Of a stretch of 64,000 nucleotides of DNA, positions 1 through 64,000 are shown in pieces (the first letter of the stretch is position 1; each line of letters starts with the position of its first letter). Under the pieces are notes generated by a model, which was not told the origin of the DNA, searched no databases, and worked only from the letters and a program-made list of their open reading frames with translations. The stretch is from Pleomorphomonas sp. PLEO (GTDB lineage: Bacteria > Pseudomonadota > Alphaproteobacteria > Rhizobiales > Pleomorphomonadaceae), in NCBI RefSeq assembly GCF_041320595.1, contig NZ_CP166625.1, forward strand, positions 434,001 to 498,000, written 5' to 3'. Both the position numbers and the translations under genes were made by a program.

Positions 1-318
1 AGCGATCTCGGCGTCGGTGACGACGCGGAGATCGCGGAAACCGAAAGGCGCGGCGGCAAGCTTAGCGGCCACTTTAGGGTCCCCCGCGCCAGCGGCGCCG
101 ATGACCGCCACGATGTCGGCTCGGTCATGACGGGAAAGGCCGGCGACGGATAGCGCCATGTTCGTCGCCGCCTCGAGCGCTGCCGCGGCTCCCTCCAGAT
201 CATTGCCAGCGTTTGCCGGGCCGCCAACGCCCTCGCCGAGCCAATGGCCGGAATAGTCGGCAAGACGGGCACGAGCACTGCTTCCGCCACCGTCCATGCC
301 GAGAAAAAAACGCCCCAT
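1..318 (-). CDS. N-acetylglucosamine kinase-like ATPase (BadF/BadG family), partial
   Basis: The first 106 codons of a gene that runs off the left edge of the window. Reading the minus strand from the ATG at 318 gives MGRFFLGMDGGGSSARARLA followed by a LGEGVGGPANA segment. The MDGGG phosphate-1 loop and the GPAN motif are typical of the BadF/BadG/BcrA/BcrD ATPase family, whose members with this start are mostly cytoplasmic N-acetylglucosamine or glucosamine kinases that make the 6-phosphate from sugar and ATP. The sugar-binding and C-terminal part lies outside the window, so the exact substrate is not decided. The 312-bp gap upstream (319-630) holds the GAGTC cluster listed separately. Confidence 0.8.
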   Translation of the reverse strand, partial: MGRFFLGMDGGGSSARARLADYSGHWLGEGVGGPANAGNDLEGAAAALEAATNMALSVAGLSRHDRADIVAVIGAAGAGDPKVAAKLAAAPFGFRDLRVVTDAEIA

Positions 319-498
319 GATGTTCAGCTACCGCCTCACCCCAAGGCGTTCGCTCGCCTCGCAAATGAGCAAAGCTCGTCGCCGGCCCCCTGGCAACTGG
401 CATCACGGCGGTATCAACGACTATCTCGGCGGGCTGCCCGAATAGACCGGTATTTCCGGCTGATTACCAGATGTTTTGGTCGGTCCAAGCCGGGCTCT

Positions 499-584
499 GA
501 GTCCAGGCCATGAGTCCGAATGAGAGTCCAAAACGGAGTCCGGATAGGAGTCCGGAGTCATGGCTGGGCTCTGTTGCGAGAGTC
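499..584. repeat. Cluster of seven GAGTC (GANTC) sites with 12-bp period
   Basis: Seven copies of GAGTC, all in the same orientation, start at 499, 512, 524, 536, 548, 555 and 580. Six are followed by C; the copy at 555 is followed by A. The first five are spaced 13, 12, 12 and 12 bp, and the last lies about two periods further on. GAGTC fits GANTC, the target of the alphaproteobacterial cell-cycle methylase CcrM. The cluster lies in the 312-bp gap between the end of gabD (631) and the start of the sugar-kinase-like gene (318), so it sits in that gene's upstream region. I see nothing else in the gap and no clear terminator for gabD. Confidence 0.75.
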
Positions 585-630
585 CGGCTAGGATTGCGTC
601 GTCCCGCTAAACCCTCTCATGTCCGGCAGG

Positions 631-2085
631 TTAGCGGTCGAGGCCGGCGATTAGTAGATATTTTTTCTCAACATATTCGTCGATGCCATGGTGCGATCCC
701 TCGCGACCATTGCCACTTTCCTTGACGCCACCGAACGGCACCAGTTCGGAAGAGATGGCGCCGGAATTGATACCGACCATGCCGGCCTGGAGCCCTTCGG
801 CAACGCGGAAGATGCGGCCGACGTCCCGGGCGTAGAAATAAGACGCGAGACCGAACTCCGTATCGTTGGCGAGCCGGATCGCTTCCTCCTCAGTCTCGAA
901 ACGGAAAACTGGGGCGAGCGGACCGAAGGTCTCCTCGCGCGCGACCGTCATGGTAGCCGTCACGCCGGTCATTACCGTCGGCTCGAAGAAACTGCCGCCA
1001 AGCGGCGACCGGACACCGCCGGTCACAACCTTCGCCCCCTTGGCGAGCGCATCGGCGACGTGCGCCTCGACTTTCTCCACGGCCTTCGCATTGACAAGCG
1101 GCCCCTGCGTCACGCCCGGTGTCCGCCCGTCACCGAGTTTCAGCGCGTTGACCGCAGCGGTAAGCTTTTGCACAAAGGCATCGTGGATGCCGGACTGGGC
1201 GTAGATGCGATTGGCGCAAACGCAGGTCTGGCCCATGTTGCGGAACTTCGAGATCATCACCCCCTCGACGGCAGCGTCGAGGTCGGCGTCGTCGAAGACG
1301 ATGAAGGGGGCATTGCCGCCGAGTTCGGTGTAGATCTTCTTCACCGTGCCCGCGCACTGGACAATCAGCTTCTTGCCGACTTCGGTCGAGCCGGTAAAGG
1401 AGACGACACGCACAGCCGGGTGGCTCGTCAAGACGTCGCCCACCACCGACGACTTGCCGGTGACGACATTGAGAACGCCCTTCGGCAGCCCCGCGCGCAC
1501 CGCAAGACGGGCAAGCGCCAGGGCGGTGAGCGGCGTCTCAGATGCGGGCTTGACCACCGCCGTGCAGCCGGCGGCAAGCGCCGGCGCCACCTTGCGGGTG
1601 ATCATCGCGGCCGGGAAATTCCATGGCGTAATGGCGGCAACGACGCCGGCTGCCTCACGGGTCACCAGCACGCGGGCACCGTTCCTCGGCGAAGGCAGCG
1701 TTTCGCCCGCGATACGCTTGGCTTCCTCGGCGTAGAACTCGACGTAACCGGCGGCATAGTCGATCTCGCCCAAAGCCTCGGCAAGCGGCTTGCCCTGCTC
1801 GGCAGTCATGATGAGCGCGAGATCATCGCGGTTCTCGATCATCAGTTCGTACCAGCGGCGCAGAAGACGCGATCGCTCTTTGGCAAGAAGCCGCTTCCAG
1901 GCTGGCAAAGCGCGCTCGGCCGCCTCGACGGCCCGTGTCGTGCCATCCGCTTCTGTCAGCGGGACACGCCCAACGACGGCGCCCGTAGAGGGATCTGTCA
2001 CGTCGAGAGCGGGCATACCGACAAATTCGCCGTCGATCAGGCAAGCTTCCACCAGAAGCGAGGGATCCTTGAGCTGTAGCGTCAT
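631..2085 (-). CDS. gabD: NAD(P)+-dependent succinate-semialdehyde dehydrogenase
   Basis: A 484-residue aldehyde dehydrogenase, close to the 482 residues of E. coli GabD. It oxidises succinate semialdehyde to succinate in the cytoplasm, the last step of the GABA shunt. The general base lies in TELGGNAP (E254) and the catalytic cysteine in GQTCVCANR (C288); the C-terminal PFGGVKESGNGREGS segment is typical of the GabD branch. I start at the ATG at 2085, preceded by GAAAGG, rather than 51 bp upstream, because homologues begin with a similar short N-terminus. No gabT transaminase is seen nearby, so related semialdehydes such as glutarate semialdehyde remain possible substrates. It is a single gene followed by the GAGTC cluster. 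Confidence 0.9.
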   Translation of the reverse strand: MTLQLKDPSLLVEACLIDGEFVGMPALDVTDPSTGAVVGRVPLTEADGTTRAVEAAERALPAWKRLLAKERSRLLRRWYELMIENRDDLALIMTAEQGKPLAEALGEIDYAAGYVEFYAEEAKRIAGETLPSPRNGARVLVTREAAGVVAAITPWNFPAAMITRKVAPALAAGCTAVVKPASETPLTALALARLAVRAGLPKGVLNVVTGKSSVVGDVLTSHPAVRVVSFTGSTEVGKKLIVQCAGTVKKIYTELGGNAPFIVFDDADLDAAVEGVMISKFRNMGQTCVCANRIYAQSGIHDAFVQKLTAAVNALKLGDGRTPGVTQGPLVNAKAVEKVEAHVADALAKGAKVVTGGVRSPLGGSFFEPTVMTGVTATMTVAREETFGPLAPVFRFETEEEAIRLANDTEFGLASYFYARDVGRIFRVAEGLQAGMVGINSGAISSELVPFGGVKESGNGREGSHHGIDEYVEKKYLLIAGLDR

Positions 2086-2151
2086 GGCAGCGGCCTTTCG
2101 TGCTGGGTCTCGTATGAAGGCTCTGGCGTCGCCCAACTTGTGGGAACGGCT

Positions 2152-2895
2152 TCAGGAAGCGACGCCGTCGGTCGTCGCGACGGGCGAGACATGAACAAGG
2201 GCGCCGTCGTCGTCAACGGCACCGAGACGACCGAGCAGGCGTAACATATGGGGCGGCACAGGCGCTCGTGCCAGGATAGACGGTTTCTTCCGGTAGAAAG
2301 GAAGCTCCAGCTCACGGGCATGGAGATGCAGGTTTCGGTCGACCGCGCGCGCGGGGTCGCCGCCATAAACACCGTCGCCGATAATGGGATAGCCGAGATA
2401 TGCCATATGAACGCGCAGCTGATGCGTGCGGCCGGTGCGAGGCATCAGATCGACCACCGTCAGGCGATCTCCCCGCGCGACGACCCGATAATCGGTGACG
2501 GAAGGTTGACCGGCAGGATCGACCTTCATCCACCAAGAGCGCTTCTCGTGGGTAACCTTGGCAAGCGGCGCGTCGATGCGCCCCTCGTCGTCAGGCAAGG
2601 CGCCGAGCACCACGGCAAGGTAGGTTTTCTGCGCCTTCTGGCCCGCGAAAATCTCGCCGAGTTCCCGGATCGCGCGCCGGTGGCGGCCGAGCGCCAGGCA
2701 GCCTGAGGTGTCCTTGTCCAGCCGATGACCGAGCTGCGGTGGATTGGGCAGGCCGAACTGCAGCGCCGGAAAATGCTGATCAAGCGTCTCGCCGCCGCCA
2801 AAGCCTGCATGCACTGGAATGCCCGCCGGCTTGTCGATGATGAGGAGGGAGCCATCACGATAAAGAATGCGGGCAATCAACTCATCGTCGGTCAT
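2152..2895 (-). CDS. RluA-family RNA pseudouridine synthase
   Basis: A 247-residue enzyme that isomerises uridine to pseudouridine in rRNA or tRNA. The family signature HRLDKDTSG is at about residues 57-65, with catalytic Asp60, and the later RTGRTHQLRVH motif is also present. There is no N-terminal S4 domain, so it resembles the small RluA/TruC type rather than RluC/RluD. The ATG at 2895 is chosen because the protein then begins directly with the core fold; an upstream extension would run into the neighbouring gene. The RNA target cannot be deduced from sequence. The gene is 73 bp from the TadG-like gene on the same strand. Confidence 0.87.
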   Translation of the reverse strand: MTDDELIARILYRDGSLLIIDKPAGIPVHAGFGGGETLDQHFPALQFGLPNPPQLGHRLDKDTSGCLALGRHRRAIRELGEIFAGQKAQKTYLAVVLGALPDDEGRIDAPLAKVTHEKRSWWMKVDPAGQPSVTDYRVVARGDRLTVVDLMPRTGRTHQLRVHMAYLGYPIIGDGVYGGDPARAVDRNLHLHARELELPFYRKKPSILARAPVPPHMLRLLGRLGAVDDDGALVHVSPVATTDGVAS

Positions 2896-2968
2896 GACAA
2901 GTCCCGGTATCACGGCAACACTGGGCCGTACCGGGCTTCTCATAGCCCGAAGCAAGCCCGAAGCGAAG

Positions 2969-4618
2969 TCATTTCGCCTCGCCGAGCAGCGTTGCCCTGT
3001 TGCAGGACGCACCGGCGGCAACCACGTCCATCTTACCCGGGACAATGCCAAAAGTGGCAAAGACGCTAGACAGTACCGCGTCGACGGGCTTGACGCTGCC
3101 GACAATCAGTCGGGATATTTCGTCGCGGACCCCACCTTCCGACATAACGCCCCGTGCCGCGCCTTCGAGCGACACGAGCACTTGCGTCTCGGCGGCCAGT
3201 CGCTCCAGCCGATTGCTGAAATCAATCGGCGATCGCAGGCTGGCGACGGTATCGCCAGTACCGGGCCGGAACACCAGTTCGACCGGCGGATCGTCGGCAA
3301 AAGATGATCGCCCCTTGGCCCACGCCGTCAGTCCATCGACGGCGACCAGACGCACATAATCCGAGGCATGGGACGGTGATGTCGCTTCATTGGCGGCAAA
3401 CACCACACTAGCGCGTACCGGGCGGCCGATAACGGTAATCTCGGGATCTGCCGAACTGCAGGAGATACGCCGGATGCGTGCGTCACCGGAACTGAGTGTC
3501 ACCTCGAGCGGTAGCTCGATCGCGTCGGCCCCGGGAATGGCGAGACCGCTGATGATGAAACGGGCGTTGATACGAATGGGGGGAATGCCGACAACACCGT
3601 CCTCGCCGCCAATCAAAACCGCCGCCGCGGCACTATCGGACTTCAGCGTCAGCGCGACAGCATCAATGCCTGTAACAGGTGATTTCAATTCGATGGTGGT
3701 GGCGCCCAAGGCCAAACGCGCGCGCATCACAGACTGGACAAACTCCAGCGGCCGGATGGGAGCGGCGAGCGTCAGATCTGCCTCAGATCCAGCTAGGCTA
3801 ATCACACTGATGAATGGCACTGCCATTTCCTCGCCCGCGCCGACACTCCTGGCAAGCCGGTTGATGATCGCCAGCATGCCCGCGGCCTCGGTCGAGCTTC
3901 TGGCATTGTCTCGATAAAGCGAGCCGAGCGCCAACAGGAGTTCGCTCGTCTTGAATGAAGCGCCAGCAACGGCGGAGACCCCTGTTTCGGTGCTGCCGTC
4001 ACGAGCGGAAAGAGTACGGGCGAGCTCAGCCACGAGGTCGGCGACGCGAAATGTGCTCTGACCAAGCATGGAACGCTCACCGGGCGCGAGGGCGCCGGCG
4101 GATCCAAACAGCTGCGTTTCGATAGCAGCCGGCACAGCCGGTAAATCAGGCACCGCCGTTGTTCGTTCAGTAAGCGCGGCAACGCCGGTCCGCACCGCCA
4201 TCGCCGAGGTCGTCACGGATCGCTGTCCCAAGCCGATCGGTGTCCCGAGCAGACTGCGAGTGGTCATCGAGATCGTAACGCGGGTGACTTCACCCGGGCC
4301 CACAGTGAAAACGAGGCCGGAGGGGCCCGGGCGCGCACTGCCTCGCTCGGCCATGACGGCAACCTCGCCACCTCCTGTCACCGCACGCGCGGCGGCGAAA
4401 GCGGCAATATCCGCGGTCTCGGGACTCTTTGTCACAGCCAATGCCGCTGCCGCGGCGGCTTCGCCCGCGAGACGCCGGGTCGCCGACAGTCGCAGCCAGT
4501 CGGTAGTCGCGAGGAAGGACAAAACGATGAGCAACACGCCACCGGCCGCGAGACCGATTACAACCGGCACCGTAAACGAGCGGAAGAAGGAGAAGACCGA
4601 TCGGAACAACAAATCCAT
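2969..4618 (-). CDS. Hypothetical membrane-anchored protein, TadG-like architecture
   Basis: A 549-residue protein with one N-terminal membrane segment at about residues 14-40 (VPVVIGLAAGGVLLIVLSFL) followed by a long extracytoplasmic region rich in Ala, Ser, Val and Thr. A single N-terminal helix followed at once by a helical LAGEAAAAAALA stretch is the layout of TadE/TadG-type Flp pilus pseudopilins, but I do not recognise a definite domain and no other tad/cpa gene is nearby. The ATG at 4618 is preferred to an in-frame TTG three codons upstream. The sequence has few cysteines and no enzyme motif. It could be a surface or pilus-associated protein; the function is unassigned. Confidence 0.55.
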   Translation of the reverse strand: MDLLFRSVFSFFRSFTVPVVIGLAAGGVLLIVLSFLATTDWLRLSATRRLAGEAAAAAALAVTKSPETADIAAFAAARAVTGGGEVAVMAERGSARPGPSGLVFTVGPGEVTRVTISMTTRSLLGTPIGLGQRSVTTSAMAVRTGVAALTERTTAVPDLPAVPAAIETQLFGSAGALAPGERSMLGQSTFRVADLVAELARTLSARDGSTETGVSAVAGASFKTSELLLALGSLYRDNARSSTEAAGMLAIINRLARSVGAGEEMAVPFISVISLAGSEADLTLAAPIRPLEFVQSVMRARLALGATTIELKSPVTGIDAVALTLKSDSAAAAVLIGGEDGVVGIPPIRINARFIISGLAIPGADAIELPLEVTLSSGDARIRRISCSSADPEITVIGRPVRASVVFAANEATSPSHASDYVRLVAVDGLTAWAKGRSSFADDPPVELVFRPGTGDTVASLRSPIDFSNRLERLAAETQVLVSLEGAARGVMSEGGVRDEISRLIVGSVKPVDAVLSSVFATFGIVPGKMDVVAAGASCNRATLLGEAK

Positions 4619-4830
4619 GGGAACCAATGCGAAGAGGCCGTTGGACTATTGCCTGAATTGTCTTCCGAGCGGTTAATTCGCGAAAGAAACCAATAGCCAA
4701 TTGAAGTTTTCTGTCGGACGGTACCCTTGCGGACCTGACAAAACGTCCCCAACGGCCTATGGATGACAAGGTGCCAATGGCGCCCATCAACGAGTCCGGA
4801 ACGGCGTGTCCCGCAGCAAAAGAGGACCGC

Positions 4831-4843
4831 CAACAATTTGTTG
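4831..4843. promoter_or_regulatory. Inverted repeat upstream of the fucU-rbsK genes, possible operator
   Basis: CAACAA-T-TTGTTG is a perfect 6-bp inverted repeat with a single central base, 60 bp upstream of the FucU/RbsD start. It could be an operator for the sugar genes to its right. No regulator gene is adjacent, so the binding protein is unknown and the site is only suggestive. Confidence 0.3.
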
Positions 4844-4903
4844 TCACGCATCCGCTCAATCTGAAAAGCGGTGGCTTCTCAGATGGCTGCGTCAGGAGGA
4901 ATC

Positions 4904-5356
4904 ATGCTCAAGGCCATCGACCCGCTACTCAATCCCGATCTACTCTACGTGCTGGCCTCCATGGGCCACGGCGACACCATCGCCATCGTCGACAGTAATT
5001 TCCCCATCCACTCGGTCGCCCAAGAGACCGTTTACGGTCAGCCGCTGCGCCTCGATGGCGTGTCGGCCCCGCGCGCGGCACGAGCCGTACTCTCGGTACT
5101 GCCGCTCGATACCTTCATCCCCACCGCCGCCTTCCGTATGGAAGTTGTCGGCGAGCCGGAAAAGTGGACCGACGTGCAGCACGAATTTCAGAAGGAAGTC
5201 TTCGACGCCGAAGGCCCGACCTTCAAGCTGGGCGGCATCGAGCGTTTCGCCTTCTATGAGGCGGCCAAGAAGTCCTTCGCGGTGCTGCAGACCGGTGAGG
5301 GCCGCCTTTATGGCTGCTTCCTGCTCACCAAGGGTGTGATCCCGCCAAAGGCCTGA
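4904..5356 (+). CDS. fucU: RbsD/FucU-family sugar mutarotase (pyranase)
   Basis: A 150-residue member of the RbsD/FucU family, cytoplasmic enzymes that interconvert anomers or pyranose and furanose forms of ribose, fucose or similar sugars so that kinases and isomerases receive the right form. Family features visible are the N-terminal MLKAIDPLLNPDLLYVLASM segment, the following GHGDTIAIVDSNFP segment with the active-site His, and YGCFLLTKGVI near the C-terminus. Length and the LNPDLL motif fit FucU better than RbsD. The start at 4904 has a strong AGGAGGA ribosome-binding site. The next gene is a ribokinase on the same strand, 132 bp away, so ribose or a related sugar is the likely substrate. 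Confidence 0.85.
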   Translation: MLKAIDPLLNPDLLYVLASMGHGDTIAIVDSNFPIHSVAQETVYGQPLRLDGVSAPRAARAVLSVLPLDTFIPTAAFRMEVVGEPEKWTDVQHEFQKEVFDAEGPTFKLGGIERFAFYEAAKKSFAVLQTGEGRLYGCFLLTKGVIPPKA

Positions 5357-5395
5357 TATCCGGGCGCTGAAAATGAACCGCGGCGCTCCTTTCAC

Positions 5396-5430
5396 GCATT
5401 TCCCGCTTTTCCGATGCAAGCGGGAAATGC
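5396..5430. repeat. Intergenic palindrome with a perfect 13-bp stem
   Basis: Arms at 5396-5408 and 5418-5430 are exact reverse complements (GCATTTCCCGCTT and AAGCGGGAAATGC) around a 9-base loop. No T-run follows on either strand, so it is not a simple intrinsic terminator. It resembles extragenic palindromes of the GCATTTCC type that I recall from rhizobial genomes, and could act as a transcript-stabilising hairpin between fucU and rbsK. Confidence 0.6.
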
Positions 5431-5488
5431 CTGAGTGTCTCGACGCGGAGGCGTCAGCATCCTCGCCAGTCGACAAGAGACAAACACT

Positions 5489-6421
5489 ATGACCGATACT
5501 CAGAAATCCGGCGTCGCCATCCTCGGCATCTTCGCCGTCGATGTCACCTTCCTGGCCCCCCGCCTGCCGGCCATTGGCGAAACACTGGCCGGCTCCGGTT
5601 TCGTCATGGGCCCGGGCGGAAAGGGCTCCAACCAGGCCGTCGCGGCGGCGCGTGCCGGCGGGGACGTTCGCTTCATCACCAAGATCGGCAAGGACGCCTT
5701 CGGCGATATTGGCCTCAAGACTTGGGCCGAGGCCGGCGCCACCGCCCGCGTACAGCGGATCGACAGCCATCCGACCGGCTCGGCATTCATCTTTGTCAAC
5801 GACGCCAACGGCCAGAATGCCATCATCGTCTATGCCGGTGCTTCCGGCACCCTGTCGCCGGCTGATCTCGACATGGAAAAGGAAACGATCGCCGCATCAA
5901 AGGTATTCGTGACCCAGCTCGAGCAACCAGTCGACGCCGCCCTGCGTGGCCTTCAGATCGCCCGCGCCGCCGGCACGATCACCGTTTTCAACCCGGCGCC
6001 GGCCACAGCCTTTCCCGATGAGGTCTATCGGCTCTCCGACTACATCGCCCCCAACGAGACGGAAGCTGCCATGCTGACCGGCATTGCGCCGGGCACGGTG
6101 GACGACGCCCGCAAGGCCGGCGACGCGCTTCTAGCCAAAGGAGCAAAGAACGCGCTGATCACGCTCGGCGGCAACGGCGTGCTGCTGCACAACGCCACGC
6201 AGTCGGTGCACCTGCCGGCGCGGGCAGCCGGCGAGGTGATCGACACCACAGGCGCCGGCGATGCCTTCCTCGGCGGGTTTTCGGCGGCGCTTTCCAAGGG
6301 GCTCGATCCGGTCGAGGCAGCGCGCTACGGCTCGGCGACGGCCGGCATTTCGGTGACGCGCCGGGGTGCCGCCGCCTCGATGCCGACAGCAGCCGAGATC
6401 GAAGCTTTCCTTCGGACCTGA
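5489..6421 (+). CDS. rbsK: Ribokinase (PfkB family)
   Basis: A 310-residue PfkB-family sugar kinase, the normal length for RbsK. It phosphorylates ribose to ribose 5-phosphate with ATP in the cytoplasm. The first PfkB signature appears as GPGGKGSNQAVAAARAGG and the second as DTTGAGDAFLGGF with catalytic base Asp258. The ATG at 5489 follows a weak purine tract; upstream in-frame codons lack family similarity. It follows the FucU/RbsD mutarotase and ends 5 bp from the convergent xylulokinase. No ribose ABC transporter is adjacent. Related substrates such as deoxyribose cannot be excluded. Confidence 0.88.
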   Translation: MTDTQKSGVAILGIFAVDVTFLAPRLPAIGETLAGSGFVMGPGGKGSNQAVAAARAGGDVRFITKIGKDAFGDIGLKTWAEAGATARVQRIDSHPTGSAFIFVNDANGQNAIIVYAGASGTLSPADLDMEKETIAASKVFVTQLEQPVDAALRGLQIARAAGTITVFNPAPATAFPDEVYRLSDYIAPNETEAAMLTGIAPGTVDDARKAGDALLAKGAKNALITLGGNGVLLHNATQSVHLPARAAGEVIDTTGAGDAFLGGFSAALSKGLDPVEAARYGSATAGISVTRRGAAASMPTAAEIEAFLRT

Positions 6422-6426
6422 GAGTC

Positions 6427-7905
6427 TTATCGCCGAAACATCGGTTTCAGAGCGCGATAGAGATCACGATACAGCGGCAGGCGGGCAGCGAGCGCCGCCT
6501 GCCTGCCGGCGTCGGGCAGAATGACGTCCCGCAATTCCGGCTTGACGCAGACATCGGCCACAGTTTCACCTGTAACGGCCAACCGCGCGAGACGAGCAAC
6601 GCCGAAAGCCGGACCGCGCTCGCCGCCAGCGTAACGCCGGATCGGCCGACCAAGGGCGCTCGCAACCACCTCCATCACAAAACGGCCACGACTGCCGCCA
6701 CCGACGGCGGCAAGCGTTGCCGGTACAGGACCCGCGGTTTCGAGCGCCGCTACCGCGTCGACCAGCGTGAAAGCCATCCCTTCGACGGCTGCCTGCAGGA
6801 GGTCGAGGCCGTCGGTGCCTCCATCCATGCCAAAGAACACGCCGCGCGCCGCCGGATCGTCGTGCGGCGTCCGCTCTCCTTGAAGATAAGGCAGGAAGGT
6901 CACCGGCGAGATGGTGCGCCCGCGCGCCGCCGTGGCGTCGAGCGCCGCGCCAAGGTCGGGCGCGCCGGTAACGCCGGCTGTCCAGGCCATGACGGAGGCG
7001 CCATTCAGCATAGCTGCCATCTGGAACCAGCGGCCCGGCAGCGCATGAGCGAAGGCATGCACCATGGCCACCGGATTAGGCCGATAGTCCGCGGTGGTCA
7101 GGAACAGCTGGCTTGACGTGCCGAGAGAGATAAAGGCGTCGCCATCGTCCACAGCGCCGATACCGATGCCGGCCGCTGCCGCATCGCCGGCGCCGGCGAC
7201 GACCGGAATGCCCTCACGAAGGCCGGTGATGGCGGCGGCGGCCGCCGTGATGCGACCCGAAATATTTGGCCCTTCCAGGAGACGTGGCAACTGCTCCAGC
7301 TGGAGCCCTACGGCCTCGATGAGGGCTGGTGACCATTGTCGCCGCGCTTCGTCCAGCAAAAGGCTGCCGGCGGCGTCGCACATATCTGTGGCAAACTCGC
7401 CGGTCATCAGAAAGCGTACCCAATCCTTGGGCAGGAGTACTCGCTTGGTCACAGCGAGCGTGTCCGGCTCGTGGGTGCGAAGCCATGCTATCTTCGGGGC
7501 GAGAAAGCCGGCCATGGCCGGTACCCCGGCGATCTGGCCGAGGCCAGGCAGCGCAGCATTGAGAGCCATTGCTTCCGCCGCTGCCCGGCCGTCATTCCAC
7601 AGGATGGCCGGGCGGAGAGGCCGGTCGTCCCCGCCGATCAGCACCGCGCCATGCATCTGGCCGGAGAGGCCGATAGCGGTAACCTGCCCGAGCACCCCCG
7701 GCGTGTCGGCGGCCATCTGGGCAAGCGCTTGCCGCACGGCTTGCCACCAGAGGTCGGGATGCTGTTCCGACCAACCCGGTGCCGGCCTGTCGGTGGCGAG
7801 CGCCACCTCGGCGCCGGCTATCGGCCGTTCGTGACCGTCGACCACCAAGGCCTTTACCGCCGACGTACCGATGTCGACTCCCAGGAAATACGCGTCTTCC
7901 GCCAC
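6427..7905 (-). CDS. xylB: Xylulokinase (FGGY family)
   Basis: A 492-residue FGGY-family carbohydrate kinase that phosphorylates D-xylulose to xylulose 5-phosphate. The N-terminal LGVDIGTSAVKALVVDG phosphate loop, the GQMHGAVLI segment with the QMHG substrate loop of xylulokinases, the WNDGRA motif, and the AGAGDAAAAGIG and GGGSRG segments are all present. The start is a GTG at 7905 behind a GGAGGGG ribosome-binding site. It is convergent with rbsK and divergent from the GH3 glycosidase, with 176 bp between the two starts, a layout that suits coordinated pentose use. No xylose isomerase gene lies in the window. Confidence 0.9.
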   Translation of the reverse strand: MAEDAYFLGVDIGTSAVKALVVDGHERPIAGAEVALATDRPAPGWSEQHPDLWWQAVRQALAQMAADTPGVLGQVTAIGLSGQMHGAVLIGGDDRPLRPAILWNDGRAAAEAMALNAALPGLGQIAGVPAMAGFLAPKIAWLRTHEPDTLAVTKRVLLPKDWVRFLMTGEFATDMCDAAGSLLLDEARRQWSPALIEAVGLQLEQLPRLLEGPNISGRITAAAAAITGLREGIPVVAGAGDAAAAGIGIGAVDDGDAFISLGTSSQLFLTTADYRPNPVAMVHAFAHALPGRWFQMAAMLNGASVMAWTAGVTGAPDLGAALDATAARGRTISPVTFLPYLQGERTPHDDPAARGVFFGMDGGTDGLDLLQAAVEGMAFTLVDAVAALETAGPVPATLAAVGGGSRGRFVMEVVASALGRPIRRYAGGERGPAFGVARLARLAVTGETVADVCVKPELRDVILPDAGRQAALAARLPLYRDLYRALKPMFRR

Positions 7906-8081
7906 AATCCCCTCCCCATCCCTATGACGTCAGATCTAGCCCGTCATGCAGAACCTCGCCAGTCTCGATGCCTTCGCCCTTGGTCGAGGCGACCACAATC
8001 AGCGGCCGCATCGCTCGCGACGCCATTGGAGTCATGCTATGAAAAGGCCGATTGTATCGTTTCACGTGGTGGGAGATTTAG

Positions 8082-10559
8082 ATGGCAAAAATGGAGATCG
8101 AGGCGATTCTCGATGCAATGACGCTGGAGGAACAGGTCTCGTTGCTCGCCGGTGCCGATTTCTGGACAACAGTGCCGATACCGCGGCTCGGCATCCCGGC
8201 GATCAAGGTATCGGACGGGCCGAACGGGGCGCGCGGCGGCGGTTCGCTGATTGGTGGCGTCAAGGCGGCGAGCTTCCCGGTCGGCATCGCCCTGGGCGCC
8301 AGCTGGAACCCGGATCTGGTCGAGGAAATTGGCGGAGCACTCGCCGAAGAAGCGCGCTCCAAGGGCGCCTCAATCCTGCTCGCTCCCACTGTCAATATTC
8401 AGCGTTCCACCGTCAATGGCCGCAATTTCGAGTGTTACTCGGAAGATCCTCACGTCACCGCGACCCTCGCCACAGCCTATGTGACCGGTCTGCAGAAGGG
8501 TGGGGTGGGCGCTACCGTCAAGCATTTCGTCGGCAACGAGTCGGAAATCCAGCGCACCACCATGAGCTCGGATATCGGCGACCGGGCGTTACGCGAAATC
8601 TACTTGCCGCCGTTCGAGGCGGCGGTAAAGACGGCCGGCACCTACGCGGTGATGAGTTCCTATAACCGCCTGAACGGCACATTCACCTCCGAACACAAGA
8701 CGCTCCTTACCGATCTTCTCAAGGACGAGTGGGGCTTTTCGGGCATCGTCATGTCCGACTGGTTCGGCTCGCATTCGACGGTACCGACCGTTGAAGCTGG
8801 TCTCGATCTCGAAATGCCAGGTCCAACGCGCGATCGCGGCGACAAGCTGGTCGCGGCGGTCCAATCTGGCGAAGTAAAGGCAGAACAGGTGCGCGATGCC
8901 GCTCGGCGCATTTTGACCCTGATCGAGCGTGTCGGCGGCTTTAAGGCAGACAATATCCCGCCGGAACAGGCGATCGACAAGCCGGCGCATCGGGCGCTCA
9001 TCCGCCGAGCCGGCGCTGATGCCATCGTACTGCTCAAGAACGATGGAATTCTGCCGCTCGACCTGACGGGGCGGACCATTGCTGCCATCGGCCCCAATGC
9101 CGAAACGGCGCAGATCATGGGGGGCGGCAGCGCCCAGCTCAATCCGCACTACGCTGTCTCTCCAGCCGATGGTCTCCGCGCTCTCACTTCAGAAAATCAG
9201 CTTCGGACCGCCCCCGGCGTCGCCGCCAACCGGCTGATGCCGCTGATTGCCGGGCCGTTCGAGGTGGATGTCTATGGCCGGCCCGATTTCACCGGTCCCG
9301 TCGTCGAACATCAGCGCCATCCGCTTGGCGAGATAATGTGGTTCAACACCGTAGCCCCTGGCGTCGCCGATGCCGACTTCTCGCTCAGGGCCACCACCCG
9401 CTTCACGCCCTCCGAGACGGCAGAGCATGTGTTCGGCCTCGTCAGCATCGGGCCGAGCCGCCTTATCGTCGACGGTCGGACGGTGGTCGACCTCCGGGAA
9501 GACTGGGTGCCGGGGGACAACTATTTCGAATGCGGCAATCGCGAAGCACGCGGGCGACTCGCGCTCGAGGCCGGACACACGGTCGAGGTCGTCGTAGAGT
9601 ATCGCTTCGTGCAGGCCATAGCCCTCAATCTGAAGGCCATCCGCGTCGGGGTCACCGTACCGCTCGACGACAAGGCCTTCGCGGAGGCCGTCGAACTCGC
9701 CCGTTCATCCGAGCTTGCCATCGTCTATGCCGGCCGTTCAGGCGAGTGGGACACCGAGGGTAATGACCTGCCCGGCATCGCACTGCCTGGCCGTCAGGAC
9801 GAGCTGATTGCCGCCGTCGCGGCGGCCAATGCAAATACCATCGTCGTGCTGCAGACCGGCGGCCCGGTGGCCATGCCCTGGCTCGACAAGGTCCGCGCGG
9901 TGGTCGAAGCCTGGTATCCGGGACAGGAAGCCGGCAACGCCATCGCTGACGTGCTGACCGGCGCCGCCGAGCCAGGGGGGCGCCTCGCCCAAACTTTTCC
10001 CCGGCGCCTCGCGGACACGCCGGTCGAAACCGACGATCCGCTGACCTATCCCGGCAGTGACGGCCACATCGCCTATCGCGAAGGCGTGTTCGTTGGCTAT
10101 CGACATTATGAGAAAGCCGGCATCGAACCGTTGTTCCCGTTCGGCCACGGCCTCAGCTACACCACCTTCGACTGGGGCACACCAATGGTGGACAGGCCGA
10201 CCTTCGATGGCGAGGGCCTCGTCACCATCCGTGTCAAAGTAACCAACAGCGGCACACGGCCCGGCTCGGAGGTCGTCCAGCTCTACATCGCGCCGCCCGC
10301 CTCGCGCGTCGAACGGCCGACCAAAGAACTGAGAGGCTTTGCCAAGCTGCATCTGGCACCCGGTGAAACCGCTGAGGCAACGATGGTGCTTTCAGCCCGC
10401 GCCTTCTCCTATTTCGATGCGGAGAGGAATGCCTTTATCGGAGAGAAGGGACGTTATCGGGTGATCACCGCGGCCTCGTCGGCGGTGTTACGCGGCGGTA
10501 TCGACATCGATCTCACGCGCGAGGTTGTAGAGGCGGCACGCGCCCGCTTCAGCCACTGA
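8082..10559 (+). CDS. Glycoside hydrolase family 3 beta-glucosidase/xylosidase with PA14 insertion
   Basis: An 825-residue GH3 enzyme that removes terminal beta-linked sugars from oligosaccharides. Order of domains: N-terminal (beta/alpha)8 barrel with KHFVGNESE and the nucleophile loop GIVMSDWFGSHS (Asp226); the second catalytic domain, interrupted at about residues 390-530 by a PA14-like domain that in homologues covers the active site and affects chain-length preference; and a C-terminal fibronectin III-like domain (about 700-800). No signal peptide is visible, so it is probably cytoplasmic or periplasm-independent. It is divergent from xylulokinase, which makes xylo-oligosaccharides plausible, but beta-glucosidases share this architecture. 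Confidence 0.87.
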   Translation: MAKMEIEAILDAMTLEEQVSLLAGADFWTTVPIPRLGIPAIKVSDGPNGARGGGSLIGGVKAASFPVGIALGASWNPDLVEEIGGALAEEARSKGASILLAPTVNIQRSTVNGRNFECYSEDPHVTATLATAYVTGLQKGGVGATVKHFVGNESEIQRTTMSSDIGDRALREIYLPPFEAAVKTAGTYAVMSSYNRLNGTFTSEHKTLLTDLLKDEWGFSGIVMSDWFGSHSTVPTVEAGLDLEMPGPTRDRGDKLVAAVQSGEVKAEQVRDAARRILTLIERVGGFKADNIPPEQAIDKPAHRALIRRAGADAIVLLKNDGILPLDLTGRTIAAIGPNAETAQIMGGGSAQLNPHYAVSPADGLRALTSENQLRTAPGVAANRLMPLIAGPFEVDVYGRPDFTGPVVEHQRHPLGEIMWFNTVAPGVADADFSLRATTRFTPSETAEHVFGLVSIGPSRLIVDGRTVVDLREDWVPGDNYFECGNREARGRLALEAGHTVEVVVEYRFVQAIALNLKAIRVGVTVPLDDKAFAEAVELARSSELAIVYAGRSGEWDTEGNDLPGIALPGRQDELIAAVAAANANTIVVLQTGGPVAMPWLDKVRAVVEAWYPGQEAGNAIADVLTGAAEPGGRLAQTFPRRLADTPVETDDPLTYPGSDGHIAYREGVFVGYRHYEKAGIEPLFPFGHGLSYTTFDWGTPMVDRPTFDGEGLVTIRVKVTNSGTRPGSEVVQLYIAPPASRVERPTKELRGFAKLHLAPGETAEATMVLSARAFSYFDAERNAFIGEKGRYRVITAASSAVLRGGIDIDLTREVVEAARARFSH

Positions 10560-10570
10560 GGCTTCGGCGC

Positions 10571-10645
10571 AAGCAAAAGAAAACCCGGACGTGGCCTAGC
10601 CATGTCCGGGTGGGTAAGTCTGCGACTTTTCAGTCGCAGCAACCG
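10571..10645 (-). ncRNA. Candidate small-RNA 3' end: GNRA hairpin plus intrinsic terminator
   Basis: Read on the minus strand, a hairpin CTGCGACT-GAAA-AGTCGCAG (10639 to 10620) is followed by a 13-bp hairpin (10611 to 10583; ACCCGGACATGGC pairing across a TAG loop with GCCACGTCCGGGT) and then TTTTCTTTT. The GAAA loop is a stable GNRA tetraloop and the T-tract exists only in this orientation, so this looks like the end of a minus-strand transcript and not the terminator of the plus-strand GH3 gene. No minus-strand gene lies upstream. The 5' end is not resolved; it may lie between 10650 and 10790. Confidence 0.4.
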
Positions 10646-10747
10646 AGAGGCGTGCTTTCGGAAAGTGAGCTGGGTTTCCGTCGGCTCGATGGAGATGTTA
10701 TGCCGGGGTCACCGACGGCGCGCCAGCGACAATCGCCGCGTCGACGC

Positions 10748-10790
10748 CGAGTCTTGACAAGTCGTGAACGAGACTCGCAGCCCCTTGTCA
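10748..10790. repeat. Two interlocked 7-bp inverted repeats with two GANTC sites
   Basis: CGAGTCT (10748-10754) pairs with AGACTCG (10771-10777), and TGACAAG (10755-10761) pairs with CTTGTCA (10784-10790). The order A-B-A'-B' means the two stems form either a pseudoknot or two mutually exclusive hairpins. The B/B' stem is followed at once by TTTTT (10791-10795) on the plus strand. Each A arm holds a GANTC site. The element lies in the 414-bp gap (10560-10973) upstream of the HD-GYP gene. The rest of that gap is AT-richer near 10860-10960, with no further structure I can support. Confidence 0.5.
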
Positions 10791-10973
10791 TTTTTGACGA
10801 TGCTCGTTAGGTGCTATCAAGCTTACCCTCCGCAATTTGCCTAAATTTCAGCTCCGGACAGATGTCTTGGATAATTTTTTCTATATATTTTCGTTCAAAT
10901 AGATCGAGAGACAGTTCACGTCGTGTTTCTCATGCTCATTTTCTGAAGCTTCATGTTTCCCGCGTAAGTTTTC

Positions 10974-12050
10974 ATGGAAACATTCCCAATGGAAACTGTC
11001 ATGAAGCTCCTCCTGGTCGACGACAATCCCAGTAATCTGTTCATGCTCGGCAAGCTGGCGCAGAGCTCCGGTATCGCCGACGTGCAGTCGTTTCGAGATC
11101 CGTTGCAGGCGCTCGAAGAGGCCCGCCGGAGCCGCTTCGATCTGATCATCGTCGACTACATGATGCCGGGGATGGATGGGCTGACCCTCATCCGTGAAGT
11201 GCGCAGCCTTCCCGATTACGTCGACGTGCCGATCGTCATGGTCACCACCGTCGACCAGCGGGAGATCTGCTATGCCGCGCTCGAGGCAGGTGCCACCGAC
11301 TTCCTCACCAAGCCAGTCGACATGGCCGAGGCAAAGGCGCGTCTCCGCAACCTCGCCATGCTGCGCGAAATGCAGAACAAGCTCCGGGATCGCGCCGACT
11401 GGCTGCAAACCGAGGTGCAGAAGGCCACCCATGACCGGCTGGGCCTTGAAGAGGAGATCATTTTGCGCCTGGCGCGCGCCGTCGAACGCCGCGACCCCTC
11501 GATCGGAAGCCACTTGGTCCGCGTTGCCCGCACCGCCCGCGAACTCGCCGAAGAACTCGGGCAGGGTGAGCCGTACTGCCAAGATCTCTATATCGCATCG
11601 CTGATGCACGACATCGGCAAGCTCGGTCTTTCCGACGATCTCCTTTACAAAACCGGGCCGTACACGGCGGATGAACGCCGCCGGATGCAGGCGCATACGT
11701 TAATCGGAGGGGAAATTCTCGAAGGGTCGAGGTCGCGTGTTATCCGCCTTGCCGCCGAAATCGCCGAGACCCACCACGAATTCTGGAACGGCACGGGCTA
11801 TCCGCGCGGCCTCAAAGAAGCGGCGATCCCGCTCGCAGGTCGGATTGTCTCAGTCGCCGACGTGTTCGATGCGCTGACGTCGGAACGGCCATACAAGGCC
11901 GCTTGGCCCGCCGAAGAGGCTGCTCGCTACATTGCCGATAATGCCGGCCAGCAATTCGATCCGGAGGTCGCAAGGGCGTTCTCGCTACGCTACTTCCGCA
12001 TCCTGAAGATCAAGGAACAGGCCGGAACATCGTTCGGCTTTGCCGCCTGA
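10974..12050 (+). CDS. Response regulator with HD-GYP c-di-GMP phosphodiesterase output domain
   Basis: A 358-residue two-domain regulator. The receiver (about residues 10-130) has the acidic pair D16/D17 in LLLVDDN, phospho-acceptor D61 in [11 protein letters not shown] and K113. The HD-GYP domain (about 155-345) has H180, the MHDIGK motif (H212, D213), H241 and [11 protein letters not shown] (H267/H268). The family usually has DG where this has NG, a mild variation. Such proteins hydrolyse cyclic di-GMP when phosphorylated. Other possible starts are the ATGs at 10989 and 11001; none has a strong ribosome-binding site. The hybrid kinase that follows 94 bp downstream on the same strand is the probable partner. 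Confidence 0.85.
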
Positions 12051-12144
12051 CGCCCGTTTGCCGCCTCTTGCCTGGACCCGCCCCGTGACCACCACCACTC
12101 CCCTTTCTACCGGACTTGGCGCAGGAATGCGCGCTGGGAAGACC

Positions 12145-14640
12145 ATGGGCCAAGACCGCCCACTCAGGGGCACGCTGCTCTATGTCGTTGTCGGCTTTCT
12201 GTTCCTTGTCTCCGCCATCGCGGTTTTCACGATCCTGATCCGCCAGCAGGCGGATACCGCGGATATTGATGAGACGCGCGCACTGACGGCGACCTATCGA
12301 CTCGACAGAGCGGCGGAGAAACTGTTGCGGTCGGTCGAGACGGCGCAAAGGGTCCCCTCGGAAGCCGCCGGGCAGACCGTTGCCGCCCGCTTCGTTCTAT
12401 TCGACGCCGCGGCGCGCGACCTCGCGGCAACAGCACCGAGCAGTCCCGACCTGGGGACGATCATGCGGACCATTGCCGAAACGCGGCAGGTCGTCGATCG
12501 TGTCTCGGGCGCACCGACAAATGACGGGCAAGCCCTCGCCGCCCTCGAAAGCCGCCTCAGCGAACTCCCTGTGATCACCTCCCGTCTCGCCAATCTCGCC
12601 GAGGTGACGGAGATGGCCGCCCGCTCCGACGCGCGAATGCTCCGCGAAAAGCTCTATCGCGTACTCGCCGTGCTGGTTGGCGCTCTGACGCTATCGATGG
12701 GAATCTTCATTGTCAGCCTGATCCGACAGATCCGAGAGATCTGGAGTTCGCGCGTGCGCCTCGAAGCCATGGCCGTGGAACTCAAAGAGGCAGTGGCGGC
12801 AGCGGAATCGGCCAACCAGGCGAAATCGGCTTTCCTTGCGACCATGAGTCATGAGATCCGGACACCGATCAATGGCGTGCTCGGCATGGCCCATCTGCTC
12901 AAGGATACGTCGCTGGATGCCGAGCAGCGCGGATTTGCCACCAACATCGAGACTTGCGGCCGCAGCCTGATTGCGCTCGTCAACGACATCCTCGATTTTT
13001 CCAAACTCGAGGCCGGCTCCTTCGACGTCGATCGCGTGGTGTTCGATCCAGTGGCGACCGCCGAGGCGGCGATCTCCATGGTGGAGGCCTCGGTGCGCGA
13101 GAAGGGGCTCGTCGCCGTGCTGGCACCGGAAATCGCCATGAGCGCCCGTTACTCAGGCGATCCAACGCGCGTTCGTCAGGTGCTGATCAACTTCCTTTCC
13201 AACGCCGTCAAATTCACTGAGAGCGGCCTGATTGCCGTGCGCATTCGTGAGATCGAGGGCGGCGACCGAGCCGTTCTGCGCTTCGAGGTGGAAGACACCG
13301 GTACCGGTATTTCCGAGGACGGGCAGAAACGGCTGTTCAAGGAATTTTCGCAGGTCGATGCCTCGATCACCCGTCGTTTTGGTGGTACCGGCCTGGGACT
13401 CGCCATCAGCCGGCGCATCGTCGAGGGACTTGGGGGCACAATCGGCGTAAAAAGCCGCGAAGGACGTGGCTCGACCTTTTTCTTTGAATTGCCGCTCGAT
13501 CGAGCCGCCACCGCCGATCTCGATCCCGCTCCGCTCAATGGCGCCCGCGTTTCAGTAACAGGTCGCACGACCGCCGAGACCGCTGCGATTACCGCCACCT
13601 TTGCCTATTTCGGCGCCGGAATTGCCGAAACCAGGGACGAGGCCGACATCACCGCGACAGTCACGTCTCTGCCCCCCGACCATCAACGCGCGCGGGTCGA
13701 CATTGCCTTCTCGCAGACGGCGCCACGCACCGCCGGAAAAGTCGCCCGTCCGGCCAATACGCTGACCCCCTCCATCGTTGCCGCCTCCATCGCCGGGACT
13801 CTTGAGATCGAGGATAAGCGCCTGACATCAGGAGAAGAGGCGTGTGTGCCGAAGGGGCTGAAGGTGCTGGTGGTCGAAGACAATCGCATCAACCAACAGG
13901 TGGCTCTCCGCCTGCTCTCCCGCCTTGGCATTGAGGCGAGCTTGGCCGAGAATGGGGCCGAAGCGCTGGCCATGGTCAACGCCCGCGACTTCGACATCGT
14001 CTTCATGGACATGCAGATGCCGGTGATGGACGGTCTCGAGGCAACGCGCGCCATCCGTCGATCGAGTGGGCGCGGTCGTAACGTACCGATTGTCGCCATG
14101 ACCGCCAACGCGTTTGCCGCCGATCGCGAGGCTTGTCGCAAAGCCGGCATGAACGCCTTCCTGCCCAAGCCTGTGGAACGGGAGGATCTCCTGTCGGTTC
14201 TCGCCGCGCTGCCGGAAGGCAAGATGCCGGCGACGCGGTCCGCTCCCGCCGTTGACGCGGCGCGCGGCGAATCGGTCAACCGCCGCCGGGTCGACGCTCT
14301 CCTGCGCGAACTCGGGCCGGAAGACACGGCCTTCCTGCTCGACTCCTTCGCCACCGACGTGGCGGGCCTCCTCGCCGACCTGTCGGCGGCGCTCGAACGT
14401 GGCGACGCCGAACTCGCAAAGCGTAGCCTCCACACCCTGAAGGGGGCGTCGGCCAACGTCGGCTTCGACGATCTGTCGCAGCAGGCGGGAGCGCTGATGG
14501 CAGGGCTGCCCGACCCGGACGTCAGCGCCCTCGGCAAGCTGATGATGACCATCGCCAGCGCCGGCAGCGTCGTCGCCGGTCTCAAGTCGGAATTCGCAAC
14601 GACATCATCTCAAGTTCGCCCGACAGCGGCGGCTCAGTAG
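12145..14640 (+). CDS. Membrane-bound hybrid sensor histidine kinase (HisKA-HATPase-REC-Hpt)
   Basis: An 831-residue hybrid kinase. Two membrane helices at about residues 8-31 and 172-193 bracket a periplasmic sensor of about 140 residues without a recognised fold. Then come HisKA with the phospho-accepting His236 in [13 protein letters not shown], a HATPase with the N-box [10 protein letters not shown] and the G2 box [13 protein letters not shown], a stretch resembling a degenerate receiver (about 495-575), an intact receiver with Asp622, and an Hpt domain with His763 in [11 protein letters not shown]. The start at 12145 has GGGAAG in front and leaves a short N-terminal tail; the frame is open further upstream from a TTG. 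It probably feeds the HD-GYP regulator just upstream. Confidence 0.87.
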
Positions 14641-15494
14641 GCCTCGGTAAGCGTCCGGCTCTTGGCGATGGCATCGAGTGCCTTCAGGTCGGAGAGGAGC
14701 GGCGCGATCCACGGCAGCGGCAGCATGTTCGGCCCATCCGACGAATTGGAATTGTCGGGATCATCATGGGCCTCGATGAACACGGCCGCGCAGCCGACCG
14801 CTATGGCGGCCCGAGCCAGTACCGGCGCGAAAACGCGCTTTCCGCCGGACGATGTGCCACGCCCGCCGGGTTCCTGCACAGAATGGGTGGCATCCAACAC
14901 CACCGGATAGCCCGTTTCGGCCATGGTCGGCAGCCCACGGAAATCGTTGATCAACGCACCGTAACCAAAGCAACTGCCCCGGTCGGTCAGGAGAATACGC
15001 TCGTTACCGGTCGATGCCACTTTATCGGCAACGTTCTGCATGTCCCACGGAGCTAAAAACTGCCCCTTCTTGACGTTGACGGCCTTGCCGGTCTCGCCAG
15101 CGGCAATCAGCAGGTCGGTCTGGCGGCAGAGGAATGCCGGAATTTGCAGGACATCGACAACCTCGCCCGCCCGGCGCGTCTGTTCGATGTCGTGGACATC
15201 GGTGAGCACGGGGCACCCCAGGCGATCGCGAACCTCGGCAAGAATTGAAAGGCCGGCTTCGATGCCGACGCCGCGCGTGCCCTTCAGCGACGTGCGATTG
15301 GCCTTGTCATAAGACGCCTTGAAGACAAAAGGCACACCGGCCGCCTTGGCGGTTTCGGCCAGAAAGGTCGCAATCTTCAGCGCGTGTTCCCGGCTCTCGA
15401 TCTGGCAGGGCCCCGCGATCAGCACGAAAGGGGCGGTGTTGTCGAAGGTAACGGAGCCGACGGTAACGGCTTTCTGCGGCGTGGCAACGGCCAT
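14634..15494 (-). CDS. kdsA: 3-deoxy-8-phosphooctulonate synthase
   Basis: A 286-residue KDO-8-phosphate synthase, which condenses phosphoenolpyruvate and arabinose 5-phosphate for the inner core of lipopolysaccharide. Recognisable segments are [10 protein letters not shown] near the N-terminus, [41 protein letters not shown], and [13 protein letters not shown] near the C-terminus. Length matches E. coli KdsA (284). The cysteine before IES (GPCQIES) is the position occupied by a metal ligand in metal-dependent enzymes and is Asn in the metal-independent E. coli type, so this copy may be metal-dependent. It overlaps the convergent hybrid kinase by 7 bp at the 3' end. Confidence 0.93.
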
Positions 15495-15519
15495 GAGCGG
15501 AGACCTTTTCAGAAGGAGG

Positions 15520-15548
15520 GCGCCCGGCCATATCCGACCGGGCGCAAG
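15520..15548 (-). terminator. Hairpin between galE and kdsA
   Basis: Eight-bp arms GCGCCCGG and CCGGGCGC lie in the 60-bp gap after galE on the minus strand. The sequence after the hairpin is pyrimidine-rich (CCTCCTTCT) but has no real T-run, so termination would be partial at best. Confidence 0.35.
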
Positions 15549-15554
15549 ATGTTT

Positions 15555-16547
15555 TCAGCGCTGGGCGTTACGAACGGCCAGCGACTTCTCCCAGGCCAGG
15601 GCATGGCCGACGATGGTGTCGAGGTCATCGAGCTTCGGCTGCCAGCCGGTGATGGAGCGCAGCCGGCTCGAATCGGCGACCAGCGACGGCGGATCGCCGG
15701 CACGGCGAGGCGCCATGCGAACCGGGAAATTGACGCCGGAGACGCGCTTCACCGCGTCGATGACCTCAAGCACCGAGAAGCCGTGGCCATAGCCGGCATT
15801 GGCGACGAACGTGTCACCACCGGCCATCAGGTGCTTTAGCGCCAGCACGTGCGCTTCGATGAGATCGGAGACATGGATATAGTCCCTGAGGCAGGTGCCG
15901 TCCGGGGTCGGATAGTCGGTGCCGAACACGTCCATGCCGTCGCGCTGGCCGAGGGCGGCCTGGGCGGCGATCTTGATGAGATGAGTGGCCCGCTTGCTCG
16001 ACTGGCCCGTGCGACCTTTCGGATCGGCGCCGGCGACGTTGAAATAGCGTAGCGCCGCATAACGGAAGCCGTAGGCGTAGGCGCTGTCGCGCAGCATGAT
16101 CTCGGTCATCCACTTGGACGAACCGTAGGGCGACACCGGGCCAAGCGGCACCGTCTCGTCGATGAGGTCGACACCCGGTTCGCCGTAGACGGCAGCCGTC
16201 GAGGAGAACAGGAAGGCCTTGACCTTGCCGCGCACCGCCGCCGCCATCAGCGAGCGCGACTTCACCGTGTTGTTCTCATAATAGGAGAGCGGATCGGTCA
16301 CCGAATCCGGCACCACGATCGAGCCGGCGAAATGGGCGATGGCGGTGATGCCATGATCGGCGATCAGCTTGTCAACCAAGTCTCCATCACCGATGTCGCC
16401 GACGACCAGCGTCGCCGCGCCCGGAATGACGGCGTCATAGCCAGTCGAGAGGTTGTCGAGCACGACAACACTTTCACCGCGGTCGACGAGGGCATGCACC
16501 ATATGGCTGCCAATATAGCCGGCGCCACCAGTCACCAGAATGGACAT
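15555..16547 (-). CDS. galE: UDP-glucose 4-epimerase
   Basis: A 330-residue extended short-chain dehydrogenase that interconverts UDP-glucose and UDP-galactose for surface polysaccharides. The Rossmann motif GGAGYIGSH is at residues 7-15, and SSTAAVYGEP together with SPYGSSKWMTE carries the Ser/Tyr-x3-Lys catalytic set. The start at 16547 is preferred to an upstream one because it has a GAGGAG ribosome-binding site and places the nucleotide-binding motif right at the N-terminus. It lies upstream of kdsA on the same strand, both in envelope sugar metabolism. The 275-bp gap upstream is shared with the receiver-like gene and holds the CtrA box. Confidence 0.92.
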   Translation of the reverse strand: MSILVTGGAGYIGSHMVHALVDRGESVVVLDNLSTGYDAVIPGAATLVVGDIGDGDLVDKLIADHGITAIAHFAGSIVVPDSVTDPLSYYENNTVKSRSLMAAAVRGKVKAFLFSSTAAVYGEPGVDLIDETVPLGPVSPYGSSKWMTEIMLRDSAYAYGFRYAALRYFNVAGADPKGRTGQSSKRATHLIKIAAQAALGQRDGMDVFGTDYPTPDGTCLRDYIHVSDLIEAHVLALKHLMAGGDTFVANAGYGHGFSVLEVIDAVKRVSGVNFPVRMAPRRAGDPPSLVADSSRLRSITGWQPKLDDLDTIVGHALAWEKSLAVRNAQR

Positions 16548-16716
16548 AAAAAAACTCCTCGGATCCCGTCTGCGCCTAACGAGGCGCCAGAGGCGAGACT
16601 TCTCTATCGCCCGTTTGGCGGCGCTTTTCCAGTAGGACGATGCCGTGGGGCCCAATTGTCCGTCATCGACCGCGGCAAGCGAAATTCATGTGCACATTTT
16701 CAGTCCGTAGGGGAAA

Positions 16717-16731
16717 TTAACGAGTCATTAA
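16717..16731. promoter_or_regulatory. CtrA-type box TTAA-N7-TTAA with an embedded GANTC site
   Basis: TTAA at 16717-16720 and TTAA at 16728-16731 are separated by exactly 7 bases, the consensus for CtrA, the cell-cycle response regulator of Alphaproteobacteria. The spacer contains GAGTC (16722-16726), a CcrM methylation site. The box is 92 bp upstream of the receiver-like gene at 16823 and 170 bp from the divergent galE. The rest of the gap is AT-rich (TTTTTTCGC, CATATTTTTC) without another recognisable element. Confidence 0.6.
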
Positions 16732-16822
16732 CTACTTTTTTCGCAGTTTCCTGCATATTTTTCAATGTCCGCGGTGAAGATGCGATTCGATAGCCGGGGC
16801 CGGAGAGGGAAGAGGATCGTTC

Positions 16823-17887
16823 ATGGCTCAACTGTCGGGGCCGTTCATTCCAGCCATCGAGGACACGTCAACACGGCGTCTTCGTGTCGTCGGCGCAACC
16901 GACGCGGCTGTGGCGCGGCGAACGATTACCGTTCTCCACGTCGGCGACACGCCGGAGGATATATTTCTGATCGGCCAACTTGTGGCCGCGCTGCCGAGCT
17001 TTTCGGCCACCTTCGTCGCGGCAGGTACGCGCGAGGCGGTTTTGTCCGCGCTGTCTCGGCAACGCTGCGACATTGTGCTGTGTGAATTCTGGATGGCCGG
17101 TCAAACCACCATGGCGCTGATCGATGAGATCAAGGCGGTTGCCGACGTGCCGGTTATCCTGACGTCCGCGCTCGATAACGACGATATCGAACTGATCGGC
17201 CGCAGGGCTGGAGCCGATGGGCTGCTGACCAAGAGCGACCTTGCGGTAGCGACGCTCGATCGGGTGTTTTCGACGCTATTGCCGCGTCGTCCTGCACCAC
17301 GCCGCGATGCGGCGTCGATGCTCAGGGCCCTGATGTCCGACCTCTATGCCGTTGGCCTTGCGCTCCGTCCAGAGCGCGGAGGCGAGCAGCCCGCCGATCA
17401 GGCGGCCAGGCGCATAGCGCTTGCCCGCTCGATCGCCGATCTTGAGGCCGCCAGTCGATTTGGCGCTGGCGTCCAGCGCTTCGACGCCATTCCCTTCTTC
17501 ATCGACGCTCTAAAGAAGCAGGATCTCAGGGCGGAAGCGGGGGGGGCCATACATTTTCTTGCCCCATCGTTGCCGCTGCCCATTGAGACCAGCCCGACGC
17601 TTTATGCCGATCTCGTCGAGGGATTCCTCGCAGAAGCCGGCGATGCGGCGGCCAGCGGCGGCGTTGCCACCGTGTCGCTCAGAGCGGCGGCCGGTCGGCT
17701 CATCGCAAGGGTTCACCCCTTGGGTGGAGAGACAGTCGCTGGCGACGCAGAGGCGCGGGCAGCCGCGGCCGAGCGGCGCCTGGTGATCGAAGGTCTGGCA
17801 AGGGCCTGCGGCGGCACTGTCGCCTTTTCGGCCAAGGACGGACATATCCTCGACGTGCCGCTGCGCCTTTCCCTTCGACTCGGCTAA
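16823..17887 (+). CDS. Degenerate receiver fused to a kinase-fold-like C-terminal domain
   Basis: A 354-residue protein I cannot assign to a named family. Residues 35-150 read as a receiver (TVLHVGDTPEDIFLI, then DIVLCEFWMAG, LTSALDN and LLTKSD), but the phospho-acceptor position is Glu88 where Asp is expected; the acidic Asp42/Asp46 region, Ser/Thr and Lys137 are kept. The C-terminal half ends in LVIEGLARACGGTVAFS and DVPLRLSL, which resembles the end of a histidine-kinase ATPase domain, and YADLVEGFLAEA may be a decayed N-box; no phospho-accepting His motif is seen. A pseudo-receiver scaffold is possible. A GGGAAGAGGA site supports the ATG, and a CtrA box lies upstream. Confidence 0.6.
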   Translation: MAQLSGPFIPAIEDTSTRRLRVVGATDAAVARRTITVLHVGDTPEDIFLIGQLVAALPSFSATFVAAGTREAVLSALSRQRCDIVLCEFWMAGQTTMALIDEIKAVADVPVILTSALDNDDIELIGRRAGADGLLTKSDLAVATLDRVFSTLLPRRPAPRRDAASMLRALMSDLYAVGLALRPERGGEQPADQAARRIALARSIADLEAASRFGAGVQRFDAIPFFIDALKKQDLRAEAGGAIHFLAPSLPLPIETSPTLYADLVEGFLAEAGDAAASGGVATVSLRAAAGRLIARVHPLGGETVAGDAEARAAAAERRLVIEGLARACGGTVAFSAKDGHILDVPLRLSLRLG

Positions 17888-17892
17888 TCTCG

Positions 17893-18306
17893 TCAGGCAT
17901 CGACAGAAACGGCCGTCACCTCCAGAACATGGAGGTGGCGTTGTCGATTGTCGCTGCCGGTCCAATCTATGCTTTGGCCGGCCGTGAGACCGATCAGCGC
18001 AGCGCCAACCGGCGTTAGCACGGAAATGCAGCCCTTTTCGATGTCGGCTTCCCCCGGGTAGACGAGGCGAACGGTCCGTGGCTCGGCGTCATCCAAGCTG
18101 AAGCGCACGACGGCGCCCATGCGGACCGTTCCCGGGGCAAGACGATCGTCGGCAACAACGCGTGCGCGCTCGAGTTCGGCCGCCAGTTGGTCAGAGGTCA
18201 GAGAATCGCGCTCGGCAAGAGCGTCGGCGAGATTGGCGAGGCGCTCATGGTCGGAACGGGCGAGCGTGATAGTCGGCAGGCGCCGGCGGCGCGAAGCAGT
18301 GGTCAT
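17893..18306 (-). CDS. rnk: Nucleoside diphosphate kinase regulator (Rnk, GreA/GreB family)
   Basis: A 137-residue protein with a GreA/GreB C-terminal domain (GTVRMGAVVRFSLDDAEPRT, then VYPGEADIEKGCISVLTPVG) and a short N-terminal coiled segment, the arrangement of Rnk. Rnk binds RNA polymerase near the secondary channel and competes with Gre factors; in E. coli it also affects nucleoside diphosphate kinase levels. The ATG at 18306 is chosen because AAGGAC lies 7 bases upstream; the ATG at 18312 would leave only one base. It converges on the receiver-like gene with a 5-bp gap. GC-rich hairpins and a T5 lie in the leader, noted as a finding. Confidence 0.8.
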   Translation of the reverse strand: MTTASRRRRLPTITLARSDHERLANLADALAERDSLTSDQLAAELERARVVADDRLAPGTVRMGAVVRFSLDDAEPRTVRLVYPGEADIEKGCISVLTPVGAALIGLTAGQSIDWTGSDNRQRHLHVLEVTAVSVDA

Positions 18307-18574
18307 ATTCATTGTCCTTGAAAAAGGGGAGGCCCCGCCCTCGGGCGGAGTAGATCTCAGAAAAAGCTGGAAGAGTTGTCGCGCAACGCTGACGGATTCG
18401 GAAAAAACCGCTTCACGGCCTCACGGCCTGCGCGCGACAAGGCGGAACCGTGAGATCAGTATCCCGTGAGAGGATAGATCCTGCAAAACATTCGGAGATG
18501 GTTGGTCCGCGGTTCCATATCCGGAAAGATCGGTATTTGCTCAGCCAAAGTCAAGCCGGCAAGCGGTTAACGGC

Positions 18575-19180
18575 TCAGAACGGCGTTCGCGATCGGATTG
18601 CGGCGGTGAGCGTGCCTTCGTCGAGATAATCGAGTTCGCCACCCACCGGAACGCCATGGGCCAGGCGAGTCACCTTGACGCTGAGCCCCTCGAGGCGATC
18701 CGTGACGTAATGGGCGGTGGTCTGGCCGTCGACGGTAGCGTTGACGGCGAGGATCACTTCCTTGACCACCGGGTCGGATGCCCGCTCGACAAGGCCGGAA
18801 ATGTCGAGATCGTCAGGTCCGATGCCGGAGAGCGGCGACAGCACACCGCCGAGCACGTGATAGCGAGCATTGACGGCAGCGGCCCGTTCCAATGCCCAGA
18901 GGTCGGCTACATCTTCTACCACGACGATCACCGAACCGTCGCGCGTCGGGTCGGTGCAAACGGCACAGGGATCGGCGGTGTCGACGTTGCCACATACAGA
19001 ACAAACACGCACACGGTCATGGACGGTTCGCATGGCATCGGTGAGCGGGGCGAGCAGTTGGTCGCGCCGTTTGACGAGTTGCAACGCCGCCCGACGAGCC
19101 GAGCGCGGCCCAAGGCCGGGCAGGCGGGCCAAAAGCTGGATCAGCCGCTCGATTTCCGGTCCTGTCACACGACGGGCCAA
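18575..19180 (-). CDS. recR: Recombination mediator RecR
   Basis: A 201-residue RecR, the DNA-clamp partner of RecF and RecO that helps load RecA at gapped DNA. Residues 8-30 hold the helix-hairpin-helix ([14 protein letters not shown]); the zinc finger has four cysteines in [16 protein letters not shown] (about 59-74); a Toprim domain follows with [13 protein letters not shown]. The start is TTG at 19180, supported by GGAG six bases upstream; an in-frame GTG four codons later is the alternative. It is the last gene of a dnaX-ybaB-recR operon, the conserved bacterial order. Confidence 0.93.
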
Positions 19181-19252
19181 AGTGATCTCCGCTCCAAGCG
19201 TGGCCTTGAAAGATCAACGACCTTCCTTACACGATTGCGCAACCCTACCCCT

Positions 19253-19579
19253 TCAGAAGGGCAGCTTGAAGCCCGGCGGCAGCGGCAAGTTTCCGGTTAC
19301 CGCCTGCATACGCTCGGCAACAAGTCCATCAACGTGGACTCGGGCGTCCGCGAAGGCAGCGACGATCAGATCCTCAACGATCTCCGCCTCATCCGGCTTG
19401 AGGAGCGAGGGATCGATCCGGAGCCCCTTCATCTCGCCCTTGCCGGTGAGGGTCACCGAGACAAGACCACCGCCGGAGGTGCCGGTCGCTTCGATCTTGG
19501 CAATCTCTTCCTGGGCCTCGGCCATGCGACCCTGAAGCGCCTGCGCTTCCTTCATCATCTTGCCGATGTCGCCAAACAT
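19253..19579 (-). CDS. ybaB: YbaB/EbfC nucleoid-associated protein
   Basis: A 108-residue YbaB/EbfC-family protein, a small dimeric DNA-binding protein associated with the nucleoid. The N-terminus MFGDIGKMMKEAQALQGRMA forms the typical helix, followed by GGGLVSVTLTGKGEMKGLRIDPSL and a second helix. The ATG at 19579 has AGGAGAACAACC in front. It lies between dnaX and recR on the same strand, the usual arrangement. Its exact role is still unsettled in most bacteria, with proposals covering recombination support and gene regulation. Confidence 0.93.
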   Translation of the reverse strand: MFGDIGKMMKEAQALQGRMAEAQEEIAKIEATGTSGGGLVSVTLTGKGEMKGLRIDPSLLKPDEAEIVEDLIVAAFADARVHVDGLVAERMQAVTGNLPLPPGFKLPF

Positions 19580-19679
19580 GGTTGTTCTCCTTTTTTATTT
19601 TTGACCGCAGTTGCCGACGGGCCTTCGCTCCACACGGCACCGCTTGGCGCCGGAAGCCGCTCGGCCACCTCAAGCGATC

Positions 19680-21473
19680 TCAATCGTCGAAGTCGCCAAG
19701 ACCGGGATCGGGCATCTCATCGATAAAACCCCCGGTCCAATCGCCGGTATCCTCGAATGTGGCGTCATCGCTGGTCGGTCCCGCCGGCAATTTCTCCGGC
19801 TCGTCGTCGAACTTGACGTCGACAATCTCGGCACCGGGGAACAGGCGGAAGATGGTGGCGACGACCGGATCGGCGAGCGCGTCATCCACAGCTTCGCGCC
19901 GGCGCACCTCGCGCGTCTCGGCAATCGTCGGGCGACCTTCTTCCCGTGAGATGGCAACGATCCAGCGGCGGCCGGTCCATCCGGACAGTTTGCGGCCCAT
20001 CTCGCCGGCAAGACCGGGGTTGGCCCCCTCGACGGGCGAGAATTCAATGCGGCCATCTTCGAAGCGGACGAGCCGGACATGCCGCTCAAGCGCGAATTTG
20101 AGGCCGATGTCTCGATTGCTCTCGGCCAGCGCCACCACGGCCTCGAAACTGTCGAGGCGCGGACCGGCGGCGGCCTCCGGCTCGGCACGGCGAGCGGCGA
20201 TCCCGGTAAAGCCGTTTGCGGCACGGGCGCGCGGGCCGTCACCACCACCCGGGCCACCGGCAGCCGGCGGAGTCAGGCCCGGAAATGTACCGTCCTTCAA
20301 CATCCTCAACGCCTCGTCGGGCGTCGGCAGGTCGGCGGCATAAGCGAGGCGCACCAGCACCATTTCGGCCGCCGGCAGCGGGCGCGGCGCGGTCTGCACT
20401 TCCTGAATGCCCTTGAGCAGCAGCTGCCAGGCACGGGAGAGGATGCGTACGGAAAGTTTCTCTGCAAAATCGCGGCCACGCGTCCGCTCCGCCTCGGTGA
20501 GCGACAGGTCGGTCGCCCCGTCCGGCAAATGCTTGAGCCGCGTCACCAGATGCACGAAGGCAGCGAGGTCGGACAACACAGCCGCCGGATCGGCACCGGT
20601 GTCATATTGATCGGCCAGGATGGCGAGTGCGTTGGCAACGTCGCCCTTCATCACGGCTTCGAACAGGTCGACGACGCGGACCCGATCGGCAAGACCGAGC
20701 ATGCTACGCACCGCGTCGGCCGAGACATGACCACCGCCATGGGCGATCGCTTGATCGAGAATGGTGAGGCTATCGCGCACCGAGCCTTCGGCGGCGCGCG
20801 CGATCAACGCCACCGCCTCCGGATCGGCGGTGACCTTCTCGGAAGCGATGATGCGGTCGAGGTGGGCGGCGAGCTCACCCGTCGGCACACGGCGCAGATC
20901 GAAGCGCTGGCAGCGCGACAGCACCGTGATCGGCACCTTGCGGATTTCAGTGGTGGCAAAAACGAACTTCACATGCTCGGGTGGCTCTTCCAACGTCTTC
21001 AGGAGCGCGTTGAAGGCCTGCGTCGACAGCATGTGCACTTCGTCGATGATGTAGACCTTGTAGCGGGCCGACACCGGCTTGTAGCGAGCCGCTTCGATGA
21101 TATCGCGCACATCATCGACGCCGGTATGCGAGGCGGCGTCCATCTCGATGACATCGACGTGCCGCCCTTCCATGATGGCACGGCAGTGAGTGCCCTCGCG
21201 ATCCATGTGGACGGTGGGGCGTTCGATCTCGCCGGGAATCTCGTAGTTGAGGGCACGGGCAAGGATACGGGCGGTGGTGGTCTTGCCGACGCCGCGCACG
21301 CCGGTCAGCATCCACCCTTGCGCGATGCGACCGGTATCGAACGCGTTCTCGAGCGTGCGCACCATGGCGCCATGGCCGATCAGGTCGGCGAAACTCTGCG
21401 GACGATACTTGCGGGCAAGAACCCGATAAGGCGAGGCGGCCGTCTGATCGGCAGGCGTCAGAGTGTCCGGCAT
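19680..21473 (-). CDS. dnaX: DNA polymerase III subunit gamma/tau
   Basis: A 597-residue clamp-loader ATPase that loads the sliding clamp during replication. Walker A is TGVRGVGKTTTARI (about 57-70), the DExx box is IIDEVHMLS, the SRC motif is LSRCQRFDL, and a proline/glycine-rich linker (PPAAGGPGGGDGPR) leads to a tau-type C-terminus ending in acidic residues. The zinc module of E. coli DnaX has four cysteines; here only Cys97 in GTHCRAIMEGRHVDV remains. The ATG at 21473 is used; the open frame upstream runs through the SRP RNA gene. I saw no clear slippery site for a short gamma product. Confidence 0.93.
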   Translation of the reverse strand: MPDTLTPADQTAASPYRVLARKYRPQSFADLIGHGAMVRTLENAFDTGRIAQGWMLTGVRGVGKTTTARILARALNYEIPGEIERPTVHMDREGTHCRAIMEGRHVDVIEMDAASHTGVDDVRDIIEAARYKPVSARYKVYIIDEVHMLSTQAFNALLKTLEEPPEHVKFVFATTEIRKVPITVLSRCQRFDLRRVPTGELAAHLDRIIASEKVTADPEAVALIARAAEGSVRDSLTILDQAIAHGGGHVSADAVRSMLGLADRVRVVDLFEAVMKGDVANALAILADQYDTGADPAAVLSDLAAFVHLVTRLKHLPDGATDLSLTEAERTRGRDFAEKLSVRILSRAWQLLLKGIQEVQTAPRPLPAAEMVLVRLAYAADLPTPDEALRMLKDGTFPGLTPPAAGGPGGGDGPRARAANGFTGIAARRAEPEAAAGPRLDSFEAVVALAESNRDIGLKFALERHVRLVRFEDGRIEFSPVEGANPGLAGEMGRKLSGWTGRRWIVAISREEGRPTIAETREVRRREAVDDALADPVVATIFRLFPGAEIVDVKFDDEPEKLPAGPTSDDATFEDTGDWTGGFIDEMPDPGLGDFDD

Positions 21474-21499
21474 TCTCGCAACCCAGGAAAATGGAGGGT

Positions 21500-21595
21500 G
21501 GGAGGCCGACGAGTGACCCGAGCCGAGGCTCGTTGGGGCTGCTTCCTTCCGGACCTGACCCGGTTGGCGAGTGGTTCGTCCACTGCCAACCTCCC
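21500..21595 (-). ncRNA. ffs: Signal recognition particle RNA (4.5S, small bacterial type)
   Basis: On the minus strand, GGTCAGGTCCGGAAGGAAGC, then AGCC, at about 21560-21537 is the universally conserved SRP RNA core with the GGAA tetraloop that binds Ffh. The 5' GGGAGG (21595-21590) pairs with the 3' CCTCCC (21505-21500), giving a hairpin of about 96 nt, and TTGGCAGTGG/CCACTCGCCAA segments extend the stem. It lies just upstream of dnaX in the same direction. The RNA directs membrane-protein ribosomes to the translocon. Ends are set from the pairing and may be off by a few bases. Confidence 0.93.
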
Positions 21596-21752
21596 GCGCC
21601 ACATATCGCGATGTTGCCGGCAAAATGCAAGAGGCGGTTTTTCGTGCCGCGCCCTCCGAGATGCCTTAGGAAGCCGTATTGACGTGAAACCATTGCCTTC
21701 GCGCCACAATAATGGAAATTTCAGAAGGAAAACCAATGTGCGGGGACGTCCG

Positions 21753-23630
21753 ATGATTCGACCTATCGTCCAGAGCCTTCCGAGCCGGCTCTTCATCGCC
21801 GCCCTTGCCGCTCTCCTGCCGCTTCTGGCCGGTGTGCCGGCGAAGGCCGAGGAGCCGGAGTGGCGAACAGCAACTGCGCTCAATGGCGAGCCGCGCTATC
21901 CAGCCGGGTTTGCCCATTTCGACTACGTCAACCCGGATGCCCCCAAAGGGGGCGAGGCTCGCTTCGGCGTCGAGGGCGGCTTCGACAGCACCAATGTGTT
22001 CCTTGGCACCAAGGGAACACCGACCGCCGCCGTGGCGCCCGCCTATGAAACGCTGTTCACCCCCTCGCTTGACGAAATCAACATCTCCGCCGCCTACCCT
22101 CAGTTGGCCGAGGCGGTGCGTTATCCAAAGGATTTCACCTGGGCTGAATTCCGGCTCAACCCAACTGCCCACTGGCAGGACGGCCAGCCGGTAACGGTCG
22201 ACGATGTCGTCTGGTCCTTTGATACGCTGAAGGAAATCTATCCGCTTTTCAGCAGTTATTACATTCATGTCACCAAGGCGGAGCCGGCTGGCGATCGTGT
22301 TGTTCGCTTTACCTTCGACGCTCCGGGCAACCGCGAGCTGCCGAGCATTCTCGGCCAGCTCTACGTGCTGCCAAAACACTGGTGGCAGGGCACGGACGCC
22401 TCCGGAAAGCCGCGCAACATCCGCGAGACGACGCTGGAGCCACCGCTCGGTTCTGGCCCTTACAAGGTGACAGCCGTCGATCCCGGCCGACGCGTCACCC
22501 TCACCCGCGATCCGGACTACTGGGGCGCCAAGCTGCCGGTGTCCATTGGCACCAACAACTTCGATCGGTTGAGCTACGAGTATTATCTCGACCCCACCGT
22601 GATGATGGAAGCCTTCAAGGCCGACAAATACGACTTCCGAGCTGAACGTTCGGCGAAGATGTGGGCGACCGGCTACGACTTCCCTGCCAGGACGGAAGGC
22701 AAGGTGGTGACAATGACCTTTCCGCGCAACGCCTCCGGCGTGATGCAGGCGCTGGTGCCCAACCTTCGCCTGCCGAAATACCAGGACGCGCGTGTCCGGC
22801 GGGCGCTCAATCTCGCCTTCGACTACGAGACGCTGAAGCGGACGGTGTTCTTTGATCTCTATGACCGCATCGACAGCTATTTCTTCGGCACCGAACTGGC
22901 GGCCAAGGGCCAGCCCGGTCCTGAGGAACTAGTTCTTCTGGAGTCGCTACGAGACAAACTGCCTTCCGCCGTGTTCACCGCGCCCTATGCAAATCCGGTT
23001 GGCGGCACCTCCGAGGCGGTGCGCGAAAATCTCCACCAGGCAGTCACCCTGTTTGCCGAAGCGGGGTGGACCATCCAGAACGGCAAGATGCGGAACGCCA
23101 AGGGCGAACCCTTCCGCATCGAATACCTTACCTTCAGCCAGCTCGACGAGCGCTATATCGCCCCCTACGCCAAATCGCTCGCCCGCATCGGCATCGATCT
23201 CGATTATCGCCTCGTTGATGACGCGCAATACCAGAACCGCGTGCGGAGCTTTGATTTCGACATGACCGTCGATGTTTGGGGCGAGACCCTGTCGCCGGGT
23301 AACGAGCAGCGTGAGTTCTGGGGATCGAAAGCGGCTGACCGGCCCGGCTCGCGTAATACGGCAGGCATCAGGGATGCCGCCATTGATGCGCTGATTGACA
23401 AGGTCGTCTACGCCGGCGATCGAACGACACTGATCACCGCGACGCACGCGCTCGATCGGGCGCTGCTGGCCGGCAACTATCTCATTCCGCTGTTCTATTC
23501 CAAGGACAGCTTCTACGCCTACTGGAACCGCTTCGGCCACCCGGAGGCGTTGCCGAAATATTCCGTCGGCTTCCCCGATGTCTGGTGGTACGACGCAGCC
23601 GGCGCGGCGGCGTCCGGCCTTTCCCGCTGA
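21753..23630 (+). CDS. yejA: Periplasmic oligopeptide/microcin C-type substrate-binding protein YejA
   Basis: A 625-residue family 5 solute-binding protein with an N-terminal signal peptide (LFIAALAALLPLLAGVPAKA, cleaved near residue 30). Motifs such as YPAGFAHFDYVNPDAPKGG and FRLNPTAHWQDGQPVT mark it as YejA, the binding protein of the YejABEF importer, which takes up peptide substrates including microcin C and in rhizobia and Brucella is linked to resistance to host antimicrobial peptides. The start at 21753 has GGGGA six bases upstream; an in-frame GTG at 21738 with AGAAGGA is an alternative. The frame remains open far upstream, but that part is the antisense of dnaX. First of four collinear genes. 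Confidence 0.9.
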   Translation: MIRPIVQSLPSRLFIAALAALLPLLAGVPAKAEEPEWRTATALNGEPRYPAGFAHFDYVNPDAPKGGEARFGVEGGFDSTNVFLGTKGTPTAAVAPAYETLFTPSLDEINISAAYPQLAEAVRYPKDFTWAEFRLNPTAHWQDGQPVTVDDVVWSFDTLKEIYPLFSSYYIHVTKAEPAGDRVVRFTFDAPGNRELPSILGQLYVLPKHWWQGTDASGKPRNIRETTLEPPLGSGPYKVTAVDPGRRVTLTRDPDYWGAKLPVSIGTNNFDRLSYEYYLDPTVMMEAFKADKYDFRAERSAKMWATGYDFPARTEGKVVTMTFPRNASGVMQALVPNLRLPKYQDARVRRALNLAFDYETLKRTVFFDLYDRIDSYFFGTELAAKGQPGPEELVLLESLRDKLPSAVFTAPYANPVGGTSEAVRENLHQAVTLFAEAGWTIQNGKMRNAKGEPFRIEYLTFSQLDERYIAPYAKSLARIGIDLDYRLVDDAQYQNRVRSFDFDMTVDVWGETLSPGNEQREFWGSKAADRPGSRNTAGIRDAAIDALIDKVVYAGDRTTLITATHALDRALLAGNYLIPLFYSKDSFYAYWNRFGHPEALPKYSVGFPDVWWYDAAGAAASGLSR

Positions 23631-23657
23631 TCGCATCAAGACGAGGGTTTCTGGTTC

Positions 23658-24764
23658 ATGGCAGGTTACATCCTTCGCCGCCTCCTCCTGATGATCCCGA
23701 CGCTGATCGGCATCATGGCCATCAATTTCGCGGTGGTGCAGTTCGCGCCCGGCGGCCCGGTGGAGAAGGTGCTTGCCAAGCTGCAGGGAACCGACATCGG
23801 TGCCACCGATCGCTTTACCGGCGCCGGCGCCGACGTGGGCAGACAGGCGCCCGATCAGATGGGCGGCGAGGCCGTCACGTCCAAATATCGTGGCGCGCAG
23901 GGGCTCGACCCAGAATTCATCAAGAAGCTTGAGAAGGAATTCGGCTTCGACAAGCCACCGCTCGAACGCTTCGGCCTGATGCTGTGGAATTATGCCCGCT
24001 TCGACTTCGGGCAGAGCTATTTCCGCTCGATTTCGGTCATCGACCTGATCAAGGAAAAACTGCCCGTCTCCATCTCGCTGGGCCTGTGGATGACGCTGCT
24101 CGCCTACGGCATTTCCATACCGCTCGGCATTGCCAAGGCGGTGCGCGACGGCTCCCGCTTCGATGTCTGGACCTCGTTCGTCATCGCCGTCGGCTACGCG
24201 GTGCCGAGCTTCCTGTTCGGCATCCTGCTGATCGTGCTGTTTGCCGGCGGTTCCTTCTGGTCGATCTTCCCGCTGCGGGGCCTGACCTCCGACGGCTGGG
24301 CGGCCATGGGCTGGCCCGAGCGCATCGCCGATTATTTCTGGCACATGGCACTGCCGCTTCTTGCCATGGCGACGCACGCTTTTGCCACCACGACCCTGCT
24401 GGTCAAGAATTCTTTCCTCGACGAGATCCGCAAGCAGTATGTGCTGACCGCCCGCATGAAGGGACTTTCCGAGCACAAAGTCCTGTACGGACACGTGTTC
24501 CGTAACGCCATGCTGATCGTCATTGCCGGCTTCCCCGGCGCCTTCATCGCCTCCTTCTTCGCCGGATCGTTGCTGATCGAGACAATCTTCTCGCTCGATG
24601 GCCTCGGGCTTTTGTCCTTTGAATCGGTAATCAATCGCGACTACGCGGTGGTGTTTGCCACCCTTTACGTCTTCTCGCTGATGGGCCTCGTCATCAATAT
24701 TCTGTCCGACCTCACCTACATGTGGATCGATCCGCGCATCGATTTCGAGAGCCGGGAGGTATGA
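23658..24764 (+). CDS. yejB: ABC transporter permease YejB
   Basis: A 368-residue inner-membrane permease of the oligopeptide/dipeptide class. It begins MAGYILRRLLLMIPTLIGIM and continues with INFAVVQFAPGGPVEKVLAK, the N-terminal signature of YejB, followed by a long soluble loop (about 45-105) and further membrane segments; the EAA-type loop is in LTARMKGLSEHKVLYGHVFRNAM. It pairs with YejE to form the channel. It follows yejA by 27 bp and its stop overlaps the yejE start (ATGA), indicating one transcript and coupled translation. Confidence 0.92.
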   Translation: MAGYILRRLLLMIPTLIGIMAINFAVVQFAPGGPVEKVLAKLQGTDIGATDRFTGAGADVGRQAPDQMGGEAVTSKYRGAQGLDPEFIKKLEKEFGFDKPPLERFGLMLWNYARFDFGQSYFRSISVIDLIKEKLPVSISLGLWMTLLAYGISIPLGIAKAVRDGSRFDVWTSFVIAVGYAVPSFLFGILLIVLFAGGSFWSIFPLRGLTSDGWAAMGWPERIADYFWHMALPLLAMATHAFATTTLLVKNSFLDEIRKQYVLTARMKGLSEHKVLYGHVFRNAMLIVIAGFPGAFIASFFAGSLLIETIFSLDGLGLLSFESVINRDYAVVFATLYVFSLMGLVINILSDLTYMWIDPRIDFESREV

Positions 24765-25891
24765 CGACCATGGCAGCCCTTCCCGCCGCGAAGCGCCCCT
24801 GGCTGTCGCCCGTCAACCGCCGTCGATGGCAGAACTTCAAGGCCAACCGGCGTGGCTGGTGGTCGTTCTGGATCTTCCTCGTGCTGTTTGTGGCGACGCT
24901 TCTCTCCAACGTCATCGCCAACGACCGACCGCTTGTCGTCTCCTACAAGGGCGAGATCCTGTTCCCCGTTCTGGTCGATTATCCGGAAGACAAATTCGGC
25001 GGCTTCCTGGCCATCACCAATTACCGCGATCCCTACAATCGCGACGAGATCGAGAACAACGGTTGGATGATCTGGCCGCCCATCCGTTATTCCTTCGATA
25101 CGCCCAACACCGAGGCGCCGACGCCGGCCCCCTCACCCCCCGCCTTCCTGCTGACACCCGCCCAGAGATGCGCCGCTTACGCCGAAGGCGTGAATGACAA
25201 AGACTGCTTGTTCGGCAACATGAACTGGCTCGGAACCGACGACCAAGGCCGCGATGTCGTCGCCCGGGCGCTTTACGGCTTTCGGATCTCCGTGCTGTTC
25301 GGCCTGACGCTTGCTGTCATCTCGTCGATCATCGGCGTCGCCATCGGTGCTGTGCAGGGCTATTACGGCGGCCTGACCGATCTCCTGATGCAGCGCTTCA
25401 TCGAGATCTGGAATGCCGTTCCCACGCTCTATCTCCTCATTATCGTCTCGTCGGTGATCGCACCCTCCTTCCTGGTTTTGCTCCTCATCCTGCTCGCCTT
25501 CTCCTGGACGCACCTCGTCGGGGTCGTGCGCGCCGAATTTCTGAGGGCGCGCAACTTCGAATTCGTGCGGGCGGCGCGGGCGCTCGGCGTCGGCAATCTC
25601 ACCATCATGCGGCGGCACCTCTTGCCCAACGCCATGGTGGCGACGTTGACCTTCCTGCCCTTCATCCTCAACGGCTCGATCACTACGCTAACCTCGCTCG
25701 ACTATCTCGGCTTCGGCCTGCCGGCCGGCTACCCGTCGCTGGGTGAGCTGCTCAGACAAGGCAAGACCAACGTCTTTGCACCTTGGCTGGGGATCACCGG
25801 CTTCATGGTGGTGGCCGTCATGCTGAGCTTGCTGATTTTCATCGGCGAGGCGGTGCGTGATGCCTTCGACCCGCGCAAGACATTCCAGTGA
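24761..25891 (+). CDS. yejE: ABC transporter permease YejE
   Basis: A 376-residue inner-membrane permease, partner of YejB. The N-terminal motif LSPVNRRRWQNFKANRRGWW is a basic segment before the first membrane helix (WSFWIFLVLFVATLL), typical of YejE; the GTDDQGRDVVARALYGFRIS motif and the EAA loop VRAARALGVGNLTIMRRHLLP follow. The start at 24761 overlaps the yejB stop and has GGGAGGT in front, which rules out a longer N-terminus. It ends inside a GTGA that would overlap the next open frame. Confidence 0.92.
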   Translation: MTTMAALPAAKRPWLSPVNRRRWQNFKANRRGWWSFWIFLVLFVATLLSNVIANDRPLVVSYKGEILFPVLVDYPEDKFGGFLAITNYRDPYNRDEIENNGWMIWPPIRYSFDTPNTEAPTPAPSPPAFLLTPAQRCAAYAEGVNDKDCLFGNMNWLGTDDQGRDVVARALYGFRISVLFGLTLAVISSIIGVAIGAVQGYYGGLTDLLMQRFIEIWNAVPTLYLLIIVSSVIAPSFLVLLLILLAFSWTHLVGVVRAEFLRARNFEFVRAARALGVGNLTIMRRHLLPNAMVATLTFLPFILNGSITTLTSLDYLGFGLPAGYPSLGELLRQGKTNVFAPWLGITGFMVVAVMLSLLIFIGEAVRDAFDPRKTFQ

Positions 25892-25899
25892 GGCCCGCC

Positions 25900-27534
25900 A
25901 TGACAGACACCACCGGCGGCGCGCTTCTCTCCGTCCGCAATCTCTCCGTCGCCTTCCGCAATGAGGGGGGCGAAACACTCGCGGCCTCCGGCGTTTCGTT
26001 CGATCTTCAGAAAGGTCGCACGCTGGCTGTCGTCGGCGAAAGCGGCTCGGGCAAGTCGGTGACGGCGCTATCGGTCGTCCGTTTGCTGCCCTATCCGGCG
26101 GCCCGGCATCCATCCGGCGAGATCCTGTTCAAGGGACGCGACCTTCTGAAAGCCGACGAAGGGGAGCTCAGGAAGATCCGTGGCGCCGAGATCACCATGG
26201 TATTTCAGGAGCCGATGACCTCGCTCAATCCGCTGCATTCGATCGAGCGGCAGATTGGCGAGATCCTGAAGCTGCACGGCGCCAGCGGCGAGGCGGCTGT
26301 CCGCCGAAAGGTGATCGAGCTTCTAACCGAGGTCGGCATTCCCGATCCCGAAAGCCGACTTTCGGCCTATCCGCACCAGCTTTCCGGTGGTCAGCGGCAG
26401 CGGGTGATGATCGCCATGGCGCTCGCCAATGCGCCCGACCTGTTGATCGCCGACGAGCCGACCACCGCCCTCGACGTCACGGTGCAGGCGCAAATCCTGA
26501 CGCTCTTGAAGGCGCTGCAGGCGCGGTATGGCATGGCCATCCTGTTCATCACCCATGACCTCGGCATCGTCGAGCGCTTCGCCGACGACGTGGTGGTCAT
26601 GACGAAGGGTGAGGTGGTGGAGTCCGGCCCGACCGCCAAGGTATTCTCAGCGCCCCAACATGCCTACACCCGCCACCTGATGGCGGCGGCACCAAAAGGC
26701 GAGCCACCGGTGGCCGCGCTCGACGCGCCGGTCGTCGTCTCGGCCGAGGATCTCCGTATCTGGTTCCCAATCAAAGCGGGTTTCTTTCGGCGCACGATCG
26801 GCCATATCAAGGCCGTCGACGGCGTCAGTCTGCAGCTTCGAGCCGGCCAGACGCTGGGCGTGGTCGGCGAGAGCGGCTCGGGCAAGACGACGCTCGGCCT
26901 TGCGCTTTTGCGCCTCATTTCCTCGGAGGGACCGATCGTCGTGCTCGACCGTCGTATCGATGGGTTGGACTCCAGCGCCATGCGACCGCTGAGGCGCGAC
27001 GTGCAGGCCGTATTCCAGGATCCCTACGGCTCGCTTTCCCCGCGCATGACGGTGGCCGACATCGTCGGTGAAGGCCTCTCCGTGCACGAACCCGGCCTCG
27101 GCGCCGACGCTCGCGACACCCGTGTCGTCGAAGCGCTTGGCGAGGTGGGACTTGATCCGGAGACGCGCCACCGCTATCCGCACGAATTCTCAGGCGGCCA
27201 GCGCCAGCGCATGGCCATTGCCCGCGCCATGGTGCTGAAGCCGAAATTCGTCATGCTCGATGAACCGACCTCGGCTCTCGACATGAGCGTGCAGGCGCAA
27301 GTGGTGGATCTATTGCGTGACCTGCAGGCCCGGCACGGCCTTGCCTACATGTTCATTTCCCACGACCTCAAGGTGGTGAAGGCACTCGCCAACGAAGTGA
27401 TCGTTATGAGGGCGGGCAAAGTGGTGGAAGCGGGGCCGGCCGTCGAGATATTCGCGGCGCCGAAGGAGCCCTATACGCGGGCGCTGATGGCCGCGGCCTT
27501 CCGCCTGGAGAGCATCGGCGGCGTCGCCAGCTGA
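25900..27534 (+). CDS. yejF: ABC transporter ATP-binding protein YejF (two tandem ATPase domains)
   Basis: A 544-residue ATPase with two fused nucleotide-binding domains, as in E. coli YejF. Domain 1 has Walker [13 protein letters not shown], signature [16 protein letters not shown] and Walker [10 protein letters not shown]; domain 2 has [31 protein letters not shown] and [13 protein letters not shown]. It powers YejB/YejE transport on the inner face of the membrane. The ATG at 25900 has GAGG seven bases upstream and is preferred to the GTG at 25888, which overlaps the yejE stop. The operon ends here, 3 bp from a convergent DUF1284 gene. Confidence 0.92.
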
Positions 27535-27537
27535 CGC

Positions 27538-27990
27538 TTACGTCGGTTCATCCGTTGAGCGGAACAGCGTGCTCGCATAGCCGCCGGCGGCAATGTCACG
27601 ACAGAGCGGCTGCCACTCGCAGAGCGCGCAGGCAGCTTCAAAAGCACCGTTCCGATAGGCATTGCGCAAACGAACGCGGATCTTTTCGTCGAGAACGAGA
27701 CGATCGCCGTCCCCAAGGGACCGGCCGAGTACGCCAGCGACAAGGGAAAGTGCCCGCCGGTCGCGTTCCGGCACCGTCAGCTCGTGGCAATGGGGGTTTT
27801 CTTCGAGGCGGCAAAGAGGCGCGCAGATGTCGTCAGGACCCTCGACGATTTCGGCCGTTGCGCCCGCGACAAGTCTGTCGGCAATCACCGTCATGCCGGA
27901 GACGAACTCCGGCGAGTAGCCGATGCCCTTGTAGGTAAGCAGGCAAAGGAGGTGGTGCCCCCTCAGCCTCACTATTTCAGTATCTGCCAC
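27538..27990 (-). CDS. DUF1284 domain protein, cysteine-rich
   Basis: A 150-residue protein of unknown function in the DUF1284 family. The N-terminus VRLRGHHLLCLLTYKGIGYS is the family hallmark; cysteines recur in HHLLCLL, DDICAPLC, NPHCHE and CALCEWQPLC, at least seven in total, spaced like ligands for an iron-sulfur cluster or another metal, although this has not been shown for the family to my knowledge. The start is GTG at 27990, with an in-frame GTG at 27972 as alternative. It converges on yejF and lies just downstream of gcrA, 8 bp away, so the two could share a transcript. Confidence 0.8.
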   Translation of the reverse strand: MADTEIVRLRGHHLLCLLTYKGIGYSPEFVSGMTVIADRLVAGATAEIVEGPDDICAPLCRLEENPHCHELTVPERDRRALSLVAGVLGRSLGDGDRLVLDEKIRVRLRNAYRNGAFEAACALCEWQPLCRDIAAGGYASTLFRSTDEPT

Positions 27991-27998
27991 GACCTAGA

Positions 27999-28547
27999 TC
28001 AGCCGACCGCCTTGCGATCGCGCTCGCGACGACGTTCCGCCGACGGCTGATAGGCAATACGGGCATGGAAGGCGCAGTAGGGGATGCCGACATCCGACTT
28101 GCGGCCGCAGAAGAAGAAATCCGGCTTGCCGGGATCGCCGACCGGCCATTTGCAGGTGCTCTCCGTCAGCGACAGGATGGTCACCTTCTCGAATACTGGC
28201 GGCTCGATCTCGGTAACAGGAGCGACCGCCAGCGATGCTTCAGCCTGGGCGTCGGCCTTAAGGGCCGTGGCGCCGATGCTGATCGGCCGGGCCGGCGCGG
28301 CCGGGCGATTGGTCGACTGGGTCTGCGCTACCGGACGGCTGGCCGTCTTGACGCGTGGCGGCGCGGCGACCGTCGGCCGAACCGGCTGCACCTGCGGCTT
28401 CGATCGGCCCGACAATCCAAGCCGGTGCACTTTGCCGATCACCGCGTTGCGGGTCACGGCGCCGAGCTCGGCCGCAATCTGGCTGGCGCTCAACCCGTCA
28501 GACCAGAGCGTCTTTAGGCGCTCGACGCGTTCGTCGGTCCAGGACAT
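27999..28547 (-). CDS. gcrA: Cell cycle regulator GcrA
   Basis: A 182-residue GcrA. The N-terminal helix-turn-helix MSWTDERVERLKTLWSDGLS, with SQIAAELGAVTRNAVIGKVH following, is diagnostic; a Pro/Ala-rich linker leads to a C-terminal domain with TCKWPVGDP, FFCGRK and PYCAFHARIAY, the sigma-70-binding part. In Caulobacter GcrA acts with RNA polymerase at promoters methylated at GANTC by CcrM, so it links DNA methylation to S-phase gene expression. The ATG at 28547 gives the usual N-terminus; longer frames are not conserved. Two GANTC sites (28720, 28802) lie in its upstream gap. The GAGTC cluster near 500 and the CtrA/GANTC box near 16.7 kb could be in its regulon. Confidence 0.93.
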   Translation of the reverse strand: MSWTDERVERLKTLWSDGLSASQIAAELGAVTRNAVIGKVHRLGLSGRSKPQVQPVRPTVAAPPRVKTASRPVAQTQSTNRPAAPARPISIGATALKADAQAEASLAVAPVTEIEPPVFEKVTILSLTESTCKWPVGDPGKPDFFFCGRKSDVGIPYCAFHARIAYQPSAERRRERDRKAVG

Positions 28548-28866
28548 CTTGTCACCCTCTCTTCGCCGCTCCGGGGAATCCCTTAAGACCCGCCCGGTCC
28601 ATATGTAGGTCCGGCAACGCAAAACACATGCGATTGTATCGCTGGAGCATCTCACCACGATATCTCGTGGCGACGACTTCTAGGCTACAATGGGCGCTCT
28701 CACTGGCGCAATGACCACTGAGTCACGCCTTGCAACCCTTTACGACTTTTCAACAAATATCGTGGCGCAACCGCATCGGTTCAACCACCACTGTCCGAAC
28801 TGATTCGCAAAGGCGGGAAGTGCTTGTCTAAATGCCGCAATTTCCGGCGGTAAGAGTTCAAAAACC

Positions 28867-28897
28867 TTGACAGTTCCGGCTTTTCTCATGGTATAGA
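28867..28897 (+). promoter_or_regulatory. Possible promoter of argD-argF-hslO
   Basis: TTGACA at 28867-28872 is followed after 19 bases by TATAGA at 28892-28897. A 17-base spacing would put GGTATA in the -10 slot. It is upstream of argD, within the 476-bp gap (28548-29023) shared with gcrA. The gap also contains GANTC sites at 28720-28724 and 28802-28806; between 28548 and 28860 I see no other feature. Confidence 0.5.
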
Positions 28898-28910
28898 GCC
28901 GCGTTGCGAG

Positions 28911-28953
28911 AGGCCGCGCCGCCCGAGAAGCCGGGGGCGCGGCCTGCTTTTTT
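28911..28953 (+). terminator. Strong terminator hairpin in the argD leader (possible attenuator)
   Basis: AGGCCGCGCC (28911-28920) pairs perfectly with GGCGCGGCCT (28936-28945) and an inner CCCG/CGGG extends the stem. GC and six T residues (28948-28953) follow. It begins about 13 bases after the apparent -10 element and 70 bases before the argD start, so transcripts from that promoter should meet it almost immediately. Confidence 0.75.
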
Positions 28954-29023
28954 CATTCCGCCGGCCTCGCGGCAGCGGCACCGGTACCCGCAGGAAACCC
29001 GTATCACTGAAAAGGAAACTGTC

Positions 29024-30250
29024 ATGACCGCCCCTGGTTCCACTTCTCCGCTCTATGCGACGTTCTCGCGCGCGGACGTGGCCTTCGAACGAGGCGAAGG
29101 GGCCTGGCTCATTGACAGCCGAGGAGAGCGCTGGCTCGATTTCGGTTCCGGCATTGCCGTCAATGCCCTCGGGCACGCCCACCCGCACCTCGTCTCGACG
29201 CTGAAGGCACAGGCCGAAAAGGTTTGGCACGTCTCCAATGCCTTCCGCATCCCCGATCAGGAGCGGCTGGCCGAACGTCTCGTTGCCAATACATTCGCTG
29301 ACCGCTGCTTCTTCACCAATTCGGGTGCTGAGGCGCTGGAATGCGCCTTCAAGACGGTGCGCCGCTACCATTGGGCAAACGGCCAGCCCGAGCGCTTCCG
29401 CATCATCACCATGGAAGGTGCCTTCCATGGCCGGACGCTGGCGACCATCGCCGCAGGTGGGCAAGAGAAGTATCTTGAGGGCTTCGGGCCGAAGGTCGAC
29501 GGCTTCGACCAGGTACCCTTCAACGATATCGCGGCCGTCAAGGCGGCGGTGACGGCGGAGACCGCCGGCATTCTGGTCGAGCCGATCCAGGGCGAGGGCG
29601 GCGTGCGCGTCATTCCGCCCGAGACCCTTCGGGCGCTGCGTCAGATCTGCGACGACCACGGCCTGCTGCTGATCTTCGACGAGGTTCAGTGCGGCTATGG
29701 TCGCAGTGGCCGCTTTTTCGCTTACGAATGGTCCGGCGTGACGCCGGACGTGATGGCGGTGGCTAAGGGCATCGGCGGCGGCTTCCCGCTCGGCGCCTGC
29801 CTTGCCACCGAGGCAGCGGCGGCGGCGATGAAGGCCGGCGTGCATGGCACCACCTACGGCGGCAATCCGCTGGCCATGGCGGTCGGCAACGCCGTTCTTG
29901 ACGTCGTGCTGGCCGATGGCTTCCTGGAGCGAGTGCGCGCCGCCAGCCTGCGCTTCAAGCAGTCGCTAGCCGGCATCGTCGATCGCCATCCCGACCTCTT
30001 CGAGGAGATTCGCGGCGAGGGTTTACTCATCGGCCTCAAGTGCAAACGTCCGGTAGCGGAAATGAATGCCGCTTTCCGCGATCAGCACCTGCTGACCATC
30101 GCTGCCGGCGACGGCGTCGTCCGCCTTCTGCCGCCGCTGATCGTCAGCGATGAGGAAATCCTCGAAGCGGTCAAGCGCATCGATACCGCTGCCACCGCCC
30201 TTTCCGCATCTTCCGCCGCTCCAGCAGCGGCCGCCGCCAAGTCGGCCTGA
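29024..30250 (+). CDS. argD: Acetylornithine aminotransferase
   Basis: A 408-residue PLP-dependent class III aminotransferase that makes N-acetylornithine in arginine synthesis (and may act on succinyldiaminopimelate in lysine synthesis). Motifs: [27 protein letters not shown], the EPIQGEGGV loop, [13 protein letters not shown] with the PLP-interacting Asp, and [13 protein letters not shown] with the Schiff-base Lys. The ATG at 29024 has AAAGGAAAC in front; the longer frame would cross the terminator hairpin. The last 20 residues are Ala/Ser-rich. argF follows 14 bp downstream and hslO overlaps argF, giving an argD-argF-hslO operon. Confidence 0.93.
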
Positions 30251-30264
30251 ACGAGACGACAGAT

Positions 30265-31194
30265 ATGACCGACCTCAAGCATTTTCTCGACCTCACCGAT
30301 CTCTCCGGAGACGATCTCCGCGCCATTCTCACCCGCGCCCGTGACCTCAAGTCGAAAGTAAATGGCTGCCGCCCCGGCGTCGGCCCGCTCGCCGGCAAGG
30401 TACTGGCGATGATCTTCGAGCGTCCTTCGACCCGCACACGCGTCTCCTTCGACGTCGGTATGCGGCAGCTCGGCGGCGAAACCGTCATGCTGACCGGCGC
30501 GGAGATGCAGATCGGCCGCGGCGAGACCATCGCCGACACGGCCCGCGTGATGTCGCGCTACGTCGACGCCATGATGATCCGCATCCTCGACGTCAACGCG
30601 CTGCATGAGCTGGCCGAATACGCCAGCGTGCCGGTGATCAACGGCCTTACCAAGGTCAGCCACCCGACGCAGGTGATGGCCGACATCATGACCTACGAGG
30701 AGCATCGCGGCTCGGTTAAGGGCAAAACCCTTGCCTGGACCGGCGACGGCAACAACGTGCTGAACTCGCTGGTGCACGCAGCCGCCCGCTTTGGCTACAC
30801 CATGCGCATCGCTACGCCCAAGGAACTCGCTCCGGCGCAGGGACCGATCGACTGGGCGCGCGCCAACGGCGGGCGCATCGAGGTGACCAACGATCCCTTC
30901 GAGGCCGTCGATGGCGCCGATGCCATCTTCACCGATACTTGGGTGTCGATGGGCGATGAGGAAGGCGAGCGGCGGCGGCATAACCTGCTGACGCCGTATC
31001 AGGTGAACGACCGTCTGATGGCCGCCGCCGACAAGGACGCCGTGTTCATGCACTGCCTGCCGGCCCATCGCGGTGATGAGGTCACCTCATCGGTGATGGA
31101 CGGGCCGCGCTCGATCGTCTTCGACGAGGCGGAAAACCGCCTGCACGCCCACAAAGGCATCCTGGCCTGGTGCTTTGGCGCCATGGAGGACTGA
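30265..31194 (+). CDS. argF: Ornithine carbamoyltransferase
   Basis: A 309-residue enzyme that transfers a carbamoyl group from carbamoyl phosphate to ornithine to give citrulline. The carbamoyl-phosphate site [15 protein letters not shown], the ornithine loop [12 protein letters not shown], and the [12 protein letters not shown] motif with the catalytic Cys are present, and the length matches anabolic ArgF. It lies directly behind argD, and its TGA shares a base with the hslO ATG. Nothing unusual is seen apart from a short N-terminal extension. Confidence 0.94.
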
Positions 31195-32195
31195 TGAGCA
31201 CTGTCGATCGCCCCTCCACACCCGCTGGCGCACCTGCCGGCGACGACGCCGTGCTGCCGTTCGCCGTCGAGGCCCTCGACCTGCGCGGCCGCGTCGTGCG
31301 GCTCGGACCGGCGATCGACACCATCCTCAGCCGTCATGACTATCCGCCCGCCGTGTCGCGGCTTCTTGCCGAGGCGGTGGCACTGACGGCACTGATCGGC
31401 ACCTCGATGAAGTTCGAGGGCCGGTTCATTCTGCAGACGCAGTCGGACGGCCCGGTGAGCATGTTGGTGGTGGACTTCGACTCACCTGATGCCCTGCGCG
31501 CCTGTGCCCGCTTCGATGCCGACGCCGTGGCGGCCGCCGTCACTGCCGGGCGCGACCGGCCCGAGGATCTCCTCGGCCAGGGCCATCTTGCCATGACCGT
31601 CGACCAGGGCGCCCACATGAGCCGCTATCAGGGCATCGTCGAGCTCGACGGTCGCTCGTTGGAAGAGGCGGCGCATGGCTATTTCCTACAGTCCGAGCAG
31701 ATTCCGACGCGTGTCCGCCTCGCCGTTGCCGAGGTATTGACGCGCGATCCCGGCCGCGAGCCGCATCGCGCCTGGCGAGCCGGTGGCCTTTTCCTGCAAT
31801 TCCTGCCCGAGTCCTCCGAGCGCGTCGGTCAACGCGATTTGCACCCCGGCGATGCCCCCGAAGGAGCGTCGGCGACCGTGGAAGAGGATGATGCCTGGGT
31901 GGAGGCGCAGAGCCTCGCCGGTACTGTGGAAGACGCTGAACTGATCGATCCCGCGGTCAGCGCTGAAACACTTCTCTATCGGCTATTCCATGAGCGCGGC
32001 GCTCGTGTGTTCGAGCCCCAGCCGCTCGTCGAGCGCTGCCGCTGCTCTCGCGATGCCGTCAGCGCGATGATCGCCTCCTTTTCGCCGGCCGAACGCATCG
32101 ACATGGTGGAGAACGGCCGCATCGGCGTGACGTGCGAGTTCTGCTCGACCCACTACGATTTCGACCCGCGGGAATTCGAGACGGACGAGGCGTGA
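31194..32195 (+). CDS. hslO: Redox-regulated chaperonin Hsp33
   Basis: A 333-residue Hsp33. The N-terminal chaperone core (LRGRVVRLGPAIDTIL, then GHLAMTVDQGAHMSRYQGIV) is followed by the C-terminal zinc switch with two cysteines in ERCRCSRD and two in CEFCSTHYDF. In oxidising stress these cysteines release zinc and form disulfides, which activates the holdase. The ATG at 31194 overlaps the argF stop by one base, indicating coupled translation; the argF-hslO pairing is common in Rhizobiales. The N-terminus has an Ala/Pro-rich extension of about 20 residues. Confidence 0.92.
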   Translation: MSTVDRPSTPAGAPAGDDAVLPFAVEALDLRGRVVRLGPAIDTILSRHDYPPAVSRLLAEAVALTALIGTSMKFEGRFILQTQSDGPVSMLVVDFDSPDALRACARFDADAVAAAVTAGRDRPEDLLGQGHLAMTVDQGAHMSRYQGIVELDGRSLEEAAHGYFLQSEQIPTRVRLAVAEVLTRDPGREPHRAWRAGGLFLQFLPESSERVGQRDLHPGDAPEGASATVEEDDAWVEAQSLAGTVEDAELIDPAVSAETLLYRLFHERGARVFEPQPLVERCRCSRDAVSAMIASFSPAERIDMVENGRIGVTCEFCSTHYDFDPREFETDEA

Positions 32196-32216
32196 AGCGG
32201 CACCGCTTGCCGGGCT

Positions 32217-32699
32217 TCAGCGCCGCCGGCTTCCATAAAGTGGCAGGCTAAACGGCTTGCGGCGATAGGCGATGAAAATTTCCAGACTCTCGAAATGATC
32301 GAAGGCGATCTCGAGAGCTGGCGGCAGATCGTCAAGCGAGAACCAGCGCTGCTCTTCGCTTTCATCGTCAGCTGCGCCAACCTTTTCGCCGGCGGCGCAG
32401 AAGTGAACAAAGCTGATGTTTTGGCGATCTTCGCCTGGTCGGTCCGGACGGTCGATGACCCGCAGCAAAGTGAGGTCAGTAACCTGATAGCCGGTCTCTT
32501 CGACAATCTCGCGCGCAGCGGCTTGCGGTAGAGTCTCATCGCGCTCGACGAAGCCTCCAACCAGTGCCCACTTGCCGCCTTCGAGCAAATGCCGGCTGCG
32601 CCTGACCAGCAACACCTCGCCGCCACGCAGGACGATATTGTCCGTCACAACATGGCGCAACGCTGCCCCGTGGCCGTTTTCAAACCTGCAAGTGATCAC
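32217..32699 (-). CDS. NUDIX hydrolase
   Basis: A 160-residue NUDIX-fold pyrophosphohydrolase. The NUDIX box GGFVERDETLPQAAAREIVE, followed by ETGYQV, matches GX5EX7REUXEEXGU and holds the Mg2+-binding glutamates. Substrates of this family range from NADH and ADP-ribose to oxidised nucleotides, and I cannot tell which applies here; a zinc ribbon as in NudC is not visible. The GTG at 32699 with AGAGGA nine bases upstream is preferred to a TTG 30 bp further out. It is convergent with hslO and separated from lapA by 50 bp. Confidence 0.8.
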   Translation of the reverse strand: MITCRFENGHGAALRHVVTDNIVLRGGEVLLVRRSRHLLEGGKWALVGGFVERDETLPQAAAREIVEETGYQVTDLTLLRVIDRPDRPGEDRQNISFVHFCAAGEKVGAADDESEEQRWFSLDDLPPALEIAFDHFESLEIFIAYRRKPFSLPLYGSRRR

Positions 32700-32749
32700 G
32701 AAGCTTATTCCTCTGGCCCACCGAGCCAAGGCCTAGGCCACCTGTCAGG

Positions 32750-33088
32750 TCAGGCGGCGTTCGGACCGCCGATACTGAGCGTATCAGACCGGTCGCCAAC
32801 GCGTTGGCGCTCCATCTCGGCCTTGAGACGGGTCGCCTCGCGCCGGCTCTGTCGGGCGGCGCGGCGGACGTGCCCCTGGCCGAACCATGAGCCGACGCCA
32901 CCGATCAGCACGCCGACCGCCAACGTGGCGAAGAATACGACGTAGAGCGGCACCGCCAGCGAGAAGAACGGCGCTGCCGGGTTGAATGGGTCGAGCACCA
33001 GGGTCACGGTCTGGTTGTTGACGACCGCGAGCGCCACGACCACGATGGCCAGCGGGCCGAGAACGACGATCCGGAGAAAAGTCTTCAC
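32750..33088 (-). CDS. lapA: LapA-family small membrane protein
   Basis: A 112-residue inner-membrane protein of the LapA/DUF1049 family. Two hydrophobic helices are visible (about residues 7-23 and 45-68) with VNNQTVTLVLDPFNP between them, then a basic, coiled C-terminal tail (ARQSRREATRLKAEMERQR). In E. coli LapA works with LapB in lipopolysaccharide assembly control. The start is GTG at 33088 with AGGAG nine bases upstream. It follows ihfB on the same strand, a common pair in Alphaproteobacteria. Confidence 0.82.
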   Translation of the reverse strand: MKTFLRIVVLGPLAIVVVALAVVNNQTVTLVLDPFNPAAPFFSLAVPLYVVFFATLAVGVLIGGVGSWFGQGHVRRAARQSRREATRLKAEMERQRVGDRSDTLSIGGPNAA

Positions 33089-33114
33089 GCGGCGTCACTC
33101 CTGCCGACAGAACG

Positions 33115-33405
33115 TCAGCTCACCTTGCCGTCGTTGAGGCGCTCACGCATTTCCTTGCCCGTCTTGAAGAAGGGCACGAACTTTTCGGAAACCGGTACCT
33201 TCTCGCCGGTACGCGGATTGCGCCCGGTACGAGCCGGCCGGCTTTTCACCGAGAAAGCGCCAAAACCACGGAGTTCCACGCGGTCGCCGCTCTTCATGGC
33301 GTCGACCACGGTACCGAGGATCGTATTGACGATGTTCTCGATGTCGCGCTGGTAGAGGTGCGGATTCTGCGCCGCGATACGCGCAACCAGTTCAGACTTG
33401 ATCAT
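33115..33405 (-). CDS. ihfB: Integration host factor subunit beta
   Basis: A 96-residue HU/IHF-family DNA-bending protein. [20 protein letters not shown] and [20 protein letters not shown], followed by [11 protein letters not shown], are the signature of IHF-beta (HimD); the DNA-intercalating proline is in the NPRTGE arm. It pairs with IHF-alpha, encoded elsewhere, to bend DNA in recombination, replication and transcription. It lies between sppA and lapA on the same strand. Length matches the E. coli subunit (94). Confidence 0.93.
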
Positions 33406-33462
33406 GGGCGAATAGCTCCCTGCCGGCTGAGCGAACGAAAAAAGCCATTGAAGGTTCGAACC

Positions 33463-34401
33463 TTAAGGGTGCCAAACTGACACGAGCCCGTCAAGCCGAC
33501 CTTCGCTGTTCCATGCCAAAAGATCGATGCCGATCAAGTGGCTGACCGTCGCCATGGCGCGATCGGCAATCCCGAAGCCGGCATAGGGCCGCTCAGGCGC
33601 CCAATCGACGACCTTGAGATCCTTATCGATGCCCTTGGCGCTTGCCAGCCAAGCGACCGCCGCGTCCTCTCCACCGATCTCGTCAACGAGCTTGAGGTCG
33701 AGCGCCTGCCGACCGGAGTAGATGGAGCCATCGGCGAGCCTCAGGGCATCGGTTCGAGCCAGACCACGTCGTTCGGCGACGATATCGACGAACCAGGCAT
33801 AGGTGTCATCGACAAGGCGCTGGATCATGGCGGCGGCTCCAGGCTGCTCGGGATAGGTGAAGGGTGAAGGCTCGGCCTTGAGCGGCGCCGATTTCACCGT
33901 CTTCACCTCGATGCCGATCTTCTGCATCAGCGCGCCGACACTGCCATATTGGAACAACACGCCGATCGAACCGGTGATGGATGTCCGCTCGGCGAAAATC
34001 CGGTCTGTGGCGATCGCCGTCATGTAGCCGGCCGAGGTGGCGAGCGTCCCCATAGTGGCCACCACCGGCTTCTTCTCGGCAAGGCTGCGCAGGCCGTCGT
34101 AGAGTTCCTCACCCCCGACGGTGGTGCCGCCGGGGCTATCGATTGCGACGATCACCGCCTTGACGGCATCGGAGGATGCAAGGTCCTTCAGCATCTTCCG
34201 CTGCCCGGCGTCGGAAAGAATCATGCCGGAAACCGTGACGCGAGCAATGTGGGGGCCACTCTTGCTGGACATGTCGCCACCGACATAAAGCCCACCGGCG
34301 ACCACGAGCCCAACGGCGAGCAAAAGGGTAATGCCCCGCCAGAAATAGAGCCGGCGCCTCAACTGCCGCCGCTCGACAATGGCATCCGCTTCAAGGGTCA
34401 T
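33463..34401 (-). CDS. sppA: Signal peptide peptidase SppA, short form
   Basis: A 312-residue, single-domain SppA (36K type), about half the size of E. coli SppA. An N-terminal membrane helix (about 18-38) anchors a periplasmic serine protease that degrades cleaved signal peptides. The substrate-strand IDSPGG motif, the catalytic Ser region with ATSAGYMTAIATD, the SITGSIGVLFQYG segment and the Lys of the VKSAPLKAE motif are seen. The ATG at 34401 gives a compact cytosolic tail before the helix. It lies upstream of ihfB on the same strand. Confidence 0.88.
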   Translation of the reverse strand: MTLEADAIVERRQLRRRLYFWRGITLLLAVGLVVAGGLYVGGDMSSKSGPHIARVTVSGMILSDAGQRKMLKDLASSDAVKAVIVAIDSPGGTTVGGEELYDGLRSLAEKKPVVATMGTLATSAGYMTAIATDRIFAERTSITGSIGVLFQYGSVGALMQKIGIEVKTVKSAPLKAEPSPFTYPEQPGAAAMIQRLVDDTYAWFVDIVAERRGLARTDALRLADGSIYSGRQALDLKLVDEIGGEDAAVAWLASAKGIDKDLKVVDWAPERPYAGFGIADRAMATVSHLIGIDLLAWNSEGRLDGLVSVWHP

Positions 34402-34549
34402 GAGGCGCTTCCCCGCTTGCCGGTTCCTATGGACCTGAGGTAGCAGCACGACGGCCAGCCGGCAAGACAAACCCACGGCCGGCTTCGGCAGCCCAGACGG
34501 GGCCATCGAAAGGTGGCATGAAGTCTAATTGGCTTCAAGTAAAGTTAAA

Positions 34550-34677
34550 AAATGGAAAAGGGCGTCGTGTTCAGCGACGCCCTCGTTCTGACCTTGCGAT
34601 GCCAAGCATCGTTTGAGGTCGGCAAGCCTCGAAGGTTGAGGCCCGTCTTAACGTCCGGACTCGGATCGAGTGGACAG
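34550..34677 (-). ncRNA. Candidate small RNA between rpsA and sppA
   Basis: On the minus strand a promoter-like TTGACG (34711-34706), a 17-base spacer and AATATT (34688-34683) precede about 128 bases that fold into four successive hairpins: 34675-34653 (ACTCG/CGAGT inside GTCC/GGAC), 34642-34626 (GCCTC/GAGGC), 34620-34590 (GACCT/AGGTC with inner GATGC/GCATC) and 34583-34559 (AGGGCGTCG/CGACGCCCT), the last followed by TTT and TTTTTT. The rpsA terminator lies just upstream, so this is a separate unit. It is in the 409-bp gap between rpsA and sppA; I see nothing else between 34402 and 34545. Confidence 0.65.
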
Positions 34678-34682
34678 CTACT

Positions 34683-34711
34683 AATATTGTCCCAATGCTT
34701 GTCCGCGTCAA
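34683..34711 (-). promoter_or_regulatory. Promoter of the candidate small RNA
   Basis: The -35 element TTGACG (34711-34706) and -10 element AATATT (34688-34683) have the optimal 17-bp spacing on the minus strand. The predicted start of transcription is near 34677. Confidence 0.55.
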
Positions 34712-34742
34712 GGATACCTTGGGAGCAATGGTAAGAATTCGT

Positions 34743-34776
34743 AGAAAGAAAAAAGGCCCGCGCGGGGCGGGCCTTT
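34743..34776 (-). terminator. Intrinsic terminator of rpsA
   Basis: On the minus strand AAAGGCCCG (34776-34768) pairs with CGGGCCTTT (34760-34752) and TTTTTTCTTTCT follows. It lies about 35 bp after the end of the S1 gene. Confidence 0.85.
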
Positions 34777-34810
34777 CTCATTGTCGGAAAACGACGTTTT
34801 GCGTCAGCTC

Positions 34811-36505
34811 TCACTCGCCGTCCTGGCGGGCCTTGAGGGCGGCGCCGAGGATGTCGCCGAGCGAGGCACCCGAGTCGGAAGAGCCGAACTGAGCGACGGC
34901 TTCCTTCTCCTCGAAGATCTCCAGGGCCTTGATCGACAGGCCGACCTTGCGGGTCTTCTTGTCGAACTGGGTGACGCGAGCATCGAACTTCTCGCCGACG
35001 GCGAAGCGCTCGGCGCGCTGGTCGTTGCGGTCGCGCGCCAGGTCGCCACGGCGAATGAAGGCGGTGATGTCGGTGTCGACGATCCGCACTTCAAGTCCGG
35101 CTTCCTTGACCTCGACCACCTCGCAGGTGACCACGGAGTTGCGGCGGATCTCGCCAGCCGACTCCATCGGATCACCGCCGAGCTGCTTCATGCCGAGGCT
35201 GATGCGCTCCTTCTCGACGTCGACATCGAGGACAACCGCCTTGACGACGTCACCCTTGCCGAATTCCTCGATGACCTGCTCGCCCGGACGGTTCCAGTCG
35301 AGATCGGAGAGATGGACCATGCCGTCCACATCGCCGTCGAGGCCGATGAACAGACCGAACTCGGTCTTGTTCTTGACTTCGCCTTCGACCACCGAACCGA
35401 TGGGATACTTCTCGACGAAGGCTTCCCAGGGGTTCTGCAGCGTCTGCTTGAGGCCGAGGGAGATGCGGCGCTTGACCGAATCCACCTCAAGAACCATGAC
35501 TTCCACTTCCTGGCTGGTCGAGACGATCTTGCCGGGATGGACGTTCTTCTTGGTCCAGCTCATCTCGGAAACGTGGATCAGGCCTTCGATGCCCGGCTCC
35601 AGCTCCACGAAGGCGCCGTAGTCCGTGATGTTGGTGACGCGGCCGGTGAACTTGGCGTTGACCGGGTACTTGGCCTCGATGGCATCCCAAGGATCGTTCT
35701 CGAGCTGCTTCATGCCAAGGCTGATACGGTGCGTCTCCTGATTGACGCGGACGATCTGCACCTTGACCTGCTGGCCGATCGACAGCACCTCGGACGGGTG
35801 ATTGATACGGCGCCAGGCGATATCGGTGACGTGCAGCAGGCCGTCGATGCCGCCGAGGTCAACGAACGCACCGTAATCGGTGATGTTCTTGACGACGCCG
35901 TCGACGATCTGGCCTTCCTCGAGGCTCGACACCAGCTCCGAACGCTGCTCGGCGCGGGTCTCTTCGAGGACGACGCGGCGCGACACGACGATGTTGCCGC
36001 GACGCTTGTCCATCTTCAGAATCTGGAAGGGCTGCGGCGTATGCATCAGCGGGGCAACATCGCGCACCGGGCGGATGTCGACCTGCGAGCGGGGCAGGAA
36101 GGCCATGGCGCCGTCGAGATCGACGGTGAAGCCACCCTTGACCTGGTTGGAGATCTGGCCGACCACCTTCTCGTTCTTCTCGAAGGCGACCTCGAGACGG
36201 ACCCAGCTCTCTTCGCGGCGAGCCTTGTCGCGCGACAGAACAGCTTCACCGAGCGCATTCTCGACGCGCTCCAGGTAGACTTCCACCGTATCGCCAACCT
36301 TCAGCTCGCCGTCGCGAGCCCGGGCGCCAAATTCCTTGAGCGGCACGCGCCCCTCGACCTTCAGGCCGACGTCGATGACGGCAAGGTCCTTCTCGATGGC
36401 GACAATGGTGCCCTTGACGACAGTACCCTCGGCCACGTCCGAAGCGGTGAGGCTCTCGGCGAGCAGAGCGGCGAAGTCCTCGCGGGTGGGATTGAGTTGA
36501 GACAT
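34811..36505 (-). CDS. rpsA: 30S ribosomal protein S1
   Basis: A 564-residue S1 protein, which binds mRNA leaders and unfolds them at the ribosome. Six S1 motifs can be followed (for example VVKGTIVAIEKDLAVIDVG, then GFTVDLDGAMAFLPRSQVD, DGVVKNITDYGAFVDLGGID and GRVTNITDYGAFVELEPG). Length agrees with E. coli S1 (557). The start at 36505 has AGGAG in front. It lies after aroA-cmk on the same strand, the conserved order, and ends at an intrinsic terminator. A long open frame on the opposite strand is a shadow of its codon bias. Confidence 0.95.
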   Translation of the reverse strand: MSQLNPTREDFAALLAESLTASDVAEGTVVKGTIVAIEKDLAVIDVGLKVEGRVPLKEFGARARDGELKVGDTVEVYLERVENALGEAVLSRDKARREESWVRLEVAFEKNEKVVGQISNQVKGGFTVDLDGAMAFLPRSQVDIRPVRDVAPLMHTPQPFQILKMDKRRGNIVVSRRVVLEETRAEQRSELVSSLEEGQIVDGVVKNITDYGAFVDLGGIDGLLHVTDIAWRRINHPSEVLSIGQQVKVQIVRVNQETHRISLGMKQLENDPWDAIEAKYPVNAKFTGRVTNITDYGAFVELEPGIEGLIHVSEMSWTKKNVHPGKIVSTSQEVEVMVLEVDSVKRRISLGLKQTLQNPWEAFVEKYPIGSVVEGEVKNKTEFGLFIGLDGDVDGMVHLSDLDWNRPGEQVIEEFGKGDVVKAVVLDVDVEKERISLGMKQLGGDPMESAGEIRRNSVVTCEVVEVKEAGLEVRIVDTDITAFIRRGDLARDRNDQRAERFAVGEKFDARVTQFDKKTRKVGLSIKALEIFEEKEAVAQFGSSDSGASLGDILGAALKARQDGE

Positions 36506-36761
36506 TGAAACTCCTGGGGTGCCGGCAAGGCCGGCGGCGTCGGCGGGTAAGAGTTGCCCCGTCCCTCCGACCCGGTGAACCACCTGACCCACGCCAAAGG
36601 CGGGTGCCGACGCGACTTCGACCGGACGGACGAGGATGAACGACTTCACGGGCGGGGCCGATGGCTCCACCCGAAAGTCGGGTTTCTATAGCGGAGGTTG
36701 CGGCCGGCATCAAGGCACAAAAAGGCGGAATTTCGCGCGTTTTTGTTACCTTCGACAAACC

Positions 36762-37418
36762 TCAATGCATCTTTTGCCAATTCTCGACAACGGACATCGC
36801 CATCGCCAGCACCTCGGCCGGGCCCAGCACCGATGTATCAATGACGATCGCGTCGGCCGCCGGACGGAGAGGCGCCTCGGCGCGACCGCTGTCACGAGCG
36901 TCGCGGGCCTTCACTTCGGCGAGAATCGCCTCGTAATCGACCAACCTACCCTTGGCTAGGAGTTCGTCGGTACGACGGCGGGCACGCACCTCGGCGCTCG
37001 CGGTGACGTAGAGCTTCACGTCGGCGTCGGGGCAGATGACAGTGCCAATGTCGCGGCCGTCGAGCACGGCACCGCGCGGCCCATGGGCGAAATCGCGCTG
37101 GAAAGCGATGAGAGCGGCGCGGACGCCCGGATGGACGGCTACGCGTGAGGCGAGTTCCCCAGCCTCACGCCCCCGGAGGTCGGTGCGCTGAAGGTCGTCC
37201 GGCGTCAGTTTCTCGGCAATGATGGTCGCCGCCTGGGCATCGTCGAGATCCAGCCCGGCAATCCGCATCAGCTTGCCGATGGACCGATAGAGAAGCCCGG
37301 TATCGAGATAGGGCAGGTCGAGCCGACCAGCAAGGCTCTGGGCCAGAGTACCCTTGCCGGCTGCCGCCGGGCCGTCGATGGCGATAAGAAGCGGCCTTTT
37401 CAACGAAACTTCAGACAT
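36762..37418 (-). CDS. cmk: Cytidylate kinase
   Basis: A 218-residue CMP/dCMP kinase that recycles CMP and dCMP to the diphosphates. The P-loop IDGPAAAGKGTLAQSLA is near the N-terminus, with LDTGLLYRSI, VLDGRDIGTVICPDADVKLY and VRARRRTDELLAKG following. Start at 37418 sits one base from the aroA stop. It is upstream of rpsA with a 256-bp gap on the same strand, so the aroA-cmk-rpsA series matches many proteobacteria. Confidence 0.94.
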   Translation of the reverse strand: MSEVSLKRPLLIAIDGPAAAGKGTLAQSLAGRLDLPYLDTGLLYRSIGKLMRIAGLDLDDAQAATIIAEKLTPDDLQRTDLRGREAGELASRVAVHPGVRAALIAFQRDFAHGPRGAVLDGRDIGTVICPDADVKLYVTASAEVRARRRTDELLAKGRLVDYEAILAEVKARDARDSGRAEAPLRPAADAIVIDTSVLGPAEVLAMAMSVVENWQKMH

Positions 37419-37419
37419 C

Positions 37420-38868
<1,449 letters not shown>

Positions 38869-39049
38869 TCACCAACGAAATACCGGCGTGCATTTGTCAA
38901 TGCCTTCCGGTACGGCACCTCTCGCCCCGGCGAGCCGCCACGGGCATTGTGGCCGCTCTAGCACAGCCCGGCAGCCGCGTCACTCGCCCGGCATGGCGGC
39001 AGATACGGGCGATCCGCCCGGATTACTTGCCGCCGCCACCAATTCACCT

Positions 39050-39077
39050 TTGACATGCCCCCCAGTTTGCCTATATG
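39050..39077 (+). promoter_or_regulatory. Promoter of the TIGR02300 gene
   Basis: TTGACA (39050-39055), a 16-bp spacer and TATATG (39072-39077) lie 38 bp upstream of the GTG start at 39115. The 342-bp gap (38773-39114) also serves the divergent aroA; I see no other feature in it. Confidence 0.6.
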
Positions 39078-39114
39078 AGCCTGCCCGATTTCCTTAATAA
39101 ACGCGAGGCCGACC

Positions 39115-39495
39115 GTGGCGAAATCTGAACTTGGGCTGAAGCGTCTTTGCCCCAGCTGTGGCGCGAAGTATTACGATCTCAACCGTTCCCCGATTCTTTG
39201 CCCGAAATGCGGCGCCCAATTCGACGCCGGACTGGCGGCGCGCGCGCGTCCAGCGACCGCCGTTGAGGACGAAGAGGACACCGAGGAGGAGGTCACCGAG
39301 GTGGGTGCGCTCACTCCGGAGTTCGTCAGCCTCGAGGATGCCGAGGACGCCGACGGCGATGACGTGCCCGACATCGAGGATCCCGAGATCGAGGACGAAA
39401 CGCCGGAAGACGACGTTTTCCTTGAAGAAGAGGACGAGGATGGCGGCGACATGTCCGACATCATCGGCGACGTTGGCGACGAGGAAGAGCACTAA
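39115..39495 (+). CDS. TIGR02300/FYDLN-acid family protein
   Basis: A 126-residue protein of unknown function found mainly in Alphaproteobacteria. The N-terminal part has two CxxC pairs (CPSCGAKYYDLN and CPKCGAQFDAG), a zinc-ribbon pattern with the FYDLN-like YYDLN motif. From about residue 50 the rest is almost entirely Glu and Asp, so the protein is very acidic and probably disordered. The start is GTG at 39115. A promoter and a clear terminator bracket it, so it is a single-gene unit. Its role is not known; a zinc-dependent nucleic-acid or protein interaction is a guess. Confidence 0.88.
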   Translation: MAKSELGLKRLCPSCGAKYYDLNRSPILCPKCGAQFDAGLAARARPATAVEDEEDTEEEVTEVGALTPEFVSLEDAEDADGDDVPDIEDPEIEDETPEDDVFLEEEDEDGGDMSDIIGDVGDEEEH

Positions 39496-39523
39496 GCGCC
39501 CTACCCCGTCCCGGAACAATTAC

Positions 39524-39557
39524 GGCCGGCTGGCGTCCCAGCCGGCCTTTCTTTTTG
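39524..39557 (+). terminator. Intrinsic terminator after the TIGR02300 gene
   Basis: GGCCGGCTGG (39524-39533) and CCAGCCGGCC (39538-39547) form a perfect 10-bp stem over a 4-base loop, followed by TTTCTTTTT. It is 28 bp after the stop codon. Confidence 0.9.
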
Positions 39558-39658
39558 AGGCAAAGCGACACCGGTCAGGACAAGCCCTTCAAAAATCTTG
39601 GAAATCCGCCATTTTTTCAAAAAGATGACTGAAAAATCGACATAGTCCGAAAAACCTC

Positions 39659-39687
39659 TTGATCGGCGAGGGAATGCTGAGTATATC
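39659..39687 (+). promoter_or_regulatory. Promoter of tRNA-Ala
   Basis: TTGATC (39659-39664), a 17-bp spacer and TATATC (39682-39687) lie 86 bp upstream of the tRNA gene. Confidence 0.45.
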
Positions 39688-39773
39688 CCGCCTCGTCGAG
39701 CCGGAACCCACACTGGCACTGCCCGAAAGCGAAAGCTGGAAGGCTTCTTCCGAAACCGGAAACGACGTCTGAT

Positions 39774-39849
39774 GGGGCTATAGCTCAGCTGGGAGAGCGC
39801 CTGCATGGCATGCAGGAGGTCAGCGGTTCGATCCCGCTTAGCTCCACCA
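39774..39849 (+). tRNA. tRNA-Ala (anticodon GGC)
   Basis: GGGGCTA pairs with TAGCTCC in the acceptor stem; the D arm is GCTC-AGCTGGGA-GAGC; the anticodon arm CCTGC-ATGGCAT-GCAGG puts GGC at the anticodon; the T arm is AGCGG-TTCGATC-CCGCT; the encoded 3' end is ACCA. The anticodon reads GCC and GCU alanine codons. CCA is encoded. Confidence 0.96.
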
Positions 39850-39997
39850 ATTCCCTTGAGACAAGGGAATATCCTTCAGCAAATCAATGAGATGGTCTGC
39901 GTGTGGTTCGAGTATGCGCACTTGGTGCCTGACGGGCCGAGGTCACTCCTCCTTTCCCGCCCCGGTAAGAGCGCCCCTGACAGGTTCATGCGGATGA

Positions 39998-40027
39998 GCG
40001 TCAGAGGCGTCCCCTGACGCTTTCTTT
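39998..40027 (+). terminator. Terminator about 150 bp after tRNA-Ala
   Basis: GCGTCAG (39998-40004) and CTGACGC (40014-40020) form a 7-bp stem with TTTCTTT after it. A separate 8-bp hairpin without a T-run, TTCCCTTG/CAAGGGAA (39851-39869), follows the tRNA directly. The 315-bp gap 39850-40164 contains these two hairpins; I see no gene in it. Confidence 0.6.
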
Positions 40028-40164
40028 CCTATCACAGGGCCCTTCCCGAACCACGTCGGTCAAAGGGCGGCTACGCCATCATCGATCAGCCTTGATGCCG
40101 CGCTGATCGGCCTGCAGCGGCGGCAGCCTCATCCCGACAGAAAGTCCAAATTTCGGAAGCAAAA

Positions 40165-42105
40165 TCAGCCTTCCGGCCGAATCGACAGCGAGAAGCGCGC
40201 CGCCGTCAGGTCTTGGGCAACAAACCGAATCCGGAAAATCCGCGGCCCCCAGGTGTCCAGATGACGCGGGTCGGTGATTTCGATTGGCTCGACTTCGGCT
40301 ATGACGAGGTTGGAGGGCTTTATGATCAGCGCCCTGTCTTTCGCCTGGACGCGGCAAGCCCCGCCCTCATCGATCGAGATAACGCAGTCGGATACATGCA
40401 GCGGCAGTTCGAAGCGCGTGAGAGGGGTATCCAGCGCCACCTCATCGCGAACCTCGATTTCGCCCGTTGCATGATGAAAGACGATATCCCGCAACATGCG
40501 GTTCGTCCCTGGCGTGGAAAAGTAGGCCGGACTCGCGTCGAGGCTTAAGCAGCTGCTTTGGTCGTCATGGACACATCGGACGTCACGGGCCTGCGCGCCC
40601 GGGCCGGCGTACTGCAACAGCCCGTTGATCCGCGGCACGTTGTGGCCCTTCGAACTGATGTGCCACATGTCGTAACGCGTTTCGGTGAAAGTCGCCTTGG
40701 AATAGGCGCCTTGCCCCAGGTCTATGATAACTGGTTCACCGTCCAAATAGACGCTGAACTGGCCGACATCATTGTGGGAGTGATGGTTGACGTGGGGGTC
40801 GTTGCTGCCGGCGATCGCGCTCAGAACCACCCCTTGGCCAGGCTCGCTACGGTCGCGGGCGATCATCACCTGCATGTCGGCAAGCCACACGCTTTTCGCG
40901 CAGGTCCAAGGGGACGGTGCCGTCATTTCCGGCGTCCAGAACAAAAGCCGCGTCAGGTGAACGAGAAAATGCCGGGCATACTCGTTGTGGCCGCGCGTCC
41001 GTACCGAGCGGGACAGCTTGCGCCGGGCGACGCGGTCGACGTCCTCCCAGATCAGGCTGGCGAGCGGGCCCGACTGGATCTTGCTGGCATAACGGCTCAG
41101 TAGGCCGTGATCGAGATCGATCTTCGATCCACCATCGGCAAAATTGATGAAGCGATTACCGCCGACGTTGAGCGGCACGATATGTGCGCCGAAGTTGCGG
41201 AATTTCTGGCTTTTCTCAAAACCGAGGTCGATATGGAAGCGCGTTTCCACGAGGTCGATAAAGGCGGCGAGCCGACCGGCACTCACCACCCAGTAGCTCG
41301 GCCCTTCGATGCAGCTGCCGCTATCCTCGATCGTGTCATAGAAGCGCTGCATCCCGACCATCAGCTTGCTGGCGATCGAGGTGAGCCGCGCCTTATCCTC
41401 AACCACGTAACAGGCAGCCAGAAGCAGATTGTGAGCGCACCAAGCCGTCCAGTTATTGCGGCCGAGATACCAGCCGAACAGCTTGGGCCCCTCGAGAACG
41501 GCGAGCGTGCGCCGCTCAATTTCCGAGTGGACGCGGTGATAGAGCGACGGCACCCGTTCCAACAGTACGGCGCGAAGAAGGTAGCAGGCTTCGGCCAGGA
41601 TCCCCGCCGTCTCGCAACTGAACAAGTCGAGATAATCGTCGCCCGGAACCGGCAGAGGATCGTCCGCCTTCCACGGATTGCCCTCCTTGAACATCACCAT
41701 CTCGTGCTGGCCGGCGAAATTATGGGCCGGAATGCACCAACTGACTTCACCCAGAATGGCCCAGATATAATTGATGATCTGGTCGAGATAGGTGCCATTC
41801 GCCGTCAGGCATTCGGCGATGACCAGATGCGACAATTCGAAGCGACGGCGGAAATAGTTTTCCTCATAGACGATCCGATCGCCGCTCCTCATGAATTCCA
41901 TGTACATGGCACCGGTGAGCGGGTCGACTTCCGCCTCCAGCAGTTCGTCGGCATAAGCTAGAATGGCTTTGACCGACAGGGCGAGGCGCGGATCGTGCGC
42001 CACTTCGTCCCAGCGGGCGCGATCTTCGATTCCGGCAAAGGGCTTCCAATCGTCCCTGTCAGTCAGGCCGCTCCAAAGCTGTTCGACCTTGGCGTTCTCA
42101 AACAT
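40165..42105 (-). CDS. Heparinase II/III-like polysaccharide lyase, probably cytoplasmic
   Basis: A 646-residue protein with the two-part layout of heparinase II/III enzymes: an alpha-helical N-terminal half (with YLGRNNWTAWCAHNLLLAA and SGSCIEGPSYWVVSAGRL) and a beta-sandwich C-terminal half (with NDPHVNHHSHNDVGQFSVYL and MWHISSKGHNVPRINGL, which hold the conserved His cluster). Lyases of this fold cleave uronic-acid-containing chains by beta-elimination. No signal peptide is visible, so it probably acts on imported oligosaccharides. It is the last gene of an ABC-transporter operon, 76 bp after the ATPase gene. Substrate (heparan, chondroitin, alginate, others) is not decided. Confidence 0.75.
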   Translation of the reverse strand: MFENAKVEQLWSGLTDRDDWKPFAGIEDRARWDEVAHDPRLALSVKAILAYADELLEAEVDPLTGAMYMEFMRSGDRIVYEENYFRRRFELSHLVIAECLTANGTYLDQIINYIWAILGEVSWCIPAHNFAGQHEMVMFKEGNPWKADDPLPVPGDDYLDLFSCETAGILAEACYLLRAVLLERVPSLYHRVHSEIERRTLAVLEGPKLFGWYLGRNNWTAWCAHNLLLAACYVVEDKARLTSIASKLMVGMQRFYDTIEDSGSCIEGPSYWVVSAGRLAAFIDLVETRFHIDLGFEKSQKFRNFGAHIVPLNVGGNRFINFADGGSKIDLDHGLLSRYASKIQSGPLASLIWEDVDRVARRKLSRSVRTRGHNEYARHFLVHLTRLLFWTPEMTAPSPWTCAKSVWLADMQVMIARDRSEPGQGVVLSAIAGSNDPHVNHHSHNDVGQFSVYLDGEPVIIDLGQGAYSKATFTETRYDMWHISSKGHNVPRINGLLQYAGPGAQARDVRCVHDDQSSCLSLDASPAYFSTPGTNRMLRDIVFHHATGEIEVRDEVALDTPLTRFELPLHVSDCVISIDEGGACRVQAKDRALIIKPSNLVIAEVEPIEITDPRHLDTWGPRIFRIRFVAQDLTAARFSLSIRPEG

Positions 42106-42181
42106 GTGCGTTTTTCCATGTGGAAGCGGGCGCCGCTGACCTCAGGCCAGCGGCGGTCAAGGATTTTGCCCCTATGGCGCT

Positions 42182-43276
<1,095 letters not shown>

Positions 43277-43302
43277 GGTTTTCACCCGAATCTTCTTGCG
43301 TT

Positions 43303-44142
43303 TCAGCCTTTGACGGCACCGGACATGAGGCCGCGATTGAATTGCTTCTGAAGCAGAAGGTAAACGACAATGCAGGGCACCGTTGCGATCACGGTCACAG
43401 CGATGAAAATATTCTGCTGCATGATTTCGTCGACGCGTAGTGAGCGTAATACGACCGGAATCGTGTAGAGATCCCTGTTGTCGACGGCGATCAGCGGTAG
43501 GAGATACTGGTCCCAGATCATCAGGAAGCTGAAGATCGTCGTCGTGCCCAGCGCCGGCTTCACTAATGGCAGGATCACCCGCCAGAAGATCTGCAGTTCA
43601 TTGGCACCGTCCACCCGAGCCGCATCCTCCAGATCACGCGGTACCTCGCGCATGAATTCGGTCAGGAGGAATACCGAGAAGGCCCAGCCGACGATCGGCA
43701 GGATCATCGCCGCGTAGGTGTTGTAAATGGAAACACCGATAATCGGGATCTTCGCATGCAAAATAAGGTAAAGCGGGATCGAGATCACCTCGTCGGGCAA
43801 CATCATCGTCGAGAGAATGGCGAGATTGACGAGGACCGCGCCGCGAAATTTCTTGCGCGCAAGCGCGTAGGCGGCTAGCGCACTCACCAGTGTCTGCAAA
43901 ACAGTCCCGATGATGACCACGACCAAAGAGTTGAACAGATAGAGCCAGGCCTTTACCTTCACCCAGGCGTAGATGAAGTGTTCCAGCGTTGCTTGGCTCG
44001 GCCATAGCACGAGTTCGCCGGGCTGCACCGTGGCCTTGTTGAAGGCGGTGGCGAGAATGCCCCAGAACGGACCGCAGAAGACGATGACCAGAAGGGCGTA
44101 GATAACGCCACGGGCAAGCTTCTGCACGAAGGTGGTTTTCAT
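43303..44142 (-). CDS. Carbohydrate ABC transporter permease (MalG type)
   Basis: A 279-residue inner-membrane protein with six predicted helices (first at about 8-30). The EAA loop is EVPRDLEDAARVDGANELQIFWRVILPLVKPAL, the site that contacts the ATPase; it is of the MalG/CUT1 class. GGGAGGGG lies in front of the ATG at 44142. Its upstream neighbour is the MalF-type permease 10 bp away, and the two should form the transmembrane channel. Confidence 0.9.
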   Translation of the reverse strand: MKTTFVQKLARGVIYALLVIVFCGPFWGILATAFNKATVQPGELVLWPSQATLEHFIYAWVKVKAWLYLFNSLVVVIIGTVLQTLVSALAAYALARKKFRGAVLVNLAILSTMMLPDEVISIPLYLILHAKIPIIGVSIYNTYAAMILPIVGWAFSVFLLTEFMREVPRDLEDAARVDGANELQIFWRVILPLVKPALGTTTIFSFLMIWDQYLLPLIAVDNRDLYTIPVVLRSLRVDEIMQQNIFIAVTVIATVPCIVVYLLLQKQFNRGLMSGAVKG

Positions 44143-44152
44143 CGGCCCCTCC

Positions 44153-45034
44153 CTAGGTGCGGACAAAGCGGTTCTTGATGAACAGGTGCGCGATCGTCAG
44201 GAACACCGTGAAGGCGAAGAGCAGGAACGAAACGGCAGCGGCATAGCCATAGTCGAGCCGTTCGAAACCGGTCTTGAAGATGTTGGTCATGATCGTCTCG
44301 GTGGCACCGGCGGGGCCGCCGCCAGTGGTCGTGTACACCTCGGTGAACACCCGAAAGCCCCGGATGAGCGATAGCATGATGACGACGGAGAAGGCCGGCA
44401 CGAGGCCAGGCACGGTCACGTGCCAGAGCTTGCGCATGGCACTGGCGCCGTCGACGTCGGCCGCGTCGTAGAGCTCACGATTGATGCCAGCGAGCCCGGC
44501 GATGAAAATCACCATGTTGTAGGGCACATTTTTCCAGACCTGGAGCAGGACCACCACGAACAGGGCCTGGTTGGGATCGGACATGAAGCCTTCCGGGCCG
44601 GCGCCGAACAGGCCCAGAATGCTGTTCACGACGCCGGTGGACGCCGGATAGAAGAGAATGCGCCAAATCTCGGCGAGGATGGCGACCGAGGTGACGGCAG
44701 GAAAGAAGATCGCCGTTCGGATGATTCGGACATGCAGCGCCTGGCTCTGCAGCATCAGAGCCACGGCAAAAGCCAGCAGTCCGCCGATGATCGTCGTCGA
44801 CACCACATAGATCAACGTGTGCATGGTGGCGGCGTGCAGGGCGGTGTCGGATACCGCGTGTTGGAAATTGGCCAATCCCACCCATTGGTCCGCCCCCGTG
44901 AACTTCACCTTGAAGAAGCTCATGTAGAGGCCGCGGATGATCGGGACGAACTTGAACCAAGTGAAGAACAGCAGCGCGGGCGCTAGAAACAGCCATGGAA
45001 CGGTCCATCTCCAGCGCTTCGAATCAAGGGTCAT
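44153..45034 (-). CDS. Carbohydrate ABC transporter permease (MalF type)
   Basis: A 293-residue inner-membrane permease starting MTLDSKRWRWTVPWLFLAPA, typical of the CUT1 MalF/UgpA branch. The EAA loop is NRELYDAADVDGASAMRKLWHVTVPGLVPAF. The ATG at 45034 with GAGGA upstream fits this short N-terminus. It lies 85 bp after the binding-protein gene and 10 bp before the partner permease. The substrate is unknown, but the lyase in the operon points to an acidic oligosaccharide. Confidence 0.9.
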   Translation of the reverse strand: MTLDSKRWRWTVPWLFLAPALLFFTWFKFVPIIRGLYMSFFKVKFTGADQWVGLANFQHAVSDTALHAATMHTLIYVVSTTIIGGLLAFAVALMLQSQALHVRIIRTAIFFPAVTSVAILAEIWRILFYPASTGVVNSILGLFGAGPEGFMSDPNQALFVVVLLQVWKNVPYNMVIFIAGLAGINRELYDAADVDGASAMRKLWHVTVPGLVPAFSVVIMLSLIRGFRVFTEVYTTTGGGPAGATETIMTNIFKTGFERLDYGYAAAVSFLLFAFTVFLTIAHLFIKNRFVRT

Positions 45035-45119
45035 GTCATCATCCTCATGCCGTTCGAAATCTGCTGGCATCGTCCGGCGGGACAATGCCAGCAGAAGCGG
45101 CCAATGCGCTGGCCGGATG

Positions 45120-46409
45120 TTACTTGGCGAGTACGCCCTGCTTTCCAAGCTCCTCGTTGACCGCCACATCAATGGCGGACAGCCCGGATGGAATGTCAGA
45201 GGCGCAGTCCGACAGGATCGTGTTGAATCCGTCGGCGGTCATCTGGCGGATCGGCTTCCAGTTGGGAACGCGCGGGAAATAGCGTCCACTGGAGGCATAG
45301 AGCTGGGAGAAGGTGCCCCAGGCGGCATCCGGCTGGACCTTGGTAACATCGACATTCTTGTTGATCGAAAGACGAACGATCGGGCTGGACTGAATACCGA
45401 CCGCCATGCCGGTCTTCTGGCCTTCCTGGGAGATCAGATACTCGATGAACGCCTTGGCGGCATCTTCCTGCGTGGTGGAGGCCATGATGAAGGCGGCTTC
45501 GCCTTCGGCCAGCTCGACCTGTCCGGCCGGGCCAGCCGGCGGAGGGACGACTTCGATCACGTCGCGGCCGGGCTCCTTGCTAAAGGGTGCCAGATGATAG
45601 GGACCGGAACGATAGATACCGGCCTGACCGGACGCGAACACCGGCGTGGCGTCGCCCGTTGTGGCCGTGATGGCCGACGGCTGGGCATAGCCCTTGCAAA
45701 CGAAGTCGCGGGCAAACGATACAGCCTTGGCAACTTCGGGCGTGCCAAGTGACGAGACGTAGCCTTCGCCTTGCTTTTTCATGAAATCGCCGCCCGCCTG
45801 CCAGATCAGATCGGACAGGAACCAGGTCGCGTAGCCACGCGTCCCCGACAGCGGCATGACATAGCCGTAAGTGTCCGCCTTGCCGTCACCGTCCGGATCA
45901 TCCTCGGTGAAGGCCTTGGCGAGCTTGAACAGATCTTCCCAGGTCTTGGGAACGTCATAGCCGAGTTTCTCACGCCAATCCTTGCGGATATAGACGGCGA
46001 ACGCCTGCGCCGACGTCGGAACGCCGTAATATTTGCCATCCGGCGCCTGCACGCTCTGCCAGGCCACATCGTAGAGTTCGTCGCCACCCTTGAGAGCGGC
46101 GCGATCAATCTCCTTGGCGATGCCCATGTCGAGCAGCTGGCCCATCATGGTCGCATCATTGACGATCAAATCGGGCAACGTCCCGCCGACGGCGGCGCGC
46201 GCAAGGCGAGTCTCGAAATCGGTGTTGGCCAGAAACAGATCAACGGGAATGCCCGTTTTGCTGGTGAAGTCCTTGGTGATCTCCTCCAGCACGAGCTTCT
46301 CGTTGTCGCCGTAGCGCATCCAGACCTTGAGCGCTTCAGCAGAATGGGCCGCCGAGGCGAAGGTCGCACTCATCAGGGCCGCGGATGCAACCCGATAGAT
46401 CGTCTTCAT
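45120..46409 (-). CDS. Sugar ABC transporter substrate-binding protein
   Basis: A 429-residue periplasmic binding protein of the family 1 (MalE-like) type. It has a signal peptide (MKTIYRVASAALMSATFASA, cleavage after AAHSA near residue 23) and the family core LKVWMRYGDNEKLVLEEITK, with GIPVDLFLANTDFETRLARA. The GGAGGAGACCA ribosome-binding site fixes the ATG at 46409. It is the first gene of a five-gene operon (binding protein, two permeases, ATPase, lyase), divergent from a LacI-type regulator. Confidence 0.9.
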   Translation of the reverse strand: MKTIYRVASAALMSATFASAAHSAEALKVWMRYGDNEKLVLEEITKDFTSKTGIPVDLFLANTDFETRLARAAVGGTLPDLIVNDATMMGQLLDMGIAKEIDRAALKGGDELYDVAWQSVQAPDGKYYGVPTSAQAFAVYIRKDWREKLGYDVPKTWEDLFKLAKAFTEDDPDGDGKADTYGYVMPLSGTRGYATWFLSDLIWQAGGDFMKKQGEGYVSSLGTPEVAKAVSFARDFVCKGYAQPSAITATTGDATPVFASGQAGIYRSGPYHLAPFSKEPGRDVIEVVPPPAGPAGQVELAEGEAAFIMASTTQEDAAKAFIEYLISQEGQKTGMAVGIQSSPIVRLSINKNVDVTKVQPDAAWGTFSQLYASSGRYFPRVPNWKPIRQMTADGFNTILSDCASDIPSGLSAIDVAVNEELGKQGVLAK

Positions 46410-46528
46410 TGGTCTCCTCCAAATTCCGCCATCCCGCTCCGCGTCGCATGGCAATTACCGCTACGCCATGTCGATGGGCCTCCTGGATGGGCGGGAGGAC
46501 TATATGTCGGCCTTTTTGGGATTTCAAG

Positions 46529-46538
46529 TAAACGTTTA
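46529..46538. promoter_or_regulatory. Palindrome TAAACGTTTA, probable LacI-family operator
   Basis: A perfect 10-bp palindrome with a central CG, the hallmark of LacI/GalR-type operators, 120 bp upstream of the binding-protein start and 182 bp from the regulator start. It lies in the 310-bp gap 46410-46719, where I see no other feature except the second site near 46702. Confidence 0.6.
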
Positions 46539-46701
46539 ACTCGATTTTGAACGTGGTTTCCCTGCCGTGTGTCAGCGTCGGAGTTGACCAAACCGCCGCT
46601 TTCTCGATCTGTTTCCGCCTATTCAATCGGGAAGGCGTGGAATGGCATGTATCGACTGTTGCGCGGAAGAGCCGTGCAGTGTAAAAAGATGTGGCTAGAG
46701 A

Positions 46702-46714
46702 GAAACCGTTTACC
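46702..46714. promoter_or_regulatory. Second LacI-type half-matching site before the regulator gene
   Basis: GAAACCGTTTACC resembles the TAAACGTTTA site (shared CGTTTA half) and lies 5 bp before the ATG of the divergent regulator. Binding there would block translation start or transcription, suggesting autorepression. Confidence 0.35.
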
Positions 46715-46719
46715 TTCAA

Positions 46720-47757
46720 ATGACACTGCGAAAGAAAGCCACGATCCGGGATGTTGCAGCAGCGGCGGGCGTGTCGATTGCTACCGTTTCGAAATACGTC
46801 AACGGCCAGCAGTCCTTTACCCGGCCCGTCGAGGAAAAACTGCGTCTGGCCATCGAAGCGCTTGGCTATAGCCAGAATCCGGCGGCGCGCAGCATGGTCA
46901 CCGGTCGGACCGCCGCCATCGGTTTGGCGGTCATGGACATTTCGAACCCCCACTACGCCAACGTCGTGAAGGGGGCCAACCGCGTGGCGCTAGCCAATGG
47001 TTACAATCTCCTTGTGGTCGACATGGAGGAGAGCATTGCCTGGGCGCGCCAGCGGCTCGAAGCGTTGGTGCTGCGCACCGACGGGCTGATCGTCAGCTCG
47101 CGCATTCCCAAAGACGTGGTCGACTGGTTGGCCGAGCTCGACAAGCCGGTAGCCTTTCTCGGACAGCCGGAGCGCAGCGACGTCGTGACGGTCGGCATGG
47201 ACAGCATTGAAGTTGCATCGCTGCTCGCCGGCTACATCGTCCAGCAGGGCTTCACCCGCGTTGGCTATGTGGGCTACCCGCGCGCCGCCTGGAACGCGGA
47301 GCGCCTGCTTGGCTTGCATCGCGTCTTTGACGCAGCCGGTGTCCAACTCATGGAGTTTGATGCCGAGGAGCCGACGAGCGAAGCAGGCGAACGAGTGGCC
47401 GCACGGATCCTACTCAGGGCGGATCGGCCTCAGGCGGTCATCGGCTGCAACGATCTTGTCGCCATCGGATTGATGGCCGAAGCACGGGCGCTGGGATTCC
47501 GCATTCCTGAAGACGTAGCCTTTGCCGGCATCGACAACATTCCAACCAGCCGCTATGTCTGGCCGTCGTTGACGACTGTCGACGTCTGCAGCGAAGCGAC
47601 CGGCGAGGTCGTCCTGAAACAGATCATGTCGATGATCGAAGGACATCCTCCCGCTAGCGACCTCAAGCTGGAACCCCTTCTGGTCGTTCGCGATTCGGCA
47701 AGAGGCATGGCGGACGTCAGGACGCCGTCTCACCGTGATCCGTCGCAACCTTCCTGA
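46720..47757 (+). CDS. LacI-family transcriptional regulator of the saccharide operon
   Basis: A 345-residue regulator. The N-terminal helix-turn-helix KKATIRDVAAAAGVSIATVS with the hinge helix at about residues 50-60 is typical LacI; a periplasmic-binding-like core follows (TGRTAAIGLAVMDISNPHYA; GCNDLVAIGLMAEARALG). It is divergent from the binding-protein operon, so it probably represses that operon until a sugar binds. No strong ribosome-binding site precedes the ATG at 46720. The effector cannot be told from sequence. Confidence 0.9.
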   Translation: MTLRKKATIRDVAAAAGVSIATVSKYVNGQQSFTRPVEEKLRLAIEALGYSQNPAARSMVTGRTAAIGLAVMDISNPHYANVVKGANRVALANGYNLLVVDMEESIAWARQRLEALVLRTDGLIVSSRIPKDVVDWLAELDKPVAFLGQPERSDVVTVGMDSIEVASLLAGYIVQQGFTRVGYVGYPRAAWNAERLLGLHRVFDAAGVQLMEFDAEEPTSEAGERVAARILLRADRPQAVIGCNDLVAIGLMAEARALGFRIPEDVAFAGIDNIPTSRYVWPSLTTVDVCSEATGEVVLKQIMSMIEGHPPASDLKLEPLLVVRDSARGMADVRTPSHRDPSQPS

Positions 47758-47973
47758 TCTGCTCATTCGAGGGGTCGGGAGGGGAGAACAGTATCCTTCC
47801 GGCGACATTGGGCCGGCCGACTCTGGTCTCGCCAGATGACACCCTATCCCCTGTCGACTAGCGCCAACGGTATCTCGATGGGCTGTCGCTCGCCCTTCCC
47901 AGCTTCAAACCAAGAGACGACGGACAGCCGCCCGTCCCCTATGCCGCCATTGCGGGGCCATGCCCGCCGATGA

Positions 47974-48810
47974 CTACGCCCGCCCGCGCCGCACGCCGGC
48001 CGCCAGATCGGCAACGAGATCGGTGATGGCGCTGACCGTGGCGGTCGTCGCCTTGCCGTCCTTGAGCGAATCGCGCACCGCGTTGACCAATGCGGAGCCG
48101 ACCACCACGCCATCGGCGTGAGCGGCAATGGCCGCCGCCTGCTCACCCGTCTTGACGCCGAAGCCGACCATCACCGGCAGCGGCGTATGCGCCTTGATAC
48201 GGGCAACCGCCGTGGCGACATCGCCGGCCGCGGCCGATTTGACGCCGGTGACGCCAAGCACCGAGACGTAATAGACAAAGCCCGAGGAATTCCTCATCAA
48301 CACCGGCAGGCGCCTGTCATCCGACGTCGGCGTCGCCAGGCGGATGAAACTGATACCGGCCTTGATCGCCGGCAGGCACAGTTCCTCGTCCTCTTCCGGC
48401 GGCAGGTCGACGACGATCAGACCATCGACGCCGGCCGCCTTGGCGTCGGAGACGAAGCGTTCGACGCCGTAAATGTAAATGGGATTGTAGTACCCCATCA
48501 GCACGACGGGCGTTTCGCCGTCACCCTGCCGAAAAGCACGCACCTGCTCGAGCGTCTTCACCATGGTCTGGCCGGCGGCGAGCGCTCGTATGTCGGCCGC
48601 CTGGATCGGCGGCCCCTCAGCCATCGGGTCGGAGAAGGGCATGCCGAACTCGATGATGTCGGCGCCGGCACCGGGCAGCGCCTTCAAGATGGACAGCGAA
48701 GTCTCGGGATCGGGGTCGCCGGCGGTAACGAAGGTGACCAGCGCCGCCCGGCCCTCGTCCCTGAGCTTTGCGAGGCGGACGTCGATACGGGTAACGGGAA
48801 GGGAACTCAC
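47974..48810 (-). CDS. trpA: Tryptophan synthase alpha chain
   Basis: A 278-residue alpha subunit that cleaves indole-3-glycerol phosphate to indole. The catalytic Glu54 is in [12 protein letters not shown]. The position of the second catalytic acid, Asp60 in E. coli (LADGP), is Glu65 in MAEGP. The phosphate-binding GFGV and GVVVGSALV segments are present. The start is GTG at 48810, overlapping the trpB stop by four bases. It is the last gene of a trpF-trpB-trpA cluster. Confidence 0.93.
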
Positions 48811-50030
48811 AGGTCGACTCCCAGGATCTTGCCGACGGTAAAGACGTCCTTGTCGCCTCGGCCGGAAAGGTTGACGACGATAATCTCGTCCTTGCCCATC
48901 TTCGGCGCGCGCTTGATCGCCTCGGCAACGGCGTGGGCACTTTCCAGAGCCGGGATGATGCCCTCGACCTTGGTCAGCGTCTGGAAGGCGTCGAGCGCCT
49001 CCTGGTCGGTGGCGGGCACGTAGGTGACGCGTCCCGTGTCGTTCAGCCAGGAATGCTCAGGGCCGATGCCGGGATAATCAAGGCCGGCCGATATCGAGTG
49101 TCCCTCGAGGATCTGGCCGTCGTCGTCTTGCAGGAGATAGGTGCGGTTGCCGTGCAGCACGCCGGGCTTGCCACCATTCAACGAAGCGGCATGGCCGTTG
49201 TAGACGTTCATGCCGTGACCACCCGCCTCAACGCCGACGATGCGGACGTCCGGATCGTCGAGGAAGGGATGGAAGATGCCGATGGCGTTGGAACCGCCAC
49301 CCACAGCCGCGATGATGAGGTCGGGCAGGCGGCCTTCAACGGCGAGGATTTGCTCGCGGGTCTCGTTGCCGATGACCGACTGAAAATCACGCACCATCGT
49401 CGGATAGGGATGCGGGCCGGCGGCGGTGCCGATCATGTAGTAGGTCGTCTCGACGTTGGTCACCCAGTCGCGCAACGCTTCGTTCATGGCGTCTTTCAGC
49501 GTGCCGTTGCCGGCGGTGACCGGATGCACCTGCGCGCCCAGAAGCTCCATGCGGAAGACGTTGGGCTTCTGCCGCTCGACGTCGGTAGCCCCCATGTAGA
49601 CCTCGCACGGGTAGCCGAAGCGGGCGCAAACTGTGGCCGACGCGACGCCATGCTGGCCAGCGCCGGTCTCGGCGATGATCCGGGTCTTGCCCATGCGGCG
49701 GGCAAGCAGGATCTGACCGAGGCAGTTATTGATCTTGTGACTGCCCGTGTGGTTGAGCTCTTCGCGCTTCAGATAGATCTTGGCGCCGCCGAGGTGGGCG
49801 GAAAGCCGTTCGGCGAAATAAAGCGGGCTGGGTCGGCCGGTATAGGTAGCGTTCAGCCCCTCAAGTTCGGCATGAAAGGCCGGATCGGCCTTGGCTGCCT
49901 CATAGGCCTGGTCGAGCTCCAGGATCAGCGGCATCAACGTCTCGGCGACGTAGCGGCCGCCGAAAATGCCGAAATGGCCGCGCTCGTCCGGACCGGTGCG
50001 GAAGGAATTCGGCGTCGTCGCCTCGCTCAT
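48807..50030 (-). CDS. trpB: Tryptophan synthase beta chain
   Basis: A 407-residue PLP-dependent subunit that condenses indole with serine. The PLP lysine is K99 in [11 protein letters not shown], the serine-binding motif is [11 protein letters not shown], and [10 protein letters not shown] is the phosphate-binding loop. Length is normal. The start ATG at 50030 overlaps the trpF stop by four bases. Together with TrpA it forms the alpha2-beta2 complex with an indole tunnel. Confidence 0.95.
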
Positions 50031-50686
50031 CGTTGTCCCTCTTCACTCGCTGCGCGCGCCGCCGCCACAAAGGCACGGATGCGGGCTTCGTCTTTTTGGC
50101 CCGGTGCGCTCTCGACACCCGAAGATACGTCGACCCCCGGGGGCCGCACTCGGCCTACCGCATCGCCAACGTTGGTAGGGTCAAGCCCGCCGGAAAGCAA
50201 GAAGGGCGTCGGCGCTCCCTCCAACAGCGACCAGTCGAAAGTCACCCCCAGCCCGCCGGGCCGGCTCGCGTCCTTCGGCGGCTTGGCGTCGTAGAGGAGG
50301 AGATCGGCGACATCGGCATACGCAAGGGCAGCAGCGACGTCTTCGGCGGCACCGATGCCAAGAGCTTTGATCACCGGTCGGCCGAAGCGCTTGCGCACCT
50401 CGGCAACCCGCTCCGGGCTTTCGCGGCCATGCAGCTGAACGAAGTCCGGTGCAATCGTCGCAACGAGATGACCAAGGAGGTCATCGTCGGCGTTGACCGT
50501 CAGCACGACAGTCTTCGCTCGACCATCAACCCGACGGGCCAGCGCGGCGGCGGACTCCACCGAGAGATGACGCGGGCTCTTCTCAAAATGGACGAAGCCG
50601 ACCAGATCGGCGCCAGCGGATAGCGCCCATTCCAGACTTTCCGGCGTGGAGAGACCGCAGATCTTGATAAGGAATGGGGACATCAT
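50027..50686 (-). CDS. trpF: Phosphoribosylanthranilate isomerase
   Basis: A 219-residue (beta/alpha)8 isomerase of tryptophan synthesis. The catalytic Cys10 is in [31 protein letters not shown], and [17 protein letters not shown] match the family, and the phosphate-binding [10 protein letters not shown] segment follows. The ATG at 50683 is an alternative to 50686. It is the first gene of trpFBA; trpE, G, D and C are not in the window. Confidence 0.93.
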
Positions 50687-50753
50687 GCCAACAACCTAAC
50701 GAGGACGGCGGCCGAAGCCGCCGCTTGCCCCTGTCGGAAAGGAGGACTTGCCG

Positions 50754-52010
50754 TCAGGCACCCGTGAAGGCGCGCGGAGCGGCGGAAACCAGCGACGGTG
50801 TCGAACCCGTCACTTCGTAGACGGCGAGGCCACGGTCGTTGGTGCCAACGGCGTTGAAGCGGAACAGACCGTTGATCGACGATAGGAACCCCTCGGGATT
50901 GGTGATGACCGAGAGCTGGAAGCGCTGGGTACCGGCGGTCTTGACGAGGCTGGCGGCCAGTACCACCGCGTCATAGGCGAGCGAGGCCGTAAATGGCGGC
51001 TCGTTGCCATAGGTCGAACGGTAGTGGCTGGCGAAAGCCGAGAAGCCGGACACCTCCGGCGAGGGAAACCAGCCGCCGGTGAGCGACGGGTCATTGTAGA
51101 CGGTGGGATCGTTCCAGACGCCGGTTCCCAGCAACTTGATGCGGGCGAGATCGACGCCGGCCGTCCGCAGCGACCGGGCGATGGTTGGCGCCACGCCAGC
51201 ACCTTCGGGCAGCAGAATGCAGTCGATCTGGGAGGCAATGGCGACGATCGCCGCGGCCGCCTGCGCCTCTCCGCCAGCGGGAAATCGTTGGACGGCGACG
51301 ACGCGCATACCATAGCGACCAGCCTCCTGGCGCAACGCCGCCTCGGCGAGGTTGCCGAAAGCGCTCTGCGACATGATGGCAGCGATCGATTTGCGACCAG
51401 ACTTGGCCGCCTCGGCAACGACGCGGCGCACCTGACCATCGACCAGAAGGCCGAGGATATACACGCCGGCCGCTGCCACGGACGGATCGGAAGAAAAGGC
51501 CATCACCGGCACGTTGGCCGCGCGCGCCACAGGGCCGACGCCTCCCACCTCAGCGGCGAAGATCGGGCCGATGATCAGCTCGGCGCCCTCGGAGATTGCC
51601 TGGCGTGCCGCCTCCGCGGCTCCCTCCGCGGTGCCGCCGGTGTCCTTTACCAATATGGTGAGGTCATTGCCGGAAAAGTCATTGAGGCCAAGCGTGGCGG
51701 CATTCTGCATGGCGACCGCCAGCGCGGCACCATTGCCAGGTGCCGTCTTAGGCAGGAGCAGCGCCACGCGCACCGTGCCGCTACCGAGCACTTCACCCGA
51801 CACGGCCGGTCCGGTCGGAGGCGGCAGAAGCGTATCGCCACCACTCGGCCGGCTCGTCGGCGAGCAGGCAGCGAGCGCCGCGCCCCCCAACAGAAGCAGC
51901 GCGAAACGCCGGCTCAGACCGACCGTCGTTCCCACGCATTGGTCACTCGTCTCCGGGGACACGGCCATATCGGCCGCGTCATTCGCAACCCAGCCATCGT
52001 CACGGGTCAT
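50754..52010 (-). CDS. LpoA-like lipoprotein, penicillin-binding-protein activator family
   Basis: A 418-residue lipoprotein. After a short basic N-terminus, a lipobox-type LLLLGGAALAACS (Cys at about residue 49) is followed by a Pro/Gly-rich linker and a periplasmic-binding-fold domain (VRVALLLPKTAPGNGAALAV; GAELIIGPIFAAEVGGV). This resembles the C-terminal domain of E. coli LpoA, which activates PBP1A at the outer membrane, without its N-terminal TPR half. It is divergent from a gene block with rsmI and yraN, matching the yraL-lpoA-yraN neighbourhood in enterics. AAGGTAAGACG supports the ATG at 52010. A leucine-binding-type receptor is the alternative. Confidence 0.75.
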   Translation of the reverse strand: MTRDDGWVANDAADMAVSPETSDQCVGTTVGLSRRFALLLLGGAALAACSPTSRPSGGDTLLPPPTGPAVSGEVLGSGTVRVALLLPKTAPGNGAALAVAMQNAATLGLNDFSGNDLTILVKDTGGTAEGAAEAARQAISEGAELIIGPIFAAEVGGVGPVARAANVPVMAFSSDPSVAAAGVYILGLLVDGQVRRVVAEAAKSGRKSIAAIMSQSAFGNLAEAALRQEAGRYGMRVVAVQRFPAGGEAQAAAAIVAIASQIDCILLPEGAGVAPTIARSLRTAGVDLARIKLLGTGVWNDPTVYNDPSLTGGWFPSPEVSGFSAFASHYRSTYGNEPPFTASLAYDAVVLAASLVKTAGTQRFQLSVITNPEGFLSSINGLFRFNAVGTNDRGLAVYEVTGSTPSLVSAAPRAFTGA

Positions 52011-52194
52011 CGTCTTACCTTCCGCCGCAAAAGCATCCGCGCCATTTCAATGACAAACGGCCATAGATGCAACTCCTTACGTACCATTTACCGGTGGAGA
52101 GGCCAGGAATCGGCCAGGGTGGCTCGATTTTCCCGCCGAAGTGTGGTTTTGGGAGCTAGAAAATATGACTTTGGGGCGCCGGCAAGGAAATTCC

Positions 52195-52491
52195 ATGATC
52201 AGACACATCGTCTACTTTTCCGTCCGTTCGGCCGCCGATCGGGAGCGCGTGCTGGGCGGTCTCCGCCTGCTCGAAGCCAATCCACACGCCCTCCTTCTCG
52301 AGGTCGGCGAGAACCTGAAGCTCGACAGCCTCGGCAACGAAGTCGATTTTGTGGTCTACGGCGAATTCACCGACGCCGACGCGCTCGACGCCTTCAAGGC
52401 GCATCCGAGCTACGAGGCGTCGATTGCCGCGGTGCGGCCGATCCGCGACCTGCGCATCGCCGCCGATTTCGTGGCGAAAGAGAAACGGTAA
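52195..52491 (+). CDS. Stress-responsive Dabb (A/B barrel) domain protein
   Basis: A 98-residue dimeric alpha/beta-barrel protein, starting MIRHIVYFSVRSAADRERVL, with GEFTDADALDAFKAHPSYEA near the C-terminus, as in the Dabb family. Members bind small hydrophobic or phenolic compounds, but the role here is unknown. AAGGAAATTCC supports the ATG at 52195. It ends 5 bp before rsmI and may be co-transcribed with it. Confidence 0.78.
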   Translation: MIRHIVYFSVRSAADRERVLGGLRLLEANPHALLLEVGENLKLDSLGNEVDFVVYGEFTDADALDAFKAHPSYEASIAAVRPIRDLRIAADFVAKEKR

Positions 52492-52496
52492 TCATC

Positions 52497-53438
52497 ATGA
52501 CTGAGGCGGGCGACAAGGCCAGCACAACGGGCTACGCAATTGACGGCACCGTCTTCGCCGGCAAACCGATCGAGCCAGGCCTTTATCCGGTGGCGACACC
52601 GATCGGCAATCTTTCGGACATGTCGCTGCGGGCACTCGACGTGCTGGGCGGCGCCGACCTGATCGTTTGCGAGGATAGCCGCGTCACCGCCGTTCTCCTC
52701 GACCGCTACGGCATTCGCAAGCCGCTCGCCATTTATCACGAGCATAACGCCGTTCGCGAGCGTCCGCGCCTTCTCGCCATGCTCCGCGGCGGAATGCGTC
52801 TCGCGCTGGTCTCCGACGCCGGAACCCCGTTGATCTCCGACCCCGGCTACAAGCTGGTTGAGGAGGCGATTGCCGAGGGTATCCGGGTGATCCCAATCCC
52901 TGGCGCCTCGGCCATCCTGTCAGCCCTGGTGGCCGCCGGTCTGCCAACAGACACGTTCCTGTTCCTAGGCTTCCTGCCGCACAAGGCGGGTGCCCGCCGC
53001 AATCGGCTCGGTGAATTTCGCTCCGTGCCGGCGACGCTCGTCGTCTACGAATCGCCACATCGGGCGGCCGAGACGCTTACCGATATGGCCGAGGTGCTGG
53101 GCGGCGACCGGCCGGCGGCGCTCTGCCGTGAACTGACCAAGCGCTTCGAAGAGGTGCGGCGCGGTACGCTGTCGGAGCTTGCGGCCAGCGCCGAGTCCGA
53201 TCCACCACGCGGCGAGATCGTGCTGGTGGTCGGTGCGCCGCTGGGCGAGGAGGCAGGTGAAGCGGATATCGAGGCGCTGCTTTCCGCCGCGCTCGAAACC
53301 AAGGGCGCCGGCCAGGCCGCCGCCGAGGTGGCGAAGGCCACCGGCCGGCCTCGTAGGGACGTTTACGCTTTGGCTTTGAAGCTGAAGGCAGTCATCGACG
53401 CCGGTGGCGATTCGGACGATGCCGACTCGGATACCTGA
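52497..53438 (+). CDS. rsmI: 16S rRNA (cytidine1402-2'-O)-methyltransferase
   Basis: A 313-residue tetrapyrrole-methylase-fold enzyme that methylates the ribose of C1402 in 16S rRNA using S-adenosylmethionine. GLYPVATPIGNLSDMSLRAL near the N-terminus, CEDSRVTAVLLDRYGI, LVSDAGTPLISDPGYKLV, and IPGASAILSALVAAGLPTD are the RsmI (YraL) signature. A C-terminal acidic tail ends in GDSDDADSDT. It is divergent from the LpoA-like gene and lies in front of a LysE exporter and yraN. Confidence 0.93.
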   Translation: MTEAGDKASTTGYAIDGTVFAGKPIEPGLYPVATPIGNLSDMSLRALDVLGGADLIVCEDSRVTAVLLDRYGIRKPLAIYHEHNAVRERPRLLAMLRGGMRLALVSDAGTPLISDPGYKLVEEAIAEGIRVIPIPGASAILSALVAAGLPTDTFLFLGFLPHKAGARRNRLGEFRSVPATLVVYESPHRAAETLTDMAEVLGGDRPAALCRELTKRFEEVRRGTLSELAASAESDPPRGEIVLVVGAPLGEEAGEADIEALLSAALETKGAGQAAAEVAKATGRPRRDVYALALKLKAVIDAGGDSDDADSDT

Positions 53439-53456
53439 TCCAACCGGAGATTTTCG

Positions 53457-54083
53457 ATGCCACCGATCGATCTCTTAATCACCTTTTTCGTGTCGACGGC
53501 GTTGTTTGCCTTCGTTCCCGGACCGGCGATGCTTTATGCCGCCGCACGGACGCTGGCCGGTGGTCGGAGAGCAGGCCTGATGGCTGCCCTCGGTGTGCAC
53601 GTCGGTGGCTATGCCCACGTACTGGCGGCGACAATGGGCTTGTCGGTGCTGTTTCACGCGGTTCCCCTCCTCTACACGATGGTGAAGCTGGTCGGCGCCG
53701 CTTATCTCGTCCTCATGGGATGGCGCCTCGTAGTCGGTCGCGCCGCCGAATCTGAAGGGGACACCAACTTGCGCGAGCCCCGATACGCTTTCATCCAGAG
53801 CATCTTCGTTGAGTTGCTCAATCCCAAGACCGCGATTTTCTTCCTCGCCTTCCTGCCGCAGTTCGTCAGCGCCGACGCCGGTACGCCGCTGTGGCTGCAG
53901 TTCCTCGTTTTGGGAGCGATCACCAATGTGATGTTCTCGGTCGCCGATGTCGTCGCCGTCGTCGGTGCCAGCGGCATTCTGTCCAGCCTTCGCGCCTCGC
54001 CATCGCTCGGTCCATGGCTGCGGCGGGCGGCTGGATCGCTTCTCATCGGCCTCGGCGCGCGTCTTGCGCTCGAGAGGAGCTGA
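53457..54083 (+). CDS. LysE/RhtB-family amino-acid exporter
   Basis: A 208-residue inner-membrane protein with about six hydrophobic helices. FFVSTALFAFVPGPAMLYAA near the N-terminus and FIQSIFVELLNPKTAIFFLA in the middle (with the GPAML and LNPK motifs) are typical of LysE/RhtB translocators, which export amino acids or small metabolites. The substrate cannot be told. CGGAGA lies before the ATG at 53457. Its TGA overlaps the yraN ATG by one base, so the two are likely co-translated. Confidence 0.88.
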   Translation: MPPIDLLITFFVSTALFAFVPGPAMLYAAARTLAGGRRAGLMAALGVHVGGYAHVLAATMGLSVLFHAVPLLYTMVKLVGAAYLVLMGWRLVVGRAAESEGDTNLREPRYAFIQSIFVELLNPKTAIFFLAFLPQFVSADAGTPLWLQFLVLGAITNVMFSVADVVAVVGASGILSSLRASPSLGPWLRRAAGSLLIGLGARLALERS

Positions 54084-54439
54084 TGAACGCCGATCGCCGG
54101 GCCGGACACGCCCGTGGCCTGGTGGCGGAAGGCATGGCTGCCTGGATGTTGCGCCTCAAAGGCTACCGCGTGCTGGCGACGCGCTACCGGACACCGATCG
54201 GCGAGATCGACATCGTCGCGCGACGGGGAGACGTCCTGGCCTTCGTCGAAGTGAAGGCGCGCCCATCTCTCGAGGCTGGTCTTGAGGCGATCGCCGCCGA
54301 AGGCTATCGCCGCATCGAGGCGGCGGCCGATCTTTATCTGTCTCGGCATCCACAGTTCATCAATTTCACGCTGCGCTTCGACCTCGTCGTGGTGCGCCCC
54401 CACCGCTGGCCGCACCATATCGAAAACGCTTTTTCGTGA
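54083..54439 (+). CDS. yraN: UPF0102 protein YraN, endonuclease-like fold
   Basis: A 118-residue member of the UPF0102 family. ARGLVAEGMAAWMLRLKGYR is followed by GEIDIVARRGDVLAFVEVKA, whose GEID and EVK acidic and lysine residues form a restriction-endonuclease-like catalytic pattern. No confirmed substrate is known to me; a role in DNA or cell-envelope maintenance has been suggested by its neighbours. It shares a base with the LysE stop and is 75 bp before gshB. The rsmI-yraN linkage matches the E. coli yra cluster. Confidence 0.85.
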   Translation: MNADRRAGHARGLVAEGMAAWMLRLKGYRVLATRYRTPIGEIDIVARRGDVLAFVEVKARPSLEAGLEAIAAEGYRRIEAAADLYLSRHPQFINFTLRFDLVVVRPHRWPHHIENAFS

Positions 54440-54514
54440 AGTGCTTTCCCGTTGCGCGGCAGCCGGAAGCCGCCCATAAACGGCAGCGTCCCTTCCCGAA
54501 GACGAGTTGTTGCC

Positions 54515-55453
54515 ATGAGCCTTTCCGTCGCCGTCCAGATGGACCATATCGCCTCGATCCGCCTCGCTGGCGATTCCACCTTCGCGCTGATGCTGGAGGC
54601 GCAGAAGCGGGGGCATAGTCTCTTCCACTACACGCCCGACAAGCTGACGCTGCGTTCGGGTCAGGTCACAGCGCCGATCGAGCCGGTGGTGGTGCGTGAC
54701 GAGCCTGGCAATCACTTCACGCTGGGTTCGCCGGAAAAGACCGACCTGTCGACGCTCGATGTGGTGCTGCTCCGCCAGGATCCGCCCTTCGATATGGCCT
54801 ACCTTTCCACGACCTACCTGCTAGAGCGCATCCATCCCTCGACGCTGGTGGTCAACGACCCGGCAGAGGTGCGCGACGCGCCTGAAAAGCTATTGGTGAT
54901 GAACTATCCCGAGCTGATGCCGGAGACGATCATCACGCGTGATCCGGACGAGATCAGGGCCTTCCGCGCCGAGTTCGGCGATATCGTGCTGAAGCCGCTC
55001 TACGGCGCCGGCGGCCAGGGCGTCTACCACGTGAAGCCCGACGACGACAATTTCAGTGCCTTCCTCGAGCTATTCCTGACGCAGTCGCGCGATCCGTTCA
55101 TCGCCCAACGCTACCTGCCGGCCGTCCGCGCTGGCGACAAGCGCATCATCCTCGTCGACGGCAAGTTCGCTGGTCTGGTCAACCGCGTGCCTGCCGAGGG
55201 CGACCTTCGCTCCAACATGGTGCGGGGTGGAGCGGCGGCCACCACCGAGGTGAGCAAGCGCGACCTCGAGATCTGCGAAGCGATCGGGGCGGAACTCAGC
55301 GATCGCGGACTGATCTTCGTCGGCATCGATGTCATCGGTGACAAGCTGACCGAGATCAACGTGACGTCGCCGACAGGCATACGAGCGATTCGACGGCTGG
55401 GCGGCCCCGATGTGGCGGCTCTGGTGTGGGACGCCATCGAATCACATTTTTAG
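54515..55453 (+). CDS. gshB: Glutathione synthetase
   Basis: A 312-residue ATP-grasp ligase that adds glycine to gamma-glutamylcysteine. [20 protein letters not shown] at the N-terminus, [30 protein letters not shown]-like [17 protein letters not shown] (ATP-grasp loop), and [12 protein letters not shown] near the C-terminus match GshB. Length is close to E. coli (316). The ATG at 54515 gives the standard N-terminus. It follows the yraN block on the same strand. Confidence 0.94.
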
Positions 55454-55457
55454 GGAA

Positions 55458-55976
55458 TCAGAACTTCTCATCCGGATAGACGCCCCAGAGAGACCCCTGG
55501 GCGATCCAGCCGGAAAAGCCTTTGCCGTCGAGCCGACACCAGGTGCCGTCGCATTTCTCGACCGGCGCCTGCACCTTCGGCTCGACGTGCGCGGTCACCC
55601 GGCTTGCATCGTCGGGACTGGCATGCAGGTCGATCAGCGTCTTGTCGGCGGCCCAGGGTGCAACGATGGCCGTGCGCGTGCCCGACAGGAGCGAATGGAA
55701 CACCCAACCCTCGCCACCTTCGAAATCACGAATGCGCCGCCAGTTCTCGAATTCCTGGGTGATCTCCACTGGCATGCCGGCGCGCACATAGCGCCATACC
55801 ACCGCCTGGTCTCGTGATGGTCCCTGGCGGACGTTGACGGAGTCCGATTTCAGGCTGACGAAACGCGGCACTGGCAGGCCAGAGCTGCCGACGGTCATGT
55901 TTTGAGCCAGCGAGGGACTCGCAAGCAGCAGCCCCGCGGCCAGAATGATCGCCGCCTTTAGCCTCGCCGCCCCCAT
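55458..55976 (-). CDS. Secreted SH3-domain protein
   Basis: A 172-residue exported protein. A signal peptide (AAIILAAGLLLASPSLA, cleaved after AQ near residue 21) precedes two SH3-like repeats: SLKSDSVNVRQGPSRDQAVV and, later, RVTAHVEPKVQAPVEKCDGT with WCRLDGKGFSGWI. These bacterial SH3 domains usually bind cell-wall peptides. The paired cysteines (C141 and C146, approximately) may form a disulfide. The ATG at 55976 with AAGGTGGGG in front is preferred to an in-frame ATG 18 bp upstream. It converges on gshB with a 4-bp gap. Confidence 0.82.
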   Translation of the reverse strand: MGAARLKAAIILAAGLLLASPSLAQNMTVGSSGLPVPRFVSLKSDSVNVRQGPSRDQAVVWRYVRAGMPVEITQEFENWRRIRDFEGGEGWVFHSLLSGTRTAIVAPWAADKTLIDLHASPDDASRVTAHVEPKVQAPVEKCDGTWCRLDGKGFSGWIAQGSLWGVYPDEKF

Positions 55977-56192
55977 CGTTGCCCCACCTTCCATGCCTAA
56001 AACACCCGCCGCTGACAAAAGCGGCACTCGCTACAATGGTTGCCGGTCGAAGTTAACGTTGCGTCAACGCCGCCGCGCAAGGAATGATCGCGGATCGGAC
56101 CTCCGCCGGATTGACGCCCGGAAGCGGCTGGCCGACACTTGCCGCGACAGGCTGTTGCCCGTCGGCAGCCTTGAGGAAGGACGAAAACCAAT

Positions 56193-57179
56193 ATGGTCGG
56201 CAAAAAGCCTTTGGTGGTGGTGACGCGCAAGCTGCCCGACGTCGTCGAGGCGCGCATGGGCGAGCTGTTCAACGTCCGCCTCAATCCGACCGATCGACCG
56301 ATGACCCAGGCCGAACTGGTCGAGGCGAGCCGAATCGCCGACGTGCTGGTGCCGACCGTTACCGATCGCGTCGATAGCGGCGTCATCGGGCAGGCCGGCC
56401 AGGGCTTGAAGCTGATTGCCAATTTCGGCAATGGCGTCGACAACATCGACGTGATCAAGGCGACAGAGCGCGGCATTGCCGTGACCAACACACCCGGCGT
56501 GCTCACCGAGGACACCGCCGACATGACCATGGCGCTGATCCTCGCCGTGCCGCGTCACATGGCCGATGGCATGCGAGCGCTTCAGGCTGGCGAATGGCAG
56601 GGCTGGTCGCCCACCGGCATGCTCGGTAACCGTCTGCGGGGCAAGAAGCTCGGTATCGTCGGCATGGGGCGCATCGGTCAGGCCGTCGCTCGCCGCGCCG
56701 AAGCCTTCGGCCTGTCGGTCTTCTACCACAACCGCCATCGCCTGCCGCCGGAGATCGAGGACAAGCTCGCAGCCACCTGGTGCGAAAGCCTCGACCAAAT
56801 GCTGAATCGCATGGACATCGTGACCGTCCATTGCCCGCACACGCCGGCGACCTACCATCTTCTGTCGGCGCGTCGACTGAAGCTGATGCGCTCGGATGCC
56901 TATCTCATCAACACCGCTCGTGGCGAGATCGTCGACGAGGCGGCCCTGACGCGCATGCTGATCGCTGGCGAGCTGGCTGGCGCCGGCCTCGACGTCTACG
57001 AGCAGGAGCCGGCGATCAGTCCGAAGCTCGTCAAATGCGGTCGTGCGCTGCTGCTGCCCCACATGGGTTCGGCTACCATCGAGAGCCGCATCGAGATGGG
57101 GGAAAAGGTGATCGTCAACATCCGCGCCTTCATGGACGAGCATCACCTGCCCGACCGCGTGTTGCCGTCGATGTTGTGA
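56193..57179 (+). CDS. D-isomer-specific 2-hydroxyacid dehydrogenase
   Basis: A 328-residue NAD(P)-dependent dehydrogenase of the D-2-hydroxyacid family. The Rossmann motif GIVGMGRIGQAVARRAEAFG lies mid-sequence; catalytic Arg, Glu and His are in NTARGEIVDEAAL, GLDVYEQEP and LPHMGSATIESR. Typical substrates are glyoxylate, hydroxypyruvate or D-glycerate, and the sequence resembles glyoxylate/hydroxypyruvate reductases; I cannot choose. GGAAGGACG lies in front of the ATG at 56193. It is divergent from the SH3 gene; the gap has a near-match CtrA site (TTAA-N7-TCAA at 56053-56067). Confidence 0.88.
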   Translation: MVGKKPLVVVTRKLPDVVEARMGELFNVRLNPTDRPMTQAELVEASRIADVLVPTVTDRVDSGVIGQAGQGLKLIANFGNGVDNIDVIKATERGIAVTNTPGVLTEDTADMTMALILAVPRHMADGMRALQAGEWQGWSPTGMLGNRLRGKKLGIVGMGRIGQAVARRAEAFGLSVFYHNRHRLPPEIEDKLAATWCESLDQMLNRMDIVTVHCPHTPATYHLLSARRLKLMRSDAYLINTARGEIVDEAALTRMLIAGELAGAGLDVYEQEPAISPKLVKCGRALLLPHMGSATIESRIEMGEKVIVNIRAFMDEHHLPDRVLPSML

Positions 57180-57199
57180 GACTTTTGCCTCAGGTACCG

Positions 57200-57219
57200 G
57201 AAGCCGCTGACGCGGCTTC
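57200..57219. terminator. Hairpin between converging genes
   Basis: GAAGCCGC (57200-57207) and GCGGCTTC (57212-57219) form a perfect 8-bp stem over a 4-base loop in the 53-bp gap between the dehydrogenase and the adenosine kinase gene. There is no T-run on either side, so it is a weak or Rho-assisted terminator at best. Confidence 0.4.
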
Positions 57220-57232
57220 AACTTCATTGAAT

Positions 57233-58237
57233 TCAGACCGGCAATTTCAGACCATTGTCGCGAGCAAGCTGGGCAAGACTGACGGCCGGGCGTGGACCGA
57301 TATGGCCGACGCACTCGCTACCAGCAAGGCAACCCAACCGGGTCGCTTCGACGAGTGGCAGGTTGCGGGAACGCGCGTAGAGGAAGCCGGCGGCGAATTG
57401 ATCGCCGGCACCGGTCATATCCACCAACTCATCCACCTGCGACGCAGGCGCCGACACCAACTCATCGCCGTCGAAGGCCAGCGCGCCGTCGGCACCCAGC
57501 GTCACCGCCGCTGCCTTGCAGTCGCGCCGGAGGCAGGCGACCGCGGTATCAAGGTCATGCGTTTCGTAAAGCGCCTTGGCCTCTTCCTTATTGGCGAAGA
57601 CGAGATCCACGGTGCCAGAACGCATCAGCTCGAGGAATTCGGCGCGAAAACGATCGACACAGAAGCTGTCCGACAAGCTGATGGAGGCAAGACGGCCATG
57701 AGCATGCGCAATGGCCGCCGCCTTGCGGAAGGCCTTCTTGGCTTCCGGCGGATCCCACAGGAAGCCCTCGAGATAGGTATAGCGGGCAGCGGCCACTATC
57801 TTTTCTTCGATGTCATCGACGGTGAGATGATGACACGCGCCGAGATAGGTGTTCATGGTCCGCTCACTGTCGGGCGTGATCAAAATCATGCAGCGAGCAG
57901 TGGGGGCGCCGTCAAAAAGCGGCCGCGTCTCGAAATGCACGCCCTGCGAGCGGATATCGTGGGTGAAAACTTCGCCGAAGGCGTCGGTCGCCACCTTGCC
58001 GATATAGGCGGCGCGCCCACCGAAGGAGGCAACGCCGGCCGCCGTGTTGGCCGCCGAGCCGCCGGACGCCTCGACCGCAGGGCCCATCATGTCGTAGATA
58101 CGCTCGGCCTCCTCAGCGTCGATCAACCGCATCATGCTTTTGGTGACACCAAGCCTCACCAACATGTCTTCTTCAGCGGGAGAGAGAATGTCGACGATGG
58201 CATTGCCGATAGTCAGCACATCGAAGTCGAGGCTCAT
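57233..58237 (-). CDS. Adenosine kinase (PfkB family)
   Basis: A 334-residue PfkB-family kinase. It starts MSLDFDVLTIGNAIVDILSP; ASGGSAANTAAGVASFGGRA is the first PfkB signature and DMTGAGDQFAAGFLYA the second, with the catalytic Asp. Alphaproteobacterial proteins of this type phosphorylate adenosine or related nucleosides, salvaging them to AMP. The ATG at 58237 has AAGGAG about eleven bases upstream. It is divergent from the EI24-like gene with 116 bp between. Confidence 0.85.
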   Translation of the reverse strand: MSLDFDVLTIGNAIVDILSPAEEDMLVRLGVTKSMMRLIDAEEAERIYDMMGPAVEASGGSAANTAAGVASFGGRAAYIGKVATDAFGEVFTHDIRSQGVHFETRPLFDGAPTARCMILITPDSERTMNTYLGACHHLTVDDIEEKIVAAARYTYLEGFLWDPPEAKKAFRKAAAIAHAHGRLASISLSDSFCVDRFRAEFLELMRSGTVDLVFANKEEAKALYETHDLDTAVACLRRDCKAAAVTLGADGALAFDGDELVSAPASQVDELVDMTGAGDQFAAGFLYARSRNLPLVEATRLGCLAGSECVGHIGPRPAVSLAQLARDNGLKLPV

Positions 58238-58353
58238 CTGAAAAAGTCTCCTTGGTCCTGCGTCGACGCGGACAGCTCTTCCATTTGGCGTAGACCATTC
58301 CCAACTGACCGACAAGCCGCGCCAATACGGCATTTGAAGGAGAAATTCGCAGA

Positions 58354-59022
58354 ATGTTGAATGCCGTCTTGTTCGCCCTGCGCGACATACCTACACCGCC
58401 CTTCCGGGCCGTGCTTTTGAAGTCCATTGGCTTAACGCTCGCATTGCTCGCCGTGGTCTGGATCGGTACCTTCGCGGCGGCCGAACACTTTGCAACAGCA
58501 CTGCCGGAAGACTGGCGGACAGCAGTCGATTGGCTGGTTGGCCTTGTTCTGTTCGTCGGCCTCGGGTTTCTGGTCGCTCCGGTGGCGGCACTGTTCGCCG
58601 GTCTTTACGCCGACGAGGTGGCGGAAGTCGTAGAACGGACGCGCTATCCTGCCGACCGGCCGGGCGTATCGCAGCCGCTGATGACCAGCCTCATCTTGGC
58701 GTTACGGTTTACCGCCTTGGTGGTGCTGGTCAACATCGCGATGCTGCCGCTGCTCTTCCTGCCAGGCCTCAACGTACCCGTCTTCCTGGTCGTTAATGCC
58801 TATCTGCTGGGAAGAGAATATTTCGAACAGGTCGCGATGCGCTTTCGCTCGCCGGAGGCAGCGCGCGCGCTCCGAGGCGTCCATTCCGGCAAGGTTATGC
58901 TGGGCGGCCTTTCAATAGCGCTGCTGCTTGCCATACCCATCGTTAATATCCTGACGCCCCTCTACGCCACGGCGCTCATGGTGCACATCGTGAAGCTTGC
59001 CGAGCGACAGGAACGGGTTTGA
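58354..59022 (+). CDS. EI24/CysZ-like inner-membrane protein
   Basis: A 222-residue membrane protein with about four hydrophobic segments (near 22-43, 62-88, 115-140 and 186-208). The N-terminus, MLNAVLFALRDIPTPPFRAV, and PVFLVVNAYLLGREYFEQVA with a conserved GREYFE motif belong to the EI24/CysZ superfamily, which includes the sulfate transporter CysZ. Sulfate uptake is one possible role but has no support from neighbours. GAAGGAG precedes the ATG at 58354. Confidence 0.78.
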   Translation: MLNAVLFALRDIPTPPFRAVLLKSIGLTLALLAVVWIGTFAAAEHFATALPEDWRTAVDWLVGLVLFVGLGFLVAPVAALFAGLYADEVAEVVERTRYPADRPGVSQPLMTSLILALRFTALVVLVNIAMLPLLFLPGLNVPVFLVVNAYLLGREYFEQVAMRFRSPEAARALRGVHSGKVMLGGLSIALLLAIPIVNILTPLYATALMVHIVKLAERQERV

Positions 59023-59033
59023 TCATCCCGTCA

Positions 59034-60356
59034 TCAGGTTGGCGGTGTGCCGTTGTCGGCCAGCACTTCACCGGCGAGATAAAGCGAGCCGCAGATCAGG
59101 ATGCGCGGGGCTGGTCCCGACCACGTTTCGCGGAGATGGGAAAGGGCGGCGGTAACCCCGCTGGTCGCCATGGCTGTAACGCCAGCCCCGCGCGCCTCGG
59201 CGGCAAGCGCCTGGGGGTCGCGCGCCGAGTCCGATCCACGGATAGGCACCGTATAAACGCGGCGAGCAAGGCCGGCGAAAGCCTCGAAGAAGCCAGCCGG
59301 ATCCTTGGTCACGAGCATGCCGGCAACGAGCACCAGCGGCCGGGCAACGCGCTCCTCGAGATCTGCCATTGCCGAAGCGATCACCTCGCCGGCGCCGGGA
59401 TTGTGTCCACCGTCGAGCCAGATCTCCGAGCCTTCCGGGGCGGCGTCGACAATGGCGCCGGTGGTCAGTCGTTGCAGTCGCGCCGGCCACTCCACGCGTT
59501 CCATGCCGCGCTCGAAGGCATCATGCCCCACTCGAAAGCCGGCCGCCCGCACAGCGGCAATGGCCGCACCGGCGTTGGCGATCTGGTGACGGCCGGGAAG
59601 GCGCGGCCGCGGCAAATCGAGCAGACCGTCGACATCCTGGAACACCAGGCGACCGTGCTCTTCGAAGGCCGTCCACTCCTGACCGCCGATCATCATCGAA
59701 CCGGCGCGAACTTCCGAGGCCACACGTTCGATCACGGCGACGACACCGTCCGGATTGGGCGACAACACCACCGGCGCGCCGGCTTTGATGATGCCGGCCT
59801 TCTCGAAGGCGATCTTCTCGACTGTGTCTCCGAGATGGGCCTGATGATCCAGCGAAATCGAGGTGATGATCGAGACTGCCGGATGATCGACGACGTTGGT
59901 GGAATCGAACCGGCCACCAAGGCCAACCTCCAGCAACAAAGCGTCGGCCGGCCGCTCGGCGAACAGAAGAAAACCAGCTGCGGTGAGCAACTCGAACAAA
60001 GTAATTGCCTCGTCGCCGTTGGCTTTCTCTGTGCGGGAAAGCGCATCAGCCAGGGCATCGTCACCGACGAAGCTCGAGGCGCCGGAACTATCGGCGAGGC
60101 GGAAACGCTCGTTGTAGCGAACGAGATGCGGCGATGTGTCGGCGTGCACCCGTAGCCCGTCGGCTTCCAGGATCGCCCGAAGAAAGGCCACAGTCGATCC
60201 CTTACCGTTGGTGCCGGCGACGTGGAAGACGGGCGGCAGACGGCGTTCGGGGTTGCCGAGCGCGTCGAGCAGGCGGCGGATACGGCCGAGCGAAAGATCA
60301 AAGCCCTTCGGCCAACGCGCGCCAAGGCGGTCGATGATGTCGAGCGGCGTTTCCAT
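59034..60356 (-). CDS. folC: Folylpolyglutamate synthase / dihydrofolate synthase
   Basis: A 440-residue bifunctional ligase that forms dihydrofolate and adds glutamate residues. The P-loop is in VFHVAGTNGKGSTVAFLRAI (residues 43-62), with HLVRYNERF, GLGGRFDSTN and SLDHQAHLGDTVEKIAFEKA (DHxxxLG motif) following and the C-terminal domain with WLDGGHNPGAGEV. Length matches E. coli FolC (422). It is downstream of accD on the same strand, a pairing common in proteobacteria. Confidence 0.93.
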   Translation of the reverse strand: METPLDIIDRLGARWPKGFDLSLGRIRRLLDALGNPERRLPPVFHVAGTNGKGSTVAFLRAILEADGLRVHADTSPHLVRYNERFRLADSSGASSFVGDDALADALSRTEKANGDEAITLFELLTAAGFLLFAERPADALLLEVGLGGRFDSTNVVDHPAVSIITSISLDHQAHLGDTVEKIAFEKAGIIKAGAPVVLSPNPDGVVAVIERVASEVRAGSMMIGGQEWTAFEEHGRLVFQDVDGLLDLPRPRLPGRHQIANAGAAIAAVRAAGFRVGHDAFERGMERVEWPARLQRLTTGAIVDAAPEGSEIWLDGGHNPGAGEVIASAMADLEERVARPLVLVAGMLVTKDPAGFFEAFAGLARRVYTVPIRGSDSARDPQALAAEARGAGVTAMATSGVTAALSHLRETWSGPAPRILICGSLYLAGEVLADNGTPPT

Positions 60357-60394
60357 GGCAGACGTCCGGCTGCGGGCAAGGCGCCCAAATGGAA

Positions 60395-60417
60395 CGCGCC
60401 GCCGTAATGGCGGCGCG
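60395..60417 (-). repeat. Hairpin between accD and folC
   Basis: CGCGCCGCC and GGCGGCGCG (60395-60403 and 60409-60417) form a 9-bp perfect stem over a 5-base loop in the 90-bp gap. No T-run follows on the minus strand, so it is more likely a processing or stability hairpin than a terminator of accD. Confidence 0.45.
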
Positions 60418-60446
60418 GGGGATCGTGATATCGACGTCGTCGCCCG

Positions 60447-61322
60447 TCAGGCCGAAATGAGCGCCGTACCCTTGGAATGGGTGAGCAGGCGGACGAAGCG
60501 GCCGATAGTGGCGCGCATCTGATGGCGGTGTACCACAAGGTCGACCATGCCATGCTCGTGAAGATATTCGGCGCGCTGGAAGCCCTCCGGCAGCTTCTCA
60601 CGAATGGTCTGCTCGATGACGCGCGGGCCGGCAAAACCGATCAGCGCGCCCGGCTCGGCGATGTGAACGTCGCCCAACATGGCATAGGAGGCCGTGACAC
60701 CGCCAAGCGTCGGATTGGTGAGCACGACGATATAGGGCAGGCCCGCCTCCCGCAGCATCTCGACGGCCACCGTGGTGCGCGGCATCTGCATTAGCGACAG
60801 GATACCCTCCTGCATGCGGGCGCCGCCGGAAGCGGTGAACATGACGAAGGCAGCCGAACGGGCCACGGCCTCCTCGACACCACGGATGATCGCCTCACCG
60901 GCCGCGGTCCCGAGCGAGCCGCCCATGAAGTCGAAATCCTGCACGGCGGCAACCACGGCGTTACCCTCGACCCGACCAGCTCCGACCAATATGGCATCAT
61001 CGTTACCGGTCTTGGCGCGCGAATCGCGCAAGCGATCGACGTAGCGCTTCTCATCGCGGAACTTGAGAGGATCCTGCGTCACGCTCGGCGTCGGAATCGC
61101 CTCGTACTCGCCGCCATCGAACAGCTGCACGAAGCGTTCCTTCGGCGGCATGCGCATGTGATAGCCGGAGTTGGGGATCACCCACTGATTGGCTTCGAGG
61201 TCGCGATGGAAAACCATCTCGCCGGTCTCCGGGCACTTTACCCAAAGATTCTCGGGCACGTCGCGCTTGGCGGACCAGAGGGAGCGGATTTTCGGGCGGA
61301 CGACGTTGTTGATCCAGTTCAC
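60447..61322 (-). CDS. accD: Acetyl-CoA carboxylase carboxyltransferase subunit beta
   Basis: A 291-residue carboxyltransferase beta subunit that, with AccA, moves CO2 from biotin to acetyl-CoA, the committed step of fatty-acid synthesis. [20 protein letters not shown] and [20 protein letters not shown] (oxyanion-type glycines) match the crotonase fold. The zinc ribbon of E. coli AccD needs four cysteines; in this region only Cys30 ([15 protein letters not shown]) remains. The start is GTG at 61322, chosen because AccD proteins begin MNWI; its ribosome-binding site is weak. It is upstream of folC but not next to trpA. Confidence 0.92.
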
Positions 61323-61609
61323 GGGGAGTTTCGACCTTTGCTCGCGGAACGCCGGTCGGCCATGCCGTTTCCGGCGCGGAACCGGCCGCAGCCAAGCTTG
61401 AGGGCACCGCCGGTCCTTCGTCGGGCTCTCATAGCACAGCCTTCCCGAGGACCAAAGCCCTTCCAGTTTTCCGCCATGATCGCTAACAGGTCCTCGGCTT
61501 TGGCTTCCTCGCCGCGGCTTCTGCTTTCCGTTTCCCTTTCTGACTGGCAAGACATCGCTTTTCGATGATCGTCGATCGGGTTAGCCTTGGACCGCATAGG
61601 AGACACGCC

Positions 61610-62113
61610 ATGACGATGCCCATCATCGAACGTCGCCGCATTGAGGCGGAGATCGTCGGTCACCTCTTTCGCGAACTCACGACCCGCTTCGGCACAGGCC
61701 CGGCGCGCGAGGCCATCGATGCCGCCATCCGAAAGGCGGCGATCGCCCACGGCGAAAAATGCCGCGCTGAGCTTGGCCACATGCCGGATTTCACCGACTT
61801 CGAGGCCATCCTGCCCGCCTGGACGGCGGAAGATGCTCTGACGATCGAGGTGAGAGAGGTCGGACCTGACCGGTTCTCCTACGATGTCACCCGCTGCCGC
61901 TATGCCGAAACCTACAAGGAAATGGGGCTGGCCGAGATCGGCGCGCTGCTCTCGTGCAATCGCGATGCCGCCTTCTGCGAGGGTTACAATCCGGCCATGC
62001 GTCTTGATCGCACCGAGACGATCATGGAGGGCGGCCATCGCTGCGACTTCCGCTATCGCCTCGAAAAGGCGGGGGGACCGGCCCCCGTCACTGGAAAAGG
62101 TGAATCGGAGTGA
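61610..62113 (+). CDS. L-2-amino-thiazoline-4-carboxylic acid hydrolase family protein
   Basis: A 167-residue protein of the ATC hydrolase family (PF14196). CRYAETYKEMGLAEIGALLS, followed by CNRDAAFCEGYNP, and a C-terminal MRLDRTETIMEGGHRCDFRY are the family pattern of three to four conserved cysteines and acidic residues. The founding enzyme hydrolyses ATC in the Pseudomonas cysteine pathway; most family members have no shown substrate, so it could instead act on another thiazoline or amide. AGGAGACACGCC precedes the ATG at 61610. It is divergent from accD. Confidence 0.8.
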   Translation: MTMPIIERRRIEAEIVGHLFRELTTRFGTGPAREAIDAAIRKAAIAHGEKCRAELGHMPDFTDFEAILPAWTAEDALTIEVREVGPDRFSYDVTRCRYAETYKEMGLAEIGALLSCNRDAAFCEGYNPAMRLDRTETIMEGGHRCDFRYRLEKAGGPAPVTGKGESE

Positions 62114-62251
62114 TTTGCATCAAGGCGTTTACCTCGAAAACGACCGTTTGGTGAAATTGCCACCATCCGCCGCTGCTGGTCTTGCATCTGCCGGCCAAAT
62201 CGGTTGATGAAAGAGCTGTCAGAAACGAAAGTTACAAAAATGTCTGGTCAC

Positions 62252-62287
62252 AAAGGCCCTTGCCGGCCTTTGCCGGCATTGTTTTTT
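62252..62287 (+). terminator. Probable terminator, with an alternative overlapping hairpin
   Basis: GCCGGC (62262-62267) and GCCGGC (62272-62277) form a 6-bp stem followed by ATTGTTTTTT. An alternative stem AAAGGCC (62252-62258) / GGCCTTT (62265-62271) uses the same bases. It lies 139 bp after the ATC-hydrolase-family gene and 60 bp before the next gene's start. Confidence 0.5.
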
Positions 62288-62337
62288 GGCTTTGGATCGC
62301 CCGACCGATGTCACACGGGCGGCGCGGAAAGAGTTCG

Positions 62338-63474
62338 ATGAAAGTCGGGGTTCGCGATATCGCCAGGGAAGCGGGCGTTGCCGTCAGCACCGTGTCGCAT
62401 GTCCTCAATGGAACCGCCTCGATCAGCCGCGAGGTGCGCGACCGCGTGCTGGCCGTCGCCCGCGAGCTTGGCTATCTCGACCAACGGCGGGCCAAGGCGA
62501 CCATCGCGACCATGGAGCGCGTGGTGGTGGCCTTCGACAGTGGGTTCATGATGTCGGGGGATGCTGCCTTCCGCAACCGAGCTCTTTACCAAGGCTTTGA
62601 GAAGGAATGCGAGCGCCGGTCGCTGAAGATCGCCACATCCGTTTCCGACGGTAATGGCATCGACGTTCATGACATTGAAAAGATCGCCAGAGCCGAAAAG
62701 GCCAGTGGTGTCGTCGTGATGAGCAGCAGTGGTAGGCTCGACCTCAGCGAACTCGTCAAGACCGGTCTGTCGCTGGTCATTATGAATGGTGAGGAACAAT
62801 TGCGCCGAGCCGACGCCGTGGTGCCAGCCAATGCTTTTGCTGCCAGCATGGCGGTGCGGCATCTCGTCGCGGCGGGACATAACCGCATGCTGGTGCTGGG
62901 CACGGCCGGCCGCGACCATCTGACAATCCGGCGCGCCGGATTCGTCGAAACGATCGATATTCTGGGCCTCACCGCGGCGGAGGCAATTATCGCAGGTGAA
63001 GATGGAGTTGAGGCAGGCGAGGCGGCGGTTGCGTCGCGACTCCGTGAATCTATTGGCCTCGATGGTGCGACGGCTATTTTCTGCCTCTCCGACCCGTTGG
63101 CCGAGGGCGCGTTAAAGGCGCTATTGGCAGCCGGCCTCAAGGTACCGGACGACGTGTCGGTGATCGGCTGCGACGGCATCCGGGAGATGCGGCCCACCGA
63201 TCTGGCAACGATCAATGTCGGCTATGAACACCTCGCCAAGTCGGCCCTGGCGATTATGGAATCGCGGCTGATGATTCCAAAGCCGGTGCGGTCCTGCATC
63301 CTGGTGGAGTTTGGCGCCGAATTGATCACCGGCGCCACCGTCGGGCCGCCGCCTGGCCAGCTTCTGTCAGATCGGGGTGGCGGCGCGGCGCGGACGCGCG
63401 GCAGAAGATATCGTCGTGGCAGCATCGGCGGGGGAGGGCCGCATGCGCGTCTCGTTTCTGATCGATTCCACTGA
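62338..63474 (+). CDS. LacI-family transcriptional regulator
   Basis: A 378-residue regulator. The N-terminal helix-turn-helix GVRDIAREAGVAVSTVSHVL and the hinge are LacI-like; a ligand-binding core follows with GVVVMSSSGRLDLSELVKTG and GCDGIREMRPTDLATINVGY. The ATG at 62338 has GGAAAGAGTTCG in front. The last 30 residues are Gly/Arg-rich (GGGAARTRGRRYRRGSIGGG) and run 32 bp into the next reading frame; this tail is unlike LacI proteins and could be read-through of a shifted stop. The regulated genes are unclear; the partial gene to its right is the candidate. Confidence 0.85.
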   Translation: MKVGVRDIAREAGVAVSTVSHVLNGTASISREVRDRVLAVARELGYLDQRRAKATIATMERVVVAFDSGFMMSGDAAFRNRALYQGFEKECERRSLKIATSVSDGNGIDVHDIEKIARAEKASGVVVMSSSGRLDLSELVKTGLSLVIMNGEEQLRRADAVVPANAFAASMAVRHLVAAGHNRMLVLGTAGRDHLTIRRAGFVETIDILGLTAAEAIIAGEDGVEAGEAAVASRLRESIGLDGATAIFCLSDPLAEGALKALLAAGLKVPDDVSVIGCDGIREMRPTDLATINVGYEHLAKSALAIMESRLMIPKPVRSCILVEFGAELITGATVGPPPGQLLSDRGGGAARTRGRRYRRGSIGGGGPHARLVSDRFH

Positions 63475-64000
63475 TTTCCGGCGCTGGCAAGCTAAGGCTA
63501 TCGCCGACGTTCTGACTGCCTCGGGTGCCAGTGGCGCGATTGCCATGGTGGCCGGCCCCCCGCCGGCTGGCCTTCTCGATCTTTGCCTTGCCTTCGAGGC
63601 CCTCGCCTTCCGGCGACCGCGCAGTGGACCGCTTGACCGGTTGTCGCTCTCCGCACTCAACCTGCCAATCGGCACCGCGGATGCTGATATCGTCATAGAT
63701 CTGGCGGCCTCGGCGGAGACCACCGGCGACCGACTGCTGATTACCGTGGGTGGATTCGGCGTTGCCGCCGGCGCCGCGAACGCCATCATGGCCGGTGAGG
63801 AACCGTTCATTGATCTGATCGCCGTCGTGAATGGTGAACAACGCCTGGCCGGCCGTTGGCACGTCGCTGTCGAGGACCGGCGGCAGCTCGGCTCAGGCAT
63901 GACGATCGCCGCCGGTCGAGCCATCGAGATGTTGACGTTGGCCGCCGGTCGGCTGGCAGCTGGCGCCACGCTCGGTAGCCTGACGTTGCCGCGCGTCGAA
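63443..64000 (+). CDS. Unidentified protein, partial (formyltransferase-like guess)
   Basis: The first 186 codons of a gene that leaves the window at its right edge. It begins MRVSFLIDSTDFRRWQAKAI at the ATG at 63443, with GGGGGAGGGCCGC in front, and overlaps the LacI gene by 32 bp. Later segments are LAASAETTGDRLLITVGGFG and GRWHVAVEDRRQLGSGMTIA. The opening resembles proteins annotated as formyltransferase-like or glycosyltransferase-like that begin with a VxFLIDS strand and a RWQ motif, but I have no decisive motif, and I cannot name the family. The overlap suggests it is co-expressed with the regulator. Confidence 0.5.
   Translation, partial: MRVSFLIDSTDFRRWQAKAIADVLTASGASGAIAMVAGPPPAGLLDLCLAFEALAFRRPRSGPLDRLSLSALNLPIGTADADIVIDLAASAETTGDRLLITVGGFGVAAGAANAIMAGEEPFIDLIAVVNGEQRLAGRWHVAVEDRRQLGSGMTIAAGRAIEMLTLAAGRLAAGATLGSLTLPRVE

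Follow-up and report, generated by a model that had tools for sequence, protein, structure and literature searches.

A predicted four-hairpin small RNA gene between rpsA and sppA, apparently confined to one family of the Hyphomicrobiales

AbcR1 and AbcR2 of Sinorhizobium, Agrobacterium and Brucella (alpha-r15, with partial homology to SuhB, RF00519) are among the known systems closest to the small RNA (sRNA) locus studied here. In PMC7143759, they are described as intergenic, Hfq-binding RNAs of ~115-120 nt with an RpoD promoter, three stem loops and conserved CU-rich anti-SD motifs. The same source attributes to NfeR1 (alpha-r14) a sigma-70 promoter with conserved residues and a series of hairpins, and to the alpha-r14 RNAs as a group three hairpins whose stems are hypervariable and whose loops all leave the anti-SD motif unpaired, with six copies present in S. 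meliloti. It also presents EcpR1 (SmelC291) as a trans-acting sRNA of the Hyphomicrobiales with a sigma-70 promoter, whose GC-rich conserved stem loop pairs with its targets. GsrN of Caulobacter, according to PMC5869019, is a small intergenic stem-loop RNA with an intrinsic terminator and one best-conserved element; in its homologs, the promoter is of the EcfG type, a C-rich 5' loop is retained and the gene is usually found close to the general stress locus.

The locus described here lies in a stretch of 64,000 nucleotides from Pleomorphomonas sp. PLEO, which is referred to as the window. Like AbcR1 and AbcR2, the locus would encode a short intergenic stem-loop RNA; unlike them, it has four hairpins rather than three with conserved CU-rich anti-SD motifs. 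It shares a sigma-70-type promoter and a hairpin series with NfeR1, and differs from the alpha-r14 RNAs in its conserved stem, its variable loops, its four hairpins and its one convincing copy per genome. The conserved unpaired anti-SD motif and the three hairpins, by which PMC7143759 defines alpha-r14 and alpha-r15, are not found here. Compared by description only, EcpR1 is alike in its sigma-70 promoter, its Hyphomicrobiales host and its conserved stem loop, but it is broadly distributed in the Rhizobiales, whereas the present sRNA was found in one family only. With GsrN, the locus has in common its intergenic stem loops, an intrinsic terminator and a single best-conserved element, whereas its promoter is of the sigma-70 type, its location is another, and its hairpin 2 loop is C-rich in only 3 of 20 copies.

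The signals of the putative gene (promoter, hairpins and terminator) all belong to the minus strand and fill the interval that separates the rpsA terminator from sppA. Downstream of the rpsA stop (34811) comes the rpsA terminator (34749-34776, minus strand, read from the sequence), an upstream neighbour that lies outside the sRNA. Just downstream, a promoter scan identifies TTGACG-N17-AATATT, with the -35 hexamer at 34706-34711 and the -10 hexamer at 34683-34688. The sRNA body extends over 34555-34678, with a predicted start at ~34678-34675 and an end in the U tract, down to ~34547, which corresponds to a predicted transcript length of ~120-130 nt. More specifically, it consists of hairpin 1 at the 5' end (34652-34676), hairpin 2 (34621-34647), which has an 8-bp stem with G.U pairs and is the most conserved element of the sRNA, hairpin 3 (34590-34620), variable in sequence with its outer pairing kept, and hairpin 4 (34558-34584), the stem of an intrinsic terminator found by the terminator scan, which runs into the U-rich tail UUUUCCAUUUUUU (UUUUCC-A-UUUUUU, 34547-34559). 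The terminator tail is separated by ~150 nt from the likely start of sppA at 34401, which we prefer to a longer frame at 34506, and a promoter-like TTGCCG-N17-TACCTC (34437-34465, minus strand) precedes sppA within this interval. The initial annotation had read the locus in the same way, as a promoter with 17-bp spacing, about 128 bases in four tidy hairpins and a terminator, right after the rpsA terminator and consistent on one strand, and each of these elements held up.

Within 34000-35200, the sigma-70-like site is the single one, compared with 0.2 expected in shuffles. The same 1.2 kb contains three terminator-like sites versus 1.0 expected, and the sRNA terminator taken alone is therefore unremarkable.

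Folding of the strand 34678-34550 yields four successive hairpins at -54.4 kcal/mol (z -4.35), and none of 200 shuffles was as stable. The four-hairpin series was also obtained when the 20 copies from the family were folded individually, with exceptions in L012, where hairpin 2 is replaced by another pairing, and in a few copies in which parts of hairpins 1 and 3 differ. To assess covariation, pairs were set by hand at 28 positions in the 20 copies (560 cells), because the RNAalifold consensus of alignment A2 (27 pairs, 12 of them with double changes) missed hairpin 3, where the alignment is shifted. Standard pairs occupy 530 of the 560 cells, as opposed to 169-263 when the partner is slid by 1-3 positions, and changes on both sides are seen in 51 cells at 13 of the 28 positions, compared with 1-6 cells at 1-5 positions in the slid controls, which correct only in part for the tendency of hand-set pairs to favour the structure. 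The 20 genomes are kin, and these counts are thus to be taken as support for the structure, neither as independent events nor as probabilities.

Double-sided changes occur in each of the four hairpins. In hairpin 1, they affect four of the five outer positions, the two outermost of which are unpaired in 3 and 5 of the 20 copies. Hairpin 2 shows them at stem positions 2 and 6, and carries, below the stem, an A opposite a C and a G-C pair, both in every copy; this A-C position never forms a standard pair and alone accounts for 20 of the 30 unpaired cells. All five outer pairs of hairpin 3 change across the 20 copies, with a single unpaired cell, and the eight core pairs of hairpin 4 are paired throughout, with double changes at two of them. 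The terminator stem is present in 20/20 copies. Both arms of hairpin 2 make up a conserved stem, whereas the loops and linkers diverge, and the hairpin 2 loop varies between genera.

The promoter is inherited along with the fold. The 60 bases upstream of each of the 20 copies contain exactly one TTGAC, continued as TTGACG in 19 copies and TTGACC in one. A spacing of 17 was first imposed on the promoter alignment and alternatives from 12 to 24 were then compared separately. At 17, all copies have A at -10 position 2 and T at position 6, and 19/20 match TATAAT in at least four of six positions (G014 in three), whereas other spacings reach at most 12/20 and 13/20 by these two measures. A perfect palindrome, CAAGG-TAT-CCTTG (CAAGGTATCCTTG, 34709-34721, minus strand), overlaps the -35 hexamer and is identical in the 12 closest genomes. 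As CAAGGNATCCTTG, it is the sole exact match in the genome, and it occurs with one mismatch at 38 places, compared with 6 for a reversed control. It is a possible operator of the sRNA gene. At the same position, G007 has a different inverted repeat, CAAGAT-TTCG-ATCTTG, recognised by eye. The 40 bases upstream of the -35 (34712-34750, around TTACCATTGCTCCC) are also well conserved in close genomes, seemingly beyond what a plain promoter needs.

A DNA search of 60 genomes detected the sRNA in each of the 14 that belong to the genus (a count that includes the genome of the window) and in none of the 46 others. We built two covariance models, R1 from the 14 genus copies and R2 from 16 copies, so that copies inside a model match by construction (the window copy in R1, and 16 of the 20 found by R2). 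R1 recovers the window copy, which is part of the model, at 34555-34677 with an E-value of 3.5e-40, and, although built from the genus only, found five of the six family copies from other genera (E 1.6e-17 to 9.7e-9). Its match in the remaining genome, G016 (L048), is false; the true copy there was found by R2. With R2, 20/20 family genomes have a match, the weakest being that of G016 at 1.5e-13, a copy absent from the model.

Among the better matches outside the family, which were the ones read, we found no convincing copy. Searches of 397 genomes of the order gave matches at E <= 0.01 in 48 genomes with R1, 16 of them in the family, and in 69 with R2, namely the 20 family genomes and 49 others, led by one at 9.8e-5. 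Among the 377 order genomes outside the family, no convincing copy was present in the 19 of the 49 R2 outsiders that were read, ten by a frame and motif check, five in alignments and four by eye (G313, G319, G300 and G197). The ten lack the hairpin 2 core and a TTGAC at the right place, and each has an open frame of 73-527 codons over the first 70 bases. The best R1 outsider, G313 (L031, E 1.3e-8), has an E-value about equal to that of the true G015 copy (9.7e-9), yet R2 gives it only 0.0033, and inspection by eye shows an open frame that ends there with a terminator behind it. Extended to the class (385 genomes, E 1e-5), the search returned, besides the window's own genome, only G735 (2.7e-6), which likewise looks like a frame end and then a terminator, leaving no convincing copy among the 384. 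These large order and class searches use stricter filters, by which some weak matches are lost.

A complementary motif scan for a strict form of hairpin 2 in a collection of 84,980 species gave 76 stretches; the window's own variant does not fit the strict form, and the scan covers only part of the possible family. The best six by R2 (E 1.9e-14 or better) come from a Pleomorphomonas sp., Oryzibacter oryziterrae, two Chthonobacter and two Methylobrevis, and most of them are copies already in R2. The seventh, from the Oscillospiraceae (L059, E 1.2e-7), looks like a frame end with a terminator, and the remaining stretches score 21.6 bits or less. Within the window's genome, no second convincing copy was found, the next R1 match scoring 21.6 bits. 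As far as searched, the predicted gene is confined to one bacterial family, which we infer to be the Pleomorphomonadaceae of the order Hyphomicrobiales.

No catalogued family matches the RNA. At gathering level, Rfam 15 has no match at the sRNA, and the whole window matches only tRNA and SRP RNA. These are a bacterial small SRP RNA at 21498-21594 (minus strand) and a tRNA-Ala(GGC) at 39774-39849 (plus strand). At E-values up to 10, the region 34500-34812 gives 19 rows, of which one, RAGATH-32, lies on the sRNA and reaches 14.1 bits where 41.8 would be required; the rest cover the rpsA terminator region. For the SuhB/mmgR model, related to AbcR1 and AbcR2, the score is 14.3 bits (cut-off 41), and its match covers the end of rpsA and the terminator, not the sRNA. 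The same stretch (34749-34812) weakly matches the 3' part of the Brucella sRNA CI414 (17.4 bits against 270, E 0.037), a match that is probably due to the terminator only. Eight divergent copies searched with their flanks at E up to 1 gave seven rows, none on the sRNA or reaching a cut-off, in keeping with the earlier statement that the RNA resembles no family that could be named with confidence. The open-access literature yielded no relevant paper on an sRNA with rpsA and sppA, and none on sRNAs of Pleomorphomonas or the Pleomorphomonadaceae.

For the function of the RNA, we propose that the housekeeping-type (sigma-70-like) promoter would start a transcript of ~125-130 nt immediately before hairpin 1, which would fold into the four hairpins and end at hairpin 4 as its intrinsic terminator. 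The sRNA may then act in trans as a regulatory RNA: Hfq would bind its U-rich 3' end, hairpin 2 would be its rigid and conserved core, and pairing with mRNAs, possibly different ones from genus to genus, would fall to the variable loops and linkers. This is the leading reading because Hfq is encoded in 20/20 family genomes (with a partial match in G015), a ProQ domain (Pfam), which the initial annotation had suggested as a binding partner next to Hfq, is found in 0/20, and close relatives have the U-rich tail. We consider Hfq-assisted pairing in trans to be somewhat favoured, and the explanation as a whole, an independent RNA gene with such a regulatory role, to be reasonably probable.

Several observations temper the pairing part of this proposal. 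Within the genus, the tail is rich in T. It is interrupted in G015 and G017 and only weak in G014, and G016 lacks it, which weakens a predicted family-wide role of Hfq. The G016 copy (L180, 4980-5030), found at a distance from both rpsA and sppA, retains the terminator stem but not the U tail; it may be a decaying copy or one that ends differently. The loops, which are the usual seeds, vary while the stem is conserved, a pattern that, to judge by these copies, is unlike that of typical antisense sRNAs, and the compensatory changes in hairpin 2 would argue against arms held by pairing with a fixed target. A target-seed test in three genomes, with one 10-base seed (complementary to the hairpin 2 loop and three bases adjoining it), was negative: it occurs at 8, 12 and 11 places, compared with 8, 7 and 9 for the reversed control, and among the 30 of 31 places fetched none besides the sRNA gene is common to all three genomes. 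Two places recur in two of the genomes, and each of them falls within a longer open frame. We also rejected a possible pairing of the hairpin 2 arm with the sppA leader (CGGCAAGC), as the complementarity is lost in L002 despite an unchanged arm and is absent outside the close genomes.

The main rival to Hfq-assisted antisense pairing is a protein bound by hairpin 2. Here, a protein would read the stem, with its G.U pairs, the invariant A opposite C and the G-C pair below, and the RNA would titrate or scaffold it with no mRNA pairing. Such a role fits the pattern of conservation, which is strongest in a stem whose two arms are preserved and show compensatory changes, as opposed to the diverging loops and linkers, and the strict hairpin 2 motif occurs once per genome, at the sRNA locus, in the six family genomes retrieved. 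Against it, most copies have an Hfq-type U tail, and no further site that could compete for such a protein turned up in the genome. We regard protein binding of this kind as unlikely, though the best of the alternatives, and the corresponding picture of a family-specific RNA that works through a protein at hairpin 2, the remainder of the molecule being a replaceable frame, as similarly unlikely.

The leading reading, an RNA acting in trans, also has to be weighed against a role in cis, and here the neighbours of the 20 copies, whose frames were chosen by the GC of codon positions, are informative. As a 5' leader or attenuator of sppA, the element would be a conditional terminator whose read-through feeds sppA-ihfB. 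Indeed, sppA lies downstream on the same strand in 19/20 copies, at 153-702 nt in the 17 measured. The exception is G016, which keeps the sRNA with neither rpsA nor sppA in the 10 kb taken (~4.9 kb on each side); motA/motB-like frames, labelled from reading their translations, flank the sRNA there on one side. Beyond the widely varying distance, the sequence after the terminator is poorly conserved. Averaged over pairs of the 12 closest genomes, identity reaches 0.95 in the sRNA itself; on the rpsA side it is 0.91 over the preceding 60 bases and then 0.82 and 0.76 at greater distance, and past the sRNA it falls to 0.55 (next 20 bases) and 0.59 (next 70) before reaching 0.75 over the following 100, into sppA. 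Furthermore, sppA seems to have a promoter-like site of its own, since TTGCCn-N17-TACC, a pattern chosen by eye, occurs between the sRNA and sppA in 13/14 genus copies and in 0/6 other copies, and no alternative antiterminator was noticed, although this was not a systematic search. A leader of sppA is thus quite improbable.

Release from the rpsA 3' UTR by processing would agree with the position of rpsA upstream on the same strand in the window and 16 other copies (17/20), but in the window the rpsA terminator lies in between and the sRNA has its own promoter. Moreover, a 528-codon frame separates rpsA from the sRNA in G007, and G017 and G015, like G016, have no rpsA within the 10 kb taken; in both of them the upstream frame is divergent and sppA lies downstream. 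We consider such a fragment very unlikely. The rpsA-sppA setting given in the initial annotation is correct for the window, while across the family these neighbours are not fixed. With three genomes having no rpsA nearby, and one of these no sppA either, the predicted sRNA is best seen as its own gene, neither the 3' end of rpsA nor an obligate leader of sppA.

A small protein gene in place of an RNA is less credible still. Open frames cross the region, and an ATG in hairpin 3 is common to the 12 closest genomes; however, in two of these it opens a frame of just 7 codons, L013 and L014 lack it altogether, and the 14 genus copies share no reading frame, all three being interrupted in at least one copy, while the changes that occur preserve pairs. 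A chance arrangement of hairpins is refuted for practical purposes: hairpin-plus-terminator matches are common, those weak matches elsewhere that were read look like open frames or the ends of genes with a terminator behind them, and three terminator-like sites lie in 1.2 kb at the locus itself, but chance does not account for inheritance in 20/20 genomes, covariation and a fixed promoter spacing.

Taken together, the initial proposal of an independent sRNA is borne out by homologs in 20/20 family genomes, covariation in four hairpins, the fixed promoter spacing, the lack of a shared frame and the changed neighbours. On this comparative evidence, the locus very probably is an independent non-coding RNA gene, and its predicted product represents a genuine RNA family of an ordinary type, one that apparently has not been catalogued.

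The history of the locus may be read from genomes of other families. A search for sppA matched 57 other-family genomes, and loci were taken from the best 30 of the listed matches, three of which belong to the family. In the remaining 27, no hairpin 2 core was found upstream of sppA, and the best R2 match in these upstream regions scored 15.5 bits (L149, E 0.03) and was oriented oppositely to sppA. Of these 27 loci, 21 have rpsA and sppA together, with an estimated gap of at most 111 nt in 17 and of 294-1022 nt in four. Because the gap is so short in 17 of the 21, the sRNA gene apparently originated in, or relocated to, a place that is usually closed.

These findings add a well-supported RNA family, with no match in Rfam 15, to a group of Hyphomicrobiales for which we found no sRNA paper in the open-access literature. 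If the sRNA arose in or entered the rpsA-sppA gap, it would provide a tractable case of the birth of an sRNA gene. Finally, the conservation of a stem alongside changing loops, opposite to the pattern that PMC7143759 describes for the alpha-r14 RNAs, poses a testable question as to the purpose of that stem.
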